From Owenia fusiformis (lineage: Eukaryota; Annelida; Polychaeta; Sabellida; Oweniidae), in the NCBI GenBank assembly GCA_903813345.2, contig CAIIXF020000003.1, forward strand, positions 26,117,248-26,181,247: a DNA stretch of 64,000 nucleotides, written 5' to 3'. Shown here one piece after another: positions 1-64,000 of the stretch. Position numbers and translations under genes: made by a program. The notes under the pieces are model-generated. The model was not told where the DNA came from. It saw only the letters and a list, made by a program, of their open reading frames with translations, and did not search any database. Position 1 is the stretch's first letter. The number at the start of each line of letters is the position of its first letter.

Positions 1-324
1 TGTAATTGGTTTTTATCTTTATGTTTATCAAGGTTAAAATGACTTTTATTGCCTGTGTCCATATTTCAATAACTTTATGTGCCTGCATACAATTACTGTG
101 TGAAATAAAAATACACATTTTTGTCTGTCATATGTCTGTTATTTTACAACTTCCTCCATAGCATTTTCTCGTTGAATACAATTAAAATGTCAGCTTCATG
201 CTTGTTTACTTTATTCCTTGTTCAATCCTCTTCATTTACCATGTTTCAATGTTAAACCAGAGTATTGTATGTATACACAATGTTATATGTCATGTGATAC
301 ATCTACCTCCAGTACTGTCAACCC

Positions 325-660
325 CCAAAGATTTTCTCGCGGGACAGATTTTTAAGACCCAGTGCCAAAAATTCGCGGGATTTTGCGGGACATCCGCCTA
401 AATTCGCGGGATTTTGCGGGACATTTAAGGAATTTGCGTGATTGCGCTAATAGGTCGAATTTCGATCAAATTCGCGGGATTTCGCGGGACCATTCGAGGG
501 ACAAACACGCTAATTGCGCGACAGATAACAGGGTAACCACCAAAGACTTCATAGAGGGGCAATTTTTTTAGACAAAGTGCCCTAAATTTGCAGGATTGGC
601 GAAACATCCACCTAAATTTGTGGGATGTCGCAGGACATTCAAGGGATTTGCGTGATTGGG
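325..660. repeat. Cluster of degenerate 'CGCGGGA' repeats, related copy at 2,620-2,750
   Basis: The words TTCGCGGGATTTTGCGGGAC and close variants recur several times. The second cluster at 2,620-2,750 shares a nearly identical core (AATTTYGATCAAATTCGCGGGAT). Both clusters lie in the same orientation on either side of the 1.3-2.5 kb inverted-repeat element. They look like two copies of one interspersed repeat; the class is unknown. Confidence 0.6.
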
Positions 661-1287
661 GCTTAATGTAAAAGTACTCAAATCAAACTTTCAGATACTG
701 ATTTATCAAATATAATGCACTTAACTTAAGTAAACGTCAACACAACTCCACACAATACGCATAGAAATATTATTAAAGGGGCAACAAGGCCTACTAGAGA
801 GAAAAATCAAATTCTTTTACTTTTTCATAGCTAGGCCTATCAAGGCAACATTTGGCTTAACATCTTCTTTGACATACCTATTTTCTTAAAATGTATGGAC
901 AAACTATCAATTTCAGCATTAAGAAGTGTAAATTCAGTTCAAATCTTCTATAAAGGGAGTCCCACTTATAGATTTTTAAGATGCACCATTTTGAGGAATA
1001 TCGGCTGAAATAATGTTCATCCAGGGGGTTTCTTCGGAAATAATAAAAGTATATGTTAGTCTTGAAGAAATAGCCAAACTTAAATATATTTTGACACTGT
1101 TCCATGATCGTTGAATGGCCCCTCTGCACTCATTGTTGCACCCTTAAACTATCAAGAAACCACACTTGTGAGTACCGTAATCCAACACGAAATTCAAAAA
1201 TTCTGAACAATACTTTGCACTTATGGCGTTCGTGACAAACTATGAAACATTGGGGCCATTGTGTTATATATTAAAATCTGCCTTTTC

Positions 1288-2556
1288 ATATAGGGGTCCG
1301 ATGGGAATCAACCCAGTTGTCCGAAATCCAATTCTCCGAATCCGAGCAGTTTTCCGAAACCCAGTTGTTCGAAAATAAGGGTATCTTATCTTAAAAATAA
1401 AATTTCTTTAAGCGAATCTTGTCACAACCTCTGCGAGTCACGACAACATAACATTGGAATCACGCTGACATCATTGCAAAATTAGGCTAAATATGCTAAG
1501 TCAATACGTTAATTGTTTAATGTTTAGCCTACGAAAGTTCATGGGTAACTTGAGAACTACAAAATACAACCAGATACTTTTCGAACGTACATTATATAGC
1601 AATATTTCTCACCTAACGTCTTCATAGTTTTAGGAACGTATTTTAAACGCATGATAGCGAAATATATCAAGATACTATATCTGCCTAATGTAGTTATGTA
1701 GTGTTCACAAAGTTTTGAAACATATTTTATCTAGATCCTTCAGAAATTAACTTATCCAATAAATTACTTTACTAGTTCTAGTATCTTGCATGACTCGTTC
1801 ATAAAATTCTTTAATTCTACCTCGTTCCCAATACGTCCTCAGACAGACAAGAAATTGAAGTCACACCCGTTTGTTTGCGTGACAGAATATGCCACGCAAA
1901 ATCATCCTCCTAATCAGGTGTCCAGAATCCGTATTCTGGATTTTGAAGCCCTGTGATCGGAGGATGCGCAAAATACTTATACGCATTTTCTCTGATTATT
2001 GTCAAGCAAATACATTTTAGGAGAAGAAAATAAAAAACAAATGCTTGAAACGAATGCCGAAAAATAAATCCCAAGTGATTAAGTTTAGAATGTTTTGTTC
2101 TTTTACGATTTGATAAGAGACAGAGACTAAGAAATTAAATGCGACGAAATATTTTGACAACGTAATATGTATACTGTTTTATTTTTAGAGTTCTATGCGT
2201 TAACTTATATTATCTGTTTCAAAATGTTTCATTTTATTTTGCCTATAAAAAGAGATTGAAGAAGTTAAGATAAACTGTTCCGTAATATATATTGGGTTTT
2301 AATAGCCGTTTTTAGGATCACAATGTAAAATAAATCCCCTGTTCCTGCCATTCTAGTAGCACCATGTAATATTGGTGCAATCCTAAGTGAGAGCTGAGAG
2401 AGATCTATAAACATCAGAATGCGTCCATCCCATTAATTGGCCAAATACATGGCATGAAATTGGCGTAAGCTTAACTTGGTACGTCCCCCTTTCTCTGGTA
2501 AATTATGCCTATATTTTTCGGAGTAATGGGTTTCGGACAACTGGGGTGTACCATAT
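1288..2556. mobile_element. Inverted-repeat DNA element (about 1.27 kb), no transposase seen
   Basis: The left end at 1,312 reads CCCAGTTGTCCGAAATCCA. The right end at 2,531-2,545 is its near-perfect reverse complement (TTTCGGACAACTGGG). Short ATATA words flank both sides and could be target-site duplications. The interior is AT-rich without a long reading frame, so this is probably a non-autonomous DNA transposon. Outer boundaries are approximate. Confidence 0.6.
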
Positions 2557-3126
2557 AGCTTCTTACACTGTATATCACAAGATAATCACAATTATTTAGC
2601 CTCGGGGATTGTTACAATTTTGAAAATTCGCGGAGGTCAAAGCCGACATTTGCGGGACTTCGCGGGACATTGCGGGACACGCGAATTAGCCAAATTTTGA
2701 TCAAATTCGCGGGATAATCCCGCCATTCGCGGGACACTTGACAGCTCTGTACCTCTCAGTTCACACAGATATGACAGATGAGTTTAAACAAAGTAACTTC
2801 ATGTTGTGAGTTGGCAGTGGATCAAAGCATGTCCTCATCATTAAATATTCACTAAATATACAGTCTGGAAGGAAATTCTAATATGGGTTTTGTTAATATC
2901 AGGGTGGAAATTGAAATTGGCAGTGGCTGAAGGGAAAACCCTTCTGAAATGTTTAGCCCAATGGTGAAGTTTTTTTGTTCTTAGCTGGGCAGGATTTTTT
3001 GAGTCCCTGATTTAATTATTTTCCAGTCATTATTTTATTAGATATTGTTCAGTGCGTAAGATTTTCTTGCTATTTCAGTCCTGGTCGTTAATGGTGGTGA
3101 TAATACTAATAACCTCATTTCTGCGA

Positions 3127-3196
3127 GCAATATAGTGAAATATTGGACCTTGGGCCTTCGGCCCTCGGCCATTGGTCCAATGTTTCTCTATATTGC
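3127..3196. repeat. 70-bp palindrome with GC-rich centre
   Basis: GCAATATAGTGAAATATTGGACC on the left pairs with GGTCCAATGTTTCTCTATATTGC on the right. The loop is GC-rich (GGGCCTTCGGCCCTCGG) and partly self-complementary. The form, AT-rich arms around a short G/C-rich centre, resembles the foldback elements at 17.6 kb and 48.8 kb, but the sequence is different. Confidence 0.7.
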
Positions 3197-3759
3197 CCTT
3201 AGAAATTACGTTATTGTACTATTCTTTGAGCCTATGAGATCCTACTACAAAACAATCTGGCCAACATCTGTTATTTTGTGCAAAGTTGTGTTTGTAGTTT
3301 ATATTTTCCAAGCAAAATAGTATAAAAATTGTTTTTGCTTTCTCATTGCTTGGTACGTGTGAAAATCTAAAACTCATTAGTTTTTGTTGGTTAATGTCTG
3401 TAAAGTTTTTGACAGTTGTGCACTCAATCAGTCCTTAAAATTTAGATAATAATCCATTAGGTGGGGACATCCTGAGGATCCCTGGCCCTGTCATTGTGAT
3501 GCCATTCTATTGTAAAAGTCACATTAATAATGTTGGCACACCTAGTGCAATTCATATTAAATAATTTGTGAGCGCCTTCAATTGTTATATTTGCTTAATA
3601 TAAATCGATAACGCCATGTGCAATAATGCTACAGTATAAATCAATAAATGTATTCGTCTTTAGTCTTAAATGATAACTCTATTGAAAATTTCTTCCAGGT
3701 GATGAGAGAAATGTTCAACAAATTTTTTGTTAAAGGTCCATACATTTTTGTATTTTCAG

Positions 3760-3816
3760 GCAAGATCTATGAAGAAAGATGTACCAAAATCAACCCATAA
3801 AGTATTTCTACCAGCA
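3760..3816 (+). CDS. NDUFAF6: NDUFAF6-like gene, penultimate coding exon (partial gene)
   Basis: A 57-bp exon of 19 codons with clean phase 0 edges. The acceptor is TATTTTCAG at 3,751-3,759 and the donor is GTAAGT at 3,817. It encodes ARSMKKDVPKSTHKVFLPA and joins in frame to the exon at 5,024. The joined C-terminus, with an ARS helix and then a VDF...SLQQ block, resembles NDUFAF6, a phytoene/squalene-synthase-fold protein that lacks synthase activity and helps assemble mitochondrial complex I (family knowledge). Earlier exons are not seen and probably lie left of the window. Failure to splice at 3,816 would run translation into the minisatellite in the next intron, which is open in this frame up to 4,338. 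The NDUFAF6 identification rests on about 60 residues and is an inference. Confidence 0.75.
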
Positions 3817-3828
3817 GTAAGTAATATG

Positions 3829-4276
3829 TTCAAAGCACCAAATCATGGTTGTCACATGTTCAAACCACCAAATCATGGTTGTCACATGTTCAAACCACCA
3901 AATTATGGTTGTCACATGTTCAAAGCACCAAATCATGGTTGTCACATGTTCAAAGCACCAAATCATGGTTGTCACATGTTCAAACCACCAAATCATGGTT
4001 GTCACATGTTCAAACCACCAAATTATGGTTGTCACATGTTCAAAGCACCAAATCATGGTTGTCACATGTTCAAAGCACCAAATCATGGTTGTCACATGTT
4101 CAAACCACCAAATCATGGTTGTCACATGTTCAAACCACCAAATTATGGTTGTCACATGTTCAAAGCACCAAATCATGGTTGTCACATGTTCAAACCACCA
4201 AATCATGGTTGTCACATGTTCAAACCACCAAATCATGGTTGTCACATTTTCAAACCACCAAATTATGGTTGTCACA
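3829..4276. repeat. 30-bp minisatellite, 15 units, with 120-bp higher-order period
   Basis: Fifteen head-to-tail copies of a 30-bp unit (TTCAAACCACCAAATCATGG followed by TTGTCACATG). Two variable positions, G/C in YCACCA and C/T in AATYAT, cycle in a four-unit pattern, giving a 120-bp higher-order repeat. The unit is a multiple of three without stop codons, so all three + frames and one - frame are open for about 440 bp or more. It begins 12 bp after a strong GTAAGT donor, so it is intronic and the open frames are a by-product. Confidence 0.95.
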
Positions 4277-5023
4277 AGTATTCTTATAAAACTGAAATGA
4301 TGCGAAAAAGATTGGAAGTGACAGATAGTAGAATGTAGAAGAATACATATAGTTAAAGTGGCAACAAAGGCATCATAGTCAAGTAGAGAGTAACTTTCTA
4401 AAATATTTTGCAATTTTACAATATTTTCTTGCTTACAACATTTCATCCCATGCCTATGCAATAAGTCCAACTTTTCAGATTTTATTTCGAGGCAATGCTT
4501 TAAGCGATATGAATATGATGAATCAAGAATGCTTTTTGAAAGATTGTTTGCAACTTTTGACCATCTCTGCACGTTGCTGTACAGTCCCATGTTATCAAAT
4601 TTAATTGTCACTGAAATATTAAAGCTTCAAGTCATGCAATAATGGAGATTTGAAGCATAAACATGAGCCATTTATAAATGCGTTTGTTATTTTTATTAGC
4701 AGATCACCTCAACCTCAGGCTATGTTCTGTTGGCTTTGCATGTACACTGTAGATGTATAGACTGTAACCAGCAATTATATACAATTGTATCCAATTTGAA
4801 AATTGAACTTTGGATTATTTTTCTATAATGCACATCGCTATATCTGAGAATTCAGTGTATATCGGTTTAGAAGGGGTGCATAAATACGGTACCCTATATT
4901 CTAGGCTGAGGTGACATCTATTATTTCAAACAAAGTCTTTTTATGCAATCTATAATTCTAAAGTCATATTTGTAACTTTAGAAAATATTTAGGACAACAT
5001 TATATTTCTGTTTTTAATTCCAG

Positions 5024-5152
5024 GGGGCAATGGAGCAGTATTTGCTTGGCCTTCAGAAAGTTGACTTCAATGTTTACCACTCAAGTTTACAACAGAGAAA
5101 CAACTGGTTGCCATGGACACTATGGAAGAAAAAAATAATGGGAGGTTTTTGA
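5024..5152 (+). CDS. NDUFAF6: NDUFAF6-like gene, terminal coding exon
   Basis: The acceptor TTTTTAATTCCAG ends at 5,023. The frame is phase 0 and runs 42 codons to TGA at 5,150-5,152. The peptide starts GAMEQYLLGLQKVDFNVYH and ends KKKIMGGF. The block VDFNVYHSSLQQRNN is the most family-like part and fits the conserved C-terminus of NDUFAF6, a mitochondrial complex I assembly factor. The last residues differ from what I expect of vertebrate orthologues. AATAAA at 5,302-5,307 is a plausible polyadenylation signal, giving a 3' UTR of about 170 nt. Confidence 0.78.
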   Translation, partial: GAMEQYLLGLQKVDFNVYHSSLQQRNNWLPWTLWKKKIMGGF

Positions 5153-5301
5153 TGACAATTTGCTTAGGAATTTATATATTTATATTCATATACTTAAACC
5201 ATAGTCAATTTTATATTGTCTATTCTTAATGGACATTTTGGAAGGATTTTGATGAGCTTCGGGCAAAATTTTCTCTAAGATTATTGAAGCTAAATGTTGC
5301 C

Positions 5302-5307
5302 AATAAA
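5302..5307 (+). terminator. Polyadenylation signal AATAAA for the NDUFAF6-like gene
   Basis: A canonical AATAAA lies about 150 nt after the stop codon of the terminal exon. It is the first one downstream. The cleavage site itself cannot be seen. Confidence 0.45.
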
Positions 5308-6155
5308 TATTTATGATAAATGATTAAAATGTGCGCTGGTAAAATCTGATATTCAAGAAAACACCAAAAGAAATTCGACTTATAAAATTCATCAAATTGC
5401 CATTGTAAAAGGCCTTATTTTGCTAGTCTTCTCAGCAGTGTAACATATAAATCAGGGGTTGAGTTGATCCCTCCTTCTCCCTCAGGAGCGTTGTAAAAAC
5501 AACAAGTTGGTACCTCTATTAATAATGCAGTAGAGCCCCGCTATTAAACTTAAATAATTCATTACGTACAGTACTAACAGACTAAAGTAAATTGCTAATT
5601 ACACCAAGGGCTGTGTTGGTTTAGTCTGGGTACCTTATATAAACGATATTCAACTCTATTCATTGGTTTTGTACTTGATGTAGAAACACTTGATGTAGAA
5701 TTGACATGCATTGTCATTTTGTTCTACATGTAGTATACAATTGAATAAACTTGTTTGTGTCAATCTATGAGAAGAATTTACGTAACCAATGTATTTTACA
5801 ACTTGGTCATAATCGGTATACTTACACCTTGAATTCCTAATTAGACTCGCTTCCAGCCTCTACTTTCGCACTCCCAGCTTATGCATAGAGATAGTTTTCA
5901 TATAACTGATTTATTTTAAAATGTCCCAATTAATTCATAATCTGCAGACTTGCACCTTAAATTCAAAATCAGACTCGGACCTACCCTTTACGAGTCCCCC
6001 ACAACCGAATCCAAAATGATCCGTCCCTATCTTCTATGAGAAACATAGGACCAGAGAGAGAAGCTATGATGAGCAATCGATTGCTTCATTGCATATCAAA
6101 AATCTCGTAGAATACATAAAAGGAAGCATCCATACATAGAAAAGATTCTGAAAAT
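5308..6155. other. Intergenic, nothing recognised
   Basis: AT-rich sequence between the NDUFAF6-like gene and the glycosyltransferase-like gene. I saw no exon, RNA gene or clear repeat. Confidence 0.5.
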
Positions 6156-7409
6156 GTGTCTAATCTTACAGTTAAATCCGCTGCTAGAGGGATTGAGGAA
6201 ATAGAAACTCAAGCATCTAACCGAAAAATAAGAACGAATAATATTTCCAGTTCGATTATGTTCAGGAGATCAAGAAAACAATGGAATGTCACATTTCTTT
6301 CGTTTGGTGCTGTTGTGATTTGTGGTTATATCTTTGTTGTAATCACATTTTATGGTTATGACTTCAAAAGCGATATTAGTAAGACTGTACATCTGAAACC
6401 GACAACTACTGCTTCAATGGTGTCTTTGTGTGATTCACGAAATACTCCAGATGCGTCTTTGTGTCACTCACGATATACTTCAGACTTGTCAGAGGAATCC
6501 TCGTGTGACTCACGGAATAGCTCACGGAATAAAAACGGATCGTCATTTCTAACCTTATGTACCACTTTTGCTGAAGTTAAACACCGGGAAGTTATTCAAA
6601 ATAAAACCTTAATGAATCTAAAAAGTTTGCCGAAAACCAGAGTCTTAGTATTTGCAAATTCAAAGGTGTTACATGAACAGGGTAAAGGTTATGGTCGAGT
6701 ACAAACGTGTGCGTATGATACGTCAAATATGAGCGTAAAAGGGAGACCGGTCCTTAAGGAAATGTTCATTACTGCGCAGAATGCTTCTGAAAGCATATTT
6801 TACGGCTACACAAATGGTGATATTATCTTTCATAGGAAGCGGCTTCTGTCGACTCTATCAGCATTACATGGATTTATTTTGAGGAAAAAAATTAAAGAGT
6901 TTATTATAACAGGACGTAGGACAAACATCATTCTTAATGAGTCCAAATATGGCATTGGAGTTGATGTCAGTGATGATATTACAATTGAAAAACTTGCATC
7001 GCACGGTGAAATCCAACCTTCGATTGGTTCGTACGATGTTTTTATTACAAGTTACAACGGCGTACCCTGGGAGAGAATCCCGGCTTTTATAGTTGGGGCG
7101 CCACTTTTCGACAGCTGGATTATTGGGTATTGTATGATAAACCACATTCCCGTCTTTGACATCACATCTACTCTAACACATCTTCATGTTTCATTGGATA
7201 CACCTGACTTTTTTAGGAACAAGAAAAGTCACACCTACAGTGCTGAAAACATTGAATATAATAGCCTTCAGTGGACCAAAGGAGACTCGAGAGTTAAATG
7301 GCATGCCTCAAAAGCTGAGTGCGCCCATTACAGAACCGTTTTCAATGCATCTGCTCATATAGTTGTAGAACAAAATGATATTCGAGAAAAATATCCATAC
7401 TGTGTCTGA
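6156..7409 (+). CDS. Type II membrane protein, glycosyltransferase-like (GT-A fold), intronless
   Basis: A single uninterrupted frame of 417 residues. Residues 1-44 are a basic cytoplasmic tail, about 45-67 a hydrophobic signal anchor with no cleavage site, then a stem (about 68-160) and a globular part (about 160-417). That is the layout of a Golgi enzyme. The globular part starts with a beta strand (RVLVFANS). It has a YTNGDIIF motif (NGD at 220-222, resembling the DxD-type metal and sugar-nucleotide site), GRRTN at 253-257, and IPAFIVGAPLFDSWIIGY at about 308-325. The combination is typical of nucleotide-diphospho-sugar transferase-like proteins. Donor and acceptor sugars cannot be named. 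The stem has three imperfect CDSR/CHSR repeats (about 92-119). Lack of introns next to intron-rich neighbours suggests a retrocopy or an old intronless family. AATAAA overlaps the stop codon (7,409-7,414). Confidence 0.72.
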   Translation: MSNLTVKSAARGIEEIETQASNRKIRTNNISSSIMFRRSRKQWNVTFLSFGAVVICGYIFVVITFYGYDFKSDISKTVHLKPTTTASMVSLCDSRNTPDASLCHSRYTSDLSEESSCDSRNSSRNKNGSSFLTLCTTFAEVKHREVIQNKTLMNLKSLPKTRVLVFANSKVLHEQGKGYGRVQTCAYDTSNMSVKGRPVLKEMFITAQNASESIFYGYTNGDIIFHRKRLLSTLSALHGFILRKKIKEFIITGRRTNIILNESKYGIGVDVSDDITIEKLASHGEIQPSIGSYDVFITSYNGVPWERIPAFIVGAPLFDSWIIGYCMINHIPVFDITSTLTHLHVSLDTPDFFRNKKSHTYSAENIEYNSLQWTKGDSRVKWHASKAECAHYRTVFNASAHIVVEQNDIREKYPYCV

Positions 7410-7806
7410 ATAAAAATGTGCTTTTTACAATACGATTCCACCATATTGCAAATCTTCATTAGATATAGTCAGGAACTTAACAAATCAAGGATAAGAGGAA
7501 CACACTAGGGATAATGAGGAATGCATTCAGGATGATAACAAATTCATTCTTGATTCTAATGAATACGTTGGAAATAGTGAAGAACACATCGAAGTCCGTT
7601 AAGAACATAAAGATGAAAGATTATTGCCAAAAGTACAGTAACTATCGCGAGAAACATTAAAGCAATCGAATACACTCATTTGGGATTATTGGGAATCATC
7701 GGGAATCGCGATTAACACATTGAGTATTTTGAGGTACACATTAGGGATCATATTGGAAAAAAGGATCATGAAGAACATATTAATGATCATTCTGTTAGTC
7801 ATAGCA

Positions 7807-7827
7807 TCTCTCTCTCTCTCTCTCTCT
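7807..7827. repeat. (CT)n microsatellite
   Basis: About ten uninterrupted CT dinucleotides, lying just upstream of the 21-bp minisatellite. Confidence 0.9.
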
Positions 7828-7891
7828 GTTGCATCGCATCTCCATAAGGACAGGGATGGAGAGGGGATGGTTTACCACGATGATTAAGAAG

Positions 7892-8055
7892 GATCGTGAA
7901 GAGCACATTAAAGATCGAGAGGAACACATACATTATTGCGAGGAAGATATTGAAGATCGAGAGGAACATATAGATTATTGCGAGGAACATATTAAAGATC
8001 AAGAGGAACACATGGAGTATTGCGAGGAACATATTGAGGACCGAGAGAAACTTGT
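7892..8055. repeat. 21-bp (42-bp dimer) minisatellite, about 8 units
   Basis: Units alternate between GATCGAGAGGAACACATNNN and TATTGCGAGGAACATATTNNN, giving a 42-bp dimer. In one + frame (ATG at 7,829, stop at 8,095) the repeat reads as heptads DREEHIx / YCEEHIx, which would make a charged coiled coil of about 60 residues. Weaker related words (GAGGAACACATT, GARGATCGA) extend through roughly 7,440-8,220, so the array was probably once longer. There is no signal peptide, splice context or family match, so I read it as non-coding. Confidence 0.8.
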
Positions 8056-8529
8056 CATGATCAGAGCACATTCAACACAACGAGAAACACATTAAAGATT
8101 GGGAGGAACAGTCTTTGGAATGTGAAAAATAAATCGATGGTATTGAGGATCACATGGAAGATAGAAATGAACTCTTTGAGGATAGAAATGAGGATCGTAA
8201 TGAACATTTTGAGGACTGTGAAAACCTGTATTGATAGAACTATAAAATGACTGTATCATTCTGGGCAATTCATGTTCATGTCTTGGGACAGAAGCACATG
8301 ATATCATCAACATCTTCCTAAACCCTTTCATTTCAGCATTTATATCACAGCCACTGTTAAAATTGATAAATGATTCCTTTTGGTTTCATCGTGAGGTTTC
8401 AAGAGAAAGTCCATGGTTTCATAGACAAATTCGGAAATGCACAATTTAACGTATGAATCAGAATATTAACATCGTGGTGATTTACAAATGTACATGTAGG
8501 TGGAATAAAACACATATTACGTTCGAAAA

Positions 8530-8599
8530 ATGATTAAATCAATAACACTTTTAATATGGCTGATTATTTTATTATCAGTTGATCGCCACCATGTGAAAG
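8530..8599 (+). CDS. Alternative first coding exon (signal peptide A) for the CUB-LDLa receptor-like gene
   Basis: ATG at 8,530 opens a 23-codon signal-peptide-like stretch (MIKSITLLIWLIILLSVDRH) and ends with G| before a GTACGG donor at 8,600, phase 1. The next acceptor in the correct phase is the CUB exon at 9,632, giving an in-frame junction. It competes with the signal-peptide exon at 9,164, which has the same phase. It is either an alternative promoter exon of the same gene or a relic of a duplicated first exon. No TATA box was identified. Confidence 0.45.
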
Positions 8600-9163
8600 G
8601 TACGGCAAAAACAATGAAGTAGCTGTCGTTAAGTTAAATATTAAGTTCTGTAATGAGTCATATTTATCAGTTGATATCGAAATATTACAACTCATAAGAA
8701 ACTAATGCTAAGGACTCCAAGGGACCGACTATTTTGAATAAATCATTTGTGCAAGTTTTTCGGTTCATATGGTCGAAGACTCCGGATTTTCACATTCATT
8801 GGCAAAAAATAGTATATAGTACAGTAAGCAACATCCGGGTAACATTAATATTTTGTAATTGGATTTAAAAAAGGTTTTAAGTCTGATTATGGTATGTTAT
8901 GTCATGGTCGATCCCCAGCTTTATCTATGCATTAATCGCTCTCATTAGGCAAAATAGAATCATACCAGATTACAAAGTTCAATTAATTAAATTAATATTA
9001 ACCAGAAACACACTATCACCGCCGTCGTATTTCATAAGTACTTATTACGAATTGAAAATATACTAATACGCTAGATTTACTCATTTCGTGAACATTTTGC
9101 AGGAATAATTGTGCATGGAAACATATTCAATAATAAGTTCAATATAAGAATATTAAGTTAAAT

Positions 9164-12100
9164 ATGAAGAGTTTTAATATTGATATATTTTGTTTGGCGT
9201 TTCTGCTATGTAGAATATCGACATCTTCAGGACAATACCAAAGAAGTAAGTTTAATATTTTGATTAACAGATACTTAAGTTATCTAGATGTAAATACTAA
9301 AATATTTGTATTCTTGAGTCTTAAACACCCCTTCCTTAGCACCACATATGGGTATACGATACTCTATTATACAATACGATTTTGATGTCGTGTTGTATAT
9401 TATAGAACATTTAATTACTAGATAAGCTAATGATAACCTAATGATCTGTATGAATTGGAATCAGTACTGTGTCCTGTGCCAGAATTGGGAACTATCATTC
9501 TGTATAAATTAGGGACGACTATTTATATACGATCGTACATTTCGAGCTTCTTAGAAAGTAACTACTATTCCATATGAATTGGAAATTGCCATTTTCACTA
9601 TATGATAAAATCATTTCCTTTATATTTCTAGCGGTTATGGACAAGGTATGCCGCACGGGGGAATCCACGCTGTATACCCAGGACGTAGCCGGAGTTATCC
9701 GTCTCACAAACGGTCTTGGGTACAGGGAGAGATACAGGTGTAGGCTGAATATACGCTCAGAGCCTGGAACAGGAATCATGTTGAGATTTAGAAGTATGAA
9801 TATAATTCCTGGTTCCGCATTTGGGAGACCATGTAACAGGGATTGGTTGCATATTCTGAATGGCGACAATGTCCGGTTAACCCGTAAGTATGATGAAGTA
9901 TTCTTGTGACCATTCTCAACACTCTTGCGGAAGTCTTCAAACTGGTTACTATTAATAGTAACCGTTATAGATCTACCTGAATTCCCTAACTTTTTTTGTA
10001 ACTCTACAGTTTAGTTGTGATACCTCAAAGTACATCTTGTGCGAAGACAATTGGTGTATATTTAACCATGGGCATTCAATCTATTGAAAGCCAATTATTT
10101 AACAAAATGCCAGTACCAATCCTGTAACTTTTGGAACACCCTATATTCAGAAGTTTCAAGAGCATTGCTATTTGTTTTTTATGTTTTAATGTTCTCTTTT
10201 TCCCGAATCTCATTTCAGCTTCCTATGGTCTCTGTGGTTCTTGGACTCCACCAAGCAGTTACGTCAGTTTTACAAACGGCATGTCACTAGACTTTTATGC
10301 TGGGGATCAGGGTATAGTCGGAACATATAGACATGGATTTGAAGTGTATTACACAATATTTACAAGTAAGTTTCAAACCAGCAACGTAAAGAATTCAATT
10401 AAAAATCTCTCGACAAATCTGATTATTTATTTCATAGTTACTTTAATTTTCAAAGGATAGATCATGTCAACATAAAACTATATTTTCGTCACCATTGGGA
10501 TCGCTAGTCGTTGGGATATCTTTCCTCGAATACGATTTTTGAACAATGAGATGACGCGCCGCGCAACGCTCAAACACCTATGATTATTTTAGCATTCACG
10601 TAGGCTTAAGGGCGATAGAAATATTTTTTGAGTAAGGGCATACCAATCAATCCATGTTTATTCATATCTCTAAGGGGGGACAGGGTTCGGAGAAACCGTG
10701 TCTATAATGTTATGTGTATTGAGAAGACATAACCAACAACGTGTAGCATTCGGAAGTTAGCCGGGTGAAAATTCGAACATACAAAAGTGGCAAGCCAAGA
10801 GACGTCTGTCATCCCTAAGCTCAGAGGTTTTCCTACCCTGCGCGCAGAGTCTAGTTATACACTACTTTGAAGACGTCGCATGTTCTCTTTTAAGAAGTGA
10901 AGTCGAACGAATACAAAGGGTAGGGTTTCCCCCCTCTTCTTCATCTTTTCATACCGATTCTGCGGTTGCTGCCATCTTTATGTTGGTCCAAAACGTATGA
11001 TTTTCAACTAATAGTTGAGATTTTTATTTTAGTCTCTCCTGGACATTGCAACACAACAAGATACTCGTATAGATGTCTTGGAAATTACCAATGTATCTCA
11101 CCACGGTTGCGATGCGATGGTCTTTACAACTGCATGGATTTGTCTGACGAGAGCAGCAACTATGCACGATGCTCTAGATGTGAGATTTGTTTTAATATAG
11201 GCCTATGTTTTTGATACGTTGTAAATTTTAGTTTGTAGTACTGGGATGACTTGTACACAATTTTACGTAAAATTAACAAAATAAAAACATTTATTTTCTT
11301 CCTATATGACATAACATTCATGATGACGGTAAATCCAATAATTATTTCTATATGAAGTTTTGTAACGACCCCGTGGATATCATTTATTGAACTCTTCAAC
11401 TCTTCAATTGAACAGTTGGGGGTGGGAGCAGAGCTGGTTAAAGCCCATAATGTCAGATGCCCTATGTTCTCATCTACCCCCCCCCCCGCCCAACCGTTGA
11501 TGTAATTATCTATAGCTTAGCCATTTAAGGGTTAAGAACATCACAGTTGGTAGCCAGTCTGCTCGTTTTTATTCTTTTTTGTTTGGTCTGTTTTAGGGAC
11601 GGGTGGTGCAATTGCAGGACTGGTCTTTGGAATACTGGCGGCCATTGCTGCCATAATTATCACCGTTGTATGTTGCTGTAGATCTCGTGGTCGCAACAAA
11701 AATATGACAAGTGTAAGAATTATTTCCTGATATCTAATAATAAATTACCACCTTTAAAACTTGTTTCATGACACGGACCATCACTCACTCTTTTACGAGC
11801 AAACTATTACAACATATATCATACTTTAAAAAGCATACTTTCAATCCATGAATGATTGCTCTAAGAGTGTGAGTCGAATCGGTTAATGCCTAAAACAATA
11901 TCATCACGAGCAAGAATCGAATCGGTTAATGCCTAGAACAATATCATCACGAGCAAGAGTCGAATCGGTTAATGCCTAGAACAATATCATCACGAGCAAG
12001 GGTCGAATCGGTAAATGCCTACAACAATATCATCACGACTCACGAGCAAGAGTCGAATCGGTTAATGCCTAGAACAATTTCATCACGAGCAAGGGTCGAA

Positions 12101-12527
12101 TCGGTTAATGCCTAAAACAATATCATCACGAGCAAGAGTCGAATCGGTTTAACGCCTAAAACAATATCATCACCTATTAGATTGATTTAACCTATACGTA
12201 ACGTAGACCTTGCAGATATAAAACGTTCAAATACTTTATTTTTTACAGAACTCTACAGTAGCAACTACAAACTCAAGTCATCACATGCCTACATATCATC
12301 CCGGTTATTCCGTACAGCAGACTACAACCACGTCAGTTAACTATCCCACTGGAGCCGTAGCACAAGATTTCACTCCAGCTCCGCCCGCTTATGCCACGAT
12401 CGTTGAACCAAATGACTATACTAATCCAGCAAATGCTACAAGTGCTCCAAATACAAGGCCAAATGCCACGCATGGGTATGACAATATTGCATCACCTCTA
12501 CCAACAAAAACAATGTTGCCCCAATAG
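9164..12527 (+). CDS. CUB-LDLa single-pass membrane protein (receptor-like), 6 exons
   Basis: Exons: 9,164-9,245 (signal peptide MKSFNIDIFCLAFLLCR), 9,632-9,883 and 10,219-10,365 (CUB), 11,033-11,179 (LDL receptor class A), 11,597-11,712 (transmembrane), 12,249-12,527 (tail, TAG stop). The lengths sum to 1,023 nt, exactly 341 codons with the stop, and all phases join. The CUB domain shows CRLNI, WLHILNGD and GLCGSW blocks. The LDLa domain has CDGLYNCMDLSDES, the acidic calcium-binding signature. The helix is about IAGLVFGILAAIAAIIITVV, followed by CCC and basic residues, so the N-terminus is extracellular. The roughly 100-residue tail is Pro/Thr/Asn-rich with a PPAY motif, a possible WW-domain ligand. 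Ligand and signalling role are unknown. An orphan scavenger or co-receptor of the neuropilin/tolloid-like type is possible. AATAAA at 12,547 is a likely polyadenylation signal. Confidence 0.85.
9632..10365 (+). CDS. CUB domain of the receptor-like gene (exons 2 and 3)
   Basis: Exon 2 is 9,632-9,883 (acceptor TTTCTAG, donor GTAAGT, phase 1 to 1). Exon 3 is 10,219-10,365 (acceptor ATTTCAG, donor GTAAGT, phase 1 to 1). Together they give about 130 residues. The four-cysteine CUB pattern is visible: CRTG near the start, YRCRLNI, GRPCNRDW and YGLCGSW. The core ends with HGFEVYYTIF, the usual final strand. Confidence 0.82.
10834..10922 (-). mobile_element. TACCCT-family short element (copy 1), intron 3 of receptor-like gene
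   Basis: It starts TACCCTGCGCGCAGAGTCTA and ends AACGAATACAAAGGGTA. Flanks AGGTTTTCC and GGGTTTCCC are imperfect 9-bp repeats. It is the reverse orientation of the copies at 26,110 and 29,827. See the finding on this family. Confidence 0.75.
11033..11179 (+). CDS. LDL receptor class A domain exon (exon 4)
   Basis: The acceptor is TTTTATTTTAG, the donor is GTGAGA at 11,180, and the exon is phase 1 to 1. Six cysteines in LDLa spacing end in CDGLYNCMDLSDES, whose acidic residues bind calcium in the family. A single symmetrical exon of this kind is a classic shuffled module. Confidence 0.88.
11872..12173. repeat. 43-bp minisatellite, 7 units, in intron 5 of receptor-like gene
   Basis: The unit is AGTCGAATCGGTTAATGCCT followed by AGAACAATATCATCACGAGCAAG. 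Seven copies are nearly identical. The fourth carries a 7-bp insertion (ACTCACG) and the last loses its end. Confidence 0.92.
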
Positions 12528-12546
12528 AGAATATTTGGTCATTGTA

Positions 12547-12552
12547 AATAAA
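12547..12552 (+). terminator. Polyadenylation signal of the receptor-like gene
   Basis: AATAAA lies 20 nt after the TAG stop codon at 12,525-12,527. This would give a very short 3' UTR. Confidence 0.45.
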
Positions 12553-13238
12553 CGATGAAGCAATTGCATCAAATGTTGAACCCAATGTCGGGCTATGTAG
12601 TGCTGGAGATACTGAGATAAGTTGCATTTGCAAAGAGCACTGTACAACATTGGTTGCGAATATATATGACATTGAGTGAGAAAAAACTTTTGTCAAAAAG
12701 GAATCCCCTGAATTACACAACCAATAAATGAACCTCACCGCCGGTCATCAGGTTTCACACATTGGCAGTGATGAAAAACTGGATACCTAGATGCAATTAG
12801 ACGGAATGCGGCCCATTCTATAAAAACTCCGCACTTTTTCGAACTTATAAATATGTACATACTAGTATGCGTTTTTTCTTTTATCGGTTTGTAAATATAT
12901 AGGTTGTATTCAGTTGTATTGGAACTATATTAAGTAGATATTCAATTGTGTACTTGAGCAGCACCAATCGAATGAGACACGCATGATTCAACATAAGGGC
13001 CTTATTTGGGATCTTGGCTGCGCCCCTCATCTGATGTAGCAAATCTAAGAAATTTCGATGAAATATTAACAATATTGTTGAAATTTAAGCAAATTTGGCG
13101 AAATTAAAGCATATTTGGCACAGATCGAGCTTTCGAATTTTCACCGTTATTTGGCTCCGATAATATTTTGGCGAAATATTTGAACCCCTGCCAAACCTGG
13201 CCACTGATGAAGCCGAGGTAAAAATGATTAGGCGAGGC

Positions 13239-13744
13239 TAACACCCCAGTCACATTTGTCGCACGGCGGCCGCAAGTCGACCGCAAGTCGACCGCAGATC
13301 AATTAAATCGGTGAATTTCTGCGGCGAGCGTAGAAAAACTACGCTCGCCTTGCGGCCTCCGTACGGCGTATGCAGATTTTTACAGGCCGCAGGGAAGGCG
13401 TAGAAATTATAACTCGGAGTTATAATTTTTGTTCATTTCTGAGGTCGCCGTAGAAATTAACTGGCTCAACAAGATTGAATCATTATTTGTCAATGTTTCA
13501 CGATCATTTTTTATTTGATATTACATCCTAGCACTATAAATAACATTTATAAGTTGTCCCGATGTAAATAAAATGAAAAAAGTATTATTTATCAACAGAA
13601 ATTTAAAATTCACCGTGCGGCTGCCGTGGGAAATGTGACTGCAAAAGTATGAGAGCGCAGAAATTCTGCGGCGAGCGTAGAAAAGCTACTGGCTGCAGAA
13701 ATGATAGACGCAAGGTCGCCGTAGGAAATGTGACTGGGGTGTTA
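13239..13744. mobile_element. MITE, about 0.5 kb, ACACCCCAGTCACATTT ends, TA target duplication
   Basis: The left end TA|ACACCCCAGTCACATTT at 13,239 and right end AAATGTGACTGGGGTGT|TA at 13,744 are perfect inverted repeats of 17 bp with TA flanks. The interior is unusually GC-rich for this window and repeats the word GCGGCGAGCGTAGAAAA. It has no coding capacity. The TA duplication points to Tc1/mariner-type mobilisation. Confidence 0.85.
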
Positions 13745-15243
13745 AGGAGGTATTTACGTACTATATCTGGACTTATCTCCACAGTTTTAATGAAAAGAAC
13801 TGGCTTCGTCCATGAATATCGTATATGAGATTTGCAGAGATAACACAAAATACTTCGGCAATCAACATTAGTGATAACCTATTCTGACCTGCCATCTATG
13901 TTTTATTTATACAAGTGTGCATTATCAAACTCGCTATTAATTGAATGTCGCCATATTTTGTTCTCATGATGACTCTATAGCTAGCTTCTTTCAAGATTTC
14001 TAGTTGAAGGTAGAAAGATTTGATGGGTATCATCATGATCACCTACTCTATCTTCCGTAAGCATTTGATGCTAATTCTTTACTAGCATCAAATGACTTGT
14101 TGTCTCCTTCTAGTGATAAGTCATGATCATGACCAAAACTATTTTTGGCACGATTCGGATAAACAGGGGCTTTCAAGAGATCTTTTGAAAGCCCATGGGA
14201 TAACTAATTTGAAAATAAAACTACATGTATCTCGTATAATAATAATTAAAATCTAATTGTGTCGTTTAAATTAATGAGTTTATTTATTTGTAATTACCTT
14301 GAGGGGTAAAATGAATCGAATTTGTATTTTGAAATTTTGTTTTGTATTTTATAGAAAGTGCTCGGTCCAAGTTTTCAAAATTCAAACTTCCCAGGTTTGG
14401 ACCATACTGTATAAGTGGTATTTAATCCGAGTAGTTAAATTGCCGAATGGTAAAATTTTATCATTATCCTAATTTAATAATGACAGGAAACATTCCATTG
14501 GATAACATTGTGAAATTAATATTTCCGACGTTTAATTTTCCGAACCTGGAAAAAATCAGGCAATAGGCAACTTAAATGATTAGGCAAAATTACCATGTAT
14601 ACAGTATCATACACTGTGTCTTATATGTAAACTAAATTAGTTTAGATGTAAATGGATATACTTCTGTTCATTACCTGATCTGAATAAATATTTAAACGTG
14701 TCATTATTACAAGTTCCTTGCTGTTTAATATACAAACAACATAATTTTCAATAAAATATGGGATAAAAAAGTTTTCACCATATACCAATGTATAGTTTAC
14801 TGAGAACATTTTATTTGGGCTTCAGAGATAACCTGCAATATTGCCATCGATATTTTGAGTTTCATTTGTTTATTTTACATAAAATGCACTTTGTTTGTAA
14901 GTAGGGTAGTTATCTTTACACGGTGCCATGTTAAAACCCTACAAGACAATGGCTTGTCTTTTCAAGGGGGTTGTTATCGAATATTATTATTATCTCTTGA
15001 TTAAAACTCTTCTAATGATACATGTATAAAAATAATAGAGTTTCGAATTAGCGGGTAGTGTATAACTTTAAGAAACTGGCAACCACTCAGTGAGGACACG
15101 ACTTATGTCACTATTGGAGGCAGCGATTGCCACCATTTTAGAAAAGACATTGTAACTCGGGCATTAGGCAAACTTAAATCGGAGAAATTGACTCAGGATT
15201 TTGCCTAACATTGGAAGAGACGAAAAAGATCTGAATCCCAACC
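13745..15243. other. Intergenic, upstream of the giant lectin gene
   Basis: AT-rich with no exon. Two diverged direct repeats (about 14,510-14,580 and 15,352-15,430) share TTAATTTTCCGAA and GGCAATAGGCAA words and straddle the first exon of the lectin gene. The gene's promoter should be here, but I could not point to a TATA box or other core element with confidence. Confidence 0.4.
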
Positions 15244-15289
15244 ATGCAGTTATTACAGTGCTTGGTTACAGTATGCCTGGCTGCTTCAG
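15244..15289 (+). CDS. Lectin gene exon 1: signal peptide
   Basis: ATG CAG TTA... encodes [15 protein letters not shown] and ends with G| before GTAGTA at 15,290 (phase 1). It joins the CTLD1 exon at 32,573 (also phase 1) to give ...[14 protein letters not shown], a sensible cleavage region. The intervening intron is 17.3 kb. The assignment depends on phase and on the absence of any other signal-peptide exon before 32.5 kb. Confidence 0.6.
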
Positions 15290-18200
15290 GTAGTAAACTA
15301 AATATTTATTAATTTTAAATGCAATTAAATTTATTAATTGGTGATTTACCTTCATGACCCCACATTTAATTTTCCGAATCTAGCAGAAATTAGGCAATAG
15401 GCAATTTAGGCAAACTACCACTCATATAGTATAAGTCATGTTAACAAAGAGAAGTTATTCCCAAAGAACAAGTTTAATACATTTGTCAAATATAACATTT
15501 GCTATACAGTACAAGTATGAATGAACATTTTAAATTTAATATGAAGATCTCTGCTTATGGCCAGAATCATGCAGGATTGGATGTGAAACAATATAGTACA
15601 ATATAGTACTATGTGTTACGCGGTAAACACGAATATGGCATATTCCGCAACGAATATGGCATATTCACTTGCGGTGCATGACAGATTCACCTGCGGTATA
15701 TGGCATACACACTAACCAATGAGAACGTGATACGGAAGTACGCAATTGTCAATTGCATAGATTGAACGAACAAGTAAAACGTTATAAATTATTATAATGA
15801 TTACTGAATCAACAGTACTGTCTATCGAATATAATAACTTAGCAGAAGTTTCAGTCACCAATCTCGCGTAATAAACTTTCTCAATCAATACAGGATTCAT
15901 ATATTAGTACTCGACGCACTAACTATATTGGTAATCCAGCGTAGTTTTACATTTAGAGTCGAATCTCGCAACCAATCAAATCAAGGCTTTCTGTATCACG
16001 TTTTCAACTGCGGTATATGTCATATTCACCTGCGGTATATGGCATATTCCGCAAGTGAGTATGACATATTCCGCAGGTGAGTATCGGGTATTCACTGAAA
16101 TCAATGTATCGCATATTCACTGCGGAATATCGCATATTCACCTGCGGAATATGCCATATACCGCAGGTGAGTATGGCATATTCACCCGTATCACAAATAC
16201 CGCGCAACCATGAATGTATGCCATATACCGCGTAACACTATGTTCAGATTATAAGCAACGTGTTGTGCTCAATAATCGAACCCATATCGATTGAATGGAA
16301 AATATGCTGTCCGATGCTGTGCCCAAAAATATGGACCACTTTTGTGGAATGACCTTGACGATGTAATGAAAAATACTAGATACACGTCGCACGAAACTGG
16401 GGACAATTAGCGTAACATTATGGCGTCAAAAAAACAAAACAAAACAATGAGCAGTATAGGGCGCAAACAGCCTTACAACGTCAAAAACGACAAGCGTCAC
16501 ATTTTTTCAAGTTTACTCAACCTAAAAATAAAATACTTTATCCTTATCTAATCATTACAAAATTCACAGGGTAGCAAGATCTCGAGGACAGTATTTCTAA
16601 AATCCATTTGGGGCGTTAGTAAAAATTGATATGTATGGAATTTGTGGTACAAAATCGATGCGTCACATTTTTTTCAAGTCTCGAAAACCAGCTCTTATTT
16701 TAATATTATTTGCAAAATAAACAAACTGGTTATTGTTTTGTAAATTTCGCCATGACAATATTGTGCAGTTAATTTTTCTTTCAAATCAGACATAAATTAG
16801 AAGGTTAAATGAAGGTAAACTTATTCCTCGTCCCATTTGCCTTCAAAACCTTACACAATTTTGAAATTTTTAAAAGCGTTCGTTTTAAGATAATTTGAAC
16901 TGTAGCCGTCAAGCAATTGTGACGTCATAAATGCACATGTTCGATTGAATAAAATGTGAAATTTTAGTGGGATTTTGATCATTATTTCAAAAGTTATCCC
17001 AATTTCAACGAGCCCCGTAAGCGCAAAGTGTTACGTCTTACAGCGTATTTGACGATGTCGGGGTATATTTAACTTTAATAATATGTAGGATCCCATCAAA
17101 ATTTTGAAGGAAAAATAATTTCACTGAAATGGAAATAAAAAATACTTCAAAAAGATATATAAAACACATAGTTAGCTTTTTAAATGAGGCAGAGGTTAAC
17201 GCTCAAAGCTGAGATCAGCCCGCATTTCCCGAATTGTCCCCAGGTCCTTGCACGTCATATGAATCTCTTTGCACTTTTAAATGCTATTTTATCAACATAT
17301 CAGGTCGTTCAATAAGTTCATGCAAAAACATTCTCATTTTTTCATGTTTTCCTTGAAACTTTCACAAATCATAGAAACAATACCTACTCATTGAAAAACA
17401 AAAAAATAAATTGCCCTTGATATATGCTGGTATATGCCTTGTGGTGTCTCTGTATGTAACATGAAGCTTTTATGTAAATACTTTTTATAGTAATAAATAA
17501 ATGAATAAATAGATAATAAATATTATGTTGTATTTATTGTAGTTATTGTAAACTCATTTTAACATTTTATTTTTTGTAAATAGAGGTTATTTAATGGGAG
17601 GGATGGAATATGGATTTTATTCCGAGGGAAAATATGATATTGGCCAAGGAAAATATCATATTGACCGAGGGCGATAGCCCGAGTGTCAATATGATATTTT
17701 CTGAGGCCAATATCATATTTTCTCAAGGAATAAATCCATATTCCATCACGACCATCAATAACCTATTTATTTCATAATATATTTTTTTCAATTTTTGTAT
17801 GTCATCATCCAATGATTGTGACATAAAATTATACAATTTATCATATAACATTTTCAACTTTTATTATCAAGTTTTACTTAAAAATATAAATAATTTATAA
17901 CAATAAAATGGCTCATAATATGGCAAAATAAACACAATATCATGAAACGTCTTAATGACCTTTGTCACAGTAATAGACGTAAACTAGATGATAATAATTT
18001 CAATAATTTCAATTTTCCAAACGATTTTTTTACTTCCTGTAGATATGTGCTAGACGAAAAGCGTAAAACTCAAGAGAAATTACCGGGAATATTTCTGATA
18101 CGGGATCTGATACGGGATTTTTGCTGATACGGGATCCAATACGGGATCTGATACGGGATTTTGGCTGATACGGGATCTGATACGGGATTTTTCAAATAAC

Positions 18201-21200
18201 ACTTTTATTCCCTGTTATTTTCCCAGGGAAAACATGTTATTATGGAATAATTAAACTATATTTCCTGATTAAGTAAATGTTATATTATATCCGATATAGA
18301 CCTCGGTGGGAGACATATTATCTACCTATAATTCGTTGAAATAAAGCATTTGTATTATATCTCCCTTACATTTGTCTAAGTATGTGATGTAGAGTTTTAT
18401 ACCATGTTCAGAGCAACATCAGGTATATAATAGGGAAATATTGATATCATCCTTGTGATATCACAACGAGAAACACTATATAATAAACATCAATACGACG
18501 AGATAATAGATTTATTATCCAAATTGAATAATAACTGATAAGATCGGGTACTGTTGAATAATATTCTGCCCGGGATTTGTTATTAATCATATAGAAATGT
18601 CTTATCCGAACAGCTTACATGTACGTATTATCCGTTGCGGCCATTAACAATTTTACATATCTAATTAGCTAAGTAAATAAACATGCGTCGACACAGTCGC
18701 AGTTGACTATGAAAAGTTCAATCATCAATCTTATTTTTATTTTCTTGATTTAAAGATTTAATATGTTTAAAAAAGAAAATGTTTGATTTTTAAGTTCAAC
18801 CTTTAATTCTTATTATCAAGAACGCGCATGCAAATTCGCCAATCATGTACATTGTTTGCAGTCTGCGCAATTTAATGTAAATCATTGTACATTTTTCGAT
18901 ATACTGTAATACTATTCATTATTTGTAAAATTGAACCGAATATAATCTAAAATTAATCAGCTTTAAATACAATGATTATATGTCATAAAAGTTGCCTTAA
19001 AACAATACAATTCGTGCGTTTGTAAATGCTCTAAAGCCCCGCTAGTATATGAACGAATCCTAAATAGAAATGAGTAAAATTCGTTCCCATTAGTGCGTAC
19101 ACGTTCTACACCGAGACTTCTCCTTTAAATCAAATCAGTCCACTAGTATGAGTTAAGAATGGACAGAGGGACGGATGGCTTCATTCAATGGGATAATTAA
19201 GATATTTCAAAACCAGTGTCATTCTTCTATGCATACATCACTCCAATCATAATGTAACAACCCTGGCTTATATGTAACAGTGGAGTGATCAATAAAATGT
19301 TATAAAAGGAAGGAATACCTCTTGTGTTATGCCTAATTAACGAAAATACATAATAAGTATGGTAAGGTTAAAATAATGTATTTTATTTCACATGATTATT
19401 ATTATTAGATTAAAAGGTGTTAGCAATAATTGTATTTATTAATGTAAACAAGTGGTTATCCTTTATGGATATCACCTGATGAAAAATAATCCCTGATATA
19501 TATGTCAAGTATCAAATGAATAAAAGTACAACATAAGTCATCCTTTATGGATAGACTTATATGGAAATGAATGGATCCAAGTTGAAATGATATCCTTTAT
19601 GGATTTACATAACATAATCAAGTAGTTATAATTCGTAATAGATGTACATAACTAGGTCAAGTAATTGTCATCACTAATGGGTGAACACAAATGAATGAAG
19701 TAGTTGTCATCCTTAATGGATGAATGTAAAAGAGGCTAAGAACATGTCATCCTTAATGGATGAACAAAAGTGGACTAGGATTAAGTGTTTCTCGTTCTTG
19801 AAGGATGATTGTAAAATGACTAAGTAGTTATCATCCTTAATGGATGAATGTAAAAGGGTAAGTGCATGTCATCCTTAATGGATGAATGTAAAAGGGCTAA
19901 GTGCATGTCATCCTTAATGGATGAAGGTAAAGTTACTAAGTACATGTTACTCCTAATGGATGAGCATAGGTGGACTATGTACATGTCATCCTTAATGGAT
20001 GATCATAAGTGGACTATGTACATGTCATCCTTAATGGATGATCTCTAATGAATGAACATAAGTACATGTGACATGAACGAACATAAGTACATGTGAAATG
20101 AACGAAGTAAAATAATCACTAGTGATAATAGCGGTTTAAAATATGTGTGTTCTACAGTATGATATGATCATGTTGAACTAAATATGTACAGAAATTGTTA
20201 TGTTTGAGTAGAAACTAAACCATTTATATTGAAGTTTCTTAAAAGTAAAAGTTTTCTCAAAATGTGTCCAATAAGAAATTGTGGTAAAGGAGTGATATTA
20301 ATTTTCCCAATAGATGTCCAGTAAAAATGGCCGAGAGAAATGTTGTAATAAATTATCCAATAGATGGCCAGTAAAAATGGCGGGAATTTGAAATTATACC
20401 AAATATTTCCCTTGTTAAAGAGCTTATAGAAATGGCGGTAATTTGAAATGACACTAGATTTTACCCAATAAACGGCTAACAAAAATGGCGGGAACTTGAA
20501 ATGGTCCCAGATTTTACCCAGTGAATGGCTTACAAAAATGGCGGGAACTTGAAATGGTCCCAGATTTTACCCAGTGAATGGCTTGCAAAAATGGCGGGAA
20601 CTTGAAATGGTCCCAGATTTTACCCAGTAAATGGCTTACAAAAATGGCGGGAAAATGAAATGGTCCCAAATTTTCAAAGAATTAAAAATGCCATAATAAT
20701 TCAGTTACCATAAAACGTGGCTGATGAAAGTGGTCAATAACACCTTAGGAATATGACATATTACCATCCCTGTTTACTCAATAACAATTGTAAATGTTAG
20801 ATGAACGTTTTCCCTTTTCAAAAATATGAGTAATTTTCCATCCCAAAACGGTGAATTCCCATGTCTAATGTGAAAGGATTTCCAACCAAAACATGAGGGT
20901 TTTATCTATAAAATGTACCCATAATGAAGGAATTTATCCACAAAAACACAACTCAACTCACTGCAAGGAATTTCTCCCCAAAAATTATAAGGCTTTTACC
21001 CATAAGCTTTTGAAATAATACGTCCATAAAAACAGTAAAGATTTGTACCCTCAAACATGATTGACAAAGCAGGTAAAGTTTTCCCGCCAAAAAGGTGTAA
21101 TTGCCCGCCAAAGGGTAGTATTTTCCCGCCAAAAACCATAATTACCCGCCAAAAGGCATAATTACCCGCCAGAAGGCATAATAAAACATAGGCTTGAAAT

Positions 21201-24200
21201 ATAACCTGGAAACCTAAAATGGTTTATCAATAGTGACTAAACATTGCCTAAACACCTGAACACTGCAGCCGAAAATGTATTCAAAGTTATAAATAACCTC
21301 CTATATAAGGTATACGAGTATAAATAGAAGGGGGAGTATACTTGCAACGTGGTATAATGAATTGAATAAAATACTGGGTTATAAAATTGTATGCAATTTG
21401 AAATGGTAGACTCCAAACGCTAGAAATTCCAATGATTTTCTAAATGAAGTTCACATTACGTAGATGACCATAAATAAATGAAGTAACTATGAAGCCACCG
21501 AATGTATGAAAGAATGTAATTATTTAGGCCTACCCAAGTTTCAGCTGTTGAAGTTGAAGCCATGATGGGAGCACGTCCGTCCCTCAGCAAGTTGCAAATA
21601 TACTACCTCGAACTATATTCGCGGGCTAATGATCATGTGATCTTCAATCTCGAGTCTCACGAGATTTGAAACGAGATTTTAAACGAGACCGGAAGTATTT
21701 TAACCAAGGATTTGTAAAAACACTATTTTCAGTAAGTAAAATATAATGAAGTACAATATCGACCAGGTCCCTTTGCCATACTGGCGATAAATTACAAATG
21801 TCGGGCCCCTGGTCGCTACTATAACATAAAACAAACTGTTTATTTTAAAACTATTCTTTACGAATTGATGATAAGTGTATAATGTTCAATCATACAAATC
21901 GCAGTCAGTGATTGTTCTCCACACTCACCCCTCCCCCTTCCTGACATGAACTATTTTGTAAAACCATTGACAGTGTGGAAAGGATTCTTACACTCGAGTG
22001 TCAAGGGGGGGGGGGGGCAGTTACAGAAATATACAAGGCGATGGTTCAAATTGGACAATTTTCAAAACTGCTCAACATGGTGAAAACTTCACGTTTTTAA
22101 AGAATGCTTGCCCGGCGAGTGGTTTGCTCTGTATTGCGAGAGAACAAAAACTTTGAGTTAGGATTTTTCCTAATACTATCATTAATCTAAACAACTTTTT
22201 AAACCGTCTCTGACTACATATCATGCCAATTAATACCATTATTGTGTTGACAGGATTAAATATGATATCTATGGAATTATAATTTAATGAACTCAATAGT
22301 CTAAATGATAATAAGTTCATAATTAAGTCTTGGCTGACTAGTCTTGCATCATCAGAGTTGGATTGCAAATACCTCCCTAAATCAAATATTTAAAATTTAC
22401 AAAGGACGATTCTCGGTTTGGAGAACAGCCTCCTGGGCTAAAAATTGTTTCATGAAAAATATACAAATATTACCCAAATTAAACTATGAATATTCAAAAG
22501 AGGACAATTAAATCTACAAGATGTAAAAATAACAAATTGGTCTGAAGCAGGGATAATGCTCAAATAGACCGATTCAATAAAATACAAGTCTCGATTTGGG
22601 GAAAGAAGTTCATCAGTGTACTGCGCTAATATTTTTTTGCGAAAAATCTAGAGATATTACCCAAATTAAATTATGACTATTCAAAAGAAGACATTCAAAT
22701 CTATATTATGTAAAAAAATCAAATTTGTCCGAAGCAGGGATAATGCTCATTTAGATTGATGAACTTCGTTCTCCAAACCGAGAATCGTCCTTTACTAGTG
22801 TACGGGTTGGGGAAACAAGTCTCCATCCAACCACTAAAGTTTAAAAGGAAGACTATAGTGTCCCGTGAATTCATTATAATTATCTTAGACAATAGTGAAG
22901 CGGTACAATCCTTGGAGTGTTAATTACTCGGAATGCAAGTTTGATTTAAAATAACTCCTTTGGATCAAATATTTAAATAGAATGCGGGGAGTAGAAACAA
23001 GTCTCCATTCAAGCACTAAATATCAAAAGAAAGATTTCAGTACCCCTTAACTTCACTCCCGGACTTCACTATTCACCACCACCCCTCCCCTTCCCCAAGT
23101 ATCCCTTATGACCCCAGAATGTTCGTTTCTGTGCCCCCCCCCCTCCTGTCCATGGCCAGTAAGTAATCTATGTGTATATTTGCTCCCTCCCAAAGGTGGG
23201 AAAACCAGATGCAGGCATAGACATTGACAAGGTGAGGGGATTTAAATATAAAAATAGTCTTGTTTTTGGCTCCGACTTATATATTTTGGCATTGTTTAAC
23301 GAAGCCGGTTTAAGGAATGAGAGGCAGAAATAATTCCTAGAAATAAGACGGCCTCATCGCGATAGCTGCGACCCCTTTGTCTTTATCCTTCCACAATCGG
23401 CAGATAAGATTGGCTCTGGCATACCAGAATGAGATGGCCTGTCTTTACTGTAATCAAGATATGGTACCTAACCGCAGTTATTTTGGTTTTATAACGGGGA
23501 TATTGCTCGACCTTGAATAACAAATAAAAGGCATGTTCTTATTTCTGTATTTGACCTTTGATTGTGTATTTAGTTGAGCTGCATGCCAAACGTTAAGATT
23601 GTTAAAACGCTTAAAATAAAACTTTATTCCTCTCAATTTACATAAAAATGAAACAGATTAGATTCGAATCTCAGTCACACCAGCACCACTGGTCAAAGGA
23701 AGTACAAATATCTATATTTTTAATCAAATGTCTGAGAATTTGATAACTGTCTGGGATCCAATGTTAATTTTATTGAAGCAAACTAAGAAAAGTATAAAGA
23801 TGAATTTTAAACGTTTAGAGGGAAAAGTCAAATATGCATTGTAACCCTAAAAATAATTCATTAAAGTGTCGTACACATTTTATAACATTTATATAAATAA
23901 AACAAATAAAGCACAACCCTAATGCCCTATAATGAATTCATATCGGCGTTAAACGGCCCTTGCAATAAAAACGCATCGAAGCAGGGAATGCTTGGAAAAT
24001 TCTTCCGAGACTGACTTTTGTTATTTCAAAATTGAAATATGCCTAATTCCTATGAACACGCGATCTTTTTCCCTGGGTTTTTCTCTATTTTAGATTTACT
24101 AGAAAAATGTTTATATGATGATTGCGTTTGCTTCTCACGAGTTCATTGAAACGTTCAGTCGTAAAACTTTAGAGATCAAAAGACTAATTAGGCACCTGAT

Positions 24201-27200
24201 TGCGAAAGTTTGATTGCATTTCGATCGCCGGGATTTTACAAACGTATTGTTTAAGTAGCGATCGTGTTCTTGGGATCTTGATAACTTCCTATTTTAAGTT
24301 TTGGGTTGAAAGCAATGAGTATGTCGGACTTTCTCAAGTCCACATAATGAAACAATAACCCTTTATATTAGTCCAATCGGAATTTGCATAAGCATACCAG
24401 TTTCATATTGCAAAAAGAACTGTAATTAATAGCCTACATAAAAGCATCATGATAAATAAAACATTAAAGCATATATAAAGCCTATTGTTATCGCACCCCC
24501 CCCCCCTCCTGGCTACGCCTATGGATATTTTGGCAACTTTCACGTTTACCCCGCCCCCTAATAATTCTTGCGCCCCCTCTAAATATCAGACCCGTCAGGC
24601 GTTGAGGCATGGATCAGGATACCCTGACTCCCAAGCTGTGCGACTTCTGGCAACCGCTACACCTATATTCCCGGGGAAAACGCTTTTAGAAAAATTGTCA
24701 AATATGGTCGTGTGTGGGCAAACACGGAGGAGGAGGAGAGGGGTGCGTGCATTGTGTGCGACCCTTCATCAGTTGTGTACCTTATGTTTTGTATGAATTT
24801 CTTCCGAATAGTTATGCTAGAGGGGTTCTGATATTTATTTCTGTTTTCAAATGAAATAATTTCACCCTTGCCCGACTGACTTGTAGATAATGCACGAATC
24901 AAATAGCATGGAGATCAGATAATCAGGTTGATTCGTATTTTCGCAATCAGATGAATTAACTTATTGTTTTCTCTGATTAAAAAGCGGTTTGGAGCTACTT
25001 TTACAGGATTTGTAAATTCGCAATCAGACTGGCTTATTTTAATATTTAGTCAGTGAAAGAGGACACTAACTGAATAATTTATCACAATTGTTAAATAAGC
25101 AAACAGGAACAGGTTTAAAAATGAGAATAGAGGCAAAAAAGTCTATACATAAAATGTAATTAAAACCCGGGAATTAAAAGCAATTTTAGACTGTTAGATG
25201 ATCTCTTCTGTAATCAAGGTGATGTTGGTACACTTCCGCCGTTAGAAAAACAAAGACTAAGACAAAGACTATATAGCAATTAATCCTTTTGTAATCATTA
25301 AATGTTAGATTCTTATTATTTTGTTGGACAATGTTCAGACTTCTGACCAAGATTAAATCAATAATGTTTGTATTTATAAAAATAGTATTTCAATCAGACA
25401 GACGTTCTAATGAGTTAGAAAAATACACTTGTCCATTTCCTCTCAAGAAGTTTTCAAAGGTAATCAAGTCGATTTGTTTGAGTGTTTAGCATTGTTTTTC
25501 ATAACTTGAGGCTTCCATGAACAGAATGACTTTGAAATGAGTTTTTATAATTTTAGCTTTTATACGGACATGCTTATTGTATATTTCTATATGAACGTTG
25601 TGGTTATGTGATGTAACATCGCCCCCCCCCCAAATTACAGGTATACAAATTTTGGTCGGAATGCATTAACTTGCAATTAAAGGAATTTTAGACTGTTAGA
25701 TGATCTCTTATGTAATCTAGGTGATGTTGGTACACTTCCGCATTTAAGAAAACAAAGAATAAAACAAAGAGAACCAAGCAATTAATCCTTTTGTTATCAT
25801 TAAATGTTAGATTCTTATTTTTTTTATTGGACAATATAAAGACTTCTGTCTCCGATTGTTATGCAGGTATGTGTATAAAATCATGTGAACAACATTATCG
25901 TGGAAACTCCCATATTCATTCTCATAATGTCTTACAGCTATTTCGCAAATGACATAATCCTAAACAACATATGGACATAATATTGCAGAACTGAGCGAAA
26001 AGAAAGGTGGAACAAATCAGAAATGCACAAAGGGCAACAGTTGAAGAACAAAAGTTAAAGGCGTTGTGAAATAGATCGTGCTTTTATATGATCCCCTTCT
26101 ATAGTGCCCTACCCTTTGCATTTGTTCGACTTCACTTCTTAAATGAGAGTTTTGTCTTCTTGTAGTTTATAATTAGACTCTGCACGCAGCGTAATAGTGC
26201 CCCTATTATCCATGTTCATGTTCTCATTCGATTTTTCATCAGTTATGACTTAGTAACATTTGCTCCGATTTTCATTACGGCGCCCGGCCGATTGAGTATT
26301 TTGTTCAGAATTGAATACAATTTTGAACAAAATACTCATCGGCCGGGGGCCGGTGCTGAAAATCTGAGCAAATGTGACCACGGCATTATAAAAGCATACT
26401 CTTTAATACACGAACAGATTCAAAATGAGACTTTATCTATCAGAGAAATAAAAATGGAAAATTTGTATTATGAAAATATTAACTGATGCATTGTTTAGTA
26501 TTAAATATTAAGTTTTACAGTCGGAAACCTCAAGGGGCGGGAAATAATTTGATTAAACAAAACGCCGGATTAATATGTGGACAACTTGCAAATGAAATGT
26601 AAGTAACATGACAGAACGAGTATGTACGCCCAATAAATACTTTTATAGTTTTAATGTGCATTCAAAGGACCCCATTTGTAAAATTGATAGAAATGAATAG
26701 TTTTACTACCGGAAAAAACTGAGAAATATATACCCGATTCGACAGAATAGTCATCATCATATCAGTGCGAAAAATTAGCTATATTTATTTTCTATGCGAT
26801 ATACACCTGATATTGATAGCCTTCCACGATCATGGTCCGTTGACATCATCAACCTTGTGATTTGCCATAAGTGATTAACCAACATTTTTTGATTAAAAGT
26901 CGGGGTTGACGTTTCTTGACTTTTCACACTGACATCAAAACAAAACATAATTTGAAAATAAAAGGCATAAAATGGCCATTAAAAGTGCATTTTTGAACAA
27001 AAGTATCAACTTATATTACACTGCACGCAAATACAAAGTGAAAAGAACGTCTTCCCGGAGATTGAAATACGGATCGGTAAGTCAACAAATCTATCTGTTA
27101 AATAAACAAGCTTAGCCTATGTCTGCGATTGTTTGTCTGAGTGGCCAGATGTTATCCGTTTCGGATAATAAATTTCTAAATATCAGACCCGTCAGGCGTT

Positions 27201-30200
27201 GAGGCATGGATCAGGATACCCTGACTCCCAAGCTGTGCGACTTCTGGCAACCGCTACACCTATATTCCCGGGGAAAACGCTTTTAGAAAAATTGTCAAAT
27301 ATGGTCGTGTGTGGGCAAACACGGAGGAGGAGGAGAGGGGTGCGTGCATTGTGTGCGACCCTTCATCAGTTGTGTACCTTATGTTTTGTATGAATTTCTT
27401 CCGAATAGTTATGCTAGAGGGGTTCTGATATTTATTTCTGTTTTCAAATGAAATAATTTCACCCTTGCCCGACTGACTTGTAGATAATGCACGAATCAAA
27501 TAGCATGGAGATCAGATAATCAGGTTGATTCGTATTTTCGCAATCAGATGAATTAACTTATTGTTTTCTCTGATTAAAAAGCGGTTTGGAGCTACTTTTA
27601 CAGGATTTGTAAATTCGCAATCAGACTGGCTTATTTTAATATTTAGTCAGTGAAAGAGGACACTAACTGAATAATTTATCACAATTGTTAAATAAGCAAA
27701 CAGGAACAGGTTTAAAAATGAGAATAGAGGCAAAAAAGTCTATACATAAAATGTAATTAAAACCCGGGAATTAAAAGCAATTTTAGACTGTTAGATGATC
27801 TCTTCTGTAATCAAGGTGATGTTGGTACACTTCCGCCGTTAGAAAAACAAAGACTAAGACAAAGACTATATAGCAATTAATCCTTTTGTAATCATTAAAT
27901 GTTAGATTCTTATTATTTTGTTGGACAATGTTCAGACTTCTGACCAAGATTAAATCAATAATGTTTGTATTTATAAAAATAGTATTTCAATCAGACAGAC
28001 GTTCTAATGAGTTAGAAAAATACACTTGTCCATTTCCTCTCAAGAAGTTTTCAAAGGTAATCAAGTCGATTTGTTTGAGTGTTTAGCATTGTTTTTCATA
28101 ACTTGAGGCTTCCATGAACAGAATGACTTTGAAATGAGTTTTTATAATTTTAGCTTTTATACGGACATGCTTATTGTATATTTCTATATGAACGTTGTGG
28201 TTATGTGATGTAACATCGCCCCCCCCCCAAATTACAGGTATACAAATTTTGGTCGGAATGCATTAACTTGCAATTAAAGGAATTTTAGACTGTTAGATGA
28301 TCTCTTATGTAATCTAGGTGATGTTGGTACACTTCCGCATTTAAGAAAACAAAGAATAAAACAAAGAGAACCAAGCAATTAATCCTTTTGTTATCATTAA
28401 ATGTTAGATTCTTATTTTTTTTATTGGACAATATAAAGACTTCTGTCTCCGATTGTTATGCAGGTATGTGTATAAAATCATGTGAACAACATTATCGTGG
28501 AAACTCCCATATTCATTCTCATAATGTCTTACAGCTATTTCGCAAATGACATAATCCTAAACAACATATGGACATAATATTGCAGAACTGAGCGAAAAGA
28601 AAGGTGGAACAAATCAGAAATGCACAAAGGGCAACAGTTGAAGAACAAAAGTTAAAGGCGTTGTGAAATAGATCGTGCTTTTATATGATCCCCTTCTATA
28701 GTGCCCTACCCTTTGCATTTGTTCGACTTCACTTCTTAAATGAGAGTTTTGTCTTCTTGTAGTTTATAATTAGACTCTGCACGCAGCGTAATAGTGCCCC
28801 TATTATCCATGTTCATGTTCTCATTCGATTTTTCATCAGTTATGACTTAGTAACATTTGCTCCGATTTTCATTACGGCGCCCGGCCGATTGAGTATTTTG
28901 TTCAGAATTGAATACAATTTTGAACAAAATACTCATCGGCCGGGGGCCGGTGCTGAAAATCTGAGCAAATGTGACCACGGCATTATAAAAGCATACTCTT
29001 TAATACACGAACAGATTCAAAATGAGACTTTATCTATCAGAGAAATAAAAATGGAAAATTTGTATTATGAAAATATTAACTGATGCATTGTTTAGTATTA
29101 AATATTAAGTTTTACAGTCGGAAACCTCAAGGGGCGGGAAATAATTTGATTAAACAAAACGCCGGATTAATATGTGGACAACTTGCAAATGAAATGTAAG
29201 TAACATGACAGAACGAGTATGTACGCCCAATAAATACTTTTATAGTTTTAATGTGCATTCAAAGGACCCCATTTGTAAAATTGATAGAAATGAATAGTTT
29301 TACTACCGGAAAAAACTGAGAAATATATACCCGATTCGACAGAATAGTCATCATCATATCAGTGCGAAAAATTAGCTATATTTATTTTCTATGCGATATA
29401 CACCTGATATTGATAGCCTTCCACGATCATGGTCCGTTGACATCATCAACCTTGTGATTTGCCATAAGTGATTAACCAACATTTTTTGATTAAAAGTCGG
29501 GGTTGACGTTTCTTGACTTTTCACACTGACATCAAAACAAAACATAATTTGAAAATAAAAGGCATAAAATGGCCATTAAAAGTGCATTTTTGAACAAAAG
29601 TATCAACTTATATTACACTGCACGCAAATACAAAGTGAAAAGAACGTCTTCCCGGAGATTGAAATACGGATCGGTAAGTCAACAAATCTATCTGTTAAAT
29701 AAACAAGCTTAGCCTATGTCTGCGATTGTTTGTCTGAGTGGCCAGATGTTATCCGTTTCGGATAATAAATTTCTGAGAATACTACTGATATCTAGAATAC
29801 ATCTTCCGTGATATTTTTCATAAAACTACCCTTTGCATTCGTTTGACTTCACTTCTTAAAAGAGAGCTTCGTCTTAGTGTAGTTTAACCAGACTCTTCAC
29901 GCAGGGTATCATAAAACAGGCATCTTAGCTGCAATTTTGAATAATAGCGTAATTCATAGCACAATATAAATTAACCCGCCTCTGTTTAATTCAAATATGC
30001 ATTACCCTTAAGATTTATATACTTAGACACCTTTTCATTCTTGATTCGAATTTTTATCTTGTCTTCATCTAAATTTGTGGATTAATAACAGTTTTTAGTA
30101 TACAAGTTGAACATACAAAATGTAGCGTATTGATTACACGTAACAGTGGCGTAGCCAGCTTTCAATCGGGGGAGGGGGGGGGGGGGGGGTGGTGGGGTGC

Positions 30201-33200
30201 GATCGTGGCATAAAAAAATGTTTTTGAAGATTTGTTTTGAATTTTACAAAAATTGGTGCAACTTCGTTCAAAATCGAGCTAGAAGCTTCAAATAAAAAGC
30301 ATTTTAAGACTTTTTTCTTCTATCTAATGGTTCTATTTTCATTGGTTATGGAGGGGGGAGGTGCGATCGCACACATCACATCCCCTGGCTACGCCTATGC
30401 GCTATATTAATATAACAAGGTTATCATATCATGCCAATAGTTAGATGGTTAACTAATATTAACACAAAATAATAATACACGATAATTAAAAAAATAAACC
30501 TCGGTATTCGGGCCTAAAATCCAAGGATACGTGTACCATTACTTAAGTGTAAGCTGCAATACCATATCGAATACCTGTACCATTACTCAATAATAAGCAC
30601 TAGTAAGACCATAATAACAAGCTTAATAACTAGCTTATCGCAAGTTATTCCATACGATTTTGTCTTGTGTATTCCCTATATCAAATCCCTCCCGGTGAAT
30701 AATTTCTTTTTATCATACTTGAAGGCGTTGTGATGTCTACAAGAGGAAACAATAACAGATAAAAATGAAGGCACAACCATCCATATATCAAACTAGATAT
30801 TGAACTATACATCAAGATAATCATACACAATGGCTGATAGCTCTTGTATTGTAAAAATGTTGTAAATGATATGATTTGTACAAGGTTTTGTGTGTCACAA
30901 TCCAGAATTGAATTTGACGTTAGCAATGCCAAACAATGGAGTTGACATACATTACAACATGTGTAATGGCAGAGTCATGTTATTCACTAACATCTGGCCA
31001 ATATTTAAAGCTGTTATATTTCGCGTTTTATAATTTGTGCGTATTTCGTTTATTTCCACTTTTTCAAAATTTTGTTTCCACTGATTTTCGATGATTTGAC
31101 TATTTTCTAAAAATACAGTTTGGTACAGTTTTGCAATGAATAATTTTATGAATTAAATATATAAATTAGTGGACACAATAATATCTATATGGAAGTGTTT
31201 TAAAATATAAATTATAGTTTGAAATTTGTACGGCTATTACATTTTATGAATTTTCGAAAATCCGTGAAAAGCGAAAATTAACCAGATCACAATAACCTCG
31301 TATGAATAAACTTTGATCATGTTTTGCACTCATTTTTAACATTGGTTTTTAAAGACTGCGTGATATAATATGAGGCACTCTAGAGTCATCTGAACAGGGT
31401 CAGAACATGTCAAAGACAATATAACAGTGATAACCCCAGATTCAATGCTCTTTATAATTGCGAAGAAGCAACAGCAATAAATCGTTTCAGTTTTCGTTGT
31501 TTTGAAAAACAGAAAAATGGATCATCACATAGATAAACATTAAAAGTGCATGTAGTAAGATGTAGCATTATATGCCAATTGTATCTCACCAAATAGGTCA
31601 CATTTTCTTCCTTGCGAGAAATGTTCAAATATGTGAGATGTAATTATTGCAAGAGTGTATTGTATCTATTAGCATAATTAGCTAAATTAAATTCACTATT
31701 TAATTATTGCAAGAGTGCATTGTATCTATATTATTAGCATAATTAGCTGAATTAAATTCACTATTTAATTATTGCAAGAGTGTATTCTATTTATATCATA
31801 AGCATAATTAGCTGAATGAAATTTACTATTTAATTATTACAAGAGTGCATTGTATCTATATTATTAGCATAATTAGCTGAATTAAATTCACTATTTAATT
31901 ATTGCAAGAGTGTATTGTATCTATATTATAAGCATAATTAGCTGAATTAAATTCACTATTTTATTATTACAAGAGTGCATTGTATCTATATTATTAGCAT
32001 AATTAGCTGAATTAAATTCACTATTTAATTATTGCAAGAGTGCATTGTATCTATATTATAAGCATAATTAGCTGAATGAAATTTACTTAGTCTATTTAAT
32101 TATTGCAAGAGTGTATTGTATCTATTAGCATAATTAGCTGAATTAAATTCACTATTTAATTTTTGCGAGAGTGTATTGTATCTATTAGCATAATTAGCTG
32201 AATTAAATTCACTATTTTATTTTTGCAAGAGTGTATTGTATCTATTAGCATAATTAGCTGAATTAAATTCACTATTTAATCGTTGCAAGAGTGTATTGTA
32301 TCTATTAATTAGCTGTATTAGCTGAATTAAATTCACTATTTAATTATTGCAAGAGTGTATTGTATCTATTAGCATAATAAGCTGAATTAAATTCAATATT
32401 TTATTTTTACAAATTCCCTATTTAATTATTGCAAGAGTGCATCGTATCTATATAAGCATAATTAGCTGAGTGACGTATTAATTGTTTATTTTAGGATCTT
32501 AAGAGCATGCTTTGAAACATACGAATATTCAAACTAATCAAATATTAAACAACTTATTGTTCATATTTGCAGCATACGGACAGGCGCTGGAATCAAGATG
32601 TCCCAAGGGCTATTTGAATTGGGGCAGATTCTGCTACTATTTCTCAGATACTGCTTATACTTTTGATGAATCGAGAGCTGTGTGCAAGAATAGAGGGGCA
32701 GATCTTCTCAGTATGAACAATATGCAAGAATTTGTAAGTCGAATGCTGATAGTTTCTAATTCTATACGATCATAGCATTTCTATACGATTTAAAAGTTCT
32801 GATGGAAGTCTAGGGGTTTCCAAACATTTAGAGTTGAGTCTTACTTGGGTTGGGTAGACTTTGGTTGGGTAGACTGATCTAATACACCCGAGTGAATATA
32901 TTTAAAGAGATTTGTAGAATCATTTGACAAGATGATCTATTTTTTATTATCAAATACGATTACTACCATTCAATAGATTTTAACCTTTGTTTTCTATAGC
33001 ATTGTACAAATATGATAGTTTTAACATTATTGCAGGAGCATAATAAGTGTCAAAATTCAATGTGATCGTCAAGGGTACTCTCCCACAGTCTTATCTCCTT
33101 GCTTTATAGATTCATTTAGAATTAGAAAAATTACTGAATTGCTCTCATGCAATTGACCTCTCACAACATATTTGTCCTTTAAGTGTTCATTTTGAAAAAT

Positions 33201-36200
33201 ATAGAGTATGTCAATTAGTATCAGATCTGCAATGATACAAAAACACGAATAAAGTTGATAGACAGGATAATTATGAATTCATTTGTATTCTCATTTGGAC
33301 TGCGATTGGATATGATTTGTCCAAGAGACGAAATTCTTTACAACTAGTTTCTTCAGAACTTTTGAGGTCTAGAGAATTGGAAATATATTTTCATTCATCA
33401 AAATATACAGGGTTTTCATAAAGTATCTTTACACTTTAGACGTAGACTTTGTGTACTTGTAATTGTAAACATATACTTTTTGGACACCCTGTATTATCCT
33501 GACCTTTTTCAATTCAATTTATTTATTATATAATTCTTATATTATATAGGCTGCACTATAATGTTTTTTTCTTGGACAGCATTTTCTAGTGCATTAAATT
33601 ATGATTCGGGATGCTGTGGATCTTTCTTTTTGTCACTGTTTTGTAATGCTAACATAGATATTCGCTAATTCACACGGTAAAATTTTACAATCAAGGACAT
33701 AATACTACAGTTGATTATCTTGTTTCGTTGTCTTGTATTTTATCGACTTGATATTTTATTGACTTGCCTACCTGTCGTACTGTGTATTTGTCGATTAATA
33801 TTATCTACCACATCCTTTAGTATCACGCGTTAAAGACTTTTAAGAGACAATCGGATTAAATTAAATAGAGTTATACACATTTGCACACAGTGCTGTGAAT
33901 CAGCTTGTGTCACCCGTGTCTTTTTCGAATTGTTAAGTATACCACATTGATTTTGAAATTTCAATACCAAGTATTTTTACTTTTCTCGACCTCGTTGTTA
34001 AGTGTTTTTTGTTAAAATTGGTGTTTCCAGAGATTTATACAAGATGAAGTAAAAAGAAGACGATTGGAATTTTGGGTTGGAGCGACTGATTTACCCAAGA
34101 AGGACAAAAAGTACAAATGGGTCGATAGGTCAAGATGGGACCCAAATGTCGCGTAAGTTTATTTTATTAAACACAAATTCAGCTTAGGTTTATATCAAGT
34201 ATAGCTACCAATTTCTTTTCATCTCGCATGAAGGGTATAACTTATAATTTATGATAAGCAAATAAAAGGGAGTAGGAACTTGATTCAAGACAAATACATT
34301 ACAAGTAAAACAAGAAATTTTGTTCTAAAAATCTCGTAAAAACGTGAAAACTAGATGTACGTGAAATTAAAGTGTTTTACAGTAGCATTATCAATAAGAA
34401 ATACGTTCACTTGTCCAATATGATTACTTACTACATTTGTACCACCATTGTGATGTATTTAGTTAGAAAATGCCTAACTATTTGACATTTTAAATTATTT
34501 GATTTATTTTGTTAATCCTATCATTGTGTTTCTGTATTTATCTTTCAAAATTAAGCTTCTGATTTCACACGCACATCCAAATATATACCTGTCCAGCATA
34601 TTACACGCAGTCTGCTAAACATTTATAGAAAATGCAATGCTATCAATTCACACATAGATAGGCAATGTGTGTCAAACCATCAATTCACTCATAGATAGGC
34701 AATGTGTGTCAAACCATCAATTCACACATAGATAGGCAATGTGTGCCAAACCATCAATTCACACATAGCTAGGCAATGTGTGTCAAACCATCAATTCACA
34801 CATAATGTAGATAGGCAATGTGTGTCAAACCATCAATTCACACATAGATAGGCAATGTGTGTCAAACCATCAATTCACACATAGATAGGCAATGTGTGTC
34901 AAATCTGAGCTAAGCAGAACACAACATCTCAAATGATGTGTTTTCTTGAAATAATTCACCAAACTCCTGGGCTATTTATTTTAGTGATTTGGGATTCTAT
35001 TTTTAGATTACATCAATTTCATAATTTTAAGTACTATCTGTTCGTCTGGCACTGGATGGATTTCAAAATGACACGCCTAACTGCATCTTTTTTTCCTTTT
35101 AAAAATTATTTAGTGTTGTGTGAAAAGGGGTCTTAAGTACTGATCTCAGTGCTTTGCTTGTAAAATATATAACTCGTTAATTGTCTGATCTTTCCTGATA
35201 TCTCATAATTTTGTCTTGCTTAAAACCGACTTACCTATGTATCGATATGATCATGAAGGATATTCAAACATAACTTAGCTTCACATTTCTTCTCACAGCT
35301 TATTGCGGGCTTGTGACTTTTTGATTGTTTCAGATTAAAATAGTTTGTAAAATGCTATCAGTTGTATGCTATATCTTTTTAATTGTTTTTCATGATTTTC
35401 AAAAGGGGTTGAGTTTGTGACAAATCATGATTAAATGACCTTAAATTTTAACTTATTTTAATAAGTTTAGTTTATGGATAACGAAATAAACCACGCCTGC
35501 CTAACCTTATATAGAGTTTGGCGTGACTTGTTTGACATGTTGTGGTTGCACACGGATGCACACGTATTATTAGAGCTATATTTGTAAAGTTCTTTCTTCT
35601 TTCAAATGTAACCAAGCTGAATACACGTTGGTCTACATTTGTAATTCAAGTATCCACCGCCATCCCCATCCTCATCACCTTCATTGAATTTTGCTAGTAC
35701 GTTTTGGCATAGTTTGTTTTCAAGGTGCAATTATTCGTTTCAACTCATTCTTCCCCAACTGCAATTCATTACATTTTAATGATAGTGCAGCTGGTTCAAG
35801 ATAAACCAGTTCATAGTATTCAATTATGTAAATATATATCGCTTTCTATGTACATAATTGTCTCCAATTCCAAACAATCATGTTCGCAACGCGACTTATC
35901 TAGCTGATAAGACAGGTACACTCTACGGTTTACCGTCATGATTGTTTGAAAGTGAATTAGGTTTACTTGGGCTGTTTCCCGACAATCACGGTCCCGCAGG
36001 GCCACAGTTCCGCAGAGCTGGCTGGAGGACCCCGCGCATGGTCTCAACTCTAGCACCGATTGTCTCCTAAGTTAATACCACTTAATGACTTATGCATATA
36101 CGCAATTGCGTCACAACGGTGACTTCGCTATCATTTTTCAATGAACATTCTTTTGAGGCATAGGGAATAAAGCCAATTAATAGTTGATTGTATATATTTG

Positions 36201-39200
36201 GATGCAGAATTAAATATATTCATATTTTCTTGTTTCTAATTGATTGTTTTGTTGTTAGACATAAACACGTCAGTATGTATGGATCAAATTTATGCAAAGT
36301 GAATGAAGAACCCAATTGGATAGTGTGAAGAGATCATACAGACAAAAAAAGTTATGCAACATTATTTGGGTGTTATTTTGTGTCGCCTTGTATAAAAGAT
36401 ATGACAGTCTAACGTCCCCCTTTGAAATCATAAATAAACTAAGTGTATAATCTCATTGAATGAGAATCTGAAGGAGGTAAAATAAACGCTCCAGAACGTT
36501 TAAAGTAAATTAGTTTGAAATTAATTTCGAATTGTATAACATGTCCCCGATTCAAATTACGTATAGCAAGGCGATGTGGGCCAAGGGTCAACCAGACGGT
36601 AACAGAGGGAAAGAACACTGTGCACATTTCTGGAATAAACCAACCGGATCAGTGAACGACCGACCGTGTAATAGCAGACTACGATTCATCTGTAAACGGC
36701 GAAATGGTAAACATATGGGGAATGTGTATTTTGTATCAGTTGCCATTATTAGTATCGGTCATAATTTTGCACATATCCTGCACTTCCTGTTATCTATATG
36801 GGCTCAAAAGTCAATTTTATGAGGTCTAGTGTTTTATCTTAACATTCATTCTTAAAACTTCTTGTTTTATGAATATTTTACACAATCATGTTGTATTTTA
36901 TAAGTTAGAAATGTTTGGAGCTGTTAAGGACGTAAGGCCTCTCAAATGACTTTTTGGACCACACTCTGTAGTAATTCCACTGCTGAATGAGCACTGTCAC
37001 TTATAAAAAAACCTTACACAACACCAACACTAGGCAGAACGAAATCAATGTTATTTGTTTGAAGATTTCATTCTTTCATAAGGCATCCTAACACTTATTG
37101 CGTTTGTACAGCAAAGCTGCCTGGGCGAAAGGTCAGCCAGATGGACATAAAGGAAAACAGAACTGTGCTAAATTTTGGAATAATCCACCAGGCTCATGGG
37201 ATGATGCTGGATGTGGGGGTCGAGTGAGATTTATTTGCAAGCGAAGAAATGGTAAAATTTTACTAATTCAAACACTTGTTGTATCTCACTCTAATAATAG
37301 TATAAGACTAGTTGTTATTAGTTATCAGCAATCAACTAGTATTACATACCAATTTGCTTTTAGGTTTAAGAACATCTCATTGTAGTGCACGACCATATCA
37401 ACACCATTTTATTACAATTCATGAAAGTCCTATAGCATACATCTCCATTTATGGATAAAAAAGTTCCTTCAGCTTGCGCATTGCTTAGATAAAAAGCAAA
37501 CTCATGCTTTTATTGTTACTGTAACTAGACAAGACTTGACAAGACTATCACTTTCGCCACTTTTAGCACTCTGACAGTCATTGTGATTTGTTATACAGTA
37601 AAGCAGCCTGGGCAAAAAACCAGCCAGATGGGCTCAGAGGGCACCAGAATTGTGCTAAATTTTGGAATCGTCCACCGGGTTCATGGGATGATGTAGAGTG
37701 TGGACGCCGTGTGAGATTTATATGCAAGCGAAGAAATGGTAAAACTTAGAACCACTGTTCACGCAAAATCTTTTGAAGCTCTCGGCACTCAATTCTTTTA
37801 CATACATTTTTAAAAGCTTGATACCTTACCTGAAGTTCCAAATCTACATTTTGCACCAGGTTTTTCATTGAATACAATCACACTCTCAAACTTTAAATTA
37901 TACTACTCAGTAGCTATAAACTAATGATATTACATGCTACGGTAACTGGTCAACTCGTACCCAAGACAAGTCGTACCCAAGACAACTGGTACCCAAGACA
38001 ACTCGTACCCAAGTATATATTTTGGACTGGGAATGTGAATAGATATACATATTATAATTGTAACATACTGTTCAGAATAGTTTAAAGTTTGAAGAAGAAT
38101 TTTCGGAAGAAATTGATTTAATTTTGTGACATTTTGAGCTGAGTGTCAATTTATATTGACTATTATTTTATATTGGTCACAGATTCAGGATGTTCGAGTG
38201 AAGAGACATATGTTTATTCCACATATTCATAATCATTTTTCAAAATATTGTATGTTTATGAGTGTTTGGAACAAGTGTCAGATCTAATGTTGTAATTATA
38301 TTTATTTGTATATATGTTTGACAAAAAATGTTGTGAACAAGCGCTTCAAGCACTTCTTTCATTTAATAAAAAAATGCTTTACTGATCCATTGAGAAAAAA
38401 TGTCGTCTAAATTCAAAAAAATATTGAGGCTTATTTGATTCACATTACAACCTGAAAGCATTACAAACTCAATTTTTTCCCCAATGTGTACCCTTGTCTT
38501 GGGTACCAGTTGTCTTGGGTACGAGTTGACTAGGAAGCCATGCTACGATTGCTTCAAAATAGAATCACTGTATGTGATCACTTTCTAGCGTTCACCTAAA
38601 AATGGTTTTCCAAATACCTAGCCTTCCACTTGAACTGTAGATGCAAATCAACAATTCCAGCATCATTTTCGTTAGTTAGTCAGATCAAACATTCTTGCAC
38701 ATACAAATATACTAATAATGAATTATTTATTGACCTGCTATCATTGTGTCTAAATAATTTTTTTGCCTTCATATATTATTAAGTTGTGTCATATATCTGT
38801 ATTTATATACTACCGTTGTTGAAAATTATCAATTCACATCAACTTTCTCGAGATTTCGATCAAACTCTTCATATACACTCCCCTCCATAAGTTTTGCAAC
38901 CTTTTCCCCCATTGAACTACGTGTTAAAGCCTCTTTACGTTTGGTTAACATGGGAATGTCGATTTTCAAAACGTCATCAAATTTATCATCAATTTTCGAC
39001 CTATTGTAATTGAGGAAAAAAATTGGGAAAATTTGGAGGTATTGGAATTAAAGTCAAATTACGTTTCCATCAATAGTATAAGTATTTTCATCGCAGGTTA
39101 AGTAAATAAAAATTCAAAGGTAAAGAGGCTTTAACACGTAGTTCAATGGGGGAAAAAAGGTAAATGAAATGCCATTTTCTGATTCTTACAAAATCGTTTC

Positions 39201-42200
39201 TTATAGCGATAAATATAGTTACAGATCTATTAGTCAGATGCAAATGATAGTATGTTTTCTTCTAAATAAATAAATTGATATGTTATGGTTTGTTTTTCGA
39301 GTCGGATTTTGTAAATTACTTTTCGTATGACATTCCCTTTATGGCAGTCGAACTGGCATATAACTGCTTGATTAAGAAAAAAATGTAATTTATCATATAT
39401 ATCTCTCTTAAAATATTTATCATCTTCGTAATATGCCATTTTATTCACAAAGTCAATATTCAAAAATATTGGTGTATTGTTATTACAGATTATATAGACA
39501 AATGCGACTTGGATGCAGGTTACCATAGTTTCAGTAACCAATGTTTTAAATACAACGAAGAACCACAAACATGGACTGATGCACAGGCTACTTGTGAAGT
39601 AAGTGTTGCGAATAAAATTACATCTCTATCAATGTGAGTTCTTTAAATGAATCTCCTTATTTATTAAATTTATATAATGAATTAATTCTCATACGGAAAA
39701 TACATTATTTTATTAAATATATTTAAGATATAATGTACCATACCATAATATTAACACATTTGTATGATTATTCAGGCAGATGGAGCACAGCTCATTGTTG
39801 TCGATAAACCAGAAAAACTCAACTATCTCGCTGACACGATCACGTGTTCAGATTCCAGAGCAAACGTCTGGTTGGGCCTCTCCGATACGGTACATATACT
39901 TATAGTGATATATTGTAATAGTATATTCTTTAACATAAAACACTTTTTATTCAACATGTCAAAATGAGAAGCTCTAAGCTTCATTTTAGGTGTCCTTTCC
40001 AAATTAAACTACCATCAGATAGCACTATCCTTGATTTGTATTCATTTAATCTGATAATATAAGTATTATATACTTCAGTTATGTACTAGTATAATTAATA
40101 TAATATAATATAATATAATATGATATAATATACAAGCTTGTTTCATTTTATTCCAGCTTGTGCCAGGAACGCTGATTTGGGTAGATGCTTCTCCAGTTGT
40201 GATAAAGAAATGGGACAGCAACCAACCAGCTATGTTGTAAGTAGATAGTCCCAGGCATATATAAATACAGTCGACGAGTACATTTTGAATTTTAGTCTGA
40301 TTAATGTATGTAACAGTAAATACAATCGATGTACTTGCATGTTGTTTTAGTATAAAACATCAAACCATTAGGAATTACAGGGCGTTCATAAAGTTCTTGC
40401 AAAAGTGCTCTTTAAAGTTTTTGTATCTCAGTCAATCTGGCCGTAATTTTCACTCAGTATACCTACACTATTCATACATTGAAATCCGAAGTTATAATCA
40501 ATAGCTCCTTGAGGAAAAAAAGTTATGGTTCCTATAGTCACATGCGTCATGGGTAAGCGGAGCAGGCAAAAAAGGATCTGTTTTATTTGAATGTTCAAAA
40601 TGTTTTTAACTTGTCCTATTTACTTTAATAACGGTATCTCAAGAGTGTAATGTATTCAATATAGTGTCCATCATGGTCTATACACCTCTGCTGTCTTACT
40701 TACCATTTCTCAAACAGACAGGGGAACCCATTTGGAAAATTTATTGCGATTGATCTTTGTATGGGTGGCTTTCATCAACATCATCTGATCCTCATTGGAT
40801 TTCGTTCTTGGACGGCCTGATCTAGCATTGTCCTTACCATTTGTTCTACTATCAGTAAATGTCTTAGTCCATTTTGTAAATGGTTCTTTTGGCCATAGCC
40901 TCCTTCCCCTACACCTTATGAATGTCTTCAAGTGTTTGTTTTCTTGAATTTCCCAGTAAAACATACACCCCGATGCTACTGAATATTTGTAATAGCAAAT
41001 TATCATATTTTGCTGTTTTTGCAGCCATTTTCACAAAAATAAAATTGGCGCTGCCTTTCACAAAGGCCGATGTCATCAACCAATATAGGTCACTTTGATA
41101 CCATCAGTGATGTCATGAATCAAAGAAGTTTCAACTATGATGTCATCATATGATATCATCTAGGGTTGACATGGCAGCATTAGCTTGTTTTGTATTTTCC
41201 AGGATACTTTAAAGTATGTTAAAATTACCTCTTACCCATATCTTTTATCTATTTTTTCTTTTTTTCAATGCTGCTCCGCCTACCCCTGACTCGTGTTACT
41301 ATAACAATCATAACTTTTTTTCTTCAAGGATCCGTTCATTATAATTCAAGATTCAAATGTATGAATAGTGTAGGTATACTAAGTGACAATTTCAGCCAGA
41401 TTGATTGAGAAACAAAAAAATTAGAGTACTTTTGCAAGAACTTTATGTATGTGAAAATTATTAACCGAATGATGTATGGATCGTTATTTGATACGATTGC
41501 TTTATTGTTCCTAAAATTTTGTATAATTGTTCAACATAGTTAAGTTATTATTTTGCAAAACTTAATCAAATCATAATTACTGACTAATACTGTAATGTAA
41601 ATGTATTTTTTAGGACACCGGGTAGTACTTGTGTTGAATCAGTTCCACAGGCAGGTCATAAGTGGAGAACGCAACCATGTGAAGCTGAACGCAAATTCAT
41701 CTGCCAGAAACCACAAGGTATTTGAGTTACATAAACAACCAGTAGGGTTTTCTTATAGATCAGGTCATTTTAGGATGTTGGGGTATGTTCCACTTTGACT
41801 TTTGATTGTATTATTTACGTTTCTTTTCAATATGTGTGCTTTTAACATATTGTTGTCCTTACATTTTTCCACTTGACAGCACGTACATGCCCATTGATGA
41901 AATATAATTCAAAATACCTGTCTGATTTAAGGTTGTAGATTCGAATCCTGTGTGCTCCAAGTCTTTGGTCATTTACTAATAAACACATTGCTGCGTGTGT
42001 GGCATGACACGCATATCTGCTTAACCATATTACAAAAACAAGACAAATCGCATTACAACTGAAGAAAGTAACTATATAAAATAAATGAAATTATTTATCA
42101 GGCAAGTGTAAAGCAGGCTGGGTGGAAAAACTTGACCAATGCTATCAGATCAACTCGCGGCGAGACACCTGGAAAACATGGAGCGATGCAGATGAGTACT

Positions 42201-45200
42201 GCAGATCTCAAGGAGCTTCTCTTGTCAAGATAACAAAGTAAAGCTGTTTTTTTATTTCTACAATTCAAATTTTTCGTTGAAACGAATTGCCTCGCCTGTA
42301 CCGTGTCTGGCTACGCCCATAACTGAGTTATGAAATTGGCAATAAAAGTGTTGCTACCAGTGTGGTGAATGGTATTTTTTGACAATTGTGTCTGCCCAAT
42401 AATTTGCACTTGGTTAATTGTATCACAGTGGTTTTCGTTATTTCCTATTACAAATGCATACGAAACGACGATAAGAGTGGACATGAATACCTCGAACATA
42501 GACAGAATAAAATGAATTTATAACAACTTCATAATTACTTATTTCAGCCAACGAGTCCAGAACAATGTAAACTCTTTTCTTGCCAACATAAGGAAGGCAA
42601 AGGCTGATGCTATATTTATCGGTATATCAGGTAAGCCTAAAAAATACACAAACTCGAAGTTTGTCTTTAGAGTAGAATTTATATTGTTGCGGAATGACGT
42701 CTATTTTTATGGAGACCTCAAGGTCGTTGAACTTGACAAATGTTTCGATGATCTGTAAACTAACGTAGCACAGTCTCTCTCTCCGTCGCATTGGGAACAG
42801 TGTGATGAGTATTGAAAATAACATCTGTTTAACAAATAATATTTAAATCCCAAAATGATAGTATCATATCATTTTGACAATGGTTTTCAGATAAAACGGA
42901 GGAAAACGTGTTTAAATGGTACGACGAGACCCTAGTGAGTTCGGGATACAAAAAATGGGAGAGAAATCAACCAGCTAAGGTCAATGGAAGAATGGACTGT
43001 GGCGTAATAAAGACGGACGCCAGGCTAAGGGGATCATGGCGGACAGACTACTGTTTTAATAGAAGGGCTTTCATTTGTCAGCATCCTATTTGGGTAGTAC
43101 CAGACAATGTCACCGAACCAGGTAAACAAAAAATAATTTTGAGGTTTCAAAATTATAACCAACATCATCATTTGTCATAGGAAATTGTGAGTGTCAAAAT
43201 ACTGATTATATACTAGTATGTAGGGTACCATTCTAGGCAATATACATTTCGAATACCTTCACTCTTTGTTTCAACTCATTTCCAGCATCGGTATTTAATA
43301 CAACACGACTGAGTGTCTTATATATCATAGTGTCTTATAACGTACAGGAGGATGTATTGAAATTGTTCTGTTCTCGTGATGCCATGTTAAAAATAAATTA
43401 TGTTTAACAGGGGATTGTAAAATGACACACGATGGGCAAGACTATATGGGTACAGTTAGCGTCACGGGAACCGGAAAAGTCTGCCAAAGTTGGGATTCAC
43501 AATTTCCACATAAACACACCATAGGCACTAAAGTAATTTTTACCTTCAAAGAAATAAAAGTTTTTATTATATCTTCATGTAGCCTCTTTTATCATCAAAT
43601 TCCAAGATCGTTTAAGTGGTATCTAGACTCAATTTTACTTCAATCAGTCTGGTCAGAATCTGTGCATTTATCTCGTGAAAACCTAAATATATTTAAACAA
43701 CTATGTTGGAAAGTATGTAGTACTTAGATATTTCATGTCAACGTTTTATTTTTCCTAAAAGCATGAATTTGATAATTAGCATATTTTAGTTACCCCTGGA
43801 TCCTCATGTTTTTATCCATTCATTTACAATGTGATGTTCATTGTTATAGGACTCTGATTTCCCAGACAGAACTGTAAAAGATGCAAAGAATTACTGTAGA
43901 AACCCTGACAAGTGGCCTTGGGGTGTGTGGTGCTTTACAACTGACTCTAAAGTACAATGGGAACTTTGCGACCAAATTCCATTTTGTCAAGGTAAGAGAT
44001 ATATTCTGAAATCCTTGTGTTCAAGTATGGCAAGTAGTTTGTATCTCTTCCATCATCTGTATTAGATCATCTACAAGTGTATACCTCAAAAAAGTAAAAC
44101 CGTTGCATCATTTATTTCTAGAAAACTACCGATGTGAGCTTGGATGGACAATGTATGAAGATAATTGCTACAAGTTTATGGATGACCCCAAGCCATGGAG
44201 TGATGCGCGCGCAGGGTGCCAACAAGAACAGGCTGACTTGACATCAGTGAGTGGTTGGGACGAACAATCGTTTCTAAGCAGTAAGTTACAAACGTATATT
44301 TAGTGTATCTTTAAACAACATGATTATATTGAAGTGTGACTGTCAACGTAAAAGGTTTATAAAGTACTTTTTAAAAATATCTTACCATTACAAATACTTT
44401 ATAAAATGCTCAATAAGGGCTGAATTGTTGTACAATATACTTTGCACTGAATTCAATAGAAACGAAATAGCTTATGAAATTGTGGTTTTGGATTGTGAAC
44501 ATGATTTCTGAAAGGTTGAAGAAATGGGGCGTTAGCCATTGTAGGTTTGATTGCTATATGGGATGTTTGGGATTTGTTTACTTATGATCTACTTCTCTTC
44601 AATGTTTCTTTTGTAATGTTCCTTTGTTTTAATACTTATTTGCAATGGTTATGACACATATGCTTACGATATTCAATTCAATTTAATACAATTTCAATTA
44701 GGTCAGTTTGTTTAATCCTTGCTTTATAGATAACATGCTGCCCGATCAGGCTTGGATAGGACTTCACGATTTATCCACCGAAGGGAAGTTTGCATGGACG
44801 GATGGTACTCCTGTAAGACCTTTTCGTAATACCTTCCTTTATATCGACGAGCGACTCTTGTAATTTAAATAATTCACCAGTCCAAATATAAGATCTGTAT
44901 AAAAGGGACCACTAGAATTATATTAAATGCTGATCAAATTCTTCATGATTTAATAAAAAACAAATTGTATCTGGGATAATTGTCGTATATTAGTTAGTTA
45001 TTTCTGTTTGCAGTACAATTTCAGCAACTGGCACAAGGGGGAACCTAACGACTGGAGAAATAACGAAGACTGTGTCGTGATGAAAAAGACTGCCAGTGAA
45101 ATGGGGGCATGGAACGATGGACGATGTCACTTGAAAATAAGATATATTTGCAAAAAGCCTGCCTGTAAGGTTTATGTATTTTTATTTACCAGGTCGTTCA

Positions 45201-48200
45201 ATAAGTTTACGGAAAGATGCTCTCGTTTCAAAGATTTTGATATTTATTTTTGAAATTTTCACACAATGTCTAAGAAATATTTTGTTTAATTGATTCATTA
45301 TATATCAGCATATCTATTGATTGGTCAATAATAATGGTTACAATGGTAACATGACTTTTGGGTAGGCGGGGCACTTAACCGTAACTCATTGAACGACCTG
45401 GTACTCCCCTGAACTTATTTGCTCCTTTCTGCAAATTGAAATACCACATCATATTTTGGGAGTTGTGTTTTGAATCTTAACTGCAAAAGCGATTTCATTT
45501 GCATGCTTTTCAGTCTAACAATTTTCACAATTCTTATATAACGTCAAGATTGTGTTTCTTCAATGCTGTTTCTCTTTTGATCAGTTATTTACATACAGAT
45601 ATTCAAATAATTTAAGTAATTTATAATTTGTTTTTCAGATCATATTCTAAATCCACCTACATCAACACCGATACCAACTACAAGTGAGTAGCTAAACAGT
45701 CGTGAAATATCCAAATGTTTAACCTTGCATTTCATCCAATTTGCTAAGTTATGTTTGAGGTATAATATATTCTAAAACTAACAGAAGAACATAAACTTGT
45801 AATGTGATTGGCCGGTGATTGGTTCATATATCTTACACGGATATGTTGCAAAGAGATAATAAACACTTCATACAAGCAATCATATAGAAAGGTGCACCAC
45901 TACTAAATCCCATTATCGTATTTGCCTTCTAATTTGTGTGATATTTTTTTACAACAATACACACTATAACGTATCATTATGATTCTTAGAAAAACTCAAT
46001 AAATGAACCAGCGTGATCTGACGATTAAGATTCTTGTGATACAATATCAGCCAAGGTTGATATCACTCTCCGGTATTTTGTAGAACCATTTTCTCCTATG
46101 TGCGGCCCGGGTTGGGTGTGGGACGCAGTTGGTGGTTTCTGCTACCAATTGAATCCTGACGCCAAGCTAGACTGGCCGGCTGCTAGAGCAGACTGTATAA
46201 GCAAAGGATCTGATCTGATGAGCATTGTGAGCCTTCATGAACAATCATTTGTCAGTGGTGAGTTACATCGTTCCATCATTCCATTGTACATATGTGTTTC
46301 AACTTGGCTGTTTCTCTACAATCAATAAGCAATTTGAATTCATATGCGAATTGTGATTGAAACTTAGATAATCAAACATTCCTTGGAGTCTCCCTAGGCT
46401 AATACTTTTTGGCAATACTTCTTTAGAAGGTGGTCAATCCTTTCCATTTTGGCCATAATTTAGCTGTTGTGCATATGTATCTGCATAAAGATGCTTTTCA
46501 CTTTAGCACCAACACGTATTAAATTGCATTGTGTTTTATCAATGTTTTATTATAATTTTAATAGCTAAGTAATACTTTCAGCACTTATACTAAGCGATGC
46601 TGGACATGGTACAGCCTCCTACTGGATAGGTGCAAATGACAGAGACGATACAAGTGGATGGCGTTGGTCAGATGGATCTCCGTTTAGATGGGTCAACTGG
46701 ATACCTGGTAAGGAACACCATCTGTGATGCAATGCCGTATATTGATCAAATGATTTATAAATGCAAATGCACAATGCACCCAACGGTAGGCCATTAAGAG
46801 TGACTGGTACTGTTAAATTATGTGAACATTTTAGATGGAGGTTTCAATTATGATGGAATACAAAGGTGACTCCTTTAGCTGCACTAAAACTATGCGAGCC
46901 TTTATATTGTCTTTCAGGGCAGCCAGACAGGAAAGAAGAACATTGTGTAGCACTGATTGCCTTACATGGAATGTGGAATGATGACGACTGTCCAGACCTC
47001 AAGCCTTATATCTGCAAAAAATCATGTGAGTATCTCTAAAAAATTAATTGCTATTTTGTCATTATCTAGAGATTAGACAACTTATTTTTCTTGTTTATCT
47101 ATCTTTGTGTGTAAGTGAACTTGAAATTAAAGAACTACTAAACAATTAATAATTAAATAAATAAATGAATAAGTCGATAAGTAAATAAAAAGTAACAATA
47201 TACTAAATAGATAACAATAATGACGAGGTGTGCTTAGCTTTGATGTGGATATTTGAAATGATTTTATACAGATGACCAATTTTTTTTTAAATATTATATG
47301 CAACTTGGTATAAAACGTCCATATTTTTCGATATAAAACTTTTTTTAAAATGCAAGGATTTCAATAAATTTTAGCAGGATATGCAGGAATCAATCATACA
47401 ATTATAAATATGAAGGGGATTTTGAGTTTTAAAGGAAAACATACACCATTACACTAAGGGTCTGTTTGAAAAATTGCAGATTTCGTAATATTATTTTAAG
47501 CAACAATTCTACATTGATGTTAGCCATGCCTCATGGCATATTTTGAAATTATTTTTCAAAATGGAATATTAGAAGTATCTGTATAACCCTGTATAACAGG
47601 TATTTTTTTATTATATTTCAGCAATACAAGCGACAACTGTTGCTCCGTCTCCAACTACTGCACCACGTAAGAGTCATTATGCCTCTTTACACCTAGCTAT
47701 AATTATTTGTAGCATAATATTTTTGACGGAAGTCAATGTTTTCTCATAATTCAAAGTCGAATCTCGCTGATTTCAATGTATCCAATTTACAATAATATAT
47801 ATTTCGAAATATCAAAATAAATCTACCACCGTGAACTTGAACGACTGCAATAAATAGAGGATATCCTATGATTTATGAGTGATATGATTTTTATCCACGA
47901 ATGGATATCATATCTGCACGAGGGAGCGTAGCGAGAGAGTGCAGATATCAATAACCATGAGTGGATTAAAATCATATCACGAGTAAATCATAGGATGTTC
48001 TTTTTATTCCATAGTTAAAGTCATCATCAGAATCGTCGGAAACTAAGTCATTTAATTCGAATTTTCCAAACGATCCGGCGATGTTGACACTTAGCCTCGT
48101 TTTGAGTCTGAAGTAGCAAAAATCCATAAACCATCGCATACGACGTCGTATGTCATGGCTAAAAAACCGTATGCTATGGTTAAGTGAAAATTTGTCAAAA

Positions 48201-51200
48201 ATATCATATTTTACCACTGATTACAAAAATACCGTTTTTATTTTCACATGTTATCCTATGAATATCATGCTAACTATGGAATAAGAGTGTAATACGTTTC
48301 ACTCAAGTATTAAGATCTGTATTCAGATCTTTAAACTAAAAAATATATTCAATTATATTTCAGCAAACTGTAATTCCTGGCCAATGCTTTCTGGTTTCCA
48401 TAGCTTACAGGACGGTTTGATGACATCTTCAAGTAATCTTAATAAAGATCACTCACCTAGGGAAGCTAGGATAGATGTCGGTATGTACTGGTACTTACAA
48501 CTCACTACACTTTAGATTTATGGTCGAAACAACTTAAGCTTGGAAAATAAAATAAATGTAATTTTAAAGCTATACATGAATAAGTACCAGTCTTTATTTA
48601 ATAAGGGTGTTATTTAACGCCCCATTGTAAAATTATATCTTGAGCCATTTGTAGTCGTAGATAAAATTGTAGAAAAATACTCGAAAAGCATCCAATATCT
48701 TATCTTTCAATCATCATGATACATACACCACGACAGATCATTTCTTCTCAGCCCTGAGATCATGTTCAGGTGAAACAGAAAGATGTTATGAGTATCAGAA
48801 TGTATTTAAATATCCAATAGTAAAATGGATACTTGAAACTGTATATAGAGGTTATTTAATGGGAGGGATGGAATATGGATTTTATTCCGAGGGAAAATAT
48901 GATATTGGCCAAGGAAAATATCATATTGACCGAGGGCGATAGCCCGAGTGTCAATATGATATTTTCTGAGGCCAATATCATATTTTCTCAAGGAATAAAT
49001 CCATATTCCATCACGACCATCAATAACCTATTTATTTCATAATATTTTTTTTTCAATTTTTGTATGTCATCATCCAATGATTGTGACATAAAATTATACA
49101 ATTTATCATATAACATTTTCAACTTTTATTATCAAGTTTTACTTAAAGAAAAGCGTAAAACTCAAGAGAAATTACCGGGAATATTTCTGATACGGGATCT
49201 GATACGGGATTTTTGCTGATACGGGATCCAATACGGGATCTGATACGGGATTTTGGCTGATACGGGATCTGATACGGGATTTTTCAAATAACACTTTTAT
49301 TCCCTGTTATTTTCCCAGGGAAAACATGTTATTATGGAATAAATGTTGTTATCGCATCATTTCATTATTCGTATCTATAATTTGAATTCAATAACTTATA
49401 ATCAATGCTAATAGGCGGGTGCAAGGACACCACAAAGGGTATTGAATATAAGGGGTTCAGAGCATGGACTGATGAAGGTTATACTTGTCAGCGTTGGGAC
49501 TCACAATACCCTCACAAACACAGTTACACAGACGCTTCAAAATACCCTGACGCAACCCTAGGCGATGCAAGCAATTATTGCCGGTTTGTTGTATTTTTGT
49601 ATTTAATAGTGTGACTTTTTTTATATACGTATTGCAAATATCAATGTAATAGTAGTACCTAACTCTCTTTAGTTTCTTCCTTTCTTCAGCCACAATTAGC
49701 TAATTGAGAAATAATATTGAAAATTGGTTTGATGAAAGAGCGCATTGCTAAAACACAAATCACTTTTAATCACAAGAACTGACCTATATTAAATTATGTC
49801 TTATAGTGTAGGAGTGGTATAATATATTGTTTATTTTCTCGTTATATCATGGTTTAGGATTGTTGGTATTTGTTTTTCTTATGAGTGGTGTGCTCTTAAA
49901 TGCCTTTTGCTGTGTTCTGTTACCTTGACACTGGTGCGTGTACATTGCGTGTACATTTTTTACATGTAGTTCTTGTTATTTAGAAACCCAGGGTCGGAAG
50001 AGGAGACAGAGGGACCATGGTGCTACACAACTAATCCAGATGTCAGGTGGAGATATTGCGGAATACCAATGTGTACCAGTAAGGAACTTTGAAAAATACT
50101 TTGTAATGATTAACATTTCGTACACTTTAGGGAATTTTGACGAGATTTTTAAAATCGCCTGGCCGTTGGTATAGATATAAAAGACTGTTTTATTGGTTCT
50201 TCTGAATAATTCGGCTCATTTTCATTTACGTTTATTTTTACCATAGGCCGAGGACCACCAGTGAGAGCTTGGATGCCAAACAGAGATGACAAGAACCAAT
50301 GGATCCAAGCGAATTTCATGCAAGAGATCTTAGTAAAAGGAATCATAGTCATGGCCCGACAAGATCAGCCGATGTGGGTTACAAAATACAAACTGCAATA
50401 TGGATATGACACGACTATCATAGAATGGTACCAAGATCCACCAGGAAGAATAAAGGTGATGAAAAAGTCCTTGCTTATATGAAACCCATAAGTGGGAGTT
50501 ACAAAACACGATCCTTTTTTCAGTCATACCCAACTATATCATATCCGTAGAAGAGGTATAGCACTATACAAGTAAATACAAGTTTATATAATGCCAATCT
50601 TTTTAACTCTAGATATTAGATGGAGTTTCTGTACAAAACACACCGAAGACTTCTATGCTTACAACACCATTTGAGGCCAGTTACGTACGACTATGGCCTA
50701 CAGCATGGAGTTCAAGAATCTCAGTTCGTTGGGAAATCTTAGGATGTATACCTGGTAAAATATCTTTAGTCCAAAGAACCTAATAATAAAAGTGTTCCAA
50801 TATTATTTTGAATACGTAATAACTCATACATCGCATATTGAGATATTCATACTTTTAAAGTACTTTGATTTGGGTATTTGCGTTTAACGTTCTTTGTCAT
50901 GTTAAGAAGACGGTAAGAGATTGGGAGAGAAAATAAAATTGAAAGGGACGGATGGATTCAGGATGAATAGTATGAGCAAGTTTACAAAACTTGATGTATT
51001 TTTAATTTATATGATCTATATTAAAACTACAAGTTCGATGTTTATAATTACGTATAGCCAAACCTATTCAATAAATATGTATTCAATTCAATGCATAATA
51101 TTTATGATATGTTCCAGAGGATTGTAAAGACGAATATCTAGTTACCGGCGACACAATTGTACCAGATGCTTTAATGACCGCGAGTTCAAACTGGGCCCCT

Positions 51201-54200
51201 AACCATGGACCATCAAATGCACGATTGCATAATGTGAAAGGTGGAGGACAGACAGGTGCGTGGTCTGCTGGTACTAACAATGCAGGCCAGTGGATTCAGG
51301 TTGATCTCCGTAATCTCATGCGTATCAAGGCTGTCGTCACACAAGGCAGGAGTGATTACGACCAGTGGATTACTCAGTTTAAGATAAGCTACAGTCTTGA
51401 TGGCACTAAATTTATTGACTACACACAGCCATACGGCTATAGCAAGGTTAGTAAATGATCAGTCCGGGTAGATACAAAGACACTATTACATTAAGCATTC
51501 AAAAATTCAATTTTCTCTTTACAAATTATGTTTAAATATTTGAATATATCCCGGATATATCTCCATTGTTAAACTATGGATCTGTATTTATCTAATATAT
51601 CAAAAAAAATCATTTTAATTTAATGAATAACATAAAAACATCACGAGATTACCTGTTATTTTTGTACTAGTTGCCATTCACTTTATCTTCATATAAAATG
51701 CAATTCATATATGTCCACTTTATTGCAGATATTTGATGGAAACGTTGACAGGAATACTCTAAAAATTAATGAGTTCAAGTCCCCATTCATAGCTCAAAAA
51801 GTTAGATTACTCCCAATATCTTGGAAAGGACATATTTCGTTGAGATGGGATTTGCGTGGATGCCTACCTGGTGAGTGTACATTTGGCCATTCTAAAGCTT
51901 GATTTTCTTTGATCATAATTTTAAAACATTTTAGTTTCTCATAGTGAGATGACCTCAAAGGTGACAAAAAATCAAAAGTACACATACCACTATGACACAA
52001 AACTTAACCATATTTCCGGGAACTGTATTTCAAATGACGTTAAAACAAAAATAGTAAACCAATATCATTCTCTCTCAAAATGTAAGTTAAACTGCAACAT
52101 GCTAAGGATCCAAGTTTACGAATAGGTTGTCAGCCTACACCTCGAGTTAAGGATGTAAGGGACAAGCAACTCAGAGCAAGTAGTAATTGGAATGCCAGAC
52201 ACGGACCAGGGAGGTCTAGACTTAACACCAAGCGTGAGGGAGGCCTGGTTGGTGCATGGTGCTCCAAACGAAATGACGGCAAACAATGGTTACAGGTAAA
52301 CATGTGGTCTGTTTACACAATTTAGATGTTATTTAATATATTACAAGATATTATTTTTAGTGGCCAGAGTGTGATGCGTTACTATTTTATTTCATTCAAT
52401 ATTAGATATTTAGTACATTTATCTGTTGTTACCCCTGTGTTGTCTAACCTACTATTATATTGGTGTGATATCATAGTAGCCGAGACAACACAAGTCCCAA
52501 GTCTGTATTTTTACTCTCATTTCTTCACTTTTAAGAGTTAAGTCATCATATTTTGCATGCATATTCCTTGAAGAAATCCTAACATAGAATTTTATTGGTT
52601 TCGATTATAATTTATTTGTTAAAAATCGAGAAACATTTGATTTGTATTGGTCCATAATCAGAATTATCCATTTTGTGTAACAAATGCAACATTTTGACGT
52701 CATTAATGAAAATTGAAGTTATTAATGATAGATACAATATGGTGTCTCTAATCTTATTGACAATAACTATCATCCTAGATATTTTTTGCCAGTCATCAGA
52801 TCATGCATTGGAAGAGTACCCCAATGAGAAATGCATTCATTGATTGTGGCAAGCAGTGAATTGGCAAAACAGTGGTGGAGTCACACCATTATTTTGCCGC
52901 ATTTTGGTGCTTAATTTCCCCTTTAAGATCGTTTGTTACTACTGTGATGTCACAATATATAGCATCTGACGTCATAATACGGGTACCAAATTAACGCACA
53001 CATGACAAGCTTAAAGATGATACCAAATATGTCATCATTCATTTGATTAAAATGGTTACTGGAATAAGCCCAAAGGGTATGCCACTCCCCTACCCCATCC
53101 ATTTTTCAGGAAATTAAAACACGCAAAAAATCTCAAATAATGTAGGCATCTTCAGGGGTCCTTTTTGGCCCCGTTTTATTTCAAATATCATGTTTCTGCA
53201 TACCATTTTTCTCGGATATGTCTCAATTACCCCAAAATAGATACACTTTTGCGGAAAAAGGAAACATGTGGTCAATTTGGAATTATTACACCAAAAGTAG
53301 TGATTTTTTATATAAAGTTAAAATAATGCATTTGTCGCTGAAAATGGCAAAATTTTGATTATAGACCAATCAGAATCAAATGTTTCTCTATTTTCAACAA
53401 ATAAGTTATAATCAAAACCAATAAAATTCTATGTTAGGATTTCTGCAAGGAATATGCATGCAAAATGTGGTGACTTAACTCTTAAAAGTGAAGAAATGAG
53501 AGTAAAAATACAGACTTGGGACTTGTGTTGTCTCGGCTACTACTTTATAATTGCATACGTCTCATTTCCATTTAGGTTGATTTCATGATACAATATAACG
53601 TAAGAGGTATAGCTACTCAAGGAAGAGCTGATAACAACCAATGGGTCACTGAATACAGACTTCATTATAGTACTCATGGACGGCAGTTCTACCCATATAG
53701 AGAAAACAATAAAATAAGGGTATGCTTCGTGTATTTCAATCTTGATATCATATTAAGAAATAAGTATAAGAAGTATTTACATCGGTATTATGGAGGTGTC
53801 ACCTTACTGAAACTATATAACTTGTTTTTATTTGAATGTAATAATCTATTTACAAGTACCGATCTTTTAATATACATTTCGATCAAATTAAAGAATTTCA
53901 TCCCAATCAAAAATAGCCCTTACTTTATACATATCATTGATTGTTGAGACAAGGTATTTGATTTCTCTCTAGAAAAACAACAAAACATTACCCTCATCAT
54001 TCTATTTTGTTTTAGTTATTTGATGGTAACTGGGACAGAAACACCATAAGAAAATACTATTTTGGAATTCCATTTGTTGCAAGAAAGGTGCGAATTTGGC
54101 CAACTAAATGGTTCAGACATACTTCACTAAGATGGGATGTATTTGGTTGCCCAGGTGAGTAATTAATCCATAACTACATGTAATGTTATGTTTGCCATTG

Positions 54201-57200
54201 TCAAGGTGAGTTATGAGCAATGCACATGTATATGACCATGAGGACATGATTCTCCATATGGATAAGAAATTGCTTGACATAACATAACGGACATAACAAT
54301 TTGAATTTTTCAACTTGCTTCAAATTGACCATTTTTGTAAAAATCATTTCCAAGTTCTCGGGAGCTCAAATCTGACCTTAGCTTTGAGATTTGACCTTTG
54401 CTAGACCTTCAGTGACCTTCAACTTGAAAATTTTACAGATGCAAGAGAAGTAAGTGACAAGATCTGATTAGCTTTTATATCACTGTGTGTGCCTCAAAGA
54501 GATTTTGGTATACCCATCTATTTTGACATTGTATTTATTCATATCATTTACATTTTATAATTTAGCCTCTACCGCCGGTGTTCCTATTGGCTGCTTTGCT
54601 GATAATCCAAAGAACAGAGATTTACCATTTGTACCACTTGGTAATGTCGGAGGTCTTACACAACGAGTGTGTGTCAAACATTGCTTCGATAGGGTGCGTC
54701 GACAATATTACATTATATACATTATATTCATATAAGGCAATACTTATGGTAATACAAGTTTATGGTTGCTGCAATTAAGCATATGGCATAAATTAGAGAT
54801 ATAAATCTTGGCAATATTCACAAAGATAGTTAAAATAGAATATTCCTTGTCGATGTGTCCAAATTATTCACATGACACAATAATATTGTTAAATAATTTT
54901 TAACAATATCAATTTCTATTAGGTTATGTTCATTTGACAATTGACCACGCACATATTCATATTCGCGTGATATGTTTTACATGCAGGGTTACCATTATGC
55001 TGGTGCGCAAAATGGCAAGAACTGTTACTGTGGCAATTCCTATGGAAGATACGGACCAAGTACTAAATGTAACAAGAAATGTCCTGGTGAACCAGAGGCT
55101 AATTGTGGAGGAGTAAACGTAAACTTCGTTTATGGCACTGGCATAAGTAAGTGATGGAGGTGTAAAAATTGATGTTGGCATTTGTTCGTGTATATCATAT
55201 TACGTTACAATGAAATACCACATCAAAAGCAATATATTTTCGAACGTATATGACCAATCAATCAATATATTATGTAGATCACATCAATAAAATTGTGTAT
55301 AATTTGTAAGTGTATTTTTTTTATAAAATTCAATACTGGAGTTTTAGGTATGTAAATCTTAACGCGCTCATCAACATTTGAACCACTTCGTACTTTTGTA
55401 TTTAAGATTTTAACTTACATATAATCAAGTTTTGCAATATTTATGTTCTCTTGACAGGTTCTGAAGATGAGCGCTGTATGCCTGGGTGGGTAGATTACGA
55501 AGATACTTGCTATTCTGTCATGCAAACAAAAAGTACATGGACTGATGCTCAGAATGACTGCAAGGTCACTTACGGTGGAGATCTCGCTACTATCAATAAC
55601 TTTGAGACCCAGGCTATGATCACCAGCCTCGTTGGACCAAGTATGTGATAACACTCTACTATACCTTGCATTTGGTATTCATGAGCAACCCATTTGGCTT
55701 ATTAGTAATAATTATGTTATTTGTTTTTATTTGTCTGTTCCTTAATATTAATGGTTTGTCGGTTGACAGTTAGATGTTAATAAGGTACTTTCAAAAATAT
55801 ACTAAACAATGCAATTAGACAAACAGAGTATCTTATGCATTTCTAGATGTTAGATATAATAGAGTGTATAATTCATTTGCAAGAATAAGCAACCGCCTTT
55901 GACATATTTTATATAATGAATTATAAAATGATGCGAGTCAGTCTTATCACTGTATCATAACTGATGGTACCCATGTCTTTGGTACTACCAATTTTATTTT
56001 ACTGTTTAACAATGATTTTTGACGTCAATATTTTTTTTATTTTCAACATTTTTCACAGACTTGAATGAAGACTCATGTCTTGTGATTTTCAGATTGTATT
56101 TAAATGGTTTCTTAAATGCGTTAGACAAGGCTCCTTTGTGCTTTAGATCTTAGTTAAAATGAATAATTATGAGGTTCTATTCTAGTAACTTGTGACTAGT
56201 AAAAATTCACCTCCATGCACAGTCATATACTAGTCTGTAAAATAACATGCTTTCTTTTCTATTTCAGTGAGACAGATGGTCTGGATTGGTATGAATGATT
56301 TAAATTTTAAGAACTTCTACGAATGGGTTGACCAGACGCCTGTCCTCTATACAAACTGGAGACCAGCCGAACCTAACAACCACAGAGGCCAAAATGAACG
56401 CTGTGTCGTTATGGGAAGTGTAAGTGTACATGTAGAATAGCAACACACTAATGTACTAACTTCCTACCTATTTAACATATTGAAATCTCCCATGTTGCTA
56501 ATTTGGGGAATTCATTTTTTAACTGATTAGATTAATTAATTGATTTTTGTATCTGGTGTGATGGGATATATCTTGCTGTAAAACTATTTGTTTTGCCCAC
56601 TGTGTATCCAAGCCGTGTCCACCATCCGCCCCATGGTATTCACACGACGACGAAGGGCGAACGGTGAAAAGCGTGACATCCATAATAGCTAAACTTCTTC
56701 TATTTAACACACTCAAACATATACACAATCAAAATTGATGCGTGACATCTCTTTGATATTAACATGACCATTATCTTTTTAGAATGGGAAATGGAACGAT
56801 GCCATGTGTGATAAGAGAAAGTATTGGTACTTGTGTCAAACGCAGAAACAGATTTTACCAACCCCCAGTGGAGCTCCTCCTGTTGATGACAGATGTGATG
56901 GTGTAAGAGATTTTGAACATTTAATTTCACTTTCAATATTGCACCTGGAAATTGCTATATTGTCATCTTGCCCGGCTAGAGAGCGATGGGTGCTATAAGA
57001 ACAAGACAACTGTTCACCTATTTACTTGGGTACCAAATATATGATTGATATTAATATGTTTGATTCAAATTCTTTCATAGCGTACCATGTTTTACTACAG
57101 GGATGGCTTGGCTACTCCTATTCCTGCTATTCATTCCTTAATGTTAACAAGAGGACGTGGCAACAGGCTAACCAGTATTGCAAGAGTCTGAAGGCAACTT

Positions 57201-60200
57201 TAGTCCGAATCAATAACAGGTATCTCCTCACTTATTCCTAACAATGGGTTTATGTCATACGACTATGGTTGCACATAGCTCTATATTATGAAGATTAGAC
57301 TTGTCAAAAGTACAATGTCGGATGGACCTCTTGCAACTTCTAAAAAAATCACAAGTGCTAATTTCAAAATAAAAATGTTATTGTAATTTACTTGAGGTAC
57401 GAAAATGCCTTCCTTACTGCGCAACTGAATTCGATGACTGGGGAATTCTGGACAGATCTCACTGACAAGGCTAAACCTGGAACATACCAGTGGAGTAATG
57501 GACACTCATATATTCCATATACACATTGGGCTAAAGGAGAACCAGATGACAGCAAGGGGCAGTGTGTTACCCTTGGTAAGACTCGACTTGGATCGATGAT
57601 TATCGATATATTTTGAGAATATTCAAATAATATTTATTTTAATATTAGCTGATTGCCTAGGAGGGACTGATTTTAATGAATATTTGTTGATATACATATT
57701 TTAGAAATATTATGTTTAATGTTTAGGCTCCAAGCGTTTGGCTGGCCTTTGGTATGATAGAAACTGTGGTATAAAGCGGGGCCTGGTATGTGAGAAACTA
57801 CGTCGAGGCTTTACCTCCCCTGCCATGCCTACCCCCACTGTAATAACCGCACCGTGTGCTGCTGGCTGGAGCGACTATTTACTAGGAAGTTATTGCTATA
57901 AGGTTAACATGATATGATACGATATAATTTAATTTATAAAATACGATATTGTATTAAATTATATAATAATATGGTTTAATTTGTGTTATGTTACGACATT
58001 GATGAATGAAGAGTATTATGGTTATATCTGATTATATCAGTACATAGGTATGATATGACATGATATTATGTAATTTCAGGTGAGTGCGGTTCTTCCAAAC
58101 TACCGTCTCAACTGGCTAGATGCCAGAAAGAACTGTATAGATCAAGGGGCTGAACTAGCAAGTTTCCACGATGATGATGAGCATGACTTTGTCTACAAGA
58201 ACTTTATATTGTAAGTAGTCATTTTGGTTGATAGTAATAAGGCATTTACATTCATTTTGACCACGTTTTGAGCATTATATGTAAATGCACTGTTGCACAT
58301 CAAACGTTTCAGAGTAATGACACTAGGGGTATAATTAACAAAATTGATAAAATTGTTAATTATAAGCATCTTTGTAAGTGTTTGGCATTTGATCATTGTC
58401 AACAACATTTGTTAGATGAATAGTACATAAGATTTCCAACAAAATTCAGAGCCTCGTTCTTTCATGATGATTATAATTTCAGTGGCGAAAGTGATGAGCC
58501 ATTATGGATTGGTTTGAATAACCGTGACACGGAAGAAGGTACGGCATAGCAGACACTTAACTTAATTATTGTTAATATTACTCAATCAGCATAATCCCAT
58601 TAAATAATACTGATATCATGCTCACGTTTGTAAGAGCATTGGAAGTTGTAATTGCATATTTTGAATGGTATTGATGTCGATTAATTTTTGTTTTCCAGGT
58701 CACAAATGGAGTGATGGTAGCTCTGTTACATATACCAATTGGGCGGACGGTGAACCGAATAACTGGGGTGACCGAGGTAAACTATGTTAATGTTATATAT
58801 CGGGTAAAATAACTCAAGTCAGAACAATTTTCTCTTTCGGAATATTGAATAACCAATTATGATTACTAATGGCAATTGTAAACAACAAAACAACAACAGC
58901 AACAACAACCTCTATAAATGTTTATTGAACTAAGAACAATTAAAATCACAATTCTCTCTGCCAATGAAACTATAAAAGCAGCACAAATGAAAAAACATGT
59001 AAGAAGTAGGGCTTGTTTAGAAGATTATGATTTATTATAGAAAACTGTGTTGAAATGAAGAACAGTGACGGCAAATGGAACGATATGAATTGTGGTCGCA
59101 CAAGAAATTGGGTCTGTAAGATACAGAAAGGAATTACACCAATAGATGTCACAACTGTGAGTCCGCCCTCAGCTGGGCCCCCGGGAAGTTGTTACCCTGA
59201 TAACGATGACTGGAAATTTTATAATGGATACTGCTATTATGTTGGGAAAGGTATGTTTTCTGGAAGAAAGATGAGTATACTTAACTTGTGGATGGACTTC
59301 CATTTAAATGTGTTGAGAAAGTTTACAAAGTATATTGTGAAGTCCTCAATATTTCATAGATAAACGATGTTGTTAACTTGGGTCTTAGCTTTAACACTTT
59401 AAGATATGTCGTTCAACTACCGTGAAAGCCCAAATTTTCAAGGTGCCCTAATTTTCACTATATTCGCTGAAGAGGCTTAAACGCATACATAAAGTAACAT
59501 ATCTGCTATATCCGCATGTCACATTGTAAGTAGGAATGCATTGTTACAGGTGGAGATGAGGAAAACCTAGAGTTTATGAATGCCCATGGATGGTGTCGTT
59601 CAAATGGTGGCGCACTTGCGTCTATTCATTCCCAAGAGGAGCAAGATTTCCTTTGGGGTTTAATAAGACCAACAAGCTTTGAAAAAGTATATATTGGCTT
59701 GAATGAATTAGATCAAAATGGATGGCTGTAAGTGGAGTTTCATATATATCACATAATCTTAATTTCTTAAACGTTCGTTTGAATAATATATTGGGAATAT
59801 ATAAGGAGATGAACGTGTAGTGATCATTTTGACTACAAGCACAAAACACGTTTACTTCATGATTATATAATCGTTTTTCATGTATATCTATGATACTAAA
59901 GTGTATGCTGAAATATATGCTGCCCATGTGTACCAGTAAATTCAAAAATCATCCAGCAGGTTTAGTCAGAATTAAGATACAGTGTTTATTAGAATCTCAT
60001 CTGCAATTTTGAATGAGAAGCAACATTTTTACACGGGTGTAAGTGTAGCATGTTTCCATTTCTACAGATGGATTGATCGTACGCCTACCGATTACGTCAA
60101 CTGGAATAAAGGCGAACCGAATGACTGGGGTGGAGCCGAACGTTGTGTAAACATGTATTCAAAGACAGGTACGCACTAGTGATAACCCAGTTCTATCCTC

Positions 60201-63200
60201 ATAATTAAAATTGTGAATTAGGGATAGAGTACCAAAAGAAGGGAAGAGTATCACAAACACAGAGAGGACAATAAACCTCAAAATGTCCAAACTATTATTA
60301 GATCTGACATAGGAAGTACTAATGTCGTCACCACTTCCTCGATTAATAGGAAAATAATATCAAAATATCCAAAAACGTCTAAAATTCTAAAATGGTAACA
60401 ATAAATCCAAAATAATTGAATTTCAAAAATTTTAAATGAGCTGCACAAAGTTTTAAAATGATAGTAAGTGTATGTCTTTTACACGGATACGTTATTCCTA
60501 TTTCAGCTGAAGGTGCTTTTTGACATGTAAACGTAATGATCTTGTTCAAAACTAACAATTGTGCATTTATAGGTTATTGGAACGATGAACAATGCAACAT
60601 GCCCCACTCATTTATTTGCAAGAAGTCAAAAGGTAGCACTCCAGCTCCACCCACACCACCTCTTTCTCTACCAGGAAATTGCCCCACTGGCTATCTGACA
60701 TTCGGCATCAGATGTTTCAAGTTAGTTGGTAAAGATCAGTCAACTTGGACAAATTGGACAGATGCAAGGGCACAGTGCCAAAAAGAAGGAAGTGGATATG
60801 ACTTGGCATCCATAAAGAGTCCCCAGGCACAAGGTACACGGTTTTTTGAACCATATTGAACACTGTTCCAAGAAGGGTGTATTTATCGTTAAGACTGACC
60901 AAAAATTAGTATTGTAGTTTTGATTGGAGAAGCGACCAAAATTTAGTTTTAAAGCTCATGTTTATTTTAATGAAATTGACTAAATGTTTCCCCGAATTAG
61001 CTATTCTAGATTAAGTTTTATTATATATTTCTATACTATGATGATGAAGAACCAAATACGTTCTAATTAAGTGCTGAATATGTTTAAAGCCAACTTAGAT
61101 TTACATTTTTGTATTTTTAGCATTTTTAACAGCACAGATGGTTGACATGCCTACAGCTGTGTGGATTGGAATGAGCCGCCATTTTACTAAGAAATTCTTT
61201 TGGATCAATAATGAACTGGTCACCTATACAAACTGGAATAACGGAGAGCCTAATGGAGATGACAGAGTATGTAAAGTGCACGAATTAGTATTGTTACTTT
61301 CATTAGTTGAGCAGGAACTGCAAAACCTCCCACAGTCCGCTGAATAAAAATTGGTCTATTGTATTGTCTCTTTATTCCCTTCCTGTCTTTGAATCATGGG
61401 ATGTATGCTCGAGAAGGAATCCTCAAAATGGTCGCAATTATATTGTCATCAGCTTAGTTATATGTCACAAAAACGCTGACATCCAATACGATGCACTTGA
61501 ATAAATGCATGCTATTATAAAATGCTTTATTGTTTGATAAAGACAAATCCTTTTCAGTTCAATATCATTTAATTTTTGAAAACGTTTTTCAGGAAGAATG
61601 TGCTGAGATGTTGGATGAACCTTACCACGCTGGAAAGTGGAATGATGTTCCATGTGATGTCAAATTAGGATATGTGTGCCAAACATTCAAAAGTATGTGG
61701 ACAATTAGTCATGGTAAATGCCATTAGATAATAAAGTGGAATTTCCAGCACTTCATTTTCGAAAAGTATTGTGTTATTTACCTTATCAGTTCCTACCAGG
61801 TACGAATGATGGATTGTTCAGTTTAACCGTCACAATCTATAAGGACTTTGATAAACGGTCACGTTGTTTAGCACCACTCATTCATTAAAATTCATTAAAT
61901 CTCTCATTTTAGTTCGCTCAATTCCCAATCCGCCACCAACTCCTCCCAATAGCTGTGGAACTGATTTCTATCCGCACGGAAACGGCTGTTACTCTCTCAT
62001 AAGAGGAACGCGAAATTGGGATATGGCAGACTCGTATTGTAAACAGAGGGGAGGTAATATCGCATCCATTGTGACACAATTCGAGCAGGCGTTCATCTGG
62101 TCTATGATACAGACAGAGGACCTCAGACTTGATGTCTGGATTGGACTGAGTGATAAAATGGTAAGTTTTGTACCATTGATATATGTCGGTGTTCGAGGGA
62201 ATATGAACAATTTACGAAATTATTACCAAGGACACCTTCCTTTTTATTATGAATAAGGTAATCATACAACATCTACATGAGGAACTTATATAATATTGGT
62301 CAATTAATCATCCTACATCCACCTTGTTTAGATCATCCAGTGCAATAATAACTTTTTAAATAAAAAATTAGTTATTTATTTTTGGATTAACTATAGTAAC
62401 ACTAATTGGACAATAATCAATTCAGAGAAATCTTATTAATTAAGTAATTAAGTCCTATTGAAAACTTGTCTCTGCTCTGGTCAGGTTCCTGGTACATACA
62501 GATGGTCGGACAGATGGCCTGTTTTGTTTACGAAATGGGGCAAAAATGAACCAAAGGCAACACAGCAATGCGTTGTGATGGACTATGCTACATCCACATG
62601 GAAGACGGCTCCTTGCAATCAACAGTTCCCAGTTGTATGCAAAATTACAACAGGTATGTGTTAAATATTATTGACTACTATAATGATAGTGTTAGACACA
62701 AAAGCTAATTGATTATTTACAAGCAATGGTACTTATCTAGTGTATTATACTATACAATTAAACCCTTTTGTTTAGATTAGTTTTATTTGGCCTGAGTATA
62801 TTATCTATTTTTGCCTTATCCTTTACCGTCATAAACATGTACTTTACATTTTCATCATTTCATTTGAAGACCAACCGCCATATATTCCATCTCCTGGCAA
62901 CGGTCAGTGCCCGGATGACGACGGCGAGGACTGGGCCAATTTCAATGGCTACTGCTATGCCTTCAAACAGGACTCCAGCAAAAACTTCGCTGAAGCAAAC
63001 TTCGACTGTCAACTACTAAATGCTGAACTGACAACTATTCACAGCGAAGACGAGAACCATTTTATTGGACTCCATATGCAACAAAATTCTGGCGCTGCTG
63101 TTTGGATTGGCATGATGAGATCAAGATCAGGTATTAATCTGTTAACAATTGATTTTTCCAATTGACTTTAGTCAACTATAATTCACTAACTAAGTACAAC

Positions 63201-64000
63201 TATCTACATAATCCCAAAGTGTATGTTTTTTATCAATTCTCCAATCGCCTTGGCAGAGATAGTAGTTTATTTATCAATTTATCTAAATTGTTTTATGTAC
63301 ATGCTTTATAATATAATATATTTGTGTCGGTTATTATTGGTGTTAGGCCCATAGTATTCTTTGAGTTATATGTTTGTTTTTAATGTGGATTTTTTGACGC
63401 AGGTGGATTCCAATGGAAGGACGGCAGTCCATTACAGTATACAAACTGGGGTAACGGGGAACCTTCAGACGTGAATGGTACAGACGGTGAAAATTGCGTG
63501 GAACTGTACGGTTGGAACCTAAAGTGGAATGATCTTGCCTGTGACCAGAAGAGGGGTTTCGTATGCAAAATGCCACAGAGTAAGAATGATTTCCTTTTTT
63601 ATATACTATCACAAAGTTGTGTTCACCATTTGAACTGCAATGGTATTTCCAAAGTATGACAAATGATACGGCCTGGTACCCTGCGTGCAGAGTCTAGTTA
63701 AATCTCTTTTAAGAAGTGAAGTCAAACGAATGCAAAGGGTAACGGCCTGGTATGTCATAGAACAAATATGTCAGTTTTATCAGGTTTCAAAAGATCTGAG
63801 TGTTACAGAAGACTGTAGTGACACACTGTGGTATCTGTTTGCAGTTGACCCTGGCACTGCTGGTACTCCACCTAATACGGGAACCCCACCATCTGACCGA
63901 CCAGGCATGACTACAACAATACCAGCCTGGACATGGCCACCTATCGTTACAGGGGGTCAGACAACAAGAGCAAGGTGGACGTGGCCACCCATAGGGATAT
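15244..64000 (+). CDS. Giant multidomain lectin (12 CTLD, 2 kringle, 3 F5/8C, 1 WSC), incomplete at 3' end
   Basis: One gene, 53 exon positions in the window, at least about 7.6 kb of coding sequence (about 2,540 residues), continuing beyond the right edge. Order: signal peptide; CTLD1 (three alternative C-terminal exons); CTLD2; CTLD3; kringle 1; CTLD4; CTLD5; F5/8C-1 with kringle 2 inside; F5/8C-2; F5/8C-3; WSC; CTLD6-12; Thr/Pro linker. Every exon has AG/GT borders and every junction keeps frame. Domain borders are nearly all phase 1, as in shuffled extracellular modules. C-type lectin domains bind sugars through calcium (EPN motifs favour mannose/GlcNAc, QPD galactose), F5/8C domains bind lipids or glycans, WSC binds polysaccharide. 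A pattern-recognition, matrix or mucus role is the natural inference. It resembles mannose-receptor-type proteins but with a much more mixed architecture. No transmembrane helix is seen before the window ends. One long gene is preferred over several because no signal peptide, stop codon or polyadenylation gap interrupts the phase-compatible exons. Confidence 0.82.
15613..16238. mobile_element. Inverted-repeat element, GTGTTACGCGGTA ends, TAT duplication
   Basis: The left end TAT|GTGTTACGCGGTA and right end TACCGCGTAACAC|TAT are perfect inverted repeats of 13 bp. Both sub-terminal parts are filled with inverted and direct copies of words such as GAATATGGCATATTC and CACCTGCGGTATATGGCATA, which can fold into many hairpins. 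No transposase is present. The 3-bp flanking repeat would suit PIF/Harbinger-type integration, but this is tentative. Confidence 0.75.
16397..17243. mobile_element. Possible inverted-repeat element with CTGGGGACAATT ends
   Basis: CTGGGGACAATT at 16,397 and AATTGTCCCCAG ending at 17,243 are perfect 12-bp inverted repeats about 850 bp apart. No coding capacity. The short repeats make this less certain than the other elements. Confidence 0.5.
17302..17460. mobile_element. Fragment of mariner-like element end
   Basis: It begins CAGGTCGTTCAATAAGTTCA, matching the end of the intact short element at 45,189-45,401 (CCAGGTCGTTCAATAAGTT). The opposite end was not found, so this is a truncated copy. 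Confidence 0.55.
17581..18250. mobile_element. Foldback element, copy 1 (670 bp)
   Basis: The left 180 bp is an almost perfect palindrome. Arms carry GATGGAATATGGATTTATTCC-type and GATATTGGCC words around the centre GAGGGCGATAGCCCGAG. The right part has seven copies of the word GATACGGGAT and ends in TGTTATTATGGAATAA. A 61-codon frame at 17,942 has no recognisable product. A second copy with an internal deletion lies at 48,846-49,342. Confidence 0.85.
19455..20050. repeat. Degenerate minisatellite, 'TCATCCTTAATGGATGA' word, about 12 or more units
   Basis: The unit is about 37-43 bp and includes the short palindrome TCATCCTTAATGGATGA followed by AYGTAAAAGGCTAAGTACATG variants. Left units are more diverged (ATCCTTTATGGAT), right units are more uniform. 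The array lies in intron 1 of the lectin gene. Confidence 0.85.
20330..20665. repeat. 53-bp minisatellite, about 6 units
   Basis: The core unit is AGATTTTACCCAGTGAATGG followed by CTTACAAAAATGGCGGGAAC and TTGAAATGGTCCC. The exact 53-bp spacing is seen from 20,509 to 20,562 and onward. Older units on the left (from about 20,280) are more diverged. Confidence 0.88.
21075..21190. repeat. Short tandem repeat, about 20 bp, 'CCCGCCAAAAGGCATAATTA'
   Basis: Five or six imperfect copies of TTACCCGCCAAAAGGCATAA. The word GCGGGAAAA/TTTTCCCGC is also found in the 53-bp array upstream, in the opposite sense. Confidence 0.75.
22401..22793. mobile_element. MITE with 26-bp perfect terminal inverted repeats
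   Basis: AAAGGACGATTCTCGGTTTG then GAGAAC at 22,401 is exactly matched by its reverse complement ending at 22,793. The interior holds two diverged direct copies (about 22,440-22,590 and 22,630-22,770) sharing ATTACCCAAATTAAAYTATGA and GAAGCAGGGATAATGCTCA. No coding capacity. No clear target duplication was seen. Confidence 0.85.
22800..24577. other. Intron 1 sequence, minor repeats only
   Basis: Two diverged copies of AAACAAGTCTCCATYCAANCACTAAA occur near 22,812 and 22,998, with C-rich runs near 23,080-23,150. The end word TGGCTACGCCTATG at about 24,510-24,525 matches the right end of the element at 30,146-30,396, so a truncated copy of that family abuts the duplication. No exon is seen. Confidence 0.4.
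26110..26193 (+). mobile_element. TACCCT-family short element (copy 2) with perfect 9-bp target duplication
   Basis: It starts TACCCTTTGCATTTGTTCGA and ends CTCTGCACGCAGCGTA. Flanks are ATAGTGCCC on both sides, a perfect 9-bp target duplication. The identical copy in the second half of the tandem duplication is at 28,707-28,790. Confidence 0.88.
26256..26375. repeat. 120-bp long hairpin (inverted repeat), duplicated at 28,853-28,972
   Basis: Outer arms ACATTTGCTCCGATTTTCA and TGAAAATCTGAGCAAATGT pair with one mismatch. Inner arms CGGCCGAT...GAGTATTTTGTTCA and TGAACAAAATACTCATCGGCCG pair almost perfectly around a loop of about 15 nt. The 64-codon frame here is only the palindrome read through. 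Confidence 0.85.
27175..29771. repeat. 2,597-bp tandem duplication, copy 2
   Basis: A direct repeat of 24,578-27,174, including the internal TACCCT element (28,707-28,790) and hairpin (28,853-28,972). After GATAATAAATTTCT the sequence leaves the repeat at 29,775. No difference between the copies was found by eye. Confidence 0.93.
28707..28790 (+). mobile_element. TACCCT-family short element (copy 3, product of the tandem duplication)
   Basis: Identical to 26,110-26,193 with the same ATAGTGCCC flanks. It arose by the 2.6-kb duplication, not by a separate insertion. Confidence 0.88.
29827..29908 (+). mobile_element. TACCCT-family short element (copy 4) with perfect 9-bp target duplication
   Basis: It starts TACCCTTTGCATTCGTTTGA and ends CTTCACGCAGGGTA. 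It is flanked by TCATAAAAC on both sides. It lies only about 50 bp after the end of the tandem duplication. Confidence 0.9.
30146..30396. mobile_element. Short inverted-repeat element with 'GGCGTAGCCAG' ends
   Basis: AGTGGCGTAGCCAGC on the left and CTGGCTACGCCTAT on the right are inverted repeats. A long poly-G run (about 30,170-30,190) and a second GGGGGGAGGTGCGATCGCAC block lie inside, both next to GTGCGATCG. Solitary ends of the family occur near 24,510 and 42,305. Confidence 0.7.
30397..31639. other. Intron 1 sequence, nothing recognised
   Basis: AT-rich sequence with no exon, repeat array or paired inverted repeats that I could support. Confidence 0.4.
31640..32470. repeat. 65-bp (59-bp variant) minisatellite, about 13 units, just upstream of CTLD1
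   Basis: The unit is TAATTATTGCAAGAGTGYAT then TGTATCTATATTATTAGCAT, AATTAGCTGAATTAAATTCA and CTATT. Thirteen occurrences of CAAGAGTG mark the units. A shorter form lacks ATATTAT. The array stops about 100 bp before the acceptor of the first CTLD exon. Confidence 0.93.
32573..34152 (+). CDS. Lectin gene exons 2-3: CTLD1, N-terminal part
   Basis: Exon 2 is 32,573-32,733 (phase 1 to 0) and exon 3 is 34,031-34,152 (phase 0 to 2). Together they give the fold up to the WIG-like strand (EFWVGATD) and the beta hairpin (YKWVDRS). Cysteines are in RCPKGY, FCYYF and AVCKN. The sugar-binding long loop is supplied by one of three alternative exons that follow (36,567; 37,112; 37,599). Confidence 0.88.
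33416..33493. mobile_element. 78-bp mini element, mariner-type ends
   Basis: TACAGGGTTTTCATAAAGTAT on the left pairs with ATACTTTTTGGACACCCTGTA on the right. TA at each end is consistent with the Tc1/mariner target site. Only about 30 bp of unique sequence lies between the ends. Confidence 0.7.
34643..34905. repeat. 37-bp minisatellite, 7 units
   Basis: The unit is CAATTCACACATAGATAGGC followed by AATGTGTGTCAAACCAT. Seven copies are nearly identical; one has a 4-bp insertion (ATGT). It lies in the intron between CTLD1 exon 3 and the alternative exons. Confidence 0.93.
34906..36566. other. Intron before the alternative CTLD1 exons
   Basis: No exon, element or array was recognised. If the three exons downstream are spliced in a mutually exclusive way, a docking sequence for RNA pairing could lie here, but I could not identify one by eye. 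Confidence 0.35.
36567..36706 (+). CDS. Lectin gene exon 4a: CTLD1 C-terminal half, alternative version A
   Basis: 140 bp, phase 2 in, phase 1 out (acceptor ACGTATAG, donor GTAAAC). It encodes the long loop and final strands, starting [14 protein letters not shown] and ending [10 protein letters not shown]. The QPD motif, galactose-type in the family, is kept. The WND position reads VND. It is the most diverged of the three versions, and its acceptor has a poor pyrimidine tract. It cannot be joined in series with 4b or 4c without a frameshift. Confidence 0.85.
37112..37251 (+). CDS. Lectin gene exon 4b: CTLD1 C-terminal half, alternative version B
   Basis: 140 bp, phase 2 in, phase 1 out (acceptor TTTGTACAG, donor GTAAAA). 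It starts [14 protein letters not shown] and ends [10 protein letters not shown]. The calcium-site motifs are QPD and WDD. It differs from version C at about 8 of 46 residues, several next to the QPD loop (GHKGK versus NxxLRGH). Confidence 0.88.
37599..37738 (+). CDS. Lectin gene exon 4c: CTLD1 C-terminal half, alternative version C
   Basis: 140 bp, phase 2 in, phase 1 out (acceptor TTGTTATACAG, donor GTAAAA). It starts [14 protein letters not shown] and ends [10 protein letters not shown], with QPD and WDD motifs. The introns on either side are not obviously similar to those of 4b, so the duplication is not very recent although the coding parts stay close. Confidence 0.88.
37942..38538. mobile_element. 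Inverted-repeat element (about 0.6 kb) with 9-bp direct flanks
   Basis: GTCAACTCGTACCCAAGACAA near the left end (37,949) is matched by TTGTCTTGGGTACGAGTTGAC on the right (ends 38,530, with internal variation). TCGTACCCAAG/GGTACCCAAG is repeated four times on the left. CATGCTACG flanks the block on both sides (37,933 and 38,539), a likely target duplication. There is no coding capacity. It follows directly after the alternative exons. Confidence 0.75.
38900..39160. mobile_element. Foldback MITE, about 260 bp, arms of about 39 bp
   Basis: CCTTTTCCCCCATTGAACTA then CGTGTTAAAGCCTCTTTAC on the left is matched by its reverse complement on the right (39,110-39,160) with one or two differences. The interior is unique AT-rich sequence. 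Confidence 0.85.
39489..41717 (+). CDS. Lectin gene exons 5-8: CTLD2
   Basis: Exons 39,489-39,598 (phase 1 to 0), 39,776-39,889 (0 to 0), 40,157-40,236 (0 to 2) and 41,614-41,717 (2 to 1). Fold markers are CDLDAGYH, the WTDAQATC helix, VWLGLSD and a final KFICQKP. The calcium loop reads QPA instead of QPD/EPN and WRT instead of WND, so canonical sugar binding is probably lost. The intron between the last two exons hosts a 1.07-kb mariner-like element. Confidence 0.88.
40091..40133. repeat. (ATAAT)n microsatellite
   Basis: About eight pentamer units TAATA/TATAA in the intron between CTLD2 exons. Confidence 0.8.
40379..41451 (-). mobile_element. Tc1/mariner-like element with long inverted ends, internally deleted
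   Basis: The ends are inverted repeats of about 150 bp with moderate divergence (left GTTCATAAAGTTCTTGCAAAAG, right matched at 41,420-41,450). On the minus strand a 98-residue frame (41,006 to 40,710) contains [15 protein letters not shown] preceded by [10 protein letters not shown], the typical DNA-binding helix-turn-helix region of mariner-family transposases. Just past its stop, QRCIDHDG-like sequence resembles the transposase C-terminus. The catalytic core is absent, so this is a defective deletion derivative. Confidence 0.7.
42102..43121 (+). CDS. Lectin gene exons 9-11: CTLD3
   Basis: Exons 42,102-42,237 (phase 1 to 2), 42,548-42,630 (2 to 1) and 42,891-43,121 (1 to 1). Fold markers are [29 protein letters not shown] and FICQHP. 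The calcium-site motif reads QPA and the WND position WRT, as in CTLD2, so both probably lack the standard sugar site. The last exon adds a short linker (VVPDNVTEP) before kringle 1. Confidence 0.88.
43411..43991 (+). CDS. Lectin gene exons 12-13: kringle 1
   Basis: Exons 43,411-43,532 (phase 1 to 0) and 43,850-43,991 (0 to 1). Kringle landmarks occur in order: [48 protein letters not shown]. All six cysteines are present. Kringles are disulphide-rich protein-interaction modules. The internal intron position differs from that in kringle 2. Confidence 0.92.
44122..45164 (+). CDS. Lectin gene exons 14-16: CTLD4 (EPN type)
   Basis: Exons 44,122-44,280 (phase 1 to 1), 44,730-44,812 (1 to 0) and 45,014-45,164 (0 to 1). 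Markers are [34 protein letters not shown] and WNDGRC. EPN plus WND indicates a complete calcium site with mannose/GlcNAc preference by family rule. Confidence 0.92.
45189..45401. mobile_element. Mariner-type MITE, 213 bp, TA target duplication
   Basis: CCAGGTCGTTCAATAAGTT on the left and AACTCATTGAACGACCTGG on the right are near-perfect inverted repeats, with TA on both outer sides. A truncated relative lies at 17,302. It begins 25 bp after the CTLD4 donor site. Confidence 0.88.
45639..45683 (+). CDS. Lectin gene exon 17: Pro/Thr linker
   Basis: 45 bp, phase 1 to 1 (acceptor TTTTTCAG, donor GTGAGT). It encodes [15 protein letters not shown], a probably O-glycosylated spacer between CTLD4 and CTLD5. 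It could be skipped without changing the frame. Confidence 0.75.
46084..47025 (+). CDS. Lectin gene exons 18-20: CTLD5 (QPD type)
   Basis: Exons 46,084-46,257, 46,582-46,707 and 46,918-47,025, all phase 1 to 1. Markers are [34 protein letters not shown] and MWNDDDC. QPD plus WND predicts a galactose-type calcium site. Confidence 0.92.
47622..47666 (+). CDS. Lectin gene exon 21: Ser/Thr/Pro linker
   Basis: 45 bp, phase 1 to 1, encoding [15 protein letters not shown]. Same length and phase as exon 17, so the two linkers may be duplicates, although their sequences have drifted. Confidence 0.75.
47858..48287. mobile_element. Foldback element of a second type
   Basis: A palindrome with arms ATCCTATGATTTATGAGTGATATGA / TCATATCACGAGTAAATCATAGGAT surrounds the centre GAGGGAGCGTAGCGAGAG. 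It is followed by a block bounded by TTATTCCATAGTTA (48,007) and TAACTATGGAATAA (48,274), a perfect 14-bp inverted repeat. The last word ATGGAATAA is also the end of the other foldback family (17.6 and 48.8 kb), so they are probably related. The minus-strand frame here (81 codons) has no recognised product. Confidence 0.75.
48364..50754 (+). CDS. Lectin gene exons 22, 25, 26: F5/8 type C domain 1 (split by a kringle)
   Basis: Exon 22 is 48,364-48,480 (phase 1 to 1; [28 protein letters not shown]). The domain resumes at exon 25, 50,247-50,455 (1 to 0; [27 protein letters not shown]), and ends with exon 26, 50,613-50,754 (0 to 1; [20 protein letters not shown]). Exon 22 joins exon 25 in frame to restore an unbroken discoidin-type domain. 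Exons 23-24 between them encode kringle 2. In F5/8C-2 and F5/8C-3 there is no intron at this place. Confidence 0.88.
48846..49342. mobile_element. Foldback element, copy 2 (about 497 bp, internally deleted)
   Basis: Nearly identical to 17,581-18,250 through the palindrome and the GATACGGGAT repeats, but lacking about 173 bp between ...GTTTTACTTAAA and GAAAAGCGTAAAACTC. It ends about 70 bp before the first kringle 2 exon. Close similarity implies recent activity of this family. Confidence 0.9.
49415..50078 (+). CDS. Lectin gene exons 23-24: kringle 2, nested within F5/8C-1
   Basis: Exons 49,415-49,583 (phase 1 to 2, weak donor GTTTGT) and 49,984-50,078 (2 to 1). Landmarks are [50 protein letters not shown], with all six cysteines. 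As a pair it is a symmetrical 1-1 module of 264 nt (88 codons) and can be included or skipped without a frameshift. Inclusion puts a whole kringle into the F5/8C-1 fold. Confidence 0.9.
51118..51870 (+). CDS. Lectin gene exons 27-28: F5/8 type C domain 2
   Basis: Exon 27 is 51,118-51,446 (329 bp, phase 1 to 0) and exon 28 is 51,729-51,870 (0 to 1). Landmarks are [65 protein letters not shown] and LRWDLRGC. It is the most canonical of the three discoidin-like domains. The family binds membranes or glycans through exposed loops. Confidence 0.93.
52126..54154 (+). CDS. Lectin gene exons 29-31: F5/8 type C domain 3
   Basis: Exons 52,126-52,295 (phase 1 to 0), 53,576-53,719 (0 to 0) and 54,016-54,154 (0 to 1). 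Landmarks are [68 protein letters not shown]. The extra intron after QWLQ, absent from F5/8C-2, is mostly filled by a transposon (52,475-53,541). Confidence 0.92.
52475..53541. mobile_element. 1.07-kb element with about 200-bp terminal inverted repeats
   Basis: The left end AGTAGCCGAGACAACACAAG is matched on the right by CTTGTGTTGTCTCGGCTACT. The pairing continues inward for about 200 bp with scattered changes, including the word GCATGCATATTCCTTG. No transposase frame is present. The element makes up over 80% of the intron between exons 29 and 30. Confidence 0.88.
54566..55146 (+). CDS. Lectin gene exons 32-33: WSC domain
   Basis: Exons 54,566-54,693 (phase 1 to 0) and 54,987-55,146 (0 to 1). 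Landmarks are [42 protein letters not shown] and [15 protein letters not shown]. These fit the eight-cysteine WSC domain, a putative carbohydrate-binding module in polycystin-1, kremen and fungal wall sensors. Confidence 0.92.
55458..56902 (+). CDS. Lectin gene exons 34-36: CTLD6 (EPN type)
   Basis: Exons 55,458-55,640 (phase 1 to 1), 56,268-56,419 (1 to 0) and 56,783-56,902 (0 to 0). Markers are [32 protein letters not shown] and KWNDAMC. EPN and WND predict mannose-type binding. The last exon also carries the linker [14 protein letters not shown] leading into CTLD7. Confidence 0.9.
57101..57902 (+). CDS. Lectin gene exons 37-39: CTLD7 (EPD/WYD, modified site)
   Basis: Exons 57,101-57,219 (phase 0 to 2), 57,397-57,575 (2 to 1) and 57,727-57,902 (1 to 0). 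Markers are [27 protein letters not shown] in place of the WIGL strand, EPDD and LWYDRNC. EPD and WYD keep acidic residues but are not standard, so specificity is open. The acceptor at 57,396 is weak (TACTTGAG). The last exon also starts CTLD8. Confidence 0.85.
58080..59250 (+). CDS. Lectin gene exons 40-43: CTLD8 (EPN type)
   Basis: Exons 58,080-58,210 (phase 0 to 2), 58,483-58,538 (2 to 1), 58,699-58,776 (1 to 1) and 59,041-59,250 (1 to 1), with the domain start in exon 39 ([15 protein letters not shown]). Markers are [25 protein letters not shown] and KWNDMNC. EPN and WND predict mannose-type binding. It is cut into more exons than the other CTLDs. Exon 43 also holds the Pro-rich linker and start of CTLD9. 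Confidence 0.9.
59550..60168 (+). CDS. Lectin gene exons 44-45: CTLD9 (EPN type)
   Basis: Exons 59,550-59,727 (phase 1 to 2) and 60,068-60,168 (2 to 1). The start of the domain ([11 protein letters not shown]) is in exon 43 and the end (YWNDEQC, FICKKSK) in exon 46. Markers are [19 protein letters not shown] and EPNDWGG. The calcium site is complete, mannose-type by family rule. Confidence 0.9.
60573..61692 (+). CDS. Lectin gene exons 46-48: end of CTLD9 and CTLD10 (EPN type)
   Basis: Exons 60,573-60,833 (phase 1 to 1), 61,121-61,266 (1 to 0) and 61,593-61,692 (0 to 1). Exon 46 closes CTLD9, carries a [14 protein letters not shown] linker and opens CTLD10 ([21 protein letters not shown]). 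Then come [16 protein letters not shown] and KWNDVPC. EPN and WND are present. Confidence 0.9.
61913..62653 (+). CDS. Lectin gene exons 49-50: CTLD11 (degenerate site)
   Basis: Exons 61,913-62,160 (phase 1 to 0) and 62,485-62,653 (0 to 1). Markers are [29 protein letters not shown] and VVCKIT. The calcium loop reads EPK and the WND position WKT, so the standard sugar site is probably lost. A Pro-rich linker ([10 protein letters not shown]) precedes the domain. Confidence 0.9.
62870..63579 (+). CDS. Lectin gene exons 51-52: CTLD12 (EPS type)
   Basis: Exons 62,870-63,130 (phase 1 to 1; acceptor ATTTGAAG) and 63,403-63,579 (1 to 1). Markers are [39 protein letters not shown] and KWNDLAC. EPS replaces EPN but WND is intact, so calcium binding is possible with uncertain specificity. 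Confidence 0.9.
63677..63741 (-). mobile_element. TACCCT-family short element (copy 5), 65 bp, perfect 9-bp target duplication
   Basis: It starts TACCCTGCGTGCAGAGTCTA and ends ACGAATGCAAAGGGTA. ACGGCCTGG flanks both sides. It is shorter than the other copies because the middle is missing. It lies in the intron before exon 53. Confidence 0.9.
63845..64000 (+). CDS. Lectin gene exon 53: Thr/Pro-rich linker, cut by window end
   Basis: The acceptor TCTGTTTGCAG ends at 63,844; phase 1. It encodes a Pro/Thr/Gly-rich stretch with the motif WTWPPI occurring twice (about 63,930 and 63,977), spaced by about 16 residues. The exon is open to the last base, so the gene continues. Confidence 0.78.

Follow-up and report, generated by a model that had tools for sequence, protein, structure and literature searches.

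A multi-domain gene and its three 140-bp exons

The window, by which we mean the whole 64,000-nucleotide stretch of DNA that was analysed (C3:26117248-26181247 of the 498-Mb, 525-contig assembly of Owenia fusiformis), carries on its + strand a long gene of CTLD, kringle, F5/8C and WSC domains. The assembly contains three above-cut-off matches to the erythrocruorin linker domain PF16915, a family of annelids, one of them interrupted by an internal stop, and yielded no match to COX1. CTLD1 is encoded by an exon at 32573-32733 (161 bp, AG/GT edges, protein ending ...NNMQEF), which joins in an open frame to a single-copy exon at 34031-34152 (122 bp, phase 2 at its end), and is completed by one of three exons of 140 bp and 46 residues each, located at 36567-36706, 37112-37251 and 37599-37738. 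An intron of 2,414 bp (34153-36566) precedes this array and another of 1,750 bp (37739-39488) follows it, after which CTLD2 begins with a 110-bp exon at 39489-39598 that has a phase 1 acceptor; all of these features lie on the + strand. Pfam searches of hand-assembled downstream segments of the same strand confirmed two CTLDs and one each of the kringle, F5/8C and WSC domains, and CTLD2, hand-assembled from the 39489 exon and subsequent segments, matches Lectin_C. From their order and strand we infer that these domains and CTLD1 belong to one gene, which may extend beyond the end of the window. Upstream of the gene a block of ~2.4 kb is tandemly duplicated (about 24628-26978 and 27225-29575), with seven open frames that recur 2,597 bases apart in the same printed letters, and a minisatellite of CHMFKPPNHG-type repeats at 3821-4297 can be read through in several frames on both strands.

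Each of the three exons finishes the same part of CTLD1. Joined to 32573-32733 and 34031-34152, every copy gives an open CTLD1 protein with a Lectin_C (PF00059) match, at 60.9-67.8 bits against a cut-off of 22.6 and over profile positions 2-107 in all three versions, the scored proteins being near-identical versions with two extra intron-derived residues, V and S. The query for the solved-structure comparison also carried two extra intron-derived residues, and its best sequence matches were the yolk-sac IgY receptor, mannose receptor 1, LY75, PLA2R and mannose receptor 2. The mannose receptor family (MRC1, MRC2, LY75, PLA2R and the IgY receptor) resembles the window gene in being large and having many CTLDs, whereas in the window gene kringle, F5/8C and WSC domains stand among the CTLDs; to our knowledge, the vertebrate members of the family have no such exon arrays.

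A sequence-only reading of this DNA had proposed that the three exons are exactly 140 bp long, that each is flanked by AG and GT with phase 2 entry and phase 1 exit, that all encode the same part of CTLD1, and that the only productive choice is one of the three; the sequence bears out all of these proposals. When the eight possible inclusion patterns were translated from 34031 to 39598, an open frame was obtained with each single copy (3/3), whereas zero, two or three copies led to a stop in all five cases. That 46 codons stand open three times in the same phase is beyond chance. The copies are 60-81% identical in DNA, and in protein copy 1 is 67% and copy 3 83% identical to copy 2; their ungapped DNA similarity comprises the exon with 8 bases before and 9 after it and nothing further out. 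A sensitive protein scan found no fourth copy within 34153-39488. Copy 1 is preceded by a modest pyrimidine tract (9/17), no different from that of the 34031 exon. The copies are adjacent internal exons of similar length and sequence, in the same frame and with GT-AG introns, which are the features by which mutually exclusive exons are described in the relevant part of a published survey (PMC5740500).

The motif differences named in the same reading are likewise present: QPD occurs in all three copies, followed by GNRG, GHKG and GLRG in copies 1, 2 and 3, and the WND position is VND in copy 1 and WDD in copies 2 and 3. From the structures of mannose-binding protein and the mannose receptor, EPN/QPD, Glu and WND are known to act as Ca2+ ligands. 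At these positions copy 1 retains the customary ligand letters, with QPD, an E two residues ahead of Cys (KEHC) and the ND of VND, and copies 2 and 3 have QPD, Q (QNC) and WDD, so that, if the usual roles hold, the E-to-Q and N-to-D swaps could give copies 2 and 3 a different ligand or Ca2+ affinity. Variable residues showed no significant concentration in the QPD-to-WND stretch in either the window array (Fisher p 0.12) or the sister CTLD1 array described below (0.91).

To gauge selection on the copies, substitutions were counted by the Nei-Gojobori method, which gives rough values with exons this short. Between copy 1 and the other window copies pS is 0.92-1.01, against 0.20-0.26 replacement differences per site; across all window pairs dS is saturated or 0.90 and dN is 0.11-0.32, with copies 2 and 3 at a dS of 0.90, a dN of 0.11 and a dN/dS of 0.12. 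Synonymous changes are in excess in every pair (p=3e-16 for copies 1 and 2, 9e-11 for copies 1 and 3, and 4e-6 for copies 2 and 3). Because synonymous changes so far exceed replacements, all three copies have been kept as coding exons for long, and the substitution pattern demonstrates long-standing purifying selection across the three. When neutral evolution was simulated with substitutions only, 10-14% of copies stayed stop-free, before any requirement of length and splice sites.

Sister genes and further arrays

A CTLD2 query against the genome returned 17 matches at E<=0.001, of which the best seven correspond to six genes of this kind, namely the window gene and those at C10:12.38, C1:54.88, C10:4.17, C10:9.52 and C4:13.14 Mb; the ten weaker matches (E 4e-6 and above) were left out of the family. 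The CTLD1 C-terminal exon has the same phase pattern in all six genes, with lengths of 128-140, and is single in four of them, with no second copy in the surroundings examined. Since one exon copy is present in four of the six genes, the array is dispensable for the fold. Tandem CTLD exon arrays occur in three of the six genes and number four when that of the window is included, and what each of them duplicates is the C-terminal part of a CTLD, half of the domain in three arrays and two-thirds in the C10:4.21 Mb pair.

The CTLD1 array at C10:9.52 Mb consists of three 128-bp exons with the phases of the window exons and with EPN, E and WND in all three copies. Single inclusion is open and the five other patterns run into a stop; with two copies included, that stop comes no earlier than the end of the next exon, at a predicted junction. 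By position, the same gene has a second array in a later CTLD (C10:9537232-9537370, 9537524-9537671 and 9538022-9538169; locus L020), with exons of 139, 148 and 148 bp and phase 0/1, in which again single inclusion alone is open; its copies 2 and 3 are close, copy 1 is far, and EPN and WND motifs are absent. The two-copy array (L017) belongs, by position, to a later CTLD of the gene at C10:4.2 Mb. Its exons, 224 and 230 bp long (C10:4210275-4210498 and 4210531-4210760), are in phase 2/1 and have a GT-AG intron of 32 nt between them. The frame is open with either exon alone and meets a stop when the two are joined or the intron is retained; omitting both exons changes the frame, but no stop follows within the 48-base exon that comes next. 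An excess of synonymous changes is clear among the C10:9.52 Mb CTLD1 copies (p 4e-13, 6e-9 and 7e-6), between copies 2 and 3 of the later C10:9.5 Mb array (p=5e-6) and in the C10:4.21 Mb pair (p=2e-11), and weak between copies 1 and 2 of the later C10:9.5 Mb array (p=0.019).

The later C10:9.5 Mb array and the C10:4.21 Mb pair came from a self-comparison of 36-56 kb per gene in the six genes (28001-64000 for the window gene), with gene-strand open segments of at least 25 residues as units and pairs less than 2.5 kb apart (three genes) or less than 1.5 kb apart (three genes), a scan that could miss shorter or very divergent exons. At this sensitivity no complete-exon arrays were seen in the first-half CTLD, kringle, F5/8C or WSC exons of the six genes. 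Genome-wide, no further tight cluster held up among the matches listed in protein searches with the exons of each array, nor among the 150 of 565 candidates scored in a Lectin_C search. Several candidates were rejected on inspection. The pair at 9548144 and 9548335 on C10 lies in a region (C10:9548000-9548430; L021) where ~191 bp from the end of a CTLD were recently duplicated in tandem, a partial duplication whose upstream copy lacks a donor by eye. At C4:13114281-13114751 a portion of an F5/8C exon recurs four times at about 98-107 bp. Both C1:32.37 Mb and the window's last CTLD pair turned out to be successive CTLDs separated by a first-half exon, and we took the remaining close pairs of CTLD segments, which are weakly similar, as successive CTLDs too.

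The history of the two CTLD1 arrays was examined with trees of twelve exons, ten from CTLD1 in the six genes plus two related ones from C3:31.3 Mb. Support for a cluster of the C10:9.52 Mb copies is 77 in the protein tree and 67 in the codon tree; that for a cluster of the window copies is weak (42 and 63), with copies 2 and 3 pairing at 98-99. A tree forced to group copy 1 with copy 1 and copies 2 and 3 with copies 2 and 3 across both genes is worse by 27 log units for protein and by 18 for codons, and the corresponding shared-order topology, (W1,C10a),((W2,W3),(C10b,C10c)), in which W and C10 denote the window and C10:9.52 Mb copies, is rejected with AU p values of 0.0091 (protein) and 0.0084 (codon). 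The AU test addressed this one ordering under LG+G4 and HKY+G4, whereas the models preferred by BIC were WAG+G4 and TPM2+I+G4, and the comparison draws on 49 aligned columns. Because this single shared-order topology was rejected, we regard the two CTLD1 arrays as probably having arisen separately, although gene conversion that homogenises each array could mimic a separate origin.

Probable exclusive choice of a single exon

Steric exclusion is ruled out for the window array, whose separating introns measure 405 and 347 bp, and incompatibility with U12-type splice sites was likewise rejected, as by eye none of the eleven array donors begins in a U12-like manner. The C10:4.21 Mb pair differs. 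A donor-to-branch-point distance below 50 bp is treated as potential steric interference in a section of the published survey (PMC5740500), and the 32-nt intron falls below this limit, so that joining of one exon to the other should not be feasible; the intron is probably too short for splicing. According to a passage of PMC6071210, steric exclusion suits two-exon clusters. The C10:4.21 Mb pair is such a cluster and an apparent natural case of steric mutual exclusion. The same source states that nonsense-mediated decay can contribute to exclusive clusters except where exon lengths are divisible by three or the copies exceed three in number. The introns around the arrays contain several repeats: 37-bp tandem repeats at 34618-34940 in the intron ahead of the window array, 100-bp tandem units of unlike sequence in the intron ahead of the sister CTLD1 array (L007 about 1560-2080), and inverted repeats in the intron after the window array (37946-38013 with 38494-38534, 41 nt, 93%; 38902-38943 with 39115-39156, 42 nt, 98%), which are perhaps, as a guess, the remains of small mobile elements.

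The sequence-only reading had compared the cluster with those of arthropod Dscam, and this parallel stands for the predicted outcome, exons used one at a time, but not for the docking/selector device, which does not stand out in the window array. We scanned for pairing by ungapped complementarity with 250-base selectors and 40 shuffles per comparison in one species. All four window comparisons were no higher than shuffles (32, 17, 27 and 32 of 40 shuffles reached the observed score), and none stood out for the C10:9.52 Mb CTLD1 array (28, 5, 36 and 22 of 40), so that the nearest approach among the eight was a score reached by five shuffles. In the later C10:9.5 Mb array the corresponding counts were 0, 15, 0 and 39; here one upstream region beat all 40 shuffles in two of four comparisons, as would be expected if exclusivity were enforced by competing RNA structures, a docking site with selectors, as in Dscam exon 6. 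In both comparisons the region is a TATG simple repeat and we therefore give these signals no weight, and the window copies have just 8-9 bases in common outside the exon, which also speaks against this device. As a mechanism, and only in that respect a rival, we consider it unlikely; under it, too, use of the exons would be mutually exclusive. With window introns of splice length, donors that look U2-type by eye and no docking/selector signal, we adopt competition and frame silencing: the choice of copy would be set by competition between splice sites together with trans-acting factors, and not by a Dscam-like docking site, while skipped, double and triple products would be cleared by nonsense-mediated decay.

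We consider it likely, with good confidence, that all three exons are functional and serve as mutually exclusive versions of the C-terminal half of CTLD1, the half with the long loop and the Ca2+/sugar site, in a large multi-domain C-type lectin. Selection on all copies, the frame logic and the arrays of the sister genes support one-of-three use in a lectin binding face, and we infer a one-of-three pattern for the splicing itself. Each mature mRNA would then carry one copy, giving at least three proteins that differ solely in the binding face of CTLD1, and the exon swap would be expected to alter ligand specificity. Were one exon constitutive and the other two duplication relics that are seldom or never spliced, a single copy would suffice, as it does in four of the six genes; yet synonymous sites are saturated between copy 1 and the others at the modest replacement level given above, all window pairs are non-neutral, and frame, splice sites and exact length are intact in all three copies, when so few neutral simulated copies remained even stop-free. 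This makes relics very unlikely. The stops that follow from skips, doubles and triples in the window array and in both C10:9.5 Mb arrays would also suit alternatives that are not strictly exclusive, with skipping or double inclusion as a regulated off-switch through nonsense-mediated decay, and 60% of human clusters of mutually exclusive exons contain exons not divisible by three according to the portion of PMC5740500 concerned. Such a switch would leave the selection on three protein versions unexplained and fits as an addition to exclusive use, not as its replacement; in the latter role it appears distinctly improbable. An assembly artefact or merged alleles can be given next to no credence, as the copies are only 60-81% identical in DNA, their introns have no detected common repeat and three more arrays lie on a different contig.

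Mutually exclusive use may extend beyond the window. With four arrays and eleven alternative exons, three of the six genes would yield 3, 9 and 2 protein versions, and the annelid would have repeatedly made binding-half CTLD exons exclusive, one array being locked by its 32-nt intron and the others by frame, as a lectin counterpart of Dscam. We hold this wider proposition to be evenly balanced.

Precedents and significance

In Drosophila PGRP-LC, a recognition receptor, exclusive splicing exchanges the part that binds, as it would in the window gene. The mutually exclusive 3' variable regions of PGRP-LC, as outlined in PMC9013439, serve peptidoglycan-recognition domains, whereas the exons of the window gene are internal and encode half a lectin domain. 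The arthropod Dscam clusters resemble the window array in being tandem exons of similar length, used one at a time (as predicted here), that swap part of a recognition domain; they differ in that they lie in an immunoglobulin and not a C-type lectin, come from arthropods and not from an annelid, and are known for docking/selector pairing. Dscam cluster 6 has 48 copies, far more than the three of the window, according to an excerpt of PMC6071210. The human atlas of mutually exclusive exons (PMC5740500, in part) describes, as in the arrays here, neighbouring similar internal exons of equal phase, with non-multiple-of-three lengths and GT-AG introns, and one array here has a sub-50-bp intron of the kind considered there. 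Among invertebrate lectins, the snail FREPs and CREPs (VIgL family) are, like the window gene, diversified, in their case as immune lectins, the CREPs with a C-type lectin part; exclusive lectin-domain exon arrays are not described for them in the sections of PMC12074976 at hand.

The earlier statement that no C-type lectin case has been described agrees with our literature search, which had most subscription journals outside its scope and gave none. Within the literature searched, annelid lectin splicing included, we recognised no C-type lectin precedent for mutually exclusive or tandem-duplicated exons. No lectin-initial word occurs in the main text of PMC5740500 or in that of the other examined papers on mutually exclusive or tandem exons, PMC9013439 among them. 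From the parts available of other sources, a crab transcriptome has one mutually exclusive event, its gene unnamed there (PMC9021376), the spliced exons of PMC8551360 are those of CD45, PMC2685406 concerns Dscam, and a 2026 review of immune diversification gives Dscam as the arthropod case and mentions lectins only in other roles (PMC13428168). As a kind of system, exclusive exon arrays in recognition molecules are already known; judged by the literature searched, what looks new is their occurrence in this protein family and in this lineage, and their repeated origin.

Recognition diversity made by splicing has so far come mainly from arthropod immunoglobulin receptors. The arrays described here suggest that Owenia fusiformis varies its lectins by splicing; for this species a developmental RNA series of fourteen samples exists (PMC9977687, in part). 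If this is true, the repeated and probably separate arrays of ligand-binding parts would mean that a sugar-recognition fold very common among animals can also be diversified in this way, and a splicing-based change of lectin specificity in an invertebrate would become testable.
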